Shown: piece by piece, positions 1 to 64,000 of the stretch
Layout: each line of letters opens with the position of its first letter
Position numbering within the stretch: the stretch's first letter is position 1
Source of the DNA: Eudorina sp. 2006-703-Eu-15
Lineage: Eukaryota; Chlorophyta; Chlorophyceae; Chlamydomonadales; Volvocaceae
NCBI GenBank assembly: GCA_003117195.1
Contig: BDSI01000002.1
Span: 899,621 to 963,620 of the forward strand
DNA: 64,000 nt
Direction of reading: 5' to 3'
The notes under the pieces: generated by a model
What the model saw: only the letters and a program-made list of their open reading frames with translations
The model's database searches: none
What the model was told of the DNA's origin: nothing
Position numbers and translations under genes: made by a program

Positions 1-157
1 CGCGTTTCGCACGTAAATCCACCCGACACCCGCCCGGGATCACAAGGACTCATGCCGCTGCCGCCAGCGTCAGGTCGCTTACCCCGCCAGCCGGCACGCC
101 AACGTTTCTTTCCAACGCCCGCGCGTGAACCCACACCTGTGCGGTCCGCCCTGCTAG

Positions 158-1014
158 ATTCTCACGCGGCGCGCCTCCAAACAAGATTCGGAGCGCTTCG
201 TGGGGCCCAGCGTGTCACCGGAAAACATCCGAAGGGCAGTGCTGCGACAGCTCGGAATCCAGTTGGACCCGAGCCACTTCCTGTCGGAAGCCGAAATCAA
301 ATCATACGGCACATTCAAGGTGAGAGCGCGGTCACCTCACGCACCCTAACAGGCGGAGGGGTAGTACGTAGTAGACACTGCCACGCATGTGTGATTGGTC
401 CTCTCTAATGATGACGTCACCACCAGAGAGCCCACCCGCAAGAACGGAGGGCTCGACATGCTGGCCGTCCCACGTCGTGCCTGTCACGCGGCCCCCCCCC
501 TTCATCCGCAAGCTGATGGCTGTTGTTTTACCACGATGCAAATCTATGCAAACCAGGATCGCCGCGACCGCGGCCGGCGCCGCCTCAATCCTTTTGCAAA
601 CACCTAACTAGCAAACACCCAACTAGCAAGTAAACGAAGTCCGAATCTGTACCTCCCACCATTCGCCCAGATCCAGGCCCGATAGCAGCGGTTTGCAGGA
701 ACAGCACATCGGGCACCGCCTCGCCGAGCATTGCAATCCCCGCCTGCGTGCTCTCATTATCCAAGGAGCATGCGGGAGGACCCATGCCGGCGCCAACAAG
801 CTGCAAGCCATCCCCAGCACCCTCACAACCTCTGCTCCCGTTGCTTCGACCCGCTGCGCGCTTCACAATGCAGGTGCCCTTGAACCTCCGGCTGCCGCAA
901 CCAGACGACCAACAACAGGTTGAGCTGACTGTGCACGTGGATCGCCGCGGAAGGGACACCCCGTCGGTCGCCGCTCCGGCGGTTGGGACGGCCGCTGCTG
1001 CCCGCCCCGCGTAA
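158..1014 (+). CDS. Organellar ribosomal protein bL9, 3' part (partial gene)
   Basis: Two exons are visible, 158-319 and 874-1014 (TAA at 1012-1014), both phase 0, joined over a GT(GAGA)...GCAG intron. The first encodes a segment containing VSPENIRRAVLRQLG and ending SYGTFK. The second starts VPLNLRLPQ and runs into a VELTVHVDRR strand with an Ala-rich tail. This is the layout of the C-terminal rRNA-contacting domain of bacterial-type L9 (GSVT..DI..AL, then LG.Y.VPVKLHP....L.VHV). The protein would belong to the large subunit of the mitochondrial or plastid ribosome; the N-terminal domain lies upstream of the window, and a stop in frame just before 158 marks the preceding intron. A TGTAA follows about 400 bp downstream. 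The divergence favours a mitochondrial copy, which is inference. Confidence 0.72.
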
Positions 1015-1411
1015 GGGCACCACCACCACCCCCATGGTTGCAGCCGTGGAAGAACACACATCCTGGTTCGGCCTCTCCAGCGACGCGCACTATCTGAATC
1101 GACCGCCAGCGGTGCCAGTGCCACAGCAACACGCCGATCTGCCCACATGACTAGAACCTGCACGCAGGCCGCCGCCTCTCCAACGAGGGGCAGGCAAGCC
1201 CGAGCTGTTTGCGATCGACGACGGTGACGCAGCTGCTCGGCTCTGGATCTGCGTGTCTCCCGCGTCAGGACGGGGTCCTACTTGCCTGACGCGACCACAG
1301 CGCGGCTGAACGAAGGCTGGCCACACAAGGCAGGAGTTGTGTATCAGCACACAACGCCCTGATGAGCGATCCGTTCATAGTCATGCTCCGCTCCCTGGAG
1401 ATCCAAACTGT

Positions 1412-1416
1412 TGTAA
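1412..1416 (+). terminator. Candidate TGTAA polyadenylation signal (bL9 gene)
   Basis: TGTAA is the usual green-algal poly(A) signal. It lies about 400 bp after the bL9 stop and about 95 bp before the end of the convergent CFAP141 coding sequence. Confidence 0.35.
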
Positions 1417-1510
1417 AGGCCGCCGCCGACTCCCCACAGCGTCCGTGTTCCGCGCGCAGTGTGGTGGGGCTGCGTCCCGCACCTCCAGCAACCGATACCG
1501 AAGGTCCCGT

Positions 1511-1962
1511 TCAGTCCCGCGGTTTCACAAGGCTGAGGCCCCGATCATTGAGCTCCTGCTCGTACATAAGCGCCTCTGCAGGGTGATGGGCAGCAATGGA
1601 TCAAGGGTTAGGTGGCAGCTTGATGAAGTTCCGGCGCCTTCCATTAACCGTCCACGTGCAACAAGAATCCCAGTGCCTGCCTGGCCCAGCGTACCTCGTT
1701 CGTAAAGCTCCTTGAGACGTGCTGAGCGAGCAGCTTTAACAGTCGCCAAACCCGCTGTGATTCCAGCAGCCCGCTCGCCAGCGGTCGCTTGCAGGGTCAT
1801 GGTCGCGCCGCGCAGTGTGTTCACAGGCTCCCGCCTCCGGTCACGCTCGGCCCAGTGGGCTACGACGGAGGCGTGCATCTCCTGAGCCTGTTCCCTCGCC
1901 AGCTTGGCGTACTTATCATTGGCAGCCGCGGTATCGCGCACGTTTTTCGGGACATAGGACAT
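1511..1962 (-). CDS. CFAP141: CFAP141 (FAP141/C1orf189 family), ciliary microtubule inner protein
   Basis: Two exons: 1962-1695 (ATG at 1962, phase 1, donor GAG|GTACG) and 1575-1511 (acceptor CTGCAG, TGA at 1513-1511), giving about 110 residues, the size expected for the family. The predicted protein is charged and helical. A mid-protein RRREPVNTLRG and a C-terminal LKELYEREALMYEQELNDRG line up with vertebrate C1orf189/CFAP141 (RRNPYATLR ... LFEKEHQQYQQELNQMG). In Chlamydomonas, FAP141 is known as a doublet-microtubule inner protein of cilia. The splice join creates the conserved E-R-E-x3-YEQEL segment from two frames, which supports the intron. The gene is convergent with bL9 and head-to-head with the eIF4B-like gene. 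Confidence 0.8.
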
Positions 1963-2529
1963 GGTATCTGCTCGATGGCTCTACGGAGACCTCCTTGTAT
2001 ATGTGACTTCTACTGACACAGCTGAAGGATTATGATCGTACTCCAGAAGAACACCCACCCTGCGAGAATTACGACGCGATAACGACCCGCCAAGTACTAA
2101 AATTAAGAACACTGAGTAGGCTTTGATAAAGAGCCAAACACTTGTCTGTCTAATGTGAGTCGTTCTTGCGAGTTCAAATCATTATCATCGTTACGAAGAC
2201 AGCTTTATCATAGAAATAGCGAGGAAACGGTTGTCGTGCGCGTTTGTACAGCAGTTTGGTCTGAACGCACCTGACAATAACTGTAAGTGGCCCGCTCACA
2301 AGGGAATTTGTACTCTAGACATCTCCACAAGGATGAGGATACACTGAAGGACTCTGTGCCAGAAGGCTGGCCTTTGCAGATTTTCCTGCGGGCAGCCGCA
2401 AGGCCGCAAAGTTGTGCTTGTACAGACTCTCTGCATTAATCGCCGTGACAATATTCTTGTCTGCACTGGGCGGCGTGTATCCCGCGCTTCCGACGATCCC
2501 GAACGGGCGCGAAGACCACAGAGTCAAGA
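1963..2529. promoter_or_regulatory. Shared divergent intergenic region, CFAP141/eIF4B-like
   Basis: 567 bp separate the two outward-facing start codons. The stretch is clearly more AT-rich than the flanking exons. No further gene is seen, and no specific promoter element can be named with confidence. Confidence 0.4.
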
Positions 2530-5500
2530 ATGGACACTGAACTAGCCTCCGTCGGGCGCCTTAACTGGGCAGATGAGGTTGACGAATGTAAGCTGTATGA
2601 CTGCGGTTTGGGATCAGGTCGGAATGGTGGCACAATTGCCGAAGGTTGGCGAGCAGTGTTCAGGATTAATGCATGGGGCTGCGCTAAGGTTCTTGCACAC
2701 CGTATCTTTAGCCGTTTGCAGGGGCCCTGGTTGCGCGATGCGGTATTGTCCTTGGGCGCATACGTTTTGTCAAGAAGGCCATTGTTCTGCATGGCGCATT
2801 TAATAAATGTTATAACGATATTGCCTTCACAGCTGTATCAACAACTTTTGCAAGAAGGATGCGCAGTCGCACGGTTTGCTATATGTCGGCAAGCCAGGGC
2901 ACGGCCGGTTTTGATTGCGGATCGTAGTGTTGTTACGGTACACCGGCACCTATGCTGGTTGCCTGCGGACGCTGTGCAGATGTGCGACGTGACACTTGCG
3001 CAACACCCGGACAAGGGGTTTGCGGCTTGCATTCCGTAACATTTCTCGCTTCGCGAGTATCCACTATCCATGACATTCATCTTAAACCCAGCATACCTGC
3101 AGCTCACGCTAACACACGTTCACTCGACCGCTCCAACCCCCAACTCGCAGTGGACAAGACGCGTGAGGCCGAAGCGGCTGCCAACCCCCCGGCAGAGCCG
3201 GCTCGGCCACCCACATATGGGGTGGTGATTGGTGGTGTACCAGACGACTTTGAGCTATGGGAGGTCGACCGTATGATGACGGACTTACTGTCGTCCGTCC
3301 AGGTGAGCAGAGAACTACCCCTGCTGAGGTTGGGAGGAAGCACACACCACGATAGATTCGTGAACGGATTGTATGGACGACGAGGAGATGTATGCAGCTC
3401 ATGGCCCTGCAGGGGCCTCCCGTTGCCGCGACCCGTGTCCGCTTTGGTGCGGTGAGACAAACCACCTCTTGCGAACCTGTCCGTGCCTTCTGCCGTCAAA
3501 TGCGTTGTTCGCCGTCCTTGCGTTGTACGCCTTGAATGTTGCCGACCCGGACCCAGGTGGTGGACCGGAGACGTGTGGCGGGGCAGGCCGTATACGAACT
3601 GGATCTCAGCAGTCGAGAGGACGTGGACACCGTCTGCAAGCGCCTGAACGATGTAAGACCGGGTTTGGGCCCAGCAGAAGTCTTCGCGGAAGATTAATGG
3701 CGGGGATCGGCGGCCTGGGGCCGGCAGTCAGCTGGCGCTGTGCCCGCGCATGCAGTGTGGGCATTGCCTTGACATTTTGATGCGGTTTGGGGCCGCGAGG
3801 ACGGCTTGTGGAAAACCTTCCTAGGTCCCACACCATCAGCCTTCGGCCCGTCTTTTATGCCGGCAGCTTACTTGCAAGTTCACTGCTACTTCCGTAAAAT
3901 GAGGGGTGGGCGACCGTGCAGTCTCAGACTGTTGGGCACTGGAACTTGAAAACGAGTGAAAATTGAGGAGCAGCTTGAGAGGCTCCGCCAGGCCGATTGC
4001 GCTCACTGAGGACACGAGGGTGGGCCGTGATGTCCTGGATGTGGCGGTGGCCGTGTATGAAGGGGTCTTGCGGTTTACCAGGCAGTCGGGGCTGCCACCC
4101 GCACTCTCGCCTGGCCTGGGTCGTGGGGCCGATGCACGGGTTCATTCATCGCGTCTCCCAGCGTCCTGCAATTGGAGGATGGGATATGCCCGCCCCGGCA
4201 TGCCGGCCGCATACCGGTGGTGATCACTGTTGTTGCGCCATGTGGATGGCAGGAGCCCAACGCTGCACACACCCCGCCGCTTGTGCCTGTCCGCCCTGTC
4301 CCATTCTGTCTCATCCTGTCTACTAGATTGAGATTCAGGGCAACCGCGTTTGGGCGCATCCGGCGGACGGTCACCCTCCGACCTATGGAGGTGGGTAGTC
4401 GGATGGGCGGGTGGCAGGCTGGAGCCAGCGCTTGGATGTCTGGGAAGGAGGATGTGGTCTCTGGCACAGGACACTTGACACACGGATCCAGTCCGGGGTT
4501 TTTCGGAGCCGACTCTCGGACAAGGGCTGATTGCCCGGGTGTTTCGAGCTTCTTAGTAATGTACAAAGACATGCGCGCTAGAGCCGAGCCGGGCCGGCCC
4601 AGCTCTGCACGGCCGTTCTAGCACTGCACAGCATGGCACGGCACAGGACGGCATGGCATGGCACAGGACAACATGGCATGGGCTTCCTGCGACAGATCGG
4701 GTGCATCCTGTACCGAAAGGCAGGATGGAGTTGCAGGATGGAGGTGCAGGAGGAATTTTTGTGCCCACGGGTACGTCACTTATACACCTGGTTGCCCCGC
4801 GCAGGTACTTACTCGCAGTACGGCCATCCACCTCGGCGGCCGTCTGGCCGGCTGGACCCCTTCCATTCAGGAGGTTACGATGGTGGGCCTTACGGTGGTG
4901 GACCGTACGGTGGTGGCAGGGGGTACGGCGATCGGTCGTTCTCCGGTCAGCGGGATGGCTCATTGTCATCTCACAGCAGCTTCAGCAGGCAAGTGGGGCA
5001 GCGTGATTGGGCAGGCGAGGAGTTCCTGGTCGGGGTGGCGCAAGGGGTTTTCGAGGGCCGGCACGGCTTTGTTGACAGCAGGCCGTCCGTTGAACTGGGG
5101 GTTGCCTAACCTAGATGGCGTCGTCGGCTTGCACCGATGATGAGTCGCTGTGGGTAGTCGCTCACGCACCCTGCCCGCTGGACAGGTCGGACTCGCTTCC
5201 GTACGGCCGTACGAGCTCACGGGAGTTCAGCCCGCCGCGCGGTGGCCACCTGCCGCGGCGAACGGGCAGCCGCGATGAGGACTGGCATCGTGGCCCGGCA
5301 GGTAGGGCAGCTGCGATCCCGCAGGGGTTAAAATGCAAACTGCGGTGACCCCGCCCGCGGGCGGCGTTGAGATCGGGTTGAAGTGATTAGCTGAGGGCAT
5401 TGGCCAGCTTTGTTGCGTGAAGAGAAGCTGGACGAGCGGAGCTGCTCAGAAGTCGAGCAGACGACATCGAAGCTGCACAACGGGAACAGCAGTGGAGAGG

Positions 5501-8500
5501 GCACTTGTAAGGGGGCGCTTCGGATGGCGCTTGCCTCTTAATATGCCGCGGATGAGGATTGATGGGCTGGTGCCTTTTGCGTGGGATGTAGCGATGCCCT
5601 TTGTAGCGCTGTGCTTTTATGTGAAACTTAACGGCCGTGCGGTGAGCTGTCGACGTCGTATGCCCCGGCGGTCGTACAGGTGCACCTATGGACCGCTTCG
5701 GCGCGCCCCAGTACGGTGCGCCCCGCGGCGGACCGTACGGCGGTCACGGGATACGGGGAACGTACCCGCCGCCTCCTGTTGACCCTCGGTACGACGATCC
5801 GTACGGGATGCAAGGTAAGGGATCGGCGGCGCGGGCTCAGCGGGTGCGAAGGGGCTGGGTTGACGGTCGACACTATCAACTGGACACGTCCACGTGCGGC
5901 TTCACGCCCACCCGCGTGCACCCAGGGCCTGTGGACAGGGCTCAGGGGTCCCGGCGCAATCCGCGGAGCCCCCAGTCGGCGTTATGGCGTCCGGTGCCTT
6001 GATAACGGGTCACTGCTCGCATGTGCACGGCATGGCACGCAGCGCTTCGCCATGTCGTCCGCCAACGCACTCTCCTACAAAATTCGAACCGCTCATACCA
6101 TACCGTACCGTACCATACCATACCATGTGCGTCCTTGTGTGCCCTGGCGGTCCAGGTGGTCTGGGCCGGCGACCGATGCCTGGCATGGGACCGGATCGGT
6201 GGCCCGGCCAGGGCGGCGACGATCGATGGGGGGGCCGGGGCGGGCCGCCGCCCATGCACGGCGACCCGCGGGACGTGATGGCCGCGCGCAGCGGTCCGCT
6301 GCCGCCGCCGCCGCCGCCGCCGCCTCCCCCGCCGCCGCCGCCGCAACAGTTGCAGTCACAGTCGTCTTTCACGGACGCCGACCGCCCTCGGCTGAAGCTG
6401 CACCCTCGGTCTTCTGGCGCATTGACGGCAGGCAGTGAAGAGGCCGCTGAGGGGCCTTCGGGTGAGTCCAGGGGTCGATGGATTACGGGCCGCCGGAGAC
6501 AAGGAATCCCAGGGCCTCGTAGGGGCCTGAGCGACGTCGCTGTTGGCGTCCCAACAAGTCCGCATGAGTATCATTGACCAGATTCCTTATACTATCACAG
6601 CATCATTATCATTAGCCAAATCCTTTATGTCATCACAATTGTCGTAAGATTCAGGGTCATATCATCAATTGCCCCCAGGGTACTTCAAGAGTTCAGCTCC
6701 ATCGAACCATAACTCTGCTGCCTCGGGGGGTTACGCCTCTGCCTTACTACTTGAACTACCGTTGCTGATCTGGTTGTCGTGCGTGCCGTCCCCAGGCGAG
6801 CCGCCGGCAGCAGCTGATGCCGCGGATGGGGCCCAAGGCGGCGCAGCGGCAGCTGCGGCGGCGGCGGCAGCCGCCGCGTCCGCCGCCGGCAAGCCTAAAT
6901 CCAACCCCTTTGGCGCAGCGCGGCCCGTGGACACGTTGGCTCGGGAACGAGAGATCGAGGAGCGGATCGCCCGGGAGCGCATCGGCATTGATTTCAAGGA
7001 GCGCTCCTTCACTCACCCCGCTGGCGCGCCGCCGCCGCCGTCGGGGCCGGCGGCGGCGGCGATACCGCTGGCGGCGGTCGCCGGCGTGCCGCCCGGCGGC
7101 GGCCTGCCGGGCCCGACGCTCGTGCCGGCGGCGCTGGCGGCGGGGCTGCCGCCGGGCGCGCCGATACCGCTTGTCGGGATGTCGGCGGCGCCGATGCAGC
7201 ACTTGATCGCGATAGACCTGTGTACGGCCGGCGGACCAGGAGGCGCAGCGGCGGCGTTTGAAAGGCTGGCGGGTCCGGGTCATCCGCACTTGCATTCGCA
7301 TCTGTTGGAGCCGCATGGGCATCCCGCGCAGATTCTGGCCGGTGCGCTGCCTGGCGGCGTCGCAGTCGCAGCTCCGGCGGCGGCGGCGGCGGGGGGTGGG
7401 CCGGCGCCGCAGCTGACGCAGCCGCCAATGCTACCCATGGCAGCAGTGGCGATGCCGTTGGTGCTTCAGCCGCCACCGCCGCCGCCGCCAGGGGCCATGC
7501 AGCGGCCGATGCCAGCCGCACCGCCGCAACTGCTTCAGCAACCGCATCCGCACATGCACACGGCGGGGCTCATGGCGCCGCCGCAGCCACAGCCGCAGCA
7601 ACAGCCCATGCCGCCGCCGCAGCAACAGCAACAGCCGCCGCAGTCTTCGTTACAGCAGCTTCAACAACCGCAGCCGCATGCGCAGTCCCTGACGCAAGGC
7701 ATGCCGTTTGCCGTACAGTTGCACGGCCCTGTACAGATCCTGCAGCGCCCTCGCCAGCCTGTGGAGCCGGCACCAGCGCCACCACCGCCGGCCCCCCCAC
7801 CTCCGGCAACGGTCGCACCGGCGGCGTTGACTCAGGCGGCGCCGCCGCCGTCGGTACCGCTGGTCGCCTCAGCGCCACTGCAGCCGCCGCCGCCGCCGCC
7901 ACCGCCCCCTGCTGCCGCTCAGCGACCCGTGCAACATCAACCCCAGGCGATGCTGCCACCGCCACCGCCGCCGCCGCCACCGCCGCCAGCTGTCCCGGCT
8001 CCTACTGAAGATTCCGGGAGACGGCCCGCGGCAGTGGCCACCGGTGCGTGTTGTTATGCAGCCACATGGTTTTGACCACTGCCCTTGTGCTGTTGGGTGG
8101 CGGCACAGCGCTTCGTGTGACCTCAGGGGTTGAGATTCCCGGGGGCTGACGGCCGGTTAAAGAGCCGTAGGGGCCCGGGCAGAGAGGCAAGCCCGGGCGG
8201 CGGTAGGGTCGCAAGCAGTGGAGAGGCTGAATATTGTCCCCCGGGCCATCCGACCTTCAATGCGGCGGGGTCGGGATTTCGAACGCGTTTGCCTGTTCGG
8301 ACGCGTTCTGTGCACCACGGACCATGTCCGGACCACGCGCGAGCGGCATGCGCTTTGATGTGTCACGACAAGTAACCCACCCGACCCCTGGGTGTGCCCG
8401 GGTTCGTTCCAGGGTTTCCTTTTTCTTTTTGTATTTTAACCCCGACCCCGACCCCAACCCGCCCGTGCATGTGTGCTGTTCGTGCACTGTGTGCAGGTCC

Positions 8501-11262
8501 TCAGGGCGAAGCGAGTGCGCTGTCGGCGGAGGAGGCGGCGCTGCGCCGGGCGGCCGCGGAGCAGGAGACCGCGAGGCGACAGGCCAGCGAGGCCGCGGCG
8601 CACGCTGCCGCCGCCGCCGAGGCGTCGGCGGCGGCCGCGGCGGCGGTCAAGGCCGCCACGGCCGTGGCGGCGCTCGCTATTCCGCCGCCGCCGGTGACGC
8701 CCGCAGCAGACGTCGGCGAGTCGCAGCGGCAAGTCGACGGCGGCGACGCGGACGAGTTCGAGGAGTACGGCGAGGAGGACGAAGAGTTCGTAGACGCGCA
8801 GGAGCACCTCCATTCCTCGGAGGACGAGCAGCACGGGACGCCGACGTCGGATGGCGCCAGCATCGCCGCCGCGGCGGCGGCGTCGGCGGCTGCCGCCGCT
8901 GCCGCGGCGGGCCTAGGGCTAGGCGGCGGCTTCCCGGCCGCAGGCGGCGGTCCCGGTGCACCGTACGGCGGCCGGTACGGCGGTCGCGGCCTGCGTGGCG
9001 GCCGCGGCGGCGCGCGTGAGGGCGGCCGTGGCCGGGGTGGCCGCGGCCGCGGCGAGTCGCGGGCGCCGCTTCACCGTGGGGGAGGACGCGACGGCGCCGC
9101 GGGCGGAGAGCGACCCTACGGGGAGCGGTCTTGGCGGGGTGAGCGGAGACGGGTGGGCCTGCGCGCCGGGTGGTCGAGGGCGGGGTTATAGGAAATTGGT
9201 ATACATTTCAGATTGCGCGTCGAGGGCGGGGGATCATGTCCGACCTCATGTCCGCCCTCAAGCACGATTACGCTGTCCTGTCACGGGCTCCTGTTCTCGA
9301 GGGCGCCGCTGGGGCGGCCGTCTGCTATGTCGCGCGCGGTCACAGCCGGGAGACCGCCGCGGTGTTAGCAGACCCGGTGATGAGAGTGTCTTGAGAGGGG
9401 TCGCACGTCCTCTTTTGACGGGCGGCAGATACCTTGCGGGTGCTGATACCCTCGGTCGCCTGAAAGGCTGCAAAGATGGACGACCGAGACCCGCACACAA
9501 ACACTCCAGGGAAGTCCCAGGTTCCGGAGGAGAGATTCCCCGTGTGATTCTATCTACCGAGGGCGCCTGCGTCAGCCGGCGTGTATCGTCAGCCGGCGGC
9601 GGCAGGCCGCACGGGTCTGTTCAGAAAGCGCATGCTGTTGGTTGCCTCTTCTCGCGCGAATCTTCAGCAAAAGTCCAGGTTTGAACCTGATGCTGTCCAT
9701 GAGCGCCTCCGGGCCCCCGCCCTACGCTTTCTGCTCGTGCAGGACCGAAACCATACTACGAGGAAGCCGGCGAGGAGGCGGGCCTGCGGTACGACGAGGC
9801 TGCAGGCGCCGCCCCGGGTGAAGGTGGGCGGGGTCGGGCTCGGCCGCGCGGGGATGGGCTGAAGAGACACGGGTCGTGCACGAATCCTCCACCGCTGTGA
9901 CGGCATCGAATGGGTTGGTTGCCGCTGCGTGCGCAGACCTGGAAGCACCGCACGACAGGGGCGGGGTCAGCAACGCAAGCCTCACACACTCGCGCCGGTC
10001 TGCGAAGCCATCAGCGCCCAATACTCTTCACAGCTTCTGACCATCACCGTAGCCAAGCGCCGCACTCTGTTTGATGACCTTACCCGATGGTCGTTTTCGA
10101 CACGCATCGTTCTCAGCGCATTGCTGGTGTGCGAAAAGAACATGGGGCCGCGGGAAACGAGGAGTCCAGCATCGCTGGCGTTTTTCGTGTGTGAAAAGAA
10201 TCTGAGCCGCGGGAAGCGAGGTCGAGCAGTGTTATCATTTGTGTGTGTGGGGGGGTGAGAGATGAGGAGGTTCTGTGTGTGTGATGTCGCTTGGTGATTT
10301 AGCTACATATAATACGATAAGCTACACATAATAACAATGAATTTATCCTGACGTACGCAGGGCCCTCGGAGTTTGGCGGTCGCCGTGGCGGTGGTGGTCG
10401 CCGCGCGGAGCGCGGCGAGCGCGTCGGCCGGGGCCGGGGACCTCGAGGGGCCGGGCGGGCCGGGGGCCGAGTGGGGCCGGACGGTGAGGCGGCGGCAGGG
10501 GGGCCTCCACACCACTCCCACGCGACCTCAACGGACGCCGCCGGCGCACCAGCCGCTGCCGGATACGGTCCGGGGCCCCGCCGGCCCCGACACGAGGTGG
10601 CGCCAACACCGCCGTCTGGGCCATCGGCGGCGGCGCTGCTGGGTGATTCGCCGCCAGGGGAGCCTACGGTGGCATCCCCCGTGGTGGCCACTGCCGCGCC
10701 TGCTGGTGCGTACGAGGAGCGGCTGCCGCGCGCCAGCGCGGGAGGCCGCGGGGCCGGTCCGTCTGGACCCGGCGGGAGAGCGAGCGGGCGGAGCGGAAGA
10801 GGCGAGGGAGGTCGGGGCGGCGGCGGCGGCAGGAGCGAGGGCGGCGCCGGCGGCGCCTCCGCTGGCCGTGGCGGTCGTCACCTGTACGAGCATCAGCCGC
10901 CGCACCCGCCTCACGGACCTGAGCCGCACAGCGGCGGCGGGCGCGGGCGGGGCGGCGCCGGCGCCGCCGCGGAGGCGGCCGGCGGCGGCGCCGGGGCCCA
11001 CGGCCACCCCGGCCGCAGCTCCGGCGGCGGCGCAGCCGCCAGCGCGGGCGCCGGCGGCGGCGGCCCGGCGGGCCCCAGCGTGGGCGGTCGGAAGGGCCGG
11101 GCTGACGCCGCGCACGGGCCCCGGAAGGACGCCGGCGCGCCCGAGGTGCCCCAAGAGTCCAAGGCGCAGGCGCTGTACAAGAAGGTGGTGGAGACGCAGA
11201 GCGTCAAACCCACCAAGACCTCCAACTTGTTCGACCTGCTCAACACGATGGGCGACGAGTGA
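2530..11262 (+). CDS. eIF4B-like translation initiation factor (RRM, RG-rich, low complexity)
   Basis: Eleven phase-consistent exons: 2530-2587, 3151-3302, 3557-3652, 4327-4390, 4805-4988, 5186-5301, 5680-5814, 6156-6461, 6796-8043, 8497-9138, 10361-11262 (about 1300 aa). The N-terminus ends in WADEVDE, as eIF4B proteins carry a WADE motif. An RRM follows at about residues 41-117, with RNP2-like GVVIGGVP and RNP1-like VAGQAVYELD. Next come Gly/Tyr/Arg-rich repeats (GGPYGGGPYGGG). At about residues 402-425 is KSNPFGAARPVDTLARERE, close to the eIF4B signature GGAKPVDTAAREREVEERL. Then come long Ala, Pro and Gln runs, a DEFEEYGEEDEE acidic patch, RG-rich stretches and a C-terminal NLFDLLNTMGDE. 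eIF4B stimulates the eIF4A helicase during cap-dependent initiation. The protein is about twice the human length, all through low-complexity sequence. The spacing of RRM and SNPFGAARPVDT argues against other RGG proteins. Confidence 0.82.
4989..5185 (+). other. GC-AG intron in the eIF4B-like gene
   Basis: The only join that keeps frame between exon 5 (ending SSFS) and exon 6 (starting SDSLPYG) uses AGCAG|GCAAGTG as donor and GGACAG as acceptor. The donor has the strong flanking consensus typical of GC-AG introns, and the split codon is restored as Arg. Confidence 0.65.
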
Positions 11263-11278
11263 ATCAGCTCCTTGCCTG

Positions 11279-11345
<67 letters not shown>
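11279..11345. repeat. (TG)n dinucleotide microsatellite
   Basis: About 33 uninterrupted TG units start 15 bp after the stop codon of the eIF4B-like gene, so they fall in its 3' UTR. Confidence 0.95.
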
Positions 11346-11346
<1 letters not shown>

Positions 11347-13030
11347 GTTGCCTGCATGTGTGCCTCCAGCGAGGAGCCCGCCCGAACCACCCAGGCCCGA
11401 AATCACACCCCGCGAGTGGGGTCCATAACTCCAGATGGGGGCCACCGTCTGCGCAACTGCCCGTTGGATTCCGGGGCGGAGGACGAGTCCCCTCGAGCGC
11501 CAGCAGGGCGCTGTAGAGCGCCATTCTCGCCACCCGCCAACATCTGGACCCGGGGACGGGGTGTAGACGTTCCTTTAGGACTGCGGTAATCTTTCAGACC
11601 CAGTTCGGCGTATGGGTAGGTGGACGGGTAAGGGGGGACGTCGAGGCGCAGGTGAAGGCGCGGGTGCGCGGTTTGGACCTGCGGAATCCCGCGCGTGCGA
11701 AAGGTCTCTCCAATAGATGGGAGGCGATGCTGACTTGCCGCTGCGGCGCCGTGGGTGCCGTGGGCAAGGTCGGGTTCGCCGGCGCCGGCGGCCGGCACGG
11801 GGTGCTCGCGGCAGGTGGGCACGTGCTGTCTCTCTCGCTCGTGTGCATGGGCGCCTGGGTCGCGGGGGTGGTGGGACTGCGGGGAACGAGAGCGGGGGAG
11901 AGCTGAAGGGGGGTTGGACGGGCGCCGGCAGCATGGGGGTTCGCGGGGCGGACGAGAAGGAACCGGACTGAGTGAACGATATGTGGGTTGCTGTCGCGGT
12001 GTGTCGGTGGGTGCGCGCGTGCGGTCACGCTCTCGGGTATCTGTTGTGCCGGGAGAAAGTTTGCGCGCGCACGTGTTTGTGTATGTGTTTTGTCCGGGTG
12101 AGATTTTTAAATAGAAAGATGCAGGGCAGTGGAACCGCAGGGCGTGGCCTGGGGTGTTTGCTGCCTGGTTGTGGGTGACGTGAGTTAGACAGGGGGCACC
12201 CGCGGGTTTCGTGTGCCGCGCAGGAGTGTCGTGCCTGCTTGTGGTAACTGGTTATGAGACCGATGTTGCATTGGGGTGCTTTGCGAGAAGCGTTGGCAGG
12301 TGGGAATGGCGCGGTGCTTCCTTCTCGCCATGCTCGGCGCGTCCGTGGGCGTTGACCGATAGTCCACGGGGGTTCATTGGGGGGGGTAAGGAGTTGCGGT
12401 TGGGGAGTTGGGCAGGACGCGGGGGCTTGAAGAGTGCGGCACTGAGGAGCAGTAGCACAGGGCACGTTTTGGGTGTGTGACATCAGGGTTATGCGCGGGT
12501 ATTGCGATCTACTGGTCCCGGGGGACGTAGGGCGAGGCTTGGAGAAATGACGGGGGGGGGCCTGCAGTGGTAAGGGCGCGGTTGCGAGGCAGGAGGCGCA
12601 GCGGGGGCGGGGGTGCGGGATGTGTGCGTGTCGTGTTGTGTGTTTAAAGAGAAGCCCACCCAGAAGCACCCAGGCCCGGATACTCACCAAAACCTGCGAG
12701 CACGACAAATCTCGCGTTGTGTGTGCTCGTGTTTGTCTGCGCCTGCGGGTTACTTTGCTGGGACGGACGCGCTCTTTGAATGGGTGCGATGTTCAGGTGA
12801 CTGTGTCGGCGACGGCCGTGCGGGTGCTGCGCCGCTGCCAGCCCCCGCGCGTGTCCGCCGGCGCTGTCGGCCCTGCCTAGGCTAGGCAGCACCGGTGGTG
12901 TTTTTGAGGGTGATCGTGGTGGGACTGGCTCTGGTGGTGTGTAGGGCATCTGGGGGCGCCAATCACTTGTGCGCGGTCAGGGTCGGGTGTCAGGGCGCGG
13001 GAGCTGCTGGGTTTGCCGGGAGTGCTCGAG

Positions 13031-13138
13031 AGCGGCCAAGGGGGTGAGAGCGGCCAAGGGGGTGAGAGCGGCCAAGGGGGTGAGAGCGGCCAAGGGGGTG
13101 AGAGCGGCCAAGGGGGTGAGAGCGGCCAAGGGGGGGGA
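13031..13138. repeat. 18-bp minisatellite, six tandem copies
   Basis: The unit AGCGGCCAAGGGGGTGAG begins at 13031, 13049, 13067, 13085, 13103 and 13121. The copies are identical except the last, which ends in extra G. The 18-bp period keeps both strands open in one frame (a repeated GQGGES peptide), which is why spurious ORFs cover it. Confidence 0.95.
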
Positions 13139-13823
13139 GGGAGCGCGAGAGATGAGACGCGACGGCTTGGAGTGGGTAATGGAGGGCGGCGCTGGTGTGG
13201 TTTGGCCAGGTCGGATCGGGTCGGGTCGGATCGGATTGATTGGGCGAGGATTGAGGCGCGGTCGGGTCGGGCGCGGGGCACTGAGTAAACCCCCGCCTGC
13301 TGCTGCCTGCATCCTCCGCTCTCGAAAGGGCAACACTGCAACCGCAGCGCGAGACTCACCATCGCTCACCCACGCACCCACGCACCCTTCCCGAACGTCG
13401 TCGTGACACCACGGTTCGTGGCGTCGTTGGGCGGCGCAGAGTCGGGGCGGCCGTGCGGTTGTCCCCTTGGCCGCACCAGCCTCCCACCAGCTCTTCCTGC
13501 CACCGCCCCCCCACCTCTTGTGTGTCACCCGCACCTGCCCCCTACGACGTCACCCTCACATGTACGGTATACGGCGCCTCATTCCGGCCCCGGCCCTGCG
13601 CCGGTCGGTCCCTCCCCCGGGGTTCCCCACACCCTAACCCCCGCGAGGCAGGGGCCACAGCGGACGAGGTGGGGTGGGGTTTGGGTTTGGGTTAGTGGGG
13701 GCCGTCAGCGGGCCGTCCCGGCGGGAGCGTTAAGGGTCGGTTGGCTCCCGATGTGTGGGAGGGGCTCCCCACGTGTGACGACAGAAGCACAGAACGACAG
13801 CAGGCATCACTGGAATCGTGCAA

Positions 13824-13828
13824 TGTAA
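13824..13828 (+). terminator. Candidate TGTAA polyadenylation signal
   Basis: First TGTAA on the plus strand after the eIF4B-like stop codon, 2.56 kb downstream, and shortly before the next gene. Confidence 0.3.
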
Positions 13829-14220
13829 CACATGGGCATGTGGGTTTCGGGGGGGTGGCTTACTTTGTTGACAAGTAAGGGGGGGCTTACTTGCGTCGCG
13901 GTTCACCACCGACCGCCGGGCAGGGAAAACGGGATCTCCGGGCGTTCGTGGGAGATGCCGGGAGGTCGGTGCGGTATGTGTCACTAATCCAGCCACACCG
14001 CATTCAGCATCCATCAGGAGGCTGCCATGGAACGCAGCGCCGTGCCGTCGCTTTCCGCAGTGACTGGATTGGCCGCCGCGTCATGGCATGTCAGGGGCAG
14101 CACTGCTGCCGGCACGCTTTGCGGCTGACAGGAGTACAGGACACCCTCCCACCCAAGACACCTGGACAAGAGGGGCCGACGATGCCCTGCCGCATTTTTT
14201 AATGATGTGCCGCATTGCAG

Positions 14221-17200
14221 TAGGTGGCAATGGTAAGTCAGCTACATACCGTACGTACCCCCACTGCGGCTGATTTGCAGATATGGACAGGGAGGTCCCA
14301 ACAAACACCAGCGCACCTTGGGGTTTGAATGCTTGCGCACCCGATATGCTCCCGCCGATGGCCGCTGCCACGCCGATAGCATGGCACGCACTCCTGGCCC
14401 ATCCACCGAATGACACACCACAGCAGCTGGGCTCATCCAGGCTCATGCGCGTAAGGTTCGCGTGTGCTTTGGCTGGGCATCAGCGGGCGCTTGATGACGC
14501 GGCGGAGCATGCGGGCCAGCCAGAGCATGCCCGGGACGCGGATGGATGGACTGGGTCGAGTGACGAGCGCAGTCCGTGTGACGAGCGAGCAACGCGAGCA
14601 GCAGCACGTGCACGTCTTGCGCGCCCGTGCATGGATGCATGCGAACTGCTGGCTACTGTGGCTGGCAGAATGCATGACGTACGGGCGATGATCTAGATAG
14701 CTCCCTCGTGCTGCAGGACGGCGTGCGGATCGAGGCAGTGCGGCGCGCGTAACGGCGCGGTAACGTAATGTGTGACCAAACCGATTGCCTGTTCTGGACA
14801 CGTCGCCCCGCCCTTTCTTCTCTTCTTTCTCAGAGGAATGTATGATCCACTAGATCCACTAGGAATTTCCGACGGCACCTCCAGGGCTGAAGTGCTGGCG
14901 TGGAGGCATCAACCGCAACCGTCGATCTACCGAATAGACGTGAGAAGGTGAGACAGGTGATGACAAGTGAGAACGGAAAACTAAATTAGAAGGGAGCTCA
15001 AAGTCAGCAGATGGATTCTGCCATATGCGAAGGTATGCGATAGGAAGCGCGCGAAAGCATGCTGGTGCGGCGCCCCAAACGATCTGAAACCCGACGGCTG
15101 ACAGCAGCAGCAGCAAGCAGCCTGACCAGGACGCAACCCAAATGTGAGCTGTCTGGGAACGTTTGGCCAAATCCTTGGCTAACTTTTTTTCTACTTTAAA
15201 TTACTCTTGGCTTGTCGTTGTCTAATCTTGGAAACCACTTCAGACGTCGGGCTTCTGTTGGCGCGCGGCATTCCTGTGGCAACGAACCTTTCATGGGATC
15301 ATAGCATGCCGACGGCTGCGGTCCCCCCGGAGCCCGATGTATGTTTCCTTAGGGCGACCGAGATGACGGCGATTGCCATCCAGCAGAGCCGGAAGGTAAG
15401 ACGTTTCGAAGGGAAAGACCGAACGGCCTACAAGGGCAACGTCCGAGCAGGGCTCGGGCCGAAACCGTACTGCCAATACCGAAATAGTTTCCGATTTCTG
15501 GCGAAACCTCGCGAAACCTACGGAAACCATCGGAAACCTCAAAATGCTGTAATTAATGACGTGCATGCTATAACATCGTTTCTAGTGGGCCCTACGTGCC
15601 GTGGCGCATCTGGGACGTGCTGTAATGCACCCTTGGATCACTTTACTGTTACCGGCTAAGGTGCATCCCCTGAATCTTCCGAAGTGCAACCGGTGTGAAA
15701 TGCTGAGGAGAAGCTGACAGGCTTATCCGCTGGCTGTGTGATGAAGCCGTGAGGTGCAATGGTGGGGTAGAACGGGGCCCAAAGGGGGAGGGACTGCCCA
15801 AAGGGGGGGGGCTGCGGCATTCCTCTCCTTACACGTTACCGCCGGGCCAGAAGATCTGTCCTGCATTTCTCTCCTTATTAGCATCTTTCTTGCGTACGCT
15901 TTGCTTCACACCTAGTGACACGATACCACGACCAGTCGACGCTGGCCCAACACTAGACCGCAGGATGCGCATCTCCTGAAGGCGCCCTTGCTTAGACTCG
16001 GTCCGGCAGTAGTTGCAGACGACTGTCCAGTTCTTAGACTTTGAGTTGTACTCCTTTTTCTCATAGTGAGCCCAGACGGCCTGATCAGAGGGCCTTCCGC
16101 CCTTATTTTTGACTGGCTCAGAGTCCCCGCCGCTCAGAGCGGAAGTTGTCGCAGACATTTCTATGTTTATTTAACATTCGCATAGTTTCGCAGCTCTCCA
16201 TAACGCGCGTACAGGGTTGCGACCGTATTAGTTTTGGCCGTTTGCCGTATTATTGGACCTCAAATTAATACGCCAGGCGTATTGGCGTAATGTACGACAG
16301 CTGAAATTCGCTGGGCGTAATGTTCAGGCTGTGGCGTATCTTTTCTTACAGTATTCTGCGCCAAAACACCTGAAAATTGCGGGCGAAACAATAGCGTATT
16401 CAACTGCGTCATAATAGCAGGGCTATCTCGCTCAGTAGTCGCAGGCTGGCATCATTGACCTTCCTTCTCACTTGCCGCGTTTTCTTTCCCACACGCCCAA
16501 GACACGTATGGGCAAGCCAAAATGCCATTGAACATATTGTCAGTTTCAATGTTGGCACGCGCTGATATCAGCTCCCCCGAGTGCCTACCAGCGCGTGCAG
16601 AGCCAGACCGCCAGAAACTGATCACCTCGCCAATCAACTATAAAAGGCATCTCAAACAGTGAAAAGCGGACAGCTATGCAAATCAGGTATGATACCCCGT
16701 CAGCCCGCTTCCGTGAACCCCCGTCCCCCTCCACCACCCCTCCCCCGCATCCGCTCCCCCTCCCCCGCATCCCCGTCCCCCGCTCCCCCCGCTGCAAAGT
16801 AGTCGCCTAATACTCCCGTTTTAGGTCCTGGTTTGGCCTTCTTGCGTTCGGGCCCGTCCGCATCATCCATCTCCGCCACTGGGCGTGAAACCTGAGATGG
16901 ACTGTTTCACCTATGCCAAGAGATAAACTTCCTTTTATCAGTAGACTGAAGCTTTTGGAGAGTAGATGACGCGTTCATACGTTCATTTCATCATTTGCGC
17001 GCGGTTTCGGTGCCTGTATGCCCTGAGCGATAAACGAATACGCCAAGAATACGCCCGGAATACGCCGCCCTAAAAACCGACCACCGTCCAGGCGTATTAT
17101 TGGCGTATTAGGGCGTATTGTGCTTGGCGTATTGTGCCGGAATACGGTCGCAACCCTGCGCGCGTAGCCTTTGAAATAAGAAAAAGTAGGTTCCGCGGTA

Positions 17201-17771
17201 CGGCACAAGCCGAAAGGGGCCGAAACAGGTTTCGGCCTTTCCGCAGAACCAGGACCTCTTCGTCGGAAACACCGAAACTGGTTTCGGCAGGTTTACGTTT
17301 CGGCAGGTTTACGTTTCGGCCCGAGCCCTGCGTCCGAGACACATCATTAGCACTTCCCCAGGACTGCAAATCCATCCGTCCACCATAATTGATAGATGAA
17401 GGTCGCGTAGCTTTGCAAGCCCAATGAATCAGCCTGTTCGTTGCCGTGGACGCCTCGGGTCATCTATCGATCGGTGACAGGCGAATCGAATTGTCTTGAC
17501 GCACCAGCCACGCGTAGAGAAGGGGAAGCCGCGCGCTCCCCCACGGAAGGCCGAAGCCCGAACAAGGACGACATACAAGCGCATTGAAGGCCCAGGCCAG
17601 GCCCCGCCGCTCCGCACGCTTGGCAACGATCCATCCCTGTCCATGGCGACTAGCTGCTGCCTACCTAGCTGCCTGCCTACCCGCCCGGGCGCCCCTTGCT
17701 GCCCCTGCGAACCACCGAAGCGGTGCCCCGTGGCTGTTCACGGGACCGGGGCGGGAGCCGACCTTGGGTAA
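14221..17771 (+). CDS. Unrecognised multi-exon gene with microexons, 5' end not found
   Basis: Phase-matched exons: 14221-14232 (12 nt), 14281-14450, 14717-14748, 14834-14939, 15011-15032 (22 nt), 15244-15395 and 17481-17771 (TAA). Key peptides in order are DMDREVPTNTSAPWG, DGVRIEAVRRA, GMYDPLDPLGISDG, SIYRIDMDSAICED, LLLARGIPVATNLSWDHSMP, FLRATEMTAIAIQQSRK and the basic HQPRVEKGKPRAPPRK. Joining the exons gives one frame without stops, and the peptides read like folded protein rather than low-complexity shadow. I do not recognise the family. The last intron (15396-17480) is about 2.1 kb only because transposons are inserted in it; without them it would be about 190 bp. The last exon could instead be cut by a donor at about 17768. 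The start codon and first exon are unknown. Confidence 0.5.
15829..16158 (-). pseudogene. Truncated BED-finger N-terminus of hAT transposase
   Basis: A 109-residue frame starts at 16158. It contains GRPSDQAVWAHYEKK, then WTVVCNYCRTESK, i.e. the conserved aromatic plus CxxC half of a BED zinc finger found at the N-terminus of hAT transposases. The following His ligands and the whole catalytic and dimerisation regions are missing, so this is an internally deleted transposase. Confidence 0.7.
16212..17158. mobile_element. Inner nested non-autonomous hAT element (MITE-like)
   Basis: The terminal inverted repeats CAGGGTTGCGACCGTATT (16212-16229, complement at 17141-17158) are perfect. They are flanked by a perfect 8-bp target duplication CGCGCGTA (16204-16211 and 17159-17166). 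The sub-termini are packed with AATACGCC/GGCGTATT motifs. No transposase-like frame is present in its 947 bp. It inserted into the outer hAT element about 50 bp upstream of that element's BED-finger start codon, so it is the younger insertion. Confidence 0.93.
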
Positions 17772-17900
17772 CGGCAGGTCTACTTGAAGGCCCATAAGGG
17801 TCGGCTAGCTAGCCGATGGACGTCAGGCCCCACCCAGGCCTACAACCGAAGGAGGCTACACTGCCATTCCCGAGTTGGAGGAACTGGATACACGCAACGA

Positions 17901-18077
17901 TTATACCCGTCGCATATCCGTTCGTTCGCAATGCTGTGATACTGTTCGTGAAGAGCCTTGTAGCGCGTCCGGCGCGAAGCCATTTATGATGGCCCTGGTG
18001 ATGTGCGTGTTCCGGCGTTCGCGGAGGTCGCTCATTTCCTGCATGCAATCACCCAGTTCGCTTATAATACTTGACAT
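17901..18077 (-). CDS. Short coiled-coil-like frame, unassigned
   Basis: A 58-residue frame from an ATG at 18077 (open upstream to 18185) reads MSSIISELGDCMQEMSDLRE, followed by an ERRNTHITRAIING stretch. The charged heptad-like character, with repeated M/L spacing, resembles the C-terminal tails of Myb/SANT-type accessory proteins of Harbinger-like transposons, but this is only an impression. It may be one exon of a longer gene or debris. Confidence 0.25.
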   Translation of the reverse strand: MSSIISELGDCMQEMSDLRERRNTHITRAIINGFAPDALQGSSRTVSQHCERTDMRRV

Positions 18078-19136
18078 GCGTGGGTGCGTATGGGTGTTAC
18101 GATTGTTCGTTTCGTCGTCCTGCGTGACGCCAGAAGGGACTTCTATGTCACGGTATTCTGAGTCTCTTGCATGAACAGATAGATGTCATATTTCCTGCTG
18201 CCGGTGCTATCATGCATCCAGGTGTAATGCCGTCGTGAGCTCATAACGCTTGTATGCACTACTTTGCTGAATCATTCCAGCTTTACTGCAGATGTACAAC
18301 TGCTTCAATGCTGTTTTCTTCCGTCTGCCTAACATCTGGATTCTTATAACATGCGTGCATTTTTACTAGCTAGCTGTCCCCTTGTTGTCATCTGTAGTCA
18401 GAACCTCATATTCCTATACGAATCCCATACCTGTCTGCAAGTACAAGCACCCTGATGACGCGTGGTAGGGTAATGGAATTTTTCAAAGAGATTAAATAAC
18501 ATAGAAGGGATTGCACCGGCGACCCTAAATGTCCTTGCGACCGGCTATGTCAGGCTTATCAAGGCAAACCCATCACTCTTTTACTTGGCCTGAGAATCGT
18601 GGTCATGAGCCGCAGTTGAAATGTCAAATTATTGTGTTCCAAGGCCGTGCACTGGCGTTCCTGGCCAGGCTCTTGTGCGTGAGGGTGCGTGCGTTCCCCC
18701 GCCATTGTCGAACACGAAGACCTCTGCCCTGGTCCAATTGCTTCAACCCCAATAAATTTAACGATATTGTCTTGTGACTGCAAGTCGAGTCACGCTGTAA
18801 CGGCACAGTCACAATAATAGGAAACCGAATCCAGTCCGTTAAAAGGGTGGCGTCATCGCGCCACAAAAGCGAGTGGGCGACCCACCAACATGACAAGGCG
18901 CTACAGATATATGCTATTTGCCAATAATTTAAAGCGAACCGTAGGCACACTTCGAAATCGCGTCAGAATCGAACAAACCACTTGAGGCTTGATCTAAATA
19001 CTATTAAATATATTATTGTGATAGAAAATAGCACATATTAATCGTAGTATTTTTACTTGCACATCCGGAGGCAAGAATGTCGTTCGGTTCGTTGCCTCCC
19101 AATCAGCTGTGTGCACAATCATAACTACATTACATA

Positions 19137-19315
19137 AGGATACTTTTTTCAAGTCATAAGCAGCGAGATAGGCACTCGCAACGGCCCACTCGTTGAAAGG
19201 TCCTTTTCAGGAATGAAACTGTACAACGCTCGTCAGCGTTTCCACATTTTGCCGGACGACAAGTGTAAGAGGTTCCACCGGTTGCTGAATATTGAAATCT
19301 CATATAGGCAGTGAC
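19137..19315 (+). pseudogene. hAT transposase C-terminal dimerisation fragment
   Basis: The open segment contains RNGPLVERSFSGMKLYNARQ and ends LLNIEISYRQ-stop at 19315. The ERSFS followed by a short basic helix is the conserved end of the hAT C-terminal dimerisation domain. Nothing upstream in the same frame extends it, so it is a relic. Neither of the two hAT elements at 15.4-17.3 kb contains this part. Confidence 0.6.
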
Positions 19316-19397
19316 GCATATTGTTTGATGCGGCAACGTGCGCTACTGGTTGTTTGACAAAGCTCCGCTTAATTTTACGCTCTTACCGTCGACACCG

Positions 19398-22300
19398 ATG
19401 GGGTTCATACAAGCGCTTTTCATTTGCTGCACTCGCTCTTCACCAATGCCATGTGGTGAAGAAGCTGTCGGTACACTTAGCGACCTTTCCTTGGCACCGG
19501 CAGCTATCCTGTCAATAGGCGGGATATCGCCCCGCGATCGTCTGAAACACTCCCTATCACACCTTGAGAGCCTTGTCACTGCAACCGGAGCAGCGGCAAC
19601 AACCGAGCTGCTTATCAATGCGAAACCTCTGTGTCTTCTCGCCGCTTCTCCAAACCACATTGTGTACAAGGCAGTGCTGAATGATGGGACCCTGATTTCC
19701 GTTAGAGTAAATGTGAGTGCTTCACGGAAGATGTTCGCGTGCACAAGCATTGCGAGGTTTCGCAGGACCGCAGGACAATTAACTGGACTTGACGATGAGA
19801 GTTGTTACTTCCTTGCATTCTTTTTTTGTTTGTGTTCTTTTATCTTCAGGTGGGCGACGGTGCTGAGGCTTGCCTTGCGGGAAAAACCGTCCCATCGCAC
19901 CCACACCTTTGCCGGACGGTTTCCGTCGTAACCCGGATGACGAAAGAAGATGTTGAGATACTGCAGCAGGCTGCCCTCGCTTCCGGCGAGCCGTGCGCTG
20001 TGTCGCCGACCGCGGCCAGCGGTGTTGCATCGAAAGAAGGTCAGAACGGGCCAAGCATCAGTCCGCGCCTCAGAATCCGTCTTCGTAATGGCCATTTCCA
20101 CGTTTGCGTCTCAGCGGCAGAGGGCGGCAGCTGTGTTCTGAAGATGGCAGGCGCTGTCCTGTACGCTCCGAAACAAAACGCGGAGCGCCCAGGAAACGCA
20201 GACCCGATTCGTCCTCCGGCCGAAACCTGCTGTTTTCACTTGGTCTGCTGCAATCCCGGCGCACCCGATTTGCTGCCCCCGCGAGACGGTGCGGCAAGCT
20301 TGCGTCAGCGCGCCATAACCAGCGTCCCCTTGCCTCTTCTGCCTCCCTCGCTGTCCCCCGGGCAGGATCCGAGACTGCCTCGCCAACTCCGCCGGGCACT
20401 CTGCCGCCTCTGCGCCACATCGACCTCCGGGCCCCCTGGAGTGCCAGGCAGCCGACCGAGCCCGGCCTCTCGACGGTGGAACCTCCCCGGCGGTTGAAAT
20501 CGGACCGCTTCTTCAAGTCCCAACTTCGTAGCCGGCTGATGTCGGCCTGCGCTGCCAGGGGGCTAGCGCCCGCGTATAATAAGGCGTCCAGCGTCGACTC
20601 CGCCGGGGCAGCCATCTTGTCCGTTGAAGCCCCAGCAGCCGGCGCCGCTGCTGCCCCCTCGCACAGGAGGGTCACCCTGCCCTGCTACACGGCTGTGCCG
20701 GAGGATGGCCTGCCCCTGGCCCCTCTAGGAAATCGGCGGCCTTCTCTCCAGGTTTGGGATAAGAATCCGCCCGCGCAACAGCTTTCTCATTACCAGCAGC
20801 TGCAGCAGCAGCAGCAGCAGCAGCAGAAGCAGCAACAGGCAAGCAGCAATCTTGGCCCAGCTGATTTCCGGATGGCTAGCAGCGGGGATGTGGCTCGCCT
20901 GTCGATGCCACGGCCGCCGGCGACGGTGGCGGTGACAGTGGCGGAGGTACAGCCGTACAGCGGCACACAACCATACCAGACCGAGGCGGCTGGTGTCGTA
21001 CAGGTCCTGCAGTGGCTGCGGACGCTGGGCGTGGCGCCTGGCAGCCGCCTGGCTGTCACTTTGACGGAATGGTGCGTGCGTGCCGCAGAGCTTATGCCGT
21101 ACCAACCACTTCTTCGTGCGATTCTGCCGTACTGCACACCATCGTATCCAATGCGCTTCGAAGACGCCCAGGGCTATAAACTGTGCTCCCCCATAATATT
21201 ATTGTCGTACAGGTACGACAGCGGTTCGCTTCACGCCAACCTGCGGCCGTCACCGCATCCCGCCACCGGCCCCCGCATCGGCAGCAGCAGCTGCATCGTT
21301 GCCGCGCCGGTGGGCAGTAGCAGCCCCGAGCCCAGCACCAGCTCCGCCTTCGACGCAGCCACCGGCGAGGTCTCTGTGGGGCTCGTGGAGACTTTGGCGG
21401 CTCGGGACTGCCCGCGCAGCCACCCGCCAGCCGCCGTGATCAACACATACCCGCTCGACGAGGTCTCGCCTCGTGGGGCCTGCACCGGGCCTTCCCTGGA
21501 GGCCGCATCCAGGGCTGGCGGCCTGACGGACGCGAGCGGGGCTTGCCACGGCCGCTCCCCGAAATCCGTCGAGGGCCGGCTCGGGGAGGGGCGCAAGGCG
21601 GGCGCGCCGGGAGCGAAAGCGGCGGCGGCGGCGCTGTCGGTGCTCTGCGCGGGCGGCGGAGGGACGGTGTGGTACGTGCCGGCCTTCGTGGTGCGCTCTG
21701 CCTCGCGGATTGCGGCGCTCCGATGCGGCTTGCAGATCAGCCAGGTGAGGTCGTGGACCCCCGCGCCTTACCGGCGGGCGGGGCGCTGGGGACCGGGTTG
21801 TAGCCGTTACAAGGTGGACCCTTGTTGCGGTCCTTAGGCGCCATGATTGTCTCGTTCGGCGGTACGGCAGAGCTGACCCAGCCACGGGGCCCACTGTAAC
21901 ATCATTGACAAAATTGACAAGGCATCGCTCGCGGCAAGGATGAATAGAAGCCACCGGGGTGTGTTTGTCGGCGACAAGGCAGGCTTGCGTGTCATGCATG
22001 CGCCAAAACCCGAAACCCGAACCCGGACCCGAGGCGTGTGCGTTGGGGCACTGGGTGGGTTTTGTTGGTTGGCGGGTTGGGTGCGCGCAATGCAGATATG
22101 AGAGGAAAAAAAGTAGCACGGCATGCGGTCTAAATATGGACATAGCCTACCACCGCTGGCCAGTGCTGAGTGCGTGTTACATGGTTGAGGTTGCATAATC
22201 CCGTACCTGTACAACTACCCATACGAGCCGAGCGTAGGCCCAAGGGCGCGCAAAGACCGCCTTAAAGCGCATGTACGCCTACAAGCACTTGTACGGACGT

Positions 22301-23860
22301 TGCTCAGCTTCGTACAGCAAGGGAGGGCTTCTGGGAGTGCGTTCATAAGAACGCGCGCGCACGCGTGTGATTGAGTGCGTTTGTGTTGAACCGTTGATGC
22401 TTGTGGGTCGCCGGGTTTAGATGGTGTGGCGTGGCGTGGCGTAGCAGCAGCTCATTCCGGATTTCGCTTCCCGCGGATACAAACGAGTTCACCCTGCGTG
22501 GTCAGATGCGCCTCGCAGGCTGGCCACCGAGGATCGGTTTGGTCGCGGTGACCCTCGACCCCACACCATGTCGCCAACGCAGGCCCTGACCCACGTCCAC
22601 GAGGCGGGCTACTTCCACCGTAGGCTGGACCCCACCACCATTCGCTGCTACCGCGGCGGGGCGGCCGGCGCGTTGTCAAGCGCGTGCCTGTCTGTAGCAC
22701 CGCCGTGCGGAAAGGTTGCTACTGCTTCACCTGCTGCTACAACAACGGCTACTGCGACTGCTATGGCTGCTGCCCCGGTGGAAGCCCTCCTGGAGCACAT
22801 CATCGCCTCAACAGCACTGGGGCGAATCCACTGCAAGGTCGCCGTACACCATCTGATGCCGATCGCGGGGGTATCCTTGGCGGCGACGACGCCAGTGGAC
22901 ATCCCCTCGACACCGGCGGCGTCGGCGTCGGCGTCGGCGGCGGCGGTGGTGGTGACCGCCTCCGCAGGTGCGTCCGCATGTCCACGTGCAGACCCATGGG
23001 TCGGCGGCGCCACGTCGAATCCCATCCAACGGCCCCTGGCGGTGCACAGCGGCCCCGGGCATTTCGTTACATCGGAGACCGGAGACACAGATGCGATCAA
23101 GACCAAGGCGACGTACTCCGTGGCCGCCGGCGGCCAGGCCGTCTCCGGGGGTGGAGTTCCTGGTGGCGGCGGGGGCGCCGGCGGCGCGGCCGTGGTACTT
23201 TGTGATTCCTCCCGGAATTTCTCCCAGGGCCTGTCGGCTAACACGGCTCGATGGGGCGCCGTCACCTACTTGGCCCCCGAGCTTTTGGCCGCCGCCGGCT
23301 GCGCTTCCCACAGCTCCGGTCTGCAGCCTCCTCCGCTTCCGTCCGCCTCCTCCTCCTCCGCCGCCGCCGCTGCTCCCAGCGCGGCCAGCGCGCCCATCTC
23401 CCCCTGCCCCTCCGACTGCTGCTGCTGCTGCTGCTGCACCTCCTCCATCAGCGCCTCCGCCGCCTGCTGCGGCGGTGGAGCCGCCGGGCCCGCCGCCAAC
23501 GTCTTCGCCTTCGGCCTGATCCTTTGGCAGCTCCTGGCTGGCCGGATCCCGCACTACGACCGGCATCCCGCGCAGATACTTGTGGCTCGGGCCACTGGGG
23601 ACAGCATCGACCGATCCTTGCCATGGCCAGAGGACGTGGGGGAGGACCTCAGGTGCGTGGGTGAGGCCTGCCTGCACAGCGACCCGGGGCAGCGGCCGGC
23701 GATGCGGGTTGTATCGGAAGCATTGGAGCGGGAGCTGCGGTCGGAGACGGGCTGTTGCCTCGATGTGCTGGCGCTTCACGGGTGTGCGGGAACCAGCGGC
23801 ATCGGCGGCGGCAGCAGCAGCAGCGGCATGTATGCCAGCGTGCGGGGTTGGGCGGGTTGA
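19398..23860 (+). CDS. TKL-type protein kinase with degenerate motifs (probable pseudokinase)
   Basis: Five exons with matching phases: 19398-19712, 19850-20039, 20366-21071, 21213-21744, 22583-23860 (about 1006 aa). N-lobe strands read PNHIVYKAVLNDGTLISVRVN, with Arg where the ATP-binding Lys should be. HPHLCRTVSV resembles the alphaC-beta4 loop. A long Pro/Gln-rich insertion follows. Beta5 and hinge are restored across a splice (LTEWYDSGSLHANLR). The alphaE/catalytic loop, also across a splice, is ALTHVHEAGYFHRRLDPTTI, so HRD is HRR. The DFG position reads CDSS. The APE region is YLAPELLAA, helix F is NVFAFGLILWQLLAGRIPH, and RPAMR lies near the end. Three catalytic signatures are altered, so catalysis is doubtful. 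A run of seven Cys comes from a TGC repeat. The start at 19398 is the first good ATG after transposon debris; an upstream exon cannot be excluded. Confidence 0.75.
21072..21212 (+). other. 141-nt in-frame intron of the kinase gene
   Basis: The segment is bounded by G|GTGCGTG and GTACAG, its length is divisible by three, and it has no stop. Removing it joins LTEW to YDSGSLHANL, the expected kinase hinge; keeping it would insert 47 residues there. Splicing out is therefore preferred. Confidence 0.55.
22188..22250. repeat. Dispersed repeat copy A (in a kinase-gene intron)
   Basis: A GTTGCATAA(T/C)CCC(G/A)TACCTGT(A/G)CAACTACCCATAC core is followed by GCCCAAGGGC. The same block, with scattered mismatches, recurs at 25127-25185 in the same orientation. 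Confidence 0.8.
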
Positions 23861-23934
23861 GCGGTGAAGGGAGGGCGGCGGCGCGGGGAGGGAGGAAGGC
23901 GAGGGGAGGGGAGGGTGCTGTCTCGAAGGATAGG

Positions 23935-23939
23935 TGTAA
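23935..23939 (+). terminator. TGTAA polyadenylation signal of the kinase gene
   Basis: TGTAA lies 75 bp behind the stop codon, a normal distance for green-algal genes. Confidence 0.6.
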
Positions 23940-25126
23940 GGACGATTCTGCGCATTGATTCAGGCACATATGGAGAGTGGAGCATGGCGTGTGAGAAGGA
24001 GCGAGTGTGGCACAGCGGCGGTCGTTGTGGTGGCGGCAGGGCGGTGGCGTGTACAGCCGCGGAGCTGGCGCGGCATGTCGGCCCCGCCCCGTGCGGCTGT
24101 TCGGTGCGAGAGGTCCCGCTGATGGACTTCTCTTGCGTTGAAGTACGATGCGGGTGTGGTGAGCTTGGGCGCACGACCCTCCAGCGCGACATTCGGGCCC
24201 ACTGGCTCGCTGGCTGGCCAGATTTCTCAAGTGCGTGGCCTCGGATAATTCATTATGCATGAACTGTGAAACAGATTATTCTTTTTATCCTTAGCAGAGC
24301 AGCTCTTCCAAATGTGAATGCCAGAGCTGGTGCGTATTGTGGGCTGAGCACAAGGGCTAGGGTTTCATCTTATTAAATCTTCATGAGATCAATTTTTTTC
24401 GCAAAGCCATGGTACTACTAAATCCGGTCCTGCCAGTGGGATTGCTGAACGGGGAATGGGGAATGAGGCATTGATTATGCGTAGAAGTTTATGGTTGGTA
24501 GTTGTTTGGGAGCACGGAAGTTTCGAGGTGTGAATGGGTGGATGGCAGGCAGGTTACGACATTGGGTGCGGTGTTGAGCAGCCCACACATCATCTTGACC
24601 GCATAAAATGGGAGAGTACGACAACGTGGTGCAGTACGGGATGCCAGTGCATACGGCATCCCAGGATTTGGAAACTGACAGATCCGCTTGGCAAACCAAA
24701 CCGCAAACCCAACCGCCCCGCCCACCACTGCCTTTTCAGCGATCGCATTCGAGGGGGCCCCGGTGTGGCGGGCGCTGTACGGCGGCGATAGCGCGCGGAG
24801 TTTTCCTCGTTTGTATGCGTCGTCCTAATATGCACGCGAAGAGGCCATTTGGGTATAAGTCGCCGTTGGTAGTGCCCAAGGGAGACGTCCTGTCCTTGTC
24901 ATACCCGTATCGTGAGGACGGCCGACCCGATCCGGGTGGTGAGTTGGGTCGGGTCGGGCAACGATGCTGAGTGATGCGGCTTTGCATCGCATGGATTGGA
25001 ATGGTACGGCATGAAATGGCAAGTGAGGTACGGGCGTACGGCGTGGTTTTGGCCGGCATGGCATAAAATGTAGGTGTCTGTGAGTGAGTGAGACTGTGTG
25101 TGTGTGTCTAAACATGGTTGGGGGTT

Positions 25127-25185
25127 GCATAACCCCATACCTGTGCAACTACCCATACAAGCCGAAGGCCCAAGGGCCCTCAAAG
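25127..25185. repeat. Dispersed repeat copy B
   Basis: Second copy of the block at 22188-22250, about 90% identical by eye over about 60 bp, then diverging. Confidence 0.8.
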
Positions 25186-25901
25186 AACGCCTAAAACGTG
25201 CTTGACGCTGCACAAGCAAGGAAAGGGAGAGTACAGCCGTCGAAGGGGGACGATTGAGTTGCGATTGGGTTGCGATGGGCCCATATACGCTCCAGGAGCC
25301 TTGCTGTGGGTAGGTAGTACCTGTCTTGTGGGCATCCGTCTCGCGGGTGTCTGCCGTCTTCTTGTGCCCCCGCGAGGGCTCGAGTGCGCGTGTTCGTAAG
25401 CAGGAAAGGGGCATGGCTGAGCCCGGAAAATGCCCGGAGTAATGCCCCTGCCCAACCCGAAGCGACATGGAGGATTCTATATCTGCGGACGAAAGATGAG
25501 CCGGCGGCAGAGCTGCGGGGGCCGGCGCTTGTAGGCGGGCGCGCTGAGGCTTGGGTGAGCTTATGTCGTCGCGTTTGCCCGCCGGTGCGGGTACGCGGCC
25601 CAGACGCACGTCGAAATGCTGCAAATTTGTGCGATGGGCGCGTCGCTTATCTGTCCATTGGATTCATGCGCGAAACACCTGCTGTGTGAAAATGGAGGCC
25701 TGTGCGTGTTTTTGTGTGTTACATATCTTAATGGGCGTGACACTGGTTAAGGGCTGGTAGCCCAGCCCTACTATCTCCCGGATGCTGGGAGAGAGAGGCG
25801 TTACGGGTCTGTGTCCCCCAACGCTCTCAAGCAACCGGGCGCGCGCCTGAGCCCCGTTCTGAGCAAATGGAAGACCGGCGACAGCCCCAACGAGGGATTG
25901 G

Positions 25902-25969
25902 GCCCATCCTGAGCCCATCCTGGGCTCATCCTGAGCCGATCCTGGGCTCATCCTGAGCCCATCCTGAGC
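25902..25969. repeat. Short minisatellite, CATCCTGAGCC/CATCCTGGGCT units
   Basis: Six or so 11-bp units alternate between CCATCCTGAGC and TCATCCTGGGC and end at GAGCGGGCTG. The alternation makes the array partly self-complementary. Confidence 0.85.
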
Positions 25970-26790
25970 GGGCTGCGCCTTGCAGCAGCCCGCTGTTCAA
26001 TCTCCTCAAATCCGTGCAGCACCAGGGACGCGGGAGTGCGTGTGTGTGTGTGTGTCCTCTCGAAGGCGAGGAATGAGTGCGCGATCTGCGTGGGCACGGC
26101 AGCTTGCGTGTGTGTGCGCGTGTGCGTTTGTTAAAAATGGAGTGCGTTCGAGTTCGAGGAAGTCCGCCGGAACCAACCCCTGGATTCACGCAGGCGCAGG
26201 CGGAGGATCGGATGCAGGCATGGGATCCAGTGTACTGCACTCCGGGGTAGGGCTGGGGGGCACCTAACCTGTTTCTGATGTGCCTTATCATCGGATGGGC
26301 AGGCCAGGGCAAATCTGTGCAATCAACTGTTCATTGGTGTCGACAGGGCGTTTTGCGAATCAGCGCCCCGTTTTGTGACGGTCGGTGTCTGTGCGACTGA
26401 TTGCGGCATCGTACGTCATTGGTTCGTTCTCGTTGGCGCCCAACAGAGCCGGTTTGGCTGCCTGAGCCGCTGACGCCGGCTCCTTCGAATCGCCTTCGCG
26501 TGAGGCTGCCGGCACTTCTTTTGAGGAAAGGGTGCTGATGCACCTCGTGTTAGATGTACCCATCAGTCGAAGTGCGCGCTTCGTGCGTTAGAACTGTATC
26601 AGCAATGTATGCAGCGCTCGCGCGGCGTCGTACAGGTGTATGATGTACGACAGCAACAGCGGTACGACACACGATCCGCACGATGCGGAGCACGCACCGG
26701 CGTGCCGCAGAAGCGCGTTGCCGCGGGATCGTGAGGGCGCGGGTGTGTCGTGCGTACGTAGCGGGGCGGTGCTGCGGGACCCTCGCCTCT

Positions 26791-26834
26791 AGTGAATGAA
26801 TGAACGTTACAGCGGACCCCAAAGGGATCAACGG
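26791..26834 (-). repeat. ATTC-tailed dispersed repeat end, copy 1
   Basis: Reads, on the minus strand, as a block ending in GTAACGTTCATTCATTCA. Apart from the last tail bases it is the exact inverted complement of 35812-35855. Short tetranucleotide tails are typical of SINE-like retroposons. Confidence 0.8.
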
Positions 26835-27019
26835 TGTATACCAGGCCAGTGTTTCGGGGTTACTTATGCCACAGGCACAATTGCGTGTACCCAGAATAGG
26901 CACGCGTGCGTCGTTAGGTGAGGAAACGCACGAATGGTGGTGGTTGGTTATCACGACGAGATGCGTTTTCTACGGGGCCCCCGCGGTGTGTGTGTGTATG
27001 TCTGTGTGTGTCTGTGCTT

Positions 27020-28427
27020 GTAGAAGCGACATGACTCCTTTCATGGTTCATGTTGTCAATGTACGAAGAAGCTGCGTTTCAAGGATATTTGTCCGCCGTT
27101 GGATGATGGCATCCGTGGCCAGTTCCCTTCCTGCTGGCTGCTGCGATCGACCTTTTCATGAAGATTGTATGGGCTCCAAGTGCCAGTCGGATCATGTTCT
27201 GGAGGCGGATTCATACACGGGAGCATATGCTCTCTCACGGCTTTAAGCGATGGGAAGTGACACGGCGAGGTGGTGGATTCTCCGGAGGTTAATCGGAGGT
27301 CCCAACACGTCGCCGCCGTGTTCATCTCCATCCTGATGGCTAAGGGTGGCCAACTCGCGCCCAGGCATGCTCTGTCTGTTTCGGGGGCCCCCTGCGCCTC
27401 CCGCGGCACAAACGTGAGCTCTCTGGCCCCTTGCTTTTAGGCTTGGCATTGTACGCCACCAACCTATCGATTCTGCAGATAGAGCTGGGGACTCGAATGC
27501 AGCATGTATTTTATACCATCATGTGCGCACGGACTTGCCGTATTTCTCCGTACAAGGAGTGGTAGTACGACATCGTGTTCCAGATGTGCGGCGCGGTTGT
27601 TTCCGGTTGCCCGTGGGATTTTGCACTGTTGTCAATGACGTTACAATTTGCACATGGGGGCGTGGAGGGAGGGAGGGTTGACCCGCGAGTCTGGTTCCGC
27701 TGCCATGGCCCTTCTGGGCGAGGGCTCTGCCAGCTGCCGGACCTCACGCCTGGCCTGGGGGTGCCGGAAAGTAAGCAGTGGAATGGAGCTACGCAGGTGC
27801 TGGGAAGTGGTGGTGGCGAGCGAGGGCGAGCGCCGCCGGCGCTTCGCGGGTGGGGCCAGAGGATTCCGGTCAGGCGGTTTGCCGGCAAGTGCCCCTAGAT
27901 AGATCGATGCCGGCGGTAGGTGGCTGTCAGCACTGCCGGCTATCGATCCGTCGGTGCAGCCCAAAGTGCGGGGATGATGAACTGGGAGGGGCAATTCCGG
28001 CGAGCCGCAGGCCGAGGCGTGTCCAGCTCCCTCCCTCTGGCCCGCGGGTCCTTCCTGGTGAGGGGGCCCCCGGCGGTGCTTGGATGTATGTACCAATACC
28101 AATACCAGTACGAAGGCGGCGCTCCTCTGTGGCTGGAGGTGACTTGCGGGATACTCGCTGTTGGACCCCTCCATCCCACAGGGGCCACACTCACTGCAAC
28201 GCGCCCAGAGGTGTCAGAGTTGCAGCTGTTCACATGTACTGGCGCCGTGCGACAAATAAATAATATTCTCCCATTTCACCGTTGCTTGAGCACGCACAGC
28301 GCGTATTCATTCGTTGTCGGCTTACATTTCGCATTCGCCTTTGGTAGCTGGAGCGGGAGGTTCAGAAGGTGTTTGACCAGGCGTCCGGGTTGCTTGACTG
28401 GCCAGGAGCGCCGGCCTTAGCGCGCTG
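27020..28427 (+). other. Unresolved protein-coding traces (possible decayed membrane-protein gene)
   Basis: Plus-strand segments read like protein but could not be joined without stops or poor splice sites. Examples: MYEEAAFQGYLSAVG, stop, then HPWPVPFLLAAAIDLFMKIV (27058-27290); QHVAAVFISILMAKGG with a good donor AAC|GTGAGC (about 27302-27413); ALYATNLSILQIELGTRMQH after a CTTTTAG acceptor (27441 on); and LEREVQKVFDQASGLLDWPG ending TGA at 28427. Hydrophobic stretches suggest a membrane protein. It is either a pseudogene or a gene whose exons I failed to phase. No family is assigned. Confidence 0.25.
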
Positions 28428-29481
28428 TTGAGACAAAGACGCCCTGCAGCAAGGAAGGAAGGACGGAAGGAAGGAAGCCGGTAGCTATCACGATTTTGGC
28501 TGCATGAGTGTGTTTAGAGAATTGATTGGCTGCCCACGCGTCAGTATGTGCGAGGCGGCGGTTGCCGTGTGCCACAGCATGGTTGGTTTGGCTCTGCAGG
28601 AGCTTTGCATGTCCAGCGTGCTCGCGGCGGTGAGAGAGCGAGGTATAGAATCAGATCGAGCATCGAGGGAGCGGAGGGAGAGAGGGACAGCGACGGAAGA
28701 TCGGCCCCCGCCTGGGGCGATGCATGTATCGTACCGGCCAGAGGGCAACATTGATTTCACTGTTATGCATGCAACCGGGCGGCCACGAGGTGCACGAAGT
28801 TGCGCTTTGCGGTTTACGGATTGCGGTTGCCGGCGGCGTCCGCACCTAGCGCCCTGCCAGCACACGTGGGGTCCTGCGCGTACATACGTACGCGAGGTCG
28901 CTTTCATTACCTCTTGAGCTTGGATGTGGGTCGAAGCTTCGTGTCGGACGCCGAAGTGCCGCAATTGTGCCTAGGTAAGGCCGCGAGGTCAGGTTTGACC
29001 GGCAGATAGGCACGATACCGGGCGCCTCATGACATTCAAGAAATTTTCGGGGTTTGGAAGTTCCGAACCCCCTTCTCTGCATTAACTGCATGGGTTCGTA
29101 TTGAGTTGGTATGGGGTCGTGTAATTATACCGCCGCAAGGCGCCGCAGCGCGCGCAGTGCGCACGCATACGCCCGTTTTGAAGTGTCTTTAGACGCAGGC
29201 AGAAAAACTTGGGGCTTCGTCGAGTAACTCAACCGTCAGCACGACGTCACGGGACCAACTGCGGCAGTACGACGTTACAGCACCAACCGCTAACAGTGTC
29301 CAGGTTGTACACAGCAGGAAGCAAGGTACAAGCGCACAACACAGCCCATTAAAACATACTAACGATATTTGCATTGTGTGCCATGAAGTTGTTTGCGTAA
29401 GCGTAAGGTTATCTTCTACTTTCCTCATCTATGACCTTTGTTCATTCTCTGTGCACACAGACGTCAGCTCGGCATTTTCAA

Positions 29482-32400
29482 ATGAAGTGCTGGGAAATAT
29501 GGATTTTCTGTCTCATGTTATTGACGTCGGCATCTGCTCGAAAGTGGACACCTGAGAGCTACCCCAACCCAATGAAAGATGTCGGGAGCTGCGGACGGCG
29601 AGGAGTCAGTAGTTGGGTATGTGATCCAGATGGAGTTATTTCATACGAGTCAGCGAACGTCGTTGAGGGCGTCATAAAGAAGATTTATGCCGGACAGCCA
29701 CCCTACGCGCTCGGGCCCTGCGGCGGTTTGGGCCTCAAAGGCTACCAGGTACGCACATAAGCGCCATGCAGTCAGTCCACGGCCGTGTGACAGGGCCGGC
29801 GAGTTCCAAGAACATAGGCGACGTGTCCCAAGTTGCCCAAGCTGCGCGAGAACTCCTGATGTCCCTTCTGGCGGCCGCAATTGCCCCATGCAGGTCGCTG
29901 TGGCGCTGATGCGGAAGATGCAGTACAGTGGCGATGCCGCAGCGGCCGCAGATCAGTTCGCCCGCTTCCTACACGATCGTTGGGGCGTTGGCGACGCATC
30001 CTGCAACAACGGCGTCGTGCTGCTGGTCAGCATCGATGATCGGCAGATCTTCATCTCAGCGGGCTCCGGAACCACCCACCTCCTCACCTACGACGTGCTG
30101 GGTGACATCATCAGCGACGTCCGCCCCTCGCTCCGAGACCAACGGTGGGTCGCCCACGTACCCACAGCCGCGTACCCACAGCCAACGTACCCACAGCCAC
30201 GAATCCACACCTCGAGATCTCACCCCTTGCCCACAGGACAGTGCGACAGCGTTAAGCATCCGACACAGCTTAGCCCTCCACATACACGCACGCACCCAGC
30301 ACGCACACACGAACCTGCCAAATAACATGTATCTACACCCACCCACCCACCCACCCACCCACCCGCTCACCCACGGCCCGGTTTCCCCCCTAATGATACA
30401 CCTTCACCGCTCAGGTACAACGAGGCGGTGGAGCGGGCGGCGGTGGACATCGGCTTGGCGCTGGCCGGTCAGCCCGTGCAGCCCGAGGGGGGCGGCAAGG
30501 GCCGCTGGTGGGAGGAACTGACGGGCCTTGCCATATTCGGGACGGTGGCGGGCGGCATCATGTTCTTCGCGGCGCGTGACAGCTTCCGGAAACGCAAACG
30601 CTACCAGGTGCGCGGCGCCAGCCGAGTACCGGCCCCGGCCGAGAACCGGCCCCGGGCCCCGGGGTACGCGAACGAGGGCGCTTGCGAGGGGAACCGGGGG
30701 AGGGGAATGGCGGTCCTCAGCCCGGCGAGGGGTTGCGGCGGATGTGGCGGAAGAGTTGTGTGGCGCGCGCGCGCGTCAGGATACCCTTCCTCGCGCAGTG
30801 TTCCTTCCTTTCCCCACCTCTCGCGCTCCTCTCCAGTGCTGTTCTCTTTTGCTTGCAAAGTCGTTGCCTTTCCGAGGTCGCTTCCGGGCGTGCGCGGCGG
30901 CCATCCGCTGCCATCCGCTGCGTCCGCATCCGCGTCATAGCAGCCGACACAACTCATGGGACAGGCACCGCCCCCGGTGCTCTACCGAGTTGGTAACACC
31001 ACCCCGCCTGCCTTATTTCCCCTGCGTCCCGCAGGACTGCAGGTCCAAGCTGGAAAAGCTCAAGCGTGACCAGGCTGCCTTACGCAGCAACACCTACAAC
31101 CCCACCTCCTGCCCCGTGTGCCTGGAGGATTTCACGGAGGACGTCAACGGCGTGAGCTCCCCGCGCACGGGCAGCGCCGCGCCCAGCGACGAAGCGGGCA
31201 CCGGCGCCGCCGCCGCCGCCGCCGCCGCCGCTGCCGCTGCCGCCGCTGCCGCTGCCGCCGCTGCCGCCACCGGTGGCGACCTGCAAATGGGCGCCGCCGC
31301 CGGCACCGCCCCAAAGCCAAAGCTCTCTCTGAAAGAGGAGGACGACGAGCTCCGAAAGCCGCTGATGTCGTCCGCGAGTGGCGGCGCTTCGACCGCGGCG
31401 GCGGCGGCGGGGGCCACGGGCGGGTACGCCGGCGGCGAGACTCCGTCGGCGCCGCCGATGCCGACGGCCGCGGGCGCGCCGGCGGCGCCGGAGCCGGCGC
31501 CTGCGGGCCGACAGCCCCCGACGCAGCGCCGGCCGCTGGTCCTTCCCTGCGGCCATGGGTTCTGCGAGCCCTGCATCACGAAGTGAGTAAGAGCGGGCAC
31601 CGATTTTGTCTACACTTACGCGCTCTTAGTAATTGAAATCAGGGACGCTTTCATCTTGTGACCCACGTGCGGAGTATTTTCCTGGACTTTTGCTGCTGCT
31701 GCCACTTTTATTGCTACTGCTGTTGCTACTGGGATGAATGGATGAACGTTACAGCTACTTGTGCTACGTGCCAGGTGGCTGGAGCAGAAGAAGATCACCT
31801 GTCCCATATGCCGCAAGCCTTTCGACGAGGACGACGCGCCGGCGTCGGCCGACCCGCGGGACACCTCAACGCCCCGCCCGCCGCGGCCCGACCCCACCCA
31901 ACGCGGCACCAACGACCGGTCCGATGCCGCCGGTCCGAGCGGCAGCGGCGCCGGGCCGTCCTCGGGCCAGAGACCCCCTTGCAGCGTCGACGACGATTAT
32001 ACCGAGTACTACACCCCCGGGTCCATGTACGGCGGAGGGTCGGTGCCGCGGCTGCGGTTGCGGTGGGGTTCCCGCCGGCGGCCCATGCGGCTGCAGGAGG
32101 ACATGCTGGTGGCGGAGATGCTCTTCCGGCTGCGGCAGCTGCAGCGGCAGCACCCGGACTACATCAGTCAGGGCATGCTGCACAGCTGGGAGCAGGACCT
32201 GCAGAATGGTGAATGCCGGGCTGGGTAGCTGAGAGGGTGGGTAGCTGAGAGGGTGGCGGAGGCGCTGGCTGGAGGCGCTGGCTGGGTAGCTGGCTGAGCG
32301 GCTGCGCGGTGGTGGTAGGGGTAATGGCAATGCACCCTAGGGCGTTTCCGGGGCGAGCCCCCCGCCTCCTGGTCAGCCGCGAAGAAACACTGCCTGCCGA

Positions 32401-32703
32401 GCCGCCGGTGGGATACGCCGCGGTGTTCGTTTCTCCCGTTGAGCATACCGTAAATCCTGACCCCTGCCGCCCCTCTGGGCGCCCTGTTTCCCGCCCCTGG
32501 GGCCCATCTTGAGTTCTTAACACACCGCCGGGGCACGTCCGACTCCCGCAGGCCGCGAGTTCAGCGCCCAACAGCTCCGGCAATTCCAGCTCAACGACCC
32601 GGCGATGCGGCGCGAGCTGGCCTACAGCGGCAGCTCCGGCACCGGCGTGCGCTTCGGCGGCGGCTCCAGTGGCGGCGGTGGCGGCCGCGGCGGCAGCTGG
32701 TGA
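29482..32703 (+). CDS. TPM-domain (TLP18.3/MOLO-1 type) membrane protein with C-terminal RING finger
   Basis: Exons 29482-29748, 29894-30144, 30415-30607, 31035-31582, 31775-32208 and 32552-32703 (TGA) give 614 aa in one frame. MKCWEIWIFCLMLLTSASA is a signal peptide and decides the start. The TPM domain follows (about residues 20-200): WTPESYPNPM, CGRRGVSSWVCDPD, a GDAAAAADQFARFLHDRWGV helix, CNNGVVLLVSIDDRQIFISAG and LTYDVLGDIISDVRP. One membrane segment is near 208-226 (LAIFGTVAGGIMFFAA) with a basic stop-transfer. The RING ligands are C263, C266, then CGHGFCEPC (409-417) and CPIC (429-432). The C-terminus is Gly-rich. Topology suggests a lumenal TPM domain and a cytosolic RING with E3 ubiquitin-ligase activity, which is inference. 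TPM domains otherwise occur in plastid Psb32/TLP18.3 and worm MOLO-1. A TGTAA follows at 33063. Confidence 0.85.
31152..31526 (+). other. Splice-site-flanked in-frame segment inside the RING (optional intron/exitron)
   Basis: This 375-nt Ala-rich segment starts GTGAGC directly after GGC and ends ACGCAG directly before CGC. Both borders are phase 0, the length is a multiple of three, and there is no stop. Removing it shortens the C266 to third-ligand spacing from 142 to 17 residues, a normal RING spacing, and leaves 489 aa. Its own content (polyAla, then LSLKEEDDELRKPLMSS) looks protein-coding, so it may be retained in some transcripts. Confidence 0.6.
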
Positions 32704-34964
32704 GGATCCCCCGCGTGAACTCGGCGCCGTGATACGTATCACGGCGCCGTGATTGGGTCAAGAGGCTACAGCGGACGCGTTCCCTGCAGCTCCTCTTCAT
32801 CCTGTTGAGTGTTGTCTCTTTCAGTTCTGGAGAGGCACACCAGGAGGCCTGTACATCAGGAACGACGACTGGTGGGCGCGTGCGCGCGCGTGTGTGTGTG
32901 TGTGTGTGTGTAGGGGGGGGAGTATGGGTGTCTCATCGTGGACAGTTCTCGTGGTTCACAGGCCTGAAGCGGTGGCAGCAATGCGCTGCACAGGGTGCGC
33001 CGATCGAGCCGCGAAGGGTACGGAGCTGGGACCGGGGATGGCCGGTGGATGAAGTATCAGACTGTAATGTCTAATGTTGATGTTGGGGCATTGGTTACTG
33101 TCAGCTACGGCAAGAAATCGTGTGCTCGAGGCATCACTGCTGATGTTCGAATCCTGGCTTCCGCCGCGCCGGTTGATCAGGCAGGACTGATCCGATGTGC
33201 TGGGGTCCAGGCGGGGCTCGTTGTCAGCAGGTGGGATAAGGACGGGTGGCGGTGGCTGGGAACAGCGGCATCCCTGGTGATGGATGGTGGCGCAGTGCGT
33301 TGGCGTTGGTGGGTGCTGTGGATTGCTCAGGTATCTGGCCTGTTGTAACGTCGAGGTCGGTGGGGTTGTGGATGTTGACCACTAGCGTACGACAGCGTAC
33401 GACATGAGCGTCATGCGATTGACAAATTCCACAAGCTGACTAAGCAACCCTGATTTGTAATATGCGGGGTAGGTGCGTCATGTCAGTTTGCGATTGATTT
33501 CAAATGCTCACATTTGCGTAATCCCTGTTCGGCGTCCGCTGTAACATATATGTACGTGGACATGTGCACGCGACGCACAACAGTCGAACCATACTTTGTC
33601 AGCGACAAACCGACCGACAAATGACGGCGCCCCAGTTATAATCGGACTGCAGCTCGCGCTTGATGCCTCAAGACGTGATCGAGCTCATGTATGTGGTCCA
33701 ACCGTCCAACGAGCCAAGAACCCGTCTGGCAAAAGTCGGGCCGGCACTGGTGGACAACACAAACCTGGGACACGAAGCCAACGAGCCATTCTGAAGACGG
33801 AATGGTAAGTCAACATGAAGCCAACGAGCCTTCCTGAAAACGGATAGTAGGTCAACATTTCGTGTCTCCGTTGCAAGGATGTTTGTTAGGATTACGAGGA
33901 CCGGTCATGTGGACCGGTCACGTTACTTACGATTTACGACACGCCGAAGGACATAGCATATCCAACGCGCGGATGGCATGTGAAAGATTTTCCGCCGTAC
34001 CGACCAACCATGTCCTTTAGTCATGGTCGTCTGGGTGAACACAACTTTGCGAACACAACAACAATGACAGCACATCCCGCCTGATGCATTCCGTACAATT
34101 GACAAGACCCAAACTGGCGCGCTCGTTCCGTCAAGAAGCTGTGGGCACAGGCACATGGCACGTTGGGCATATGCGCACGTGACCAGCTGGTAGGAATGAT
34201 TCCATTACGGATGCGGACTGTGTGTACGGCAGCTGCTAAACGCACCCCGATAAGGATATGACCCTAAAACATGATTTTAAGGGCATGACAGCACGCATAC
34301 TGAAGCCCAAGCCACCCATATTGATGATATCACGGTCATCGCATCCACAGACCGAAGCGGACTCCGGCCGCTCTGCCTTGGTGGCGGCTCAAGGCGCCGC
34401 AGACGGAACCGGCGGGACAGTGCAGAGGTTGGCCGGCGGCCGAGGCGACGAGGCCGGAAAGCCGCCCGCGTAGCCTCGGGCAGCGCTGCAGCCTGCGGGA
34501 ACACTACATCCACCAAGTGTACGGCATACACACACGCACGGGGGCCGGGGGCGGGCACGCAGAGAGGGGGTTGCGGGGCGCACTCAGCCACGGGGCGCGG
34601 CGGTCCTCACAGCCAGGCAAGGGGCTCGGCCCCTGAGACGCAGCCGGGAGGGTGGGACGCTGACCACTGAGACGGCACCGTACCGCTAGGCAGAGAAAGC
34701 CGAGGAGACAGCGACCTCGACGTACTGGAGCTTTGTGCGGGATTGTGTACGTTAGAACCGGTTGCCTCTCGAGGTGTCTGCGTGCCGCCACCCCGTAAAG
34801 ACACAGCGACAGGGCCCAGCAGTTTACTTCCGATGCCGTCACAGAAAGCCCGTGGTACGACGACGCCCAGGGACGACCCCTAGGAGAGAGCTCGCCCCTG
34901 GGGCCACGAGGGCCACTAGGGCGACGTGCCCGCCAGCAGGTTGCTCAATCACGCACGACGGTGC
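32704..34964. other. Intergenic region between convergent genes
   Basis: Contains the TPM-RING 3' UTR, a short (GT) tract near 32892-32910 and AT-richer sequence with no convincing exon. No minus-strand TGTAA was found close to the TTHB210-like stop at 34965. Confidence 0.4.
33063..33067 (+). terminator. TGTAA polyadenylation signal of the TPM-RING gene
   Basis: TGTAA 360 bp behind the stop codon; a second TGTAA occurs at about 33343. Confidence 0.45.
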
Positions 34965-37900
34965 TTACGGGTTGAAGTTGCGGTACTCGACCACGAACGA
35001 TCTGGCCTTGCGCTCCAGGCAGAGCTGCCCAGGGAGGAGCCGTGCTTTGGACATGGCCAGGGGGTTGTTCTGAGGTGGCATGGCGCAGGCGGCGTGCGTA
35101 CGAAAAATGGGTCGAGGTCAACGATGGCCACGTGACATACGAAATGTAGCCCTGCTTACACGAAACAACGATGCGAAGGCGGCGTAAGGTGGCATCGGCA
35201 ATCCGGCCGCACACCGGCACGGGTACCACCCGCCTTACACAGCCCGTCAGAGACGGTCGGAGTCGTTTCCTGCGTTCTCGAGGAGAGGCGCTGTCGCAGG
35301 AGAAGAGAGCTCTTACAGGCCGAGTGAAGACGTCCTGATTTGTTGATGGTTGTTTACCCTGTTGCCACCGACCACGCAGGGGACTCACCACCAGCGCCCG
35401 GCACTCCTTGTAGCCCGCGCGATTGTTCATGGTGGACAGCGCGATCATAGGCTCAAAGTAGGCGATCTCGCCGTTGTACTGCCCGTAGATCTGCAGAACC
35501 GCGTGGTAGTGTTCCGTACGCAGCGAGCAGACGGGCGCGGGGAGTTACGAACGTGGCAACAGCAGCGAGCCTCACCGGCGGCTATCCGGAAGTACCGGTG
35601 GCTCAGCCACCGGGAGCGGCCCCAGCGGGCCCCCGCCGGCGAAGCCGACAAAGCAATACGTAAGCTAGGTGAACCGCACCATAACGCTGTGAGATATACC
35701 AATAGGATACGAGAATATGGGTGCAAACCATCTGCCGGGTCGGTACGAAAGGCCTCTTGGGGCCAGGCAGCAGCTTACGAGATTTTCCGCATGCGGCCGC
35801 ATGTCCTTCCACCGTTGATCCCTTTGGGGTCCGCTGTAACGTTCATTCATTCATTCATTCATGTCCTTCCCGCGATGTATGCTGCCCGCAACCACGGGCA
35901 ACATCGCTTGGTCTGGCTAACGATGCCCAGAGGGGCTCCCCCGACCCTGTAACAGCACCTCTTAGTTGTAACTGAACGACTATGATAATGCCGATAATGG
36001 GTCCGTAGTCATACACACACACATCCGCTATTCCTCCTCCCCGCTATTCCTCGCAACATTGGAAACCGCATCCCAGCCCAGTCCTGGCAACCCTCCGAGA
36101 GCCCGACGGGCTCCGAGGGGCTCGCTCCAGGGGCAGACAGCAGGTGTCGTACACACCTGGGTGAAGTTAAAGTGGCGCTGCGGGTTGAACTCCGGAGAGG
36201 ACTGCACGGCAACAAGAACACCAACAACAGGGAGGCGGTGACGGCGGAGGGCGAGGCTTGTCAAGGGCAGTCGGCCCTATATATGCGGCGCGCATCGGCG
36301 GGTACTGCCGCTGAACCTCACGCGCGAAATCGAACCGTGGGTGCTTAGGGTTTCTTGGTGCACGCGGTAAGCTGCATTGGCAAGTGCACCGTAATGTGTA
36401 TGTGATGCGACCTCCCCTATCTATCTACCACCCGCTGCGAGTAACTAACTGCGCCGAGACGGGTACCCGGAGGCAGCGGCTGCCTGCGGGGATCAGTCAC
36501 AAATGGCACTGGACGCCGACCCGTCGGTTGGAGGTCCACGCAGTCCTATCGTTCAGTACGGCTTCCCTGGTAAAGCGCCGTATACGGCCACTTACGAAGT
36601 CGAAGAGGTGAGAGCCCATCTGCGGAGGCGAAATGAGGGTGCGAACGGGCAGCAGCGGGGGGCAGACAGACAGACAGGTGGGGCCCTGGTCAACGTTTGC
36701 AATATTGTAGCGGCTGCTGCTGGCAGACGGCCAGACCCGCCCCGGTCGGTTGGGTATCTCGTGCCTTCAGCCTCTCGAGGGGTTGAATGCCCTAACCCGC
36801 CGTGTTGGGTATCTGCACACTAGGGCCCACCAAATGTATGTACGGCCGTATGACCATAATGCGGTCCTTGGACGAGATCATGCATGCCGACGGTGACCTG
36901 CCGACCCATACATTCCGCACACACACAGCCTGTGCCGGGGGCGCCGGCTGCCCCGTCGCCGGTAGATGTAGCTAAGGCGCGCGCAGTCATGGAGTTCTGG
37001 CAGCGGGTGGCCAGTTTTGCAGAACTGGGCCGACCGACGGGGATGGGAGGGGGTGGGACCGGACCACCCAATCAGTGGTGGAAGGCCGGATCCGCTGCGT
37101 GCAGCCAGTAGACGTAGACTCGTGATGGATAGATAGCAGCGCGAGACGCTAGGGTGTAGGGATTGGGACAAGGGAAGCCCACTTCCGGGCACGATGGGGA
37201 TCGTGGGTGAACGAGGAGGGTCGGGCCCGTCCAGTGGGAGTTGGCGGGAAGGGGTGTACGACGGGACGGGAACGTGACGGGAAGGGGTGTACGACAGGGA
37301 AGCTTACGTGGTGATGTGCTGCCTTGTGCAAACCATAGCCCCATCATGGAGCACCCGACTGCATACCCGGACCCAGCAAGGCCTGACGTGTGCGACGTCG
37401 CTCTGACTCAGCTGGGCGGGCAGGCCTGCCGGATGGTGCAACCTTAGCTAGTACGATTAGGTTGGGACGCGGGACCAGGCTAGTTTTACCGCACCGGGCA
37501 GGGATTGCTGAGGAACGCGCCCTGGGTGCTGCAAGGACTTGAGGAGGTTGAACAGCGGACTGCAAGGCGCAGACCGCCCGGGATGGGCTTCCGCCCAATC
37601 CCTTGAGGGGGCACAGCTGTCACCAATCCTCAGGGATCGGGCGCGCGCCCTTGGTTGAGAGCGAGGGGACAGAGGCCCCTTACGCCCCTCTCCCCCGAAT
37701 CCGGGGGAGAGTGCTTCGGCGGTCTCCCGAATGGGGCGGGTTAGCGCCCCCGGCCAGAGTCGGCCCGGCAGATGTGTAACGATTCACACTCTGCCTGCTT
37801 AAACAACACATACACACACATCCGCACACAATTATCTCTTACACACGAGCTGCCTCAAGACATTGGCGGCGCACATCGCAGCCAGCCCCCAGTCCCGGTC

Positions 37901-40900
37901 ACCCCCTCTGCCTCGTCACCAGCAAGCGGGCACTCACCCCCCAAACGAAGTCGCCGACTTGCGTGACGGGTCCGGAGGTCTTGCCGGGCCAGCAGGCTGC
38001 CGGGATGGGCTTGAAGCTCTTGAAAAAGGTCTCATTGTTGCCTCCCATGCATGGCCCAAAGGAGCTAGGGGTCCACTCCTTGCCCCACCAGTCCTCGAAC
38101 GACGGGAACATGAAATGAAAGTCGAAGTGCGGCACGTCATACACGCCTGAAGTTGCAGGGGGCGACGGGGAAAGAAGGCACACAGCCGTGTGGGCCTTAC
38201 GTTAGGTAATCTCAGGGACGTTTTAATGTAGTACGTATGTACGGAAGTGCGGGGGTAACGGAAGAAGGGGTCGACAAGCGGGACGATGAGCACCCATTTC
38301 ATTGCACCCCTTAAATTGCCCTACTTCATCGTAGAAGTCCATGTACGTCGATCGACGCATGTTTCCTCAATGCAGGGGTAGGCGACAGAAGGGTGCATCC
38401 CACTATGGGGCCTCCAGGGGACCTCCCGGGCGGGGCCTCCCTGGATGCCTCGCTCCTGCCCCATCCACTGAGTCGCGCCCTTCCTCCCGTTGTGTGATAT
38501 TTATGAGAAATAAAGCCAGGATGCATTCCAGACAAGACGCGACAAGACAAGACCCGGGAGACACACGCAGAGTGCCGGCGAGCCGGCGCTGCAGCGCGGC
38601 GGCTCGGTGCCGCGGCGGACGGCGCCTAGCAACGCACGCTGCCAAGCAACTCGCTCACCAACGGGCGGGTGGCCGTTGAAGCCATACGACCAGTAGGCGA
38701 ACCTGCGACGTGTGGTGCGGGTGCGTGTGACGCATACGGGGCACATGCACGTCTGATGCAGCGTGAAGGCATCCATACGTTGGCTTGGTATATATGCCGC
38801 ACGGAGAGGCAGACAGGTTATCAGCTCCCCACTCGCTGGAAAAGACCCTCCACAAGAAACGTCAAATCAGCGGTGTGCCCGACGCGATCAAAGCATCCTG
38901 AAATGCCAAACTTTGAACATACATAACCTTGCAATAACAGAAGGAATTATTTGCCGCTTGGTTGCCGCTGGAAAAGGCCCTCCACAAGAAACGCGGACTG
39001 CTCGTCAATTGAGCGATGTGCTGGGCACAGGGGTATACTTTTAATTTATGGATGGAGAATGTCAAGTACCCGTTTCAAAGTTATTCCACGTCGTGGAAAC
39101 AGACTGCGGAATTGGGCGTGAATTGTGGGGCTTTCACCTGTACGCGGAACCAGGCGGAACAAAACGACACCGACAGACGCACCCAAAGAAGCCTTTCGGC
39201 ATAACACCAAAACACATGGACCTGCTTAAACCGAACCGTATACAAGAATGATAGCATGCAGCAGCTTAGCAGCATCCTGTGTAGTGTGCCACTTGTGTTC
39301 TGTCTGGCGTCCTAACGTTTCAATCCTGCAAAACCCAGAAACTGAAACTCTCTTTACAGAAGCGGCGAACATCGTCAGCTTACTGGATCAGCATACATGT
39401 CGAGGGGCAGTGCTACAGCTTCCCATCCTGCTGGCATGTGCTGTGTGGGTGGTGCCGCTGCTGGCTGCAGCGCTGCCATACGGAACATTAGCCTGTCAGC
39501 CTGCGCACCTCACTGCAATGCCCACATCTGCCCGGGCAAGGAACATGGCCGTCAAGAACATGGGACCCTCTCAGTACCGGGCTCAACATGAGCAAGCCTG
39601 GTTTGTCCTACGGACTGTTCACAAGGTCTTCAGGCGTTGCTTTCCACCTCCCCTGCGTCACCAAGACCTGTATTGGTGGCTTGTGCTTGTGCCTGAACAC
39701 ACCGCCCTTGCATTCCTATGGACATTCCACAACAGCACTCATGCAATTTTCCAAGCCTCATACTTCAGTACACCTGCCTGTCTCGCTTGACATGGAGCCC
39801 TCTGGCTGCCAACTTGCAAACAGAGGCAACAGCACTGGGCAAGAGGTAGGGCATGGAGGGCCACCCTCACATTGCAGCTGCAGTGCGCCCGCAACATAGC
39901 ACTGCTGTGTTGCGGCGCACAGCAACGAGCAAGGAGGGCTGCCCTACGTGCACAGGCCCAGCAGCAGCTAATACTGCCCAACGACAAGCCCAACGGGCCA
40001 ATCGGGCACATCAGGACCTGGTTCAGGAACGCAACCACAGTCAGCTGGAACAGATCCAACACAGAATGGCTCCCACGGCTGATGAGGTTGCTGCGCGTGT
40101 GCCGCCATCCAGCACTATTGTGCGGCAAGTGTTGGACCACACGCATCTCACTTCGTGATGAATGAACCTCACGTCGCGGCTGCAAACTCTGCCCACGACT
40201 CTCTTTGTGTTCTTAACCCCTTCGATCATGCTCCTCTACTTCCTGGCTGATTTCAAACACCGCTTCCTTTCGCTACGTCCACAGCTCGTCCTATCCACTT
40301 GGCGGGCGCCGTACTGATTCTGCAAACAGCTCGCTCCCTCGCTTTCCCTCACCGCTCCACTACTCCACGCTAAGCTTAAAATTGCTCCGGGAAGGGAGCG
40401 CAGCGACCGGCTCATGTTGCCCCTGTCCGTGAGCAGTGCGCCGTGCATGGGTAACGGCAAAACGTTCATTATCTGCTAAACTAATTCGCTAGGTTTGTCA
40501 CATTAATTGTCCTCTATTGCAAGGTATCTTTGGTTTGACTAACAAAAATTGTATGCGCACAAACGGTCAAAGTAAGGCTCCGCGGTCTCCATGGAGGTCA
40601 ACGTCAACCCAACGCCTCTCGCGCTCATATTCGTTTCAACAGGTGCCGCGTGATGAATAATATGCTTATGAATGGGCGGCGCGTGCTAAATTGAACTTCC
40701 ATAGTGTTCTGATGTTTGAGATGCCACCAACATCAAGATTTGCCTTTCTGTCTTGCCAGATGAATACAATTCAACAATATGTATTGAATCAAAGTTTCAA
40801 AATGCAAAGGGATAGTATACCAACAAGTATAGAGTACCAACAAGTTCTCCAGTTCCGATGGCCGAAGTCCGGGTCTCACCGCAGCGTTTTCGCACCCTGT

Positions 40901-42861
40901 TTTTGCCTTATATCTGCTATGTAACTTTTGATGGCAGACTTTAGAGGTTCACGTCTGCTGCGGGCGTACAACTGAAGGGCTGCATGCTTGCCGACGGACC
41001 AAACAACTACAGTTTCACGGCAAAACAAGAATGATTCAAGCTTGCTTTTTGATATCTGCTTGACAGACGGATGTGGTAGTGCAGAGGCGTCTAGCATTAC
41101 GATAATAATGCAGATGCGGTGACCGCCGTTGGCGGCGCGTACTGCAGGTTGGTTTCGGGGCTACCTACCTGCTTGAGCTTGCTCAATCTATGCACGCCGA
41201 TCCACCTTCAACATCAACGACACCCTCAATAGCACCCTCTCACTCCCTCACAATCTTGCGCGGTAACAGAGTTTCCGTTGTAAAGCAAGCGGCCTGTACG
41301 GATTGTAGGGGGACCCCGCCTTTTTTCCGGCTTCAAGGAAGCCGACCCCCTACTTGTCGGGGTTCCGCTGTGACGTTCATTCATTCATACATTTTAAAAG
41401 CTCAGTCCATTACCACCACCTCGCGTTTCGGGCGAAGGCTGCACATACATTCGTTATCCATGTATTCACATGCTAGCGCGTCAGCTCCAACTATCAGCGC
41501 CAATCGATCTATTTTAGAGACCGCTCGTGGGCCCCGTGGGTCGGTAGCATGCGTCGCCAAGATTACGTATGTGGCGCATACATGCTTGACGGGGTACATA
41601 CATTAGGTGTGTTGCGCCAAGCAAGGTGGTGGGTATGCCCATCCGCCCCCTCACCGCGCGTATCCCAACTCACACAAAGGGGTTCTTGCCAACCATGGGG
41701 AAGAAAGTGGCCGCCTGCTCATGGGCGGTGTAGTTGAAGGTGGTGCCGGGGCCGGTGGGTATTTGGACGCTGAGCGACACCGGCAGCTTATCGACTTTGC
41801 GAATGAAGCCCTCGGTCAGCTCTATGCCGACAGCGAGGGGTGGCGTCTGGGAGGTGTGGTCCTTGGGGAGCCTCACGTAAGTCTGCAAGTATTCCTCTGG
41901 AGCCTGCGTGTGATGCAAGTAAACGGCGGAAATGCCCAACGATGATGACCGAACGAAACATAACGGCAAACACCCATTGTAAGGACAATCAAGGAAATAG
42001 TGGTACAATTCGCGTCAGAAGTCGAGCACCAAGCGATTCGATCGTCCAAGTCCCAATCGGGCAATGCAGCTGACCAGCAGTGGCCGAGCACGCAGTGGCC
42101 GAGCGACTTGAACGTACGATGCTGCTGTCCGACTGTTTCGGAGAAACCGTCGTTTCGTTGGAAACACTCAACTCCGTTTCTTTAAGAATGTTCACAGTCT
42201 GAGCGTTTCCTGCGCTGCCTGAGCTGCGTTTCCCCTGCGCCGAACTATTTGCGTACTTCAAGGGTACCACACGCTTGAAAAATCCATCTAACCACTACGA
42301 AATCTCACTGCTAAAATACTCCGAAAGCCTAATTTCCTACGTGTGCCGCATTACAATGTCAGTCATCTGTCGTGCATGCTCGGGTTGCCGTGCGAAGTTT
42401 TGCTGCTGAGACACAGAAAGTTACTAATTCGCACATGAAATCATAAGGGCATGCAAGAATGTATGGGCAGGTAACAGCCTGGACCAGACGAGAACGGACG
42501 AGAACGGGGCGAGGCTCGTTCGATTGTGGAATCCCGAGGAATCCTCTCCGCCGGCGCGGAGGTCCATACTAGCAATGCACAGAGGTCAAAAACCCGCATC
42601 GGACAGCGCTCTCGAGACACATTAATGAGCTTGCCTTTGGGTGGTTGAAGCGATCCCCGACGACAGTTATGTCCTTGCTGGCAGCGCCTGTCGACAAGGG
42701 AGAGGGTATACAAAGGGATGTGACATACTTTGTTCACCACAGACGCTGCCTGATCCACATTTGCTGCCCGTAGCATACGCACCCGAGGAAAGGTGACATG
42801 ACAGCAGGAACAGCGTTAGGACCGAAGCCGAGGCACTACTGATGTAGTTGAAGCTCGCCAT
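34965..42861 (-). CDS. Secreted TTHB210-like (DUF5602) domain protein
   Basis: Eight minus-strand exons, all phase-consistent: 42861-42783, 41896-41674, 38702-38659, 38146-37938, 36619-36596 (24 nt), 36201-36157, 35490-35389, 35069-34965 (TAA); 276 aa. Exon 1 is a signal peptide (MASFNYISSASASVLTLFLL). Exon 2 has YVRLPKDHTSQTPPLAVGIE. Exons 3 and 4 join to GFNGHPPVGVYDVPHFDFHF. Exons 5 to 7 join to GMGSHLFDFSSPEFNPQ and IYGQYNGEIAYFEPMI. These match the order of conserved blocks in TTHB210-like/DUF5602 proteins (NPxGHxPxGxYDVPHFDFHFY ... MGxHWxDxxSPEFN ... IYGxYDGKxxxxEPM), known mainly from bacteria. The function is unknown; the His/Asp-rich HFDFHF block suggests metal or ligand binding. Introns reach 3 kb and total over 7 kb for 0.83 kb of coding sequence. 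Confidence 0.82.
35812..35855 (+). repeat. ATTC-tailed dispersed repeat end, copy 2
   Basis: Ends in GTAACGTTCATTCATTCATT, with further ATTC units to about 35863. It is the near-exact inverted match of 26791-26834 and lies just outside an exon of the TTHB210-like gene, in an intron. Diverged relatives with the same GTGACGTTCATTCATTC-type end are at 41345-41395 and (inverted, short) at 31733-31755. Confidence 0.8.
36503..37111 (+). CDS. Possible small plus-strand gene nested in the TTHB210-like gene
   Basis: 36503-36607 (ATG, MALDADPSVGGPRSPIVQYG..., donor GAG|GTGAGA) joins in phase with 36929-37111 (acceptor ACACAG, ...DVAKARAVMEFWQRVASF..., TAG) to make 95 residues. A TGTAA occurs at 37775-37779. 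The second exon reads like a real helix, but no family is recognised. The first exon overlaps, antisense, the well-supported 24-nt microexon 36596-36619 of the opposite gene, so one of the two reads may be accidental, and this one is the weaker. Confidence 0.25.
38835..38993. repeat. 27-bp direct repeat, two copies
   Basis: GCTGGAAAAGACCCTCCACA(AGAAACG) at 38835-38861 recurs with one mismatch at 38967-38993, inside an intron of the TTHB210-like gene. Confidence 0.85.
39248..40185. other. Open frames inside a 3-kb intron, unassigned
   Basis: Several overlapping frames of 100-180 codons occur on both strands, e.g. plus 39248-39790 with a hydrophobic LPILLACAVWVVPLLAAALP and plus 39588-39899. 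None has a recognisable domain or clean splice partner. The stretch may be an old mobile-element insertion in the intron. Confidence 0.2.
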
Positions 42862-43012
42862 CTCTGCCTGAAATACAGTGTCTGTCTGTGAGGGGATCCC
42901 TATGCTCACCTCAGAAGTTTTCTCACAAGTTCCTGTCGTCCAGTAATCAGTCACGATGCACCATATATGCGAGCGCTACACACTCTGTTTTGACCTATAG
43001 ATTTATATGCAG

Positions 43013-43137
43013 CGTACCCAACGGCCTCTGTGGGAATTCGGAGCACAGTTGCTCCGTACAAAGCCGACGACACGCATGCTTACGGGCAGTACCATGAGAG
43101 CGCCGAGCTGTTCAACTCCTTTCTGTTCGGTTCTTGC
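43013..43137 (+). CDS. Isolated exon-like segment
   Basis: After a TATATGCAG acceptor, the segment reads YPTASVGIRSTVAPYKADD and HAYGQYHESAELFNSFLFGS, ending at a weak donor TGC|GTAAAT. The composition is protein-like and lacks low complexity, but no preceding start exon or following exon was found. It lies about 150 bp upstream of the divergent TTHB210-like start codon. Confidence 0.2.
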
Positions 43138-43661
43138 GTAAATAATATTATTATAATGTCTGGATCAATGTTGAGTAGATTTGTTTCATCGGTCGCCCGA
43201 CGATACGGTAGTGATGGTAGTTGGAATCGAACCAAGTAAGGTTGTCGCCGCACATTTCGTCTCGTGCCTAGCTAACAATGCGTATAGCAGCTGCAAGTAT
43301 TTTTATCGATCGCAGGGTATGGCATGTGTCTGATGAAGTACTGCCCGTGTGCGGCCGTGGTTTCTGGCGGGCGAGGGTTAGGCGTGCACACAGCTGGGGG
43401 CATCATCTGATGAATGTTTGTAGATTCCATGATATCAGCCGGTCTTGGAAATGACCCGGAGCCAAACACGTATCCCGTATTGGTATTGGATGCCCGTGTG
43501 CGCTGGTGAGAAACGCGTTCGTTCCGTGTGCGCTGGCGGGATCCATCAACGAAATTAGTTCAACTCCAATGTATCTGTGCGCAAAAAGCTTCCCTTGCTA
43601 ACTTAACCGTCGTCCACGAAAGCAGGGCGCAAAGCGTTGCGGTTACCCATTACGATAAAAT

Positions 43662-44114
43662 TCAGGAATGCAATGGCCATTTTACGTCAACTCGTTTTTT
43701 GATTTGGTTTTTTTCGCCGCTGCCCATGTAATTGCCGTCCGATGGGGTTTCCGCCGCACTGCTGTGATGTTTCAAGCTAACTATTGTATCATGCTTCAAT
43801 AACTTGACGTATGCCGCTCTGAATTCGGCGTCAATCAGCGACCCCGCAGCAGCCCGAGGCAGCCCGCTTACCGCGCAGCAATGAACCGTGTGCCCATCAC
43901 GGCCCATCCTCGCAACTGAGGCGCTGTCTTTGGAAACCGCCAGGTGTTTCTTTGTTAAGGATGTTGCAACGCATTTGCCGTGCACGTTATAAACCTTTGT
44001 GGTAGAACCCAATGTGGAGGTTATGTTAATAATTGAGGCGATGTGCAGTGCAACGGCGCGTGCGTAATCGCGTATACGCACCGTGCAATAATGACCCATG
44101 GGTTTGACCGACAC
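43662..44114 (-). CDS. Hypothetical protein frame, 150 codons
   Basis: The frame begins at 44114 and contains KVYNVHGKCVATSLTKKHLA and DAEFRAAYVKLLKHDTIVSL in a region of only moderate GC, where so long an open frame is less likely by chance. No domain is recognised and the start is uncertain. It could be a transposon-borne gene piece. Confidence 0.28.
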   Translation of the reverse strand: MSVKPMGHYCTVRIRDYARAVALHIASIINITSTLGSTTKVYNVHGKCVATSLTKKHLAVSKDSASVARMGRDGHTVHCCAVSGLPRAAAGSLIDAEFRAAYVKLLKHDTIVSLKHHSSAAETPSDGNYMGSGEKNQIKKRVDVKWPLHS

Positions 44115-44329
44115 AATCCATGCGTGCTCACGGGTCCAACGTCAAGCATCCAACCAGTCATAAGGGACCCCCATCTCACTCCCCCCCTGGGCCCCCCCCT
44201 TCGCACACACATACACACACAGCTCAGAGTACGACGCATGCCGGTACGTCAAGCACACAGATGGACTGGCTACCTGCACTGGGGCCGAGCCCCTTTGTAG
44301 GCTTCAAAATACGGCGACCTACCACCTTG

Positions 44330-44731
44330 CTAGTTTGCTACTTTGCCTGTGCCTGAGGTGTGCGGATGACGTATCGCTTGGGGCTGCTTCTTAGCAAGTG
44401 TCTTGTCATCCCATTGATTGCAGGCGGATTGGTCGTACTCATGGACCGAACGGGTACTCATTCCGCGGAGAGCCCGAACAGCAGGCAGATTTGGCGCCTT
44501 CTGGACCAGACTATAGACCATAGGGGTTGTTACAGCGGTTACCCCCGAAAGGTGCCTGCCGCGAGAGGCCTCTGTACGACACCTGCTGCTAAGGCCAGGA
44601 AACATGCATCATATGATAACACGATCCGAGGCTGGAGCTTCGCTGTAGTACCGATCATCCTCACCTGCTGCGGCACTCATCCTGCTCAAAGAAGAGAAGC
44701 GGGCGGACGTATCGGCCCGACACACAGCCAT
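44330..44731 (-). CDS. Candidate small protein with presequence-like N-terminus
   Basis: Exons 44731-44665 (ATG; MAVCRADTSARFSSLSRMSA, donor GCAG|GTGAGG) and 44571-44330 (acceptor GTACAG, TAG) join in phase to 102 residues. The second half reads VRALRGMSTRSVHEYDQSAC...WDDKTLAKKQ. The Arg/Ser/Ala-rich, acid-free beginning resembles an organellar targeting sequence. Family unknown; a further exon downstream (around 44313) is possible. Confidence 0.3.
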
Positions 44732-47700
44732 TCTCGCCCTTGCCACGCTCTCCACGTCGCGCCATGTGTGCATCTTCCGCTGGGCATGCGGGCATGCGGC
44801 AACCCCGTTATGGAATATTTCCGAGCACGCAACCTCCACAAGGCATCCGCCCATTTTCCTCCTAAATTCTCCGGGACCGCCTCCGCCTGTTTGCCAAGCC
44901 ATGGTCAGCTGTGGTTAGCGATCATACCGTTGGTCTCGAAACCAGTAGCAAGTGAGAGCTGGAAATGCGTGCAAGTGCTGGGAGCATGTCCTGCTGCTCG
45001 GGCTGGAGCACGGAGTGAGGAGCAGGTGCCCCAGGGGGGCCATCAGCAGCTCATCGGGATTTTACATTTGGAAATGCACTTTGCACTCATTCATGGGCGA
45101 CTCTCGTACACTATACGGCGCCTGTGTACGGTGTCTACTGTGCATGGGCTCGGTGACAGCCGTAGCCTCCTCATCCGTGAGTCCGTCATCAGTCTCGCAC
45201 CGGCAGGTCGCAGGGTCGATGGACCCTTCAGATGGCTTCTCGGTTGCATGGCACCCTCAGGCAGCTGGCAAGCGACAGGACAGGCTCCACAACCGGTGTA
45301 TGTGTGTCGAGGCAGGGCTGTGTCCTGCCTTGCCCCGTTCGCGCAGTCACCGCCCACGGGGATGAAATTCCCTGCAAGAAGTCGGGCGACGTTGATCACC
45401 TAGCTACCGCACTGGCGGGCGACTGCGTGGTGCAGCAGCGTCGCCGTGCACGCATGCCCGCCGTGAGCTGGAAGTGGGATGGAAATAAAGATCTGCGGGA
45501 AGGGAAGTTGCCTGGAAGCCGTAGAAGAGGGATGGCTCGAACGATGAGCATGCTCGAGCTTCATTCGCGAGGCGTACGGAAAACGAGGACCGTTATGTGC
45601 TGCTGCAGGCAGCAGATCGTGCCGAGCCCATACGGATCTGCGGCGAAGCTGAGGGCCACTGAGTCTTCATCGGCTTCGGTTTCCGGAGCTAGCCCAGCTT
45701 CCCGCTCACTACTATATCCTAAGCAAGTCATTGGTTTTTGAAATCGTGCTCAGACAGGGTTGGGTCCTTTAGTTACTTGACGTTCGCTTGTTTTCGGAAT
45801 GCGAATGCGTCGCATGACTGGGCATGACTGCGAAGGGATTGAGAAGTGTGTTGATTGGTTGCTTCCTGTTGAACGGTTGTGTCAGCGTAGCATTCTTTCG
45901 TTTGCATTTCACGCTCGAACGCGCCGTCGACGGCAACTCGAGTCGTAAACACTTCTCGTCAATTACTGTCACTGCGGGCGAGCGTTTTCACGTTTGACGC
46001 GCTGCTCCTGATTTTAGCGACAAATGAAGCCAGGGCAATTACGGCTCGTTTCCAATAGGTGCGCACATGCCGGGGAAGAACACTGTTTGTTACTCCAGCG
46101 CTGCCCTTCGCTGCTAGCTTAAACGCAAAACCTTAGAGGAACGACAACTTGCCAGGGCAAAAAGGGAGGAGCGCTGACATGGACCTTACACTGCAGAATA
46201 ATAGAGCGAGCCTCGTAAAATCCCTACGATCGCTTCGCTCCTTCGGGATTAAACGACAGTTATTAGTACACTATTTGTGATGATACAGGTAGGAGTTTTG
46301 CGGCGGGTCGGAATCGCTCCTCCATGCTCGCCGTTGTCCGCTTTGGTTGTTATATAGGCACGCAGATTTCAAAACTTGATCTGTTGGTGTTCAGTGCGTG
46401 GTTGTATGTGCACCACTGAGGGTAGCGCGTGACCGCTTGCCGTTTTGCAGTCGTAAATCACCTTATCTCATCGCTTCCTGGCCCCTGGAAAAGATTAAAA
46501 TGGTTCAAACATTCAAATGGGTCGATTGAGCAACGTAGACAACATGCCATGTGCGGCGCTCGTCACGTTGCTAACTCGTACGGCTAGCTCAGTCAGTAAC
46601 GATGCTTCCTCTTAACTCGTACACATCGCGATCAGCCCCCATGTGCGCCCTCGTTCATAAGTATTGCTTTATTCCACAACATTAATTGGCAATGGAGAGA
46701 AGGATCGGAACGCATGACATCCCAGTTTTGGACGACAAGATATTGTATATAGTACGGGAAAGGCGGAAGCGTCCTGCAATGAAGTGCATGTACTAAGATG
46801 CCCCTGAAGTGCTTGTTCTGTGTCCGAGTGTCGTGTGCAATTTCAATAATCCTCCAGATCTCCTGCTCAAGGGCAGCTCACATGTAGATTCGACCTGGCA
46901 CCACCTGGCGGTTGTGTCCCGCCCATAACTCATCTTGCTCCTTGGCTGGCCCCTTGTGCACACCACACAGCAGGCCGCCCACACCGCCGTTCTCACCATC
47001 AGGCAAGGCCGGGCGAATGAGAACCCGGCCGCCGTCGCGCCGTGCCATGGCCGGTCATGCACCGTGCTAGTAACGTGTCGCTGCAAACTGCCATGCGCGG
47101 CAAACACGCTGAGTGGAGTTGCCGCCTGCGCCGGTGAGAGGGTGACGCTGCATGCCCTGCGACCTGTTACATCGGCCAAGACATACGGTCGATCTGGACT
47201 CAAGAGCCCTCAAGGCGCACCATGGGAGCCTGGAACATGCAAATGTGTGGTTGGCCCGGCCGGACAGGACGCCATTGGAACAGTCCGTCAGGCACAACAC
47301 ACAAGTTAACAAGCGCAATCATCGTCTTCCTTTTGGTTCCATTCAGTAAGTCAGCACCGGAGGGACGACATACACTCCGCCCCCATTTAAGGGTTCACGT
47401 CATCAACATCAGCGTAACAGGTTCAGCCTGAACATATCACATATATCACATCCCAGCGAGCGTCATACACCGATTGTCGCCGTCGCCCCGACCCCTACCA
47501 TTGCTTGACCACGGTTTCGGAGTCGTGGGAGCAGTACTGGTATCTACGTCTTGGAATGCCGCAGCACCCAACACCTGTATCCACAGCGTCTGCCGTGGTG
47601 GCCGCAGTACGGAGAATCGTCGCACAAGCAAGGAGCCCACAGCGCCTCTTGACAGCCCTAACACCCTTGCGAGGGTGAGCAGGAATACAGGACACCACCG

Positions 47701-48649
47701 TATCGCTCCCAGCAACACGACAACCGGTGGCCGTCATATGCGGAAAGCGGAATGCGGTTCACCGAGGGGCCAAATCGGCGCTGTGGTTGTGTTCAAGCAG
47801 CCTGGTCCAGCGCGTCATTTCCTGAGGGGCATCATCGCCGCCCGGCGCTGCTCATCTTCTGCCCGCAACTGGCAACTCCCGCCGGTGCACACGCCACCGC
47901 CAGGTCGTCCACCCCATCTGGGTCAAGTCGACAATGACACCACACGTCCGCCGGACCACCACACCGCACAGCACCGTGCCCAGATCAGCTGGCCCCTCTC
48001 CCCAGCCTACCTCGCCGGACCATGAAGTCACAAGGGCCCGCCCGGGATGAGCGATCCGCCCACATGGTGACGACAGCGCCATCAGATGCAACCCGCCCCG
48101 AAGAGTCGCTGCAGGGGCAGCAGCGCAGCATGGCAGGCGCCTGCTTAAACGTCATCCGCCAGAGGATCAACTGGTGTCCTGCCGCCTGCCCAGCAAGAGA
48201 GTGCGACACACGCGCGACCACCAGGCGATAGGATGGCGCCGTCATCAACAGTGTGAGCATCGACATATTGAATCAACAACCTTGCCATTTCGGCGGCGTC
48301 ATCATTCAGGACACCAAAAGGGGCTCGCACGTTACATATGTCATTCTAAGGGGTGCGGCCCGCTGCACCCCGGCGCTCTCGTGGCTCACCCGCACGTTCA
48401 CGCACCTACATAACACATGTGAATAAGTTGATACCTAAAGCTGAGCCATCGGCCGAGCTCGCCCTTGTCAGGGCAGCCAGGCTCTCAGCCGTCTAGACTA
48501 ATCAGAAGAATAAAGAAGCACTGCGAGCGGCGCGGCGCGGCACAGAGTGCAGGATGGTTCATGGCAACCAACGCTGCCGTCCGGGCTTTCCCAGTGCAAG
48601 CCACGCACTCAACCCAGCAGGACATACAAATGCTCCCTGAGCGTCACGG

Positions 48650-48745
48650 CCAGCCAGCCCCCCAGCCAGCCCCCCAGCCAGCTCCCCAGCCAGGCCCCCA
48701 GCCAGCCCGCTCGCCAGCCCGCCAGCCAGCTGGCCACCAACAGCA
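48650..48745. repeat. CAGCCAGCCCCC minisatellite
   Basis: About eight imperfect 12-bp units (CAGCCAGCCCCC with CTCCC/GGCCC variants) give QPAPQPAPQ-like frames. Confidence 0.9.
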
Positions 48746-50511
48746 GGCCACCGGCAGCCCAGCTACCTGAACGCGCCGGAAGCCCAGTAACGCGATGCAC
48801 CACACCACACCACACCGCACCACGTCAGGGCGGCGTGCGGCCCCAGGCGTACAGGAAGGATGGTATGCCAGACCGAAGCACGGGCCGCACTGTAACGCGA
48901 AGCGCCGGGTGCAGGCGTGTATGTGATAGAAGCGCAGCTGCGGTGCCGTGCAAGCTAGGCCCATGCGTCCCAATTTGTGCGTTATGCAGTGTCGCCGTGC
49001 TTGGAGGGGCCTCCTGGAGCGCGGCTGCAAGAGGGAGGCAAGGCCCTGGGCGACCGCAGCCACCTGGACCGCCATACACCTCCGATACCAGGAGGGCCCT
49101 CGAATGGAGTCCACGAAACGCAACCCTACCGCCCCCACGGCCCCATCTTCCTAGGAACCCTCCGAAGGCGAGTGCCCATCCAGTCATGTCGGACCGATTA
49201 TCCACGCTGCGCACACTGGCTGCATCTTAGCAAAGTACACTACACGGGTGAAATCACAGTCGGCGGCCGCGTCGGCGGCAAGGATGGCCCAGAGTGCGAC
49301 ACGCTCGTCAGGCACATGGTTCAGTTTGACCGCTGGCACACACCCACACACGCACCGCTGGCTCAGTTTCCCTTATAACACACACACCACCCCCGGTCCC
49401 CATCAGGCACTCCTGCCTTACCTGTCCATCACCAAACCGCGCCCCCCGTCCTGTCCTGTCCTCTCCACCACGCCGCTGCTACGGCCTCGCCAGTAAATTG
49501 TAGACCCCGTAACCAGTCCGATTCAATCTGAGCCAACCGTTACCCGACTAACTGTAACGCGAATGCAAGTAACTGATAGCAAGGCTGGGCACGTGGGACC
49601 AACACGTCAGCAGCCGGGCGAGGCCGGACGCCATGTCCTGCACCCCGCGCCCGGGATAGGCACAGGGGAGGACGTGCCGAGCTCACATTCCTTCCTGCAC
49701 ACTCGCCACGCCACGCCAGGCCAGGCCAGGACCGGCCAGGTAGACAACACGACACAGCGGAGACCCCCCTCCACACACACATGCCAGGAGGCCCATGCCG
49801 ACGATAGCATGCAGTTCAATTTCCCCCCGGAGTGCCACCTACTGACTAGGTATGGCCGAGGCTGGGGCCACCAATACGGAACCTGTCGCTGGTCACTCTT
49901 AAATACACCTCCAGGAAAGACGCAGGCAGGCAGGCACAGCTAGCCGGCGTCATGGACGTCGGCAGCTGCCTTTCACCGTGGCGCCACCGCGGCGCTCCCC
50001 CACATTCAAATGTCTGTCGTACACACGTACGGCATGGCACGGTCCAGGCGACCGTGCACGCGTGTGGCGTGGCGCTCCCTCAACCACGACCGCCGCTGAA
50101 GCTGAGCGGGAACTCCGATTCATCGGCCCCATAACCCCCTGGCGTGCTCAGTTGGGAGTGGTGTTGATACATATATGCGGGCAAGGCCAGTCTGCGGTCC
50201 TCAACCCCGGAGCTGGAATACTCACGGCTTGCTCAATCGCTCTGCGAACAGGCCGACACGCGTCAACCCCGGCCTACCCCTTCCCCGCCTTCTGTGGCCG
50301 CCGTCTTGCACCGCTGTCACGCGGCCGGGCGTTGGCCGCCTCCGCCTCCGCCGGCCGCCGCCTCCGCCTCCGCCGGCCGCCGCCTCCGCCTGCGTCCGCC
50401 GGCCGCCGGCGGCGGCGTCACTGCATGGACTGCACGATAGCGGCCGCCGGCACCGGTACCCACCCGGCACGCAAGCCCAACTGTCGCCGCACGGGCATCC
50501 CCATCCCGTCA

Positions 50512-53500
50512 TCACGTCTTGAGCTCGTAGTACTGCCCCGTGGATCCATCATAATAGCAATTCAGTACGGGGTCGTACACAAGATCCAGCATCGCCTCGC
50601 CGCCGCCAGAGACCACCACGCCCTGGCCCCGGGCCGCCGCCGCCGCCGCCGCCGCCGCGCCGCTCAGTCTCAGGACCTGTCGGTTAGTAGTACCGTTAGG
50701 GCCCGGCACGCTGCCTCCGCCGCGCCCGCTGGCCCCTCCGCGCCCGCCGTTGGGGCTGCCTCCGCCCCGGCCCCGGCTGCCTCCGTCGTCGATCGACACG
50801 CCCAGGGACTTGCTCGCTGGGACGACCGGCGGTGTGAAGGCGCGGTGCGGATGGAGCAGATCCGGCGGCGTGGGCCGCTGATCCACTCTGGCCCAATCGT
50901 CGTACTGATCCAGATCTCGAGTATGGCCCGCCAGCAGCGCCTCCTCGTCCAATATCGAATCCAGAACGGTTCGTGGCGCGCCCGCCGGCGGGCCCTGCGC
51001 CGCGCCCGTCCCACTGCTGCGGCGGCGTCCGGCCGCGCCGCCGTTGGTGACGAAGCCGGCGAAGGCCGGCAGCACCTCTTGCGCCGCCGGCACGGCCCCG
51101 CTGGTACGGCGAATGGGCGGGGACAGCAGCCCATTCTCGTTGGCGTGGGCGTAGTGGTTCGGCGGCGATGGGAGCTCCTCCGCTGCGCCGATGCACGGGG
51201 CGTCCGGCGAGCTGGAGCGAGACGTACGACGGACCATGCTGCCGTTCCCACTGCCGCCGCCGCCGGGCCCCAAGCCGCGCCGCAACGACGGCGTCGATGG
51301 GAGCATCCCGGCGTCGGCGTCGCCGTCGGACCCCGAGGACCCTCCCAAGCCGCCGCTGCGGAAGTGACGAGACCCCAGCATGTCATCGTCCTCGTCCACT
51401 CCGAAACCACCCCACATGCCGGCGGTGAGCGTGATTGATTCCTCCACGTCAACCTCGTTGGAGGTTGTAGGCCGCTTCTTAGCCGTCACGAGCGGCTTCG
51501 ACGCGCCCTTGCCGCGCCCGCCGCCGCCGCCGACCGCGGCGGGGGCAGCGGCGGCGGCGGCGGCGGCGCGGGGCGCCGCGGCGCCACGGCCACGTCCACC
51601 ACCGGCCACTAACGGCGGCAATCTGTCCCTGTCCGCCCTCCCTTCCGCGGGTGTGGCGGACGTGCCGCCGGCGGCGCCGCCGGCGACGTTCCGAGCCGGA
51701 CCCCGGCTAGCACTGCTGGGTGCGGCGGGGCGCTGCCGGGCTGGGGAGCTGCACACCGCCGAGGAAGCGCTGGCGGACTGCTTAGGCCCCGCGGCTCCGG
51801 CACCGCCGCCGCCGCCGGCAGTTGCAGACGCCCTCCCCTCCCGGGCTGGAGTGCTAGCGCCGCCACCACCAGCGGCGCCGGCCGCTGGCGCCAGCGTCGC
51901 AGGCGCCGCAGAGGGCCGGCCGCTGGCAGAGCTGTCCTCTCGCCGCTTGTGCGCGATAGGGTTTAGACTGCTGGGTCCCGGTCCGGCGTTGTTCGCACCC
52001 GCACCCGCACCCGCACCCGGCATCGGCGTCATCCGGCCGCCGCCACCCGCCCGGCTCGGCGTGTTCGCCGGGCTGTTGCGGCCGTTTTGACTCACCGCGG
52101 ACGACAGCCCGCCACGACCCGCCCGTGTCGGCGTGTCCACATCGGGGCCTTGACCCGAGGCCACACCCTTTCGCGTGCTAAGAGACGGCGAGTTGGGCAC
52201 AACGCCCTGTGCCGTCACCGCCGTCGCGGTCCGGCCGTTGATCCCCTCGACGCCCGCCGCCGGCGGTGACGGCCCCTTGCCCCCCGGGGCAGCACCACTG
52301 CCCCCGCCGCCGCCCGCTGCGCCGCCGCCGGGCAGCACCCGCGTCCTGATCCGCGGCACCTTCACCGACACCGCGTCGCTGGTTGACGCCGCCACCACGG
52401 TAACTGTCGCCGTCGCGGCCGCGGAACCGCCCGTCGGCGACAGCGCGCCGCCCTCGGACTCCGAGGATGCGTCAGCTGACGCACCGAGCGGCGCTGTTGA
52501 AGCCCCAGACGCACTGCCGCCTCCGGCCCCGGATCCAACCCCGCCGCCGCCGCCATTGCCGTACCTGTGCGCGTGTCCGATGACAGAGCTGATCCGCAGG
52601 TTCGAAGAGAGTATGGAGGAGGATCCGGGGCTTCCCTCCGGTATCACGCTGTGGGCGCCAAAGTCAATCGAGGCTTCCATGCCGCCTCGTATCGTCAGGA
52701 CGGACGCCAACTGCGCAAACGGGTTGGTCCCGCCGCCGGCGCCGGTGGACGCCCCCGGCGACGGCGGCAGCTCCCTGCTACCGGAAGCCCCAGGCGCGGC
52801 CTCTGCTCGCGAGGGCCGAAGGTGCGGCAGCCCCGGCGACGCGGGCTCGACGGGCCCATAGCTGCCGCTCGTTCGCGCCGATCCCGCGTTGGCAAAGGTC
52901 TGTGTCGGTGGCGCCGGCGTCGCGGCGTTAGCGGCGGCGGCGGCGGCGGCGCCGCCGCCGCCGCCACCGTTGCCCCCGACCGCCGGCGTGGGCACGACAG
53001 TCACGGTGGCGATGACGGAGCTCGGCTGCTGAGGTCGGGCCCGAGAGGGGCTGCGGGCAGGGGAGCGGACGGAGGGCGTGCCGGCTGCGCTGCTCGCCCC
53101 GGGCGTATGCGCTGGCGTGGTTTCGTTCTCGCTGATTGTGGGCGGGATGTGGCTGTTGTTCGGGGTGCGGCGGCCTTGCCGCGGCGCCAGTGAAGGAGAG
53201 GTCGGCGTGTCGGTGGGCGCCTGCGTCTCGCCCAGACCCTGCGTGATTGCCCGTGGAACAGTGCATAGTCTGCTCATGTGATTCAGAAGCAGTGCGTGGT
53301 CTACTGATGTGACGCAGAAGCATGGTCCGCTTATTTGACGCAGAGAAGCAGTGCCGCGTGTGCTCATGGCGAAGAAGACGAATGGCGGCGCAAGAGTCAG
53401 GGACCTGGCCACGGCATTCCTTCATGATGAGCGGAGACCCAGATGGCGACCCAGATGGCGACCCAGACAAGAGACATAGATGGCAGGGGTTTTTTCGAGG

Positions 53501-56500
53501 CGAGGGATGAATGAGCCGTGGCAATACAACAACTACATTGCCACGGCTCATTCATCCCTCGCCTCGAAACCCCTGCACACAGCAGCCTTACAACTGCTTG
53601 TAGGCTTGGTTTGGCCAGTTTTCTTATACAAGCACACGCTGCCACGTGCTCGAGCGGGTTTCTCGCTACACACACGCTGCCACTTGTACCTGTGCCAGAG
53701 CCTCCGTGCTTATCCTTGCGGGGCCGCTTTGCGCCCTTTTGCTGCTGGCCGAGCCCGACCAAGATGACGCCGGCGGCTTTCCGCTTCCGCCGCCGCCGCC
53801 GCCACCTCCGGCTGCGCCGCCGCTGCCGGCCGCTGCGCTGGCTCCGCCGCCGCCATTCGGACCGCCCGCCGAGCCAGGCGGGGTTTGCGACCCGCCCGGC
53901 CTCGGCGGGGTCTGCGCGGACAGCGCGCGCCGACTCCCAAACGGCGACCCGTCGCCGCGGCTGATGTCCTCACTGCCCGGGCTCAAGACGCCGCCGCCGG
54001 AATGAGCTCCACCGGCAGCGCCTGCGGCGGTGGCGGTGGCGGCGGAGGCTGCGCTGCCGTTGGCGCACTGCACCGGCGGCAGCTTCAGCCCGCCGTGGCC
54101 GTGGGAGAGGGATCCCGAGGCTCCCCCGTCCAGGGAAGGAAGCGGCCCCGACCCCGCTAGAGATCCCGGCCCCGAGTTCTGCCCCGATGCTGACCCCGCC
54201 AGCTGCTCCCTGGAGGTCCCGCCGCTGTTCAGCGAGATGAAGCCGCCGCTGGGGGTGCGCCCGAGCCTGCCAGGGGGACAATGGACAGCCACAGCGGCAA
54301 AGACGTCGACACACCCTCATCAAGTACATCGTAGGGTCGTTCCCCGACCCAATTAGTCACAGCATCAGGTGTCCACCTGGACAGACGTGCTGTCATTTTT
54401 TCTCTCAGTTCCGATCTACAAGTGGGGAACCACCCCTCATCAGTCCCCGGTGTTGGCGTGACGCCGGGGACCGGTGGGACTGGCTCCCCAGCGTCCCGCC
54501 AACAAACAAAGTGCAAGCTGTGCCACGGCCCAAGGAGGCGGGTGGCGCGGTCCACCACGCAAGGACAGGTACCTGCTGGGTGTCGCCCCGTGCTCCGCTG
54601 AATGGTGCCCGGTCGCGCCAAACGCAGGCGGCAGCGTCGGTACGGCGCTGCCGGCCCGGGAGGTGGGCGTCGATGCGCCCGACGCACCCGAAGACGACCC
54701 GCGGGTCGGCGGGTCGCCCACGTGATGGGGCACCGCGGACGCCACGGCCGCGGAGGCACCGCTGCTGCCAGTACCGCCGCCGATGGCGCTGTCGTCGTCC
54801 CCACCCGCCGCTGCTGCCGCGGAAACCGCCGCGCCAGCTCCGGCTCTGCCCGCAGCGCCAGGGCTGGGACGGCCGCCCGAGCTCACGCCAGGGAGGGGCG
54901 ACGACGCGCCGCCCGTGGTGCCGGGTGCGCCTGCGCCCCGGCGGGACGAGCCGGTGGACGTGCCAACCACCCCCAGACCCCCGCCGCTGCCGCCGCTGCT
55001 CCCCAACGACATCGTCTGGCTGGGGCTGCCGCCGGCGGCGTTCACACCCACCAGGGCAAGGCTACGGGGATCTAGTACCAGGGTTTGATGATCCAACCCA
55101 GCAGGGAACTCCAACGGCTTCCCGGAGGCGCCGGTCTGGCCCGACCCGTCCGCTAGGTCCGCGACCTGGGGCGTCTCCTTCAGCGTACAGATCCTACGCA
55201 AACGACAGGTACCTGCCAGCTGCAGCGAGTCAAGCGTCCGGAAAGACATATTCGCTGCTGCGGATGTGGTCGATGCGAACGACGTTCCCGCGGTCAGCGC
55301 CGCCGCCCCTGCTGCAGCTGCAGCGGCGGCTCCACCTGCCGCACCGCCGCCTTTGAACAGCACCGCTGCCAGGTCCGCGAGTGGGAGCACCAAGTTGAGC
55401 CAGCACTCCCGGGGCAGACCCGTGAAGGGCACCTGCATGTTCGGAAGGGGAAGCGTGTTCGGGAGGCAAACGACGGACCAGCGTGCAAAGCGGCGATGTG
55501 TACGTGTGTAAAAGAAAACTGAGCCGCGAGAAGCGAAGTCCCCAGTGTACTAGCAAGGAGAAAAGCTGAGCCGCGAATACCTCCCCAGTGTACGTGTGTG
55601 GGTGTGGGCGTGGGGTCACCGTAGCCAGAACGCAATGACGCAATCTACATCCGCAAATCCTTTCCCCGGTGCTGTGGACTCCATCTTGCGGCTCCGGAAC
55701 CAGCTCCATCCTGGGGTGCAGGACCGCACTGGTGCCCAGTCGCCAGCCATGGGTGAGCGCCGGGCAAGCCCCATACCTGGCAGTGCAGCGGCGTGCTCTT
55801 CAGCTCAGAGAAGGACGAGGAGAGAATGATGCGGCGCCGCGTGGCGGAGGCGTCGCTGAGCCCCACCTCCACACTGAAGGGGGTGCCCTGAGGAAGGAGG
55901 GGCAGCAGCCGGAGGGCGCACGCAACACCCCAGAGCGGCAAACACAATGGCGGTTTGCGCACTCAGAAGCCCAACACCAGCGCCAGCAGGAGGCCAGCCT
56001 CTTGACAATCCCATAATGTGGGCCTACCGTGACCGCCCACATTATGCGCACGCCTAAGCAAAGGACTTTGGGGTCATTGAGCCTTAGATCCACTGCAAAG
56101 CCCGAGCTGCGAGTGGGTAGCTCGGTGCCCGCTCCGGGCCATGTCATGTGGAGTTTGCCTTTGGACGCCATCAAACGTTTCCCCAGGTGGCGCCCGGACA
56201 GTCTGAGCCACGAGGATGGCTCGCTGCGCACATCCACACCGCGGACCACACACTACACTCGTTTCTCGCGGCCCAGCTCGTGTATACGCCGCGGCCCACA
56301 CCCGAGCCGCGCGAATCCCGGATGTCAGACCGAAACCCACCACGCCAACTTCGACCTGCAGCAGCAGGTGCGGCTGCACGAGCCCGAGCGCTGCGCGTTC
56401 ATCCTTTGGCAGTGCCAGACGGCAACCGCCACTGCTCACGAACACGTAGCCCTTGAGAGCCTGACGGGGCGATGGGGCAGGTGACACAACATACACAACA

Positions 56501-56914
56501 AGCACAACAAACCCAGAAACAAACCCCGGCATGGGGATGTGGGCATCCGGAAACGTGGACAGAAATACAGAAGAGGATTTCATAAGTCACGTTTCTAGTC
56601 ATGGCTGACCACGCCCTGATGTGCTGCCGACGCACCCCCGGGCATTGACAGAGGCAAACCCCCCCCCGCAGTCCTGCCGCCACCCGCAAGTCGTCCGGTC
56701 AAACTAGCTGCCAATTCCCCCAACAACTGCATATTGCATTCTCTGTCCAGTACATCATCAACGGCAGAGGATACATACCCAAAGACCCTACCTTGTCATA
56801 CACCTTCTGCACACCCTTCTGTGGGCCGGTGACTTTCCACTGTGCGAGCGGGTTCTGGCCCTGCGTACTGAGCACCTCCACGTGAGCCCCGCCCTGGTAC
56901 TCATTCGCGAACAT
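50512..56914 (-). CDS. CFAP20DC: CFAP20DC homologue (CFAP20-domain protein)
   Basis: Six minus-strand exons in phase: 56914-56792, 56460-56341, 55887-55777, 55432-54573, 54266-53690, 53238-50512 (TGA); about 1505 aa. The start MFANEYQGGAHVEVLSTQGQ matches the N-terminus of vertebrate CFAP20DC ([20 protein letters not shown]). Further blocks also match: ALKGYVFVSSG, ERAALGLVQPHLLLQVEV, ELKSTPLHCQ, RECWLNLVLPLADL, FRTLDSLQLAGTCRLRRICT. This CFAP20 domain covers about residues 1-200 and is broken by a 33-residue Ala/Gly insertion before FRTLDS. The remaining 1300 residues are mostly low-complexity Gly/Ala/Ser/Pro, with a few ordered islands. The last residues, LVYDPVLNCYYDGSTGQYYE, form a conserved-looking tail. 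The role is presumably ciliary, by family. The gene is head-to-head with SUFE1. Confidence 0.83.
53483..53576 (+). ncRNA. Long near-perfect intronic hairpin (possible miRNA precursor or inverted repeat)
   Basis: Left arm 53483-53525 and right arm 53537-53576 are complementary over 40 pairs; the only flaw is three extra T in the left arm. The loop is 11 nt (ACAACAACTAC). It lies in the intron between exons 5 and 6 of the CFAP20DC gene. Arm lengths and loop resemble green-algal small-RNA precursors, but a tiny MITE is equally possible. The transcribed hairpin would form on either strand. Confidence 0.6.
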
Positions 56915-57930
56915 GACGTGGGCCGCTCGGGCCCTGTTCGGCGACGGTTATTCTGTTGCAGGGCAACGCCTGGGCTCGGGTGGCCCGGCTGGCCGCGCGA
57001 GAATGATGCTGGGCTGGCGCTTGTATGGCGTCAGGCTGGTGCTTATCAATTCCCTCCACAAGTAGACTCCCTCCTGGAATATAATATTAGCTGTCTAAGT
57101 TGGCTGGGCCTGCTCCGGCCAGGCAGGTACCGAGCAGCAGGGCCCGCGGGCGAGACGCACTGCCATCCGCCCGCGGCGCCCCACGCTTGATTAGCTCATC
57201 CGGTTCAAGTGTAGCCGTCGTTATGTGTTCTTCTGCAGTCCGCGCCAGTTAACGGAGAACTTGTTTGGCAAGAGTTGTAATGCCCGAAACGGAACAAGCG
57301 AAGGGAAGTCGAAGTGAGGCGACCCACTACGGAACTGCACCCTGTTTATTCCAGGATAGATAGTTAAGTATGTCAACGAAGGCCTACCCGATGAAACGCG
57401 TCTATCTCAGCGACAAAACCCCCCAAACAACCCAATGTCAGGACAAACCCATCACCAGCCCCGAACCGTGGAAGGCATCTCGCTCTTTCGCTTTCATCCC
57501 ATTGCTTAATAATTATCAAAACAACGCACCTTCACCTATCAATGCCCGACGCAGGTCCGCCCGTGCCCAGCCTCCTGATCGGAACGAAATGCCGCTTATA
57601 GATTCAGGTGTCAAAACACGTTGTTGAAATTGCCCAAAAACTGAACGTCTTTGGCGTTGGCAAAACGTTTGTTCAAGAAACCGGAACGGACTTGTACTGT
57701 CCCAGAAAGATATGTAAGACTTAAGCTGTTGACACAGCTACCTACCAAATGAAAAGTTGAGGTGGAGTGCAGGTTACTGGCCAACGGGATGGCGTGTACG
57801 GGAGGGATGTAAAACTTTTCTTTTGCGTCCACCTTGCGTTGGTTGCCTTGAATTATTTAAGATCAAAGCATTTGTGAGGTGTTGGCGCTTTAATTGTGTG
57901 CTTGCGTCCATATTGCGCGTGCTGCAACAA
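56915..57930. promoter_or_regulatory. Divergent intergenic region, CFAP20DC/SUFE1
   Basis: 1016 bp separate two outward start codons. GC falls towards the SUFE1 side. No additional gene or nameable promoter motif is seen. Confidence 0.4.
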
Positions 57931-60900
57931 ATGATGATTACGCATCGCCAAATCCGCTTTCATGGTGGGCAGAATATTGGGCTAAACAGTCTTAAAAGGA
58001 GCTTGGCATTACAAATGCCAGCTTCTCAGCCGGTCCGACGCCATCAGTCAAGGGTAAGGTCCCGAACCTCCCCAAACGCATCGTGTCCAAGCAATGATGC
58101 GAATGTTCAGATGGGGTGTCAGCACCTGGGGACTTGAGATCACTGCATTCTAACACGCTCACAACCACACAGGGTGTCAGCACTTGCCGTGCACAGAAGA
58201 CCGCCCAATTCCCCGCGAGCTTGCAGAAGATTGTCGGGGCTTTTCAAATGGTGCCGGATCCCATGGCCAGGTAAGTTGAGCAATCTCACATGCTTGAACA
58301 GTCACCTGGCACGGGGCAGACCGCAACCGCGCCTCTCCAACCTCCTCTCTGTCCTGTTCAGATACAAGCAGCTGTTGTTCTTCGCCACAAAGCTGGCCCC
58401 AATGCCCGATGAGGACCATATCCCGGGGAACAAAGTGGAGGGTTGCGTCTCACAGGTGGGCGAGTGACACGCGCAGGGCATGCCATTGCCGTGCTGTAGA
58501 GGGTGCGGCGCTTGCGGCGGCGACGGGGATGGTGTTGGATAGTGTAACGGCAGTCGCTGCTGCTGCGGCGACTGCAGCGGCTAATATGATGCCAGATAGG
58601 TCAGCCGCTACAACGGCATGTCAGAGATGAGTAGGGGTGACGCTGCAGGTGGCAAACCGGCAAGTTAGCAGTTCGTTGGAACAATTGGCCCAAGACCACC
58701 CGTGGCACAGGAAATACCGAAGCAACTCCGCAGCCGCCGCCCCACTTCATTCATAACCGTAGACGGCAGGGCTGATCACAGACCGATGCGAGGATGGCTT
58801 ACGGAAACCTGGAAGCGATTCGGGATTTAAACTCCGGGATGGTTTTGCGAAATGTTCGTTGGGGCCGTCGGGGACCTGATTCACGATGTCAGCCAGCCAG
58901 GGCGGCGAATGGTGGTCAGGAAGGAGGCAGCGGATCGGGGCGACGGCCGGGATCAAGGTGGCTACGAATTGGGTTGAGCGCTTGACGGCGGCGCCGGGGA
59001 ATCACACGCCCGCGGCCCGAACCTCCGCGGTGGCTCGGTCTCGGCTGGGATGATGATGACCATTGTCTCTGTCATGGCACCGGGCCGTAGCTTGTCCGGG
59101 TCGCGTTTCAGGAGCTTGGACGATATCCTGCGCACCCGCGGCAGGTGTGGGTGGTTCCGGAGCTACGGGCGGATGGCAAGATCTACTGGCGGGCGGATTC
59201 GGACTCTCAGCTGACCAAGGTACGACGACAAAGGCCAGAGTGCAGGGCTGCTCGGGCTGTTATCGGGGTTGCTGCGTTGTTGGTCACAGCCCAGGGGCAC
59301 CTGACAGGGTTTGGACAGACAGCGAGCAATGGGGCGGGCAGGATCGCCTGCTGTGCGCATCGGCACCTCGGCAAGCTGCGCCGCGCCTTGTGTGCGAGCC
59401 CTTGGAATGCTGCGTTGGAAGGGTGTGTCTACGCGGTCGACGCGGACACACGCGCTGGCCCTGCCCCCTCCAGTGTATCTTGGCGTGCCTCCGCCGCCTT
59501 GGGCCGGGGCTCGGTGAGCCAGGCTCCGGCGGGGGGTTGATTCGTCGTTCCGCCGTCCAGTTGTTCATGATCATGATCATCATCGTCATTATAATCATCA
59601 TCATCATCACCATCATCATCACCATCATCATCACCATCATGAGGGCTTATGGTTCCGCGTTGTGACGTCGCAGGGTCTGGCAGCGCTGCTGGTGACCGGC
59701 CTCAGCGGCTGTACCCCTGCGGAGATCCTGTCCGTGCAGCCCACCTTCATTGAGATGCTGGGCCTGAAGCAGAGCCTCACCCCCAGCCGCAACAACGGCT
59801 TCCTGAACATGTTCCGGATGATGCAGCGGAAGACCCTTGAGCTGGTGGCGGCGTCGGCGCGGGAAGGCGGCGCAACCGCTGGCGAGGCACCGGCCACAGC
59901 CGAAGCGGCGTCGCCGGCCGCCGGGGAGACAGAGGTAGGGTAGGGCTGCTTTCCGTGGAGCCGGACTTGGGTTTTTGGCTCGATTGCCGTGTCGCTGGAA
60001 GGGCTCGGCGCCTCAGCCCAGGGCTGTTTGTCAGCTACGTGTTTGTGGATGAACGAACTGACAGGTTTGCGTGTGCGTGTTGTGGATGGGGTATGTGCGC
60101 GTGTGTGTACCTCTCTTCGCTTGCCTCGACCACCCGCGAGCCGGCCCTGCGATGTGATTCCGGCTCGGGACACTCTTGATCGCGACGGTTGCTCACGGCC
60201 TGCGGGAGCACTCCTGGGCCACGAGCGGAGGTAACGCAGGACTGAGGGGTGATAAACAAAGAGAAACCCCCAACCCAGAGGGGAACCTGGACTCGGGAGG
60301 TAACGCGGCCCCCGCCTGGCGGACGGCCCCGCCCTCGGTTCATGCCACACGCAGGCCACAACATCACCCGCCGCAGCCAGCAGCAATGGAACCGGCGCTC
60401 CGAACGGCGCCCCGGCGGCGCCCGCACCCGCAGCGGGCCCTAGCAGCACGACGCCTGTGGAGGACGGCATGCGACGCAAGCTGACGGAGGCGCTGCAGCC
60501 CAGGATCCTGAACATTCAGAACGACAGCGCGCAGCACGCGGGCCACGCGGGTGCCATGGCAGCGCGGCACGGCAAGGCGGGGGAGTCGGGCGAGACGCAT
60601 TTTCGAGTGGAGGTGGTTTCGGACGTGTTTGAGGGTATGACCCAGGTCAAGCGTCAGCGGATGATCTACCAGGTACGACGGGGCGGCGGAGGGCGGGGCA
60701 GGGCGGGTGTTAATGGCTGCGGCGGCAGCAACGGTGGCGCCTGGTTGCTGCAGCCGTGAGGGCGGGGCGCCACCCGACTGTGCGGCCTACACGTTTCGCA
60801 ATACGACGTCTGACGCCCGGCGTCCCGGCAAGCGTCCCTGCGCGGATTCGTGTCGCGGCTGGTGTTCATGTCAGCATGTCTTGATATGTACCATCACTGT

Positions 60901-61268
60901 CCGTCACATCTCAGTTGAGGAGTTGGCCGGGAGGACCCCAGGGGCCGTCAGCAGCCATAGCTCTGCTGTCCGTGTTTGAATGTCCGCCGGGAGCCGAAAG
61001 CATTCATCCACATCCATTGACGGTAGCGCTGCCCCGCCTGGCGGCGCGCCCACACGGACTGTCCTCCTGCCTCGCTTCCGTGCACGGCTCATTGCGAGAT
61101 GGTTCTGGACGATTTCATTGAGCTACGGCATGATGCCCCCCCCCTGTGGCTTCCACCGCCGGGCCGCCCCTGCAGCTCCTGGAGGAGGAATTCGCGATGG
61201 GGCTGCACGCGCTGTCGCTTGTGACGCGAACACCCGCAGAGGAGGAGAAGGCGGCAGCCACGCGTTGA
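57931..61268 (+). CDS. SUFE1: SUFE1: SufE-BolA fusion, plastid Fe-S cluster assembly
   Basis: Seven exons in phase: 57931-58053, 58173-58270, 58362-58455, 59145-59219, 59674-59934, 60355-60672, 61176-61268 (TGA); 353 aa. The first exon is a basic targeting peptide (MMITHRQIRFHGGQN...), which sets the start. The SufE domain (about 50-185) has FPASLQKIVGAFQMVPDP, VEGCVSQVWVVPE with the sulfur-accepting Cys at 102, and LTPSRNNGFLNMF. An Ala/Pro linker leads to a BolA domain (about 245-353): QHAGH, GETHFRVEVVS, then LLEEEFAMGLHALSLVTRTP. SufE activates and takes persulfide from the cysteine desulfurase of the plastid SUF pathway; the BolA part links to monothiol glutaredoxins. The fusion is the known plant/algal SUFE1 type. 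Confidence 0.92.
59568..59641. repeat. (ATC)n-type microsatellite in a SUFE1 intron
   Basis: ATCATCATC/ACCATCATC units interrupted by GTC and ATAATC, ending about 30 bp before the acceptor of exon 5. Confidence 0.9.
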
Positions 61269-62777
61269 AGCAGCAGGACTGGGGACACCCGAAGGGTCAA
61301 AGCCGCAGCGGCGGAGGCGGTCCAGCAGTGCAGTGCATCCTAACGGGTGCGCCACAGGCAACGGATGGCTGCGGTTTGAAGTTTTGGAGCGACCGAGGAG
61401 GGGCACGAGCTTTCGCATTTTCGCAGCCTGATTGAAATAAGGGGCGCGAGCTTGCTCTCGTGGCGGGGGCAACTGCGCCGAGGGATGGGGAAAGCCGTGG
61501 CGTGAGCGCGAGAGTGACGTTGAGCTAGATGACATGTGTTAGGTCCTACCGGAGGTTGGCATGGCTGCGCCCTGCCGTGGACCGGTTGGCGGGGGAGATT
61601 CGGAGAAGGGGGTTTTCCAACCGGCGACTCGGCACGGTGGTACATATGAACCGGCTTTTGCCCCCTCTGGCCGGGCTGTCAGGCGGTTGCGTGCAGGACG
61701 AGCAGCGCGACCTCAGGTCGGGACGAGTGACGGACGCGTGGCGTCTTCGTGCAGAGCAGCGGAGCGCATGGAAGCCATCAGTGTGTGTCACCACTGTCAC
61801 CGATGACCCAAGGGGTTGAAAAGAAAACGGCCCAGACACACCCACGGGGTCCAATGTAGTTTCAACAACAACAACAGTAATATTAGTAATGAAATGGTCC
61901 GCGTCGCGGGTCAAGAGCTGGGGTCTGCGGGGGAAACGGGGGAAAGCGGTCATGTGCCCGATCTGGGCTTGGCGCATGCGTTATAAAGGATATCCCACGA
62001 TGCGGTGCAAGTGTGGGGCGCGCTGGGCTGCTCTGTGCACGATTTACACCTCGGTTGGACGTTCTGGAAAGGTCCGCATCTGCAGTTCCGCGACTCGGCC
62101 TGACGGCCACGCGGTGTCGAAGGCCGCCATCCAGACATAAGAGGCCAAACAAGGGGGGCCAGGTCGTCATAGTGAGTCGTCGGCTTGAGAACCTGTCCAA
62201 ACCTAGCTGGCCGGAATCAGTGAGATGTCCCTCGCGTCAGCACGACAAGGAGCCCTGAACCCCAACGCCCAACTCCCGAAGCCCGCGACGCCGCCGCCGT
62301 GCAGCCACCTGATAGCAAGCCAATGGCAGCGCCCCGTGCCGCACGCATCCACGTATTGCATGGCCGCCGTGCAGCCACCTGATAGCAAGCCAATGGCAGC
62401 GCCCCGTGCCGCACGCATCCACGTATCGGACATCCACATGTGATGTGTCCAACAGCTTCAAACCGCAAATCGGCGTTGAGTACGGTACCAGACAAGCCTC
62501 GCGCTGTCGCTGGATCCCCACGCAACACGCCCGCTCCCCCGCATCCCGACCGGTGCCGTACTCTCTACGGAGAGAAGCACCGTCACGACATCTCGTGCTG
62601 CCTCTCCAGCGGCCGTGGAGCACTGCCTCATCTCCGCCGCGCCTCCGGCGCTGCTGCCCAGCCTCGCAAGCCGCTCGTCAAACCTCCCTCACAACCCACC
62701 GCCGATGGTCCCCTCCAACCCTAGACCCCAACACCCGCTCGATGCGCCGCGAACTGCGCATCGGGCGCGGCACGTGC
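61269..62777. other. Intergenic region between convergent SUFE1 and cyclophilin genes
   Basis: No TGTAA was found on either strand close to the two stop codons. The stretch holds a 64-bp tandem duplication (see 62293-62426) and overlapping frames without family support. Confidence 0.4.
62293..62426. repeat. 64-bp tandem duplication
   Basis: 62293-62356 and 62363-62426 are identical by eye, separated by TGCATG. The duplication looks recent. Confidence 0.9.
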
Positions 62778-63760
62778 TCACGACGCTCCCGTCTCGTCCA
62801 CCGTGTCCAGCACCGTGATGTTGAGGATCTTGATGTCCTCGAAGGGCTTGTCGTCCTTGTTGCAGCGCACCTTCTCGATGGCGGTGACGACGTCCATGCC
62901 GCGCACCACCCGCCCGAACACGGTGTGCTTGTTGTCCAGCCAGGGGGTGGGCACCGTCGTGACGAAGAACCTGAGGCGGTCGGGTCGCGCGACGGGGAGA
63001 GGATGGAACCGGTGAGGATACAGCCGGAGAGGATGGAACCGGTGAGGATACAGCCGGAGAGGATGGAACCGGTGAGGATGGAACCGGAGGTTCCGATGGA
63101 CTTGTGAGGAACTGTGGTAGTGGTGTGTGTGGGCCGTCGCGGGACGGACGGAAGGGATAGGGCGGGACGGGGCGGGACGGGATGCGGGTGGAACACGTGG
63201 ACCTGGCTGACCAGGTCCGATGCTGGTCCCCACACTGCGCGTGTGTGCGAGCGCTTCCGTCGCACTTATGTGGTCATTCGGATGACGTCACAGGGCTTCC
63301 GCCGCCGTGCACCGTATCAGCACGCGGAATCAGCTTGCCGGCGTCCTCTATCGGTTAGCTACGTCGGGACAAAGGAAGCAAAACGCAAAACGCGCCGAAG
63401 GACGGGGACGCTGACAGGCGGACAGGGCGGTTCTCCGGGTTCGGTCGGGAGCGGCGCGAGGGCTCTGCGGTGGTGGTTTCGCCGGCGTTCAGAAATCACG
63501 ACCCCGAGCGGACAGGAGTCAAGGCGCAGGTCAAGGTCCGCGGCGGAGCGAACATGCGCCCGGATGATATCATATGACCACTTGACCAGGCGGCAGCGCG
63601 ACGCCAAGCGCCCAGCACGGCACCGGCACTCACTGGCTGCCGTTGGTGTTGGCCCCCGCGTTGGCCATGGACAGGATGCCGGGCCGGTCGTGACGCAGTG
63701 CCTTGTGGAACTCGTCCTCGAACTCGCCGCCCCAGATGGACTCGCCGCCCGTGCCATCGC
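62778..63760 (-). CDS. PPWD1: PPWD1/CYP71-type cyclophilin, 3' part (partial gene)
   Basis: Two minus-strand exons join in phase: 63760-63634 (acceptor CCCCAG, donor CA|GTGAGT) and 62970-62778 (TGA). They encode [57 protein letters not shown] and [11 protein letters not shown]. This is the C-terminal half of a cyclophilin peptidyl-prolyl isomerase domain, including the GSQFF and HTVFG active-site segments. [13 protein letters not shown] and [13 protein letters not shown] favour the spliceosomal WD-repeat cyclophilin PPWD1 (Arabidopsis CYP71) over single-domain cyclophilins. The WD repeats, if present, and the rest of the domain lie beyond the window. The intron holds a 30-bp minisatellite. 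Confidence 0.78.
62996..63080. repeat. 30-bp minisatellite in the cyclophilin intron
   Basis: The 30-bp unit (GGATGGAACCGGTGAGGATA plus CAGCCGGAGA) is present at 63001 and 63031 with a partial third copy from 63061. Confidence 0.92.
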
Positions 63761-64000
63761 CTGGGGGGCGGGCGCCAGTGACGGGGCCAGCGATTCTGCC
63801 GGTCACGCTCAGTCAAGGGATGCAGGTCAGAGTCTTCCCCTTAGGCAACACCGCACGCCATGTCCCAAGCTGCCCCTGGCCCTGGCCCTGAACCAAACCC
63901 TAGTGAGCTAATGCGCCAATCATTGCATGGCGTAGGCCCCGGCCCAGCAGTGTTAGCACGCAGGTACGGTGTGCCGCCGACGCCGGGGTATGGTGAGGCC
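63761..64000. other. Intron sequence of the cyclophilin gene
   Basis: Upstream of the exon acceptor at 63761 the minus strand shows no cyclophilin-like segment to the window edge, so this is taken as intron. Confidence 0.4.

Follow-up and report, generated by a model that had tools for sequence, protein, structure and literature searches.

In this work we describe a nested pair of transposable elements that is very probably the product of two successive cut-and-paste insertions of two different, non-autonomous, Ds-like elements of the hAT type. The window analysed is a 64-kb stretch of DNA (bases 899621-963620 of contig C2) from an assembly of 181 Mb in 3033 contigs, and the pair that it contains is real, recent and ordinary. 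Its component features, with the means by which each was defined, are as follows.

15440..15447, no strand: left target-site duplication of the outer element, CGTCCGAG (direct reading and script check)
15448..17330, minus strand (that of its transposase remnant): outer hAT-like non-autonomous element (reading, assembly searches and copy comparison)
15448..15465, plus strand: left terminal inverted repeat of the outer element, CAGGGCTCGGGCCGAAAC (end scan and script check)
15946..16158, minus strand: outer transposase-start remnant with the first half (C-x2-C) of a BED-like zinc finger (Pfam scan and relatives)
16204..16211, no strand: left target-site duplication of the inner element, CGCGCGTA (direct reading and script check)
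16212..17158, minus strand (that of its transposase remnant): inner hAT-like non-autonomous element, 947 bp (assembly searches and copy comparison)
16212..16229, plus strand: left terminal inverted repeat of the inner element, CAGGGTTGCGACCGTATT (end scan and script check)
16784..16870, minus strand: first 29 codons of the inner transposase, ending before a finger-like stretch (comparison with a relative on contig C5)
17141..17158, minus strand: right terminal inverted repeat of the inner element, CAGGGTTGCGACCGTATT inverted (end scan and script check)
17159..17166, no strand: right target-site duplication of the inner element, CGCGCGTA (direct reading and script check)
17313..17330, minus strand: right terminal inverted repeat of the outer element, CAGGGCTCGGGCCGAAAC inverted (end scan and script check)
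17331..17338, no strand: right target-site duplication of the outer element, CGTCCGAG (direct reading and script check)

The outer element consists of 928 bp of its own sequence, the inner element and the second copy of CGCGCGTA, which together form a composite of 1883 bp. Direct reading and a script confirmed that both elements possess perfect 18-bp inverted ends, past which the two ends of each element diverge, as well as perfect 8-bp duplications, and the coordinates assigned to the pair in a preliminary description of this DNA are correct to the base. When up to three mismatches are allowed, the 64-kb window contains two occurrences of each end sequence, all of them exact, and none of 100 shuffles yielded two matches to either end. 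That description had further placed the inner element just upstream of the start of the outer element's BED-finger fragment, and indeed this minus-strand fragment begins at 16158, with 46 bp separating it from the inner duplication. It was also right that neither element carries a complete transposase; both retain the start of the gene only.

The pair had in addition been assigned to an intron, made about ten times longer by the insertions. Such a location, through which the pair would alter a host gene, appears unlikely. The boundaries of a candidate intron can be recognized in AAG/GTAAGA, following the open stretch 15246-15395, and in CCCCAG at 17356-17361. However, the codon score of the proposed exon (15246-15395) is 0.005, a value that 553 of the 2507 open windows of the background reach or exceed, in a test that is weak in that its four training frames came from the window, its windows overlap and its background was drawn from the same neighbourhood. 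A codon scan over approximately 13.8-19.5 kb returned scattered weak signals only, at 14400 and 17550, and a pieced query combining the exon with parts of a nearby kinase gene identified none of 7995 scored candidates at E 0.001, in a collection that may contain few relatives of this organism. With a codon score resembling background and no protein relative at E 0.001, the intron location and the tenfold lengthening are unsupported, and the evidence leans against them.

The search for further genomic copies that had been proposed with the preliminary description yielded, in the assembly, seven other full outer copies and four other full inner copies sharing the respective pairs of ends. For the outer family, the exact end occurs 19 times in the 181-Mb assembly (10 forward and 9 reverse), while a backwards control gave none. 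At three mismatches the outer end is indistinguishable from the control (90 and 101 matches vs 88 and 93), and full copies were therefore drawn from ends that are exact or carry one mismatch. A DNA search of the assembly returned at least 21 outer-family matches, among which eight copies have both ends exact: that in the window, one each on C112 and C43, two on C66 (at 62 kb and 79 kb), and one each on C409, C244 and C2450. Since the last three have identical flanks they were counted once, giving six independent full loci. Perfect 8-bp duplications flank five of the six, reading CGTCCGAG, AATTTGGC, GGTACGAC, GACGCACC and GATATGAG in the orientation of the outer element. The sixth has unequal flanks without a matching duplication, and its outer-on-outer junction recurs with the same flanks at C409:5407, C244:71949 and C2450:5801, representing either segmental copies or uncollapsed haplotypes; the left flank belongs to another outer copy, and the site is thus a rearranged or self-nested one. 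Excluded from these counts as truncated or more diverged were members on C91, C29 (two), C57, C32 and C37, together with part copies on C244, C409 and C2450. The outer copy in the window differs from the seven other full copies by 2-6 substitutions over 922-928 aligned bases (0.22-0.65%); a 9-bp deletion and one substitution are unique to it. Percent identities from the DNA searches of the assembly are lower than such substitution-based figures because they count gaps.

The exact inner end is found 13 times in the 181-Mb assembly (5 forward and 8 reverse; none for the backwards control), and at three mismatches remains above the control (64 and 64 matches vs 22 and 20). At least 47 inner-family matches were returned by the DNA search of the assembly, many of them short and limited to one stretch of the query. 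Five loci have both ends, namely the window, C23, C8, C30 and C29, with one mismatch in one of the C30 ends, and all five are flanked by perfect 8-bp duplications. Between the window copy and the four other full copies there are 5-15 substitutions over 927-947 bases (0.53-1.58%). Truncated or more diverged members were again excluded, among others those on C5, C49, C2134 and C486 and pieces on C23.

Several relatives of these families have features of their own. In the inner-family copy on C49 (C49:263900-266500) the first 60 bases are found about 1 kb from the rest and in the opposite orientation, an arrangement resembling an inversion. A sister family, defined by the ends CAGGGTTGGTACCGTATT and by an N-terminus akin to that of the inner family, is represented at C5:968 kb, C120:133 kb and C95:483 kb, where the flanking 8-mers match at 8 of 8 positions on C120 and C95 and at 7 of 8 on C5. 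One of its ends also occurs about 100 bases from the outer-family relative on C91 (L020, C91:350585-351399; 698 bp, one end with two mismatches), where the two are adjacent rather than nested. Furthermore, an inner-type left end is present in a repeat of 7.64-7.72 kb arranged in direct order at C81:1-8400 and found also on C898, C1051, C1524 and C1677; this end is old (in C81, 74% over 89 bases, with CAGCG in place of CAGGG). Ribosomal DNA was considered as the identity of the repeat and set aside, there being no Rfam match across 8.4 kb, or about one unit.

Assignment of both elements to the hAT superfamily, as made in the preliminary description, is likely rather than proved, and is the best available. 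Both ends start with CAGGG, in agreement with the hAT end consensus (T/C)A(A/G)NG given in PMC6027215, and duplications of 8 bp are described as usual for hAT elements (PMC12730594). When compared with the plant pattern [T/C]AGNGNNG, the inner end fits fully and the outer end at 7 of 8 letters. With respect to coding sequence, the outer BED-finger fragment reported earlier is present, although the 29 codons in the inner element had been overlooked. The outer fragment matches the Pfam zf-BED profile at E 0.091, and the outer-family relative on C91, which keeps the whole finger, does so at E 0.049 over positions 2-43 of 44, both values being below the cut-off. The inner 29-codon start shares 90% identity with the beginning of a longer frame in the C5 relative. 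That frame runs on through a finger-like stretch (recognized by eye) into a segment with a weak alignment to the N-terminal portion of a C58 gene (E 0.004 in a single-pair comparison). We take this segment to resemble the usual hAT N-terminal motif. The inner N-terminus itself had no credible Pfam match, no relative at E 0.001 among 858 candidates from the protein collection and three matches to solved structures (E 0.76 or worse), none of them meaningful, and searches for a catalytic or dimerisation domain found none in either family; in the two elements themselves this absence is what deletion derivatives would show.

The C58 gene was identified through profile searches of the assembly, in which DUF659 (PF04937) gave two matches (best E 2.7e-23) and the hAT dimerisation domain (PF05699) one (E 2.6e-9), all on C58. 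These matches apparently belong to one gene with several open frames and without recognised transposon ends (L070, C58:306500-310600), perhaps a domesticated or decayed hAT gene, which has no recognised link to either element. It was rejected as a source of transposase, as end pairs with an exact 8-bp duplication within 8 kb score at most 9 of 14 letters. Each element had been expected to depend on a transposase encoded elsewhere, and autonomous partners with full transposases were sought in the assembly with the PF05699 and PF04937 profiles and with both N-terminal proteins (11 matches for that of the inner element, 25 for the outer BED protein). No complete partner was found by these searches; the relatives inspected are truncated, and some of those listed were not read to the end.

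The subterminal regions offer further resolution of the two families. The motif CGAAAC is present ten times in the outer element (mean 0.68 and maximum 4 in 300 shuffles) and AATACGCC nine times in the inner element (mean 0.03 and maximum 1 in 300 shuffles), with every copy of both within 190 bases of an element end; both motifs were selected after inspecting the sequence. In the Ac/Ds system, as reported in PMC3260210, the transposase binds to several AAACGG hexamers situated close to the ends, and these most likely confer specificity. The view that two different families are nested here holds for the subterminal arrays as it does for the ends, and since both differ between the families, two transposases represent the simplest reading. 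Both elements are best read as internal-deletion (Ds-like) derivatives that have kept their ends and the start of the gene.

Alternatively, the elements could belong to another superfamily that generates 8-bp duplications, such as Zisupton/KDZ or P, with the BED-like finger a look-alike, which we regard as rather improbable. P elements also produce 8-bp duplications, and neither family showed a catalytic or C-terminal domain of hAT type. Target duplications of this length are likewise a feature that Zisupton/KDZ elements share with the pair (PMC12730594). No other KDZ feature was noticed in it. Against such an assignment, the CAGGG ends match the hAT consensus, a relative of the outer element has a BED-type finger (a weak match), the inner N-terminus aligns weakly with a gene bearing both DUF659 and the hAT dimerisation domain, and the subterminal arrays are comparable to those of Ac/Ds.

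That the inner element entered an outer element is visible in the other outer copies. A 48-bp sequence joining the two outer halves with a single CGCGCGTA is exact in all seven other full outer copies (five independent loci), and also in the C244 part copy (L053), while in further members of the family the same query matches at 47 of 48 positions (L020), 45 of 48 (L021) and at most 38 (L022). The presence of a single exact CGCGCGTA in these sister copies indicates that the inner insertion was precise and, as far as seen, is private to the copy in the window. Empty sites had been proposed as a check on the nested structure: for the inner insertion the break falls exactly at CGCGCGTA in paralogous copies, whereas no allelic empty site was found in the assembly. 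For the outer insertion, a 1.25-kb left flank and a 203-base joined-flank query recovered no empty site in the assembly, matching only their own locus apart from 66 bases of the left flank at 80% on C51. The claim that both insertions are recent is upheld by the divergence among copies (0.2-1.6%); the perfect duplications on which it was originally based are insufficient alone, and dating by them was set aside in favour of copy divergence.

It might also be proposed that the inner element joined the outer one elsewhere and that both arrived here as one composite unit. The intact outer ends would in principle allow the 1883-bp composite to move, and sequence alone gives no dates for the two events at this locus; on the other hand, the inner element is absent from every one of the seven other full outer copies and no second composite occurs among the assembly matches listed (DNA matches being lower bounds), and we consider a composite arrival quite improbable. 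An assembly chimera of two repeat families is more improbable still, since, although near-identical repeats are prone to wrong joins and the evidence here is an assembly rather than reads, both insertions have exact and distinct 8-bp duplications and the inner one fits the empty site base for base.

Other outer copies also host insertions. The copy on C66 at 79 kb (C66:78800-82700) holds a 2739-bp mariner-like element between TA duplications, with 540-bp inverted ends that are 99.8% identical. Three open frame pieces of this element were scanned, of which two match DDE_3 (E 8e-15, over the cut-off, and E 9.3e-5, under it) and the third has a winged helix match under the cut-off. The mariner-like element entered 38 bases from the point equivalent to the inner insertion in the window. 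On C244 (L053, C244:65200-71700) an outer copy is split by a copia-type retroelement that lies between CCTGG duplications and has reverse transcriptase, integrase and gag matches; its integrase-RT frame precedes the gag frame, which is an unusual order. In the coordinates of the outer element in the window, the entry points are 726 (mariner-like), 764 (hAT-like) and 851 (copia-type) of 928, spanning 125 bases as do 5.0% of simulated triples, and all three lie upstream of the leftover start codon at 711, an outcome expected in 1.3% of cases if entry were uniform. Both percentages rest on the same three points and were computed post hoc, and three events are too few for a claim of preference; we give little credence to the possibility that other transposons insert preferentially into the stretch just upstream of the leftover start of the transposase.

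Returning to two successive insertions as the preferred reading, a transposase acting in trans would have placed the outer element of about 0.93 kb at CGTCCGAG and duplicated 8 bp there. Another transposase, distinct from the first, would later have placed the 947-bp inner element beside the leftover transposase start of the outer one, duplicating CGCGCGTA. The ends and subterminal arrays would constitute the putative recognition sites of each transposase, and both elements retain these without the catalytic part. The insertions with their duplications, the further copies, the paralogous empty site of the inner element, the low divergence and the retained gene starts are observed; we infer the superfamily, the involvement of two separate transposases, the order of events at the locus and any present mobility.

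The nested pair differs from the chromosome-breaking double Ds in that it comprises two families with different ends, while the nested elements of a double Ds have ends in common. In maize, the Ds-like copies described in PMC3260210 host LTR retroelements and less often DNA transposons, and Ds types are reported to nest less often than LTR retroelements do, probably as a result of chromosome breakage by nested Ds. Two families whose ends differ would presumably escape such a breakage penalty. Like the Ds-del, Ds2 and Ds-like elements of the maize Ac/Ds system, which also make 8-bp duplications, the elements described here are non-autonomous, with defined ends, 8-bp duplications, subterminal repeats and, as in some of the maize elements, pieces of a transposase gene (PMC3260210); they differ in their end sequences and subterminal motifs, and no autonomous partner was found for them. 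Among algae, PMC6027215 counts 13 hAT elements in Chlamydomonas reinhardtii and 11 in Volvox carteri, and describes ends of the (T/C)A(A/G)NG type, which are shared with the present elements in a comparison by description only, and an N-terminal BED-type finger in the complete transposases of these two species.

Among the literature matches listed, covering hAT elements, nesting, small inverted-repeat elements and algae, no title concerns these elements; Repbase lay outside the scope, and an earlier description is possible. Together this work adds two Ds-like families of low copy number and little divergence, for which no source of transposase was found in the assembly. The understanding of nesting or of hAT transposition is unchanged by the nested pair, which provides a clean example of transposon nesting in which the pre-insertion site is kept in seven sister copies.
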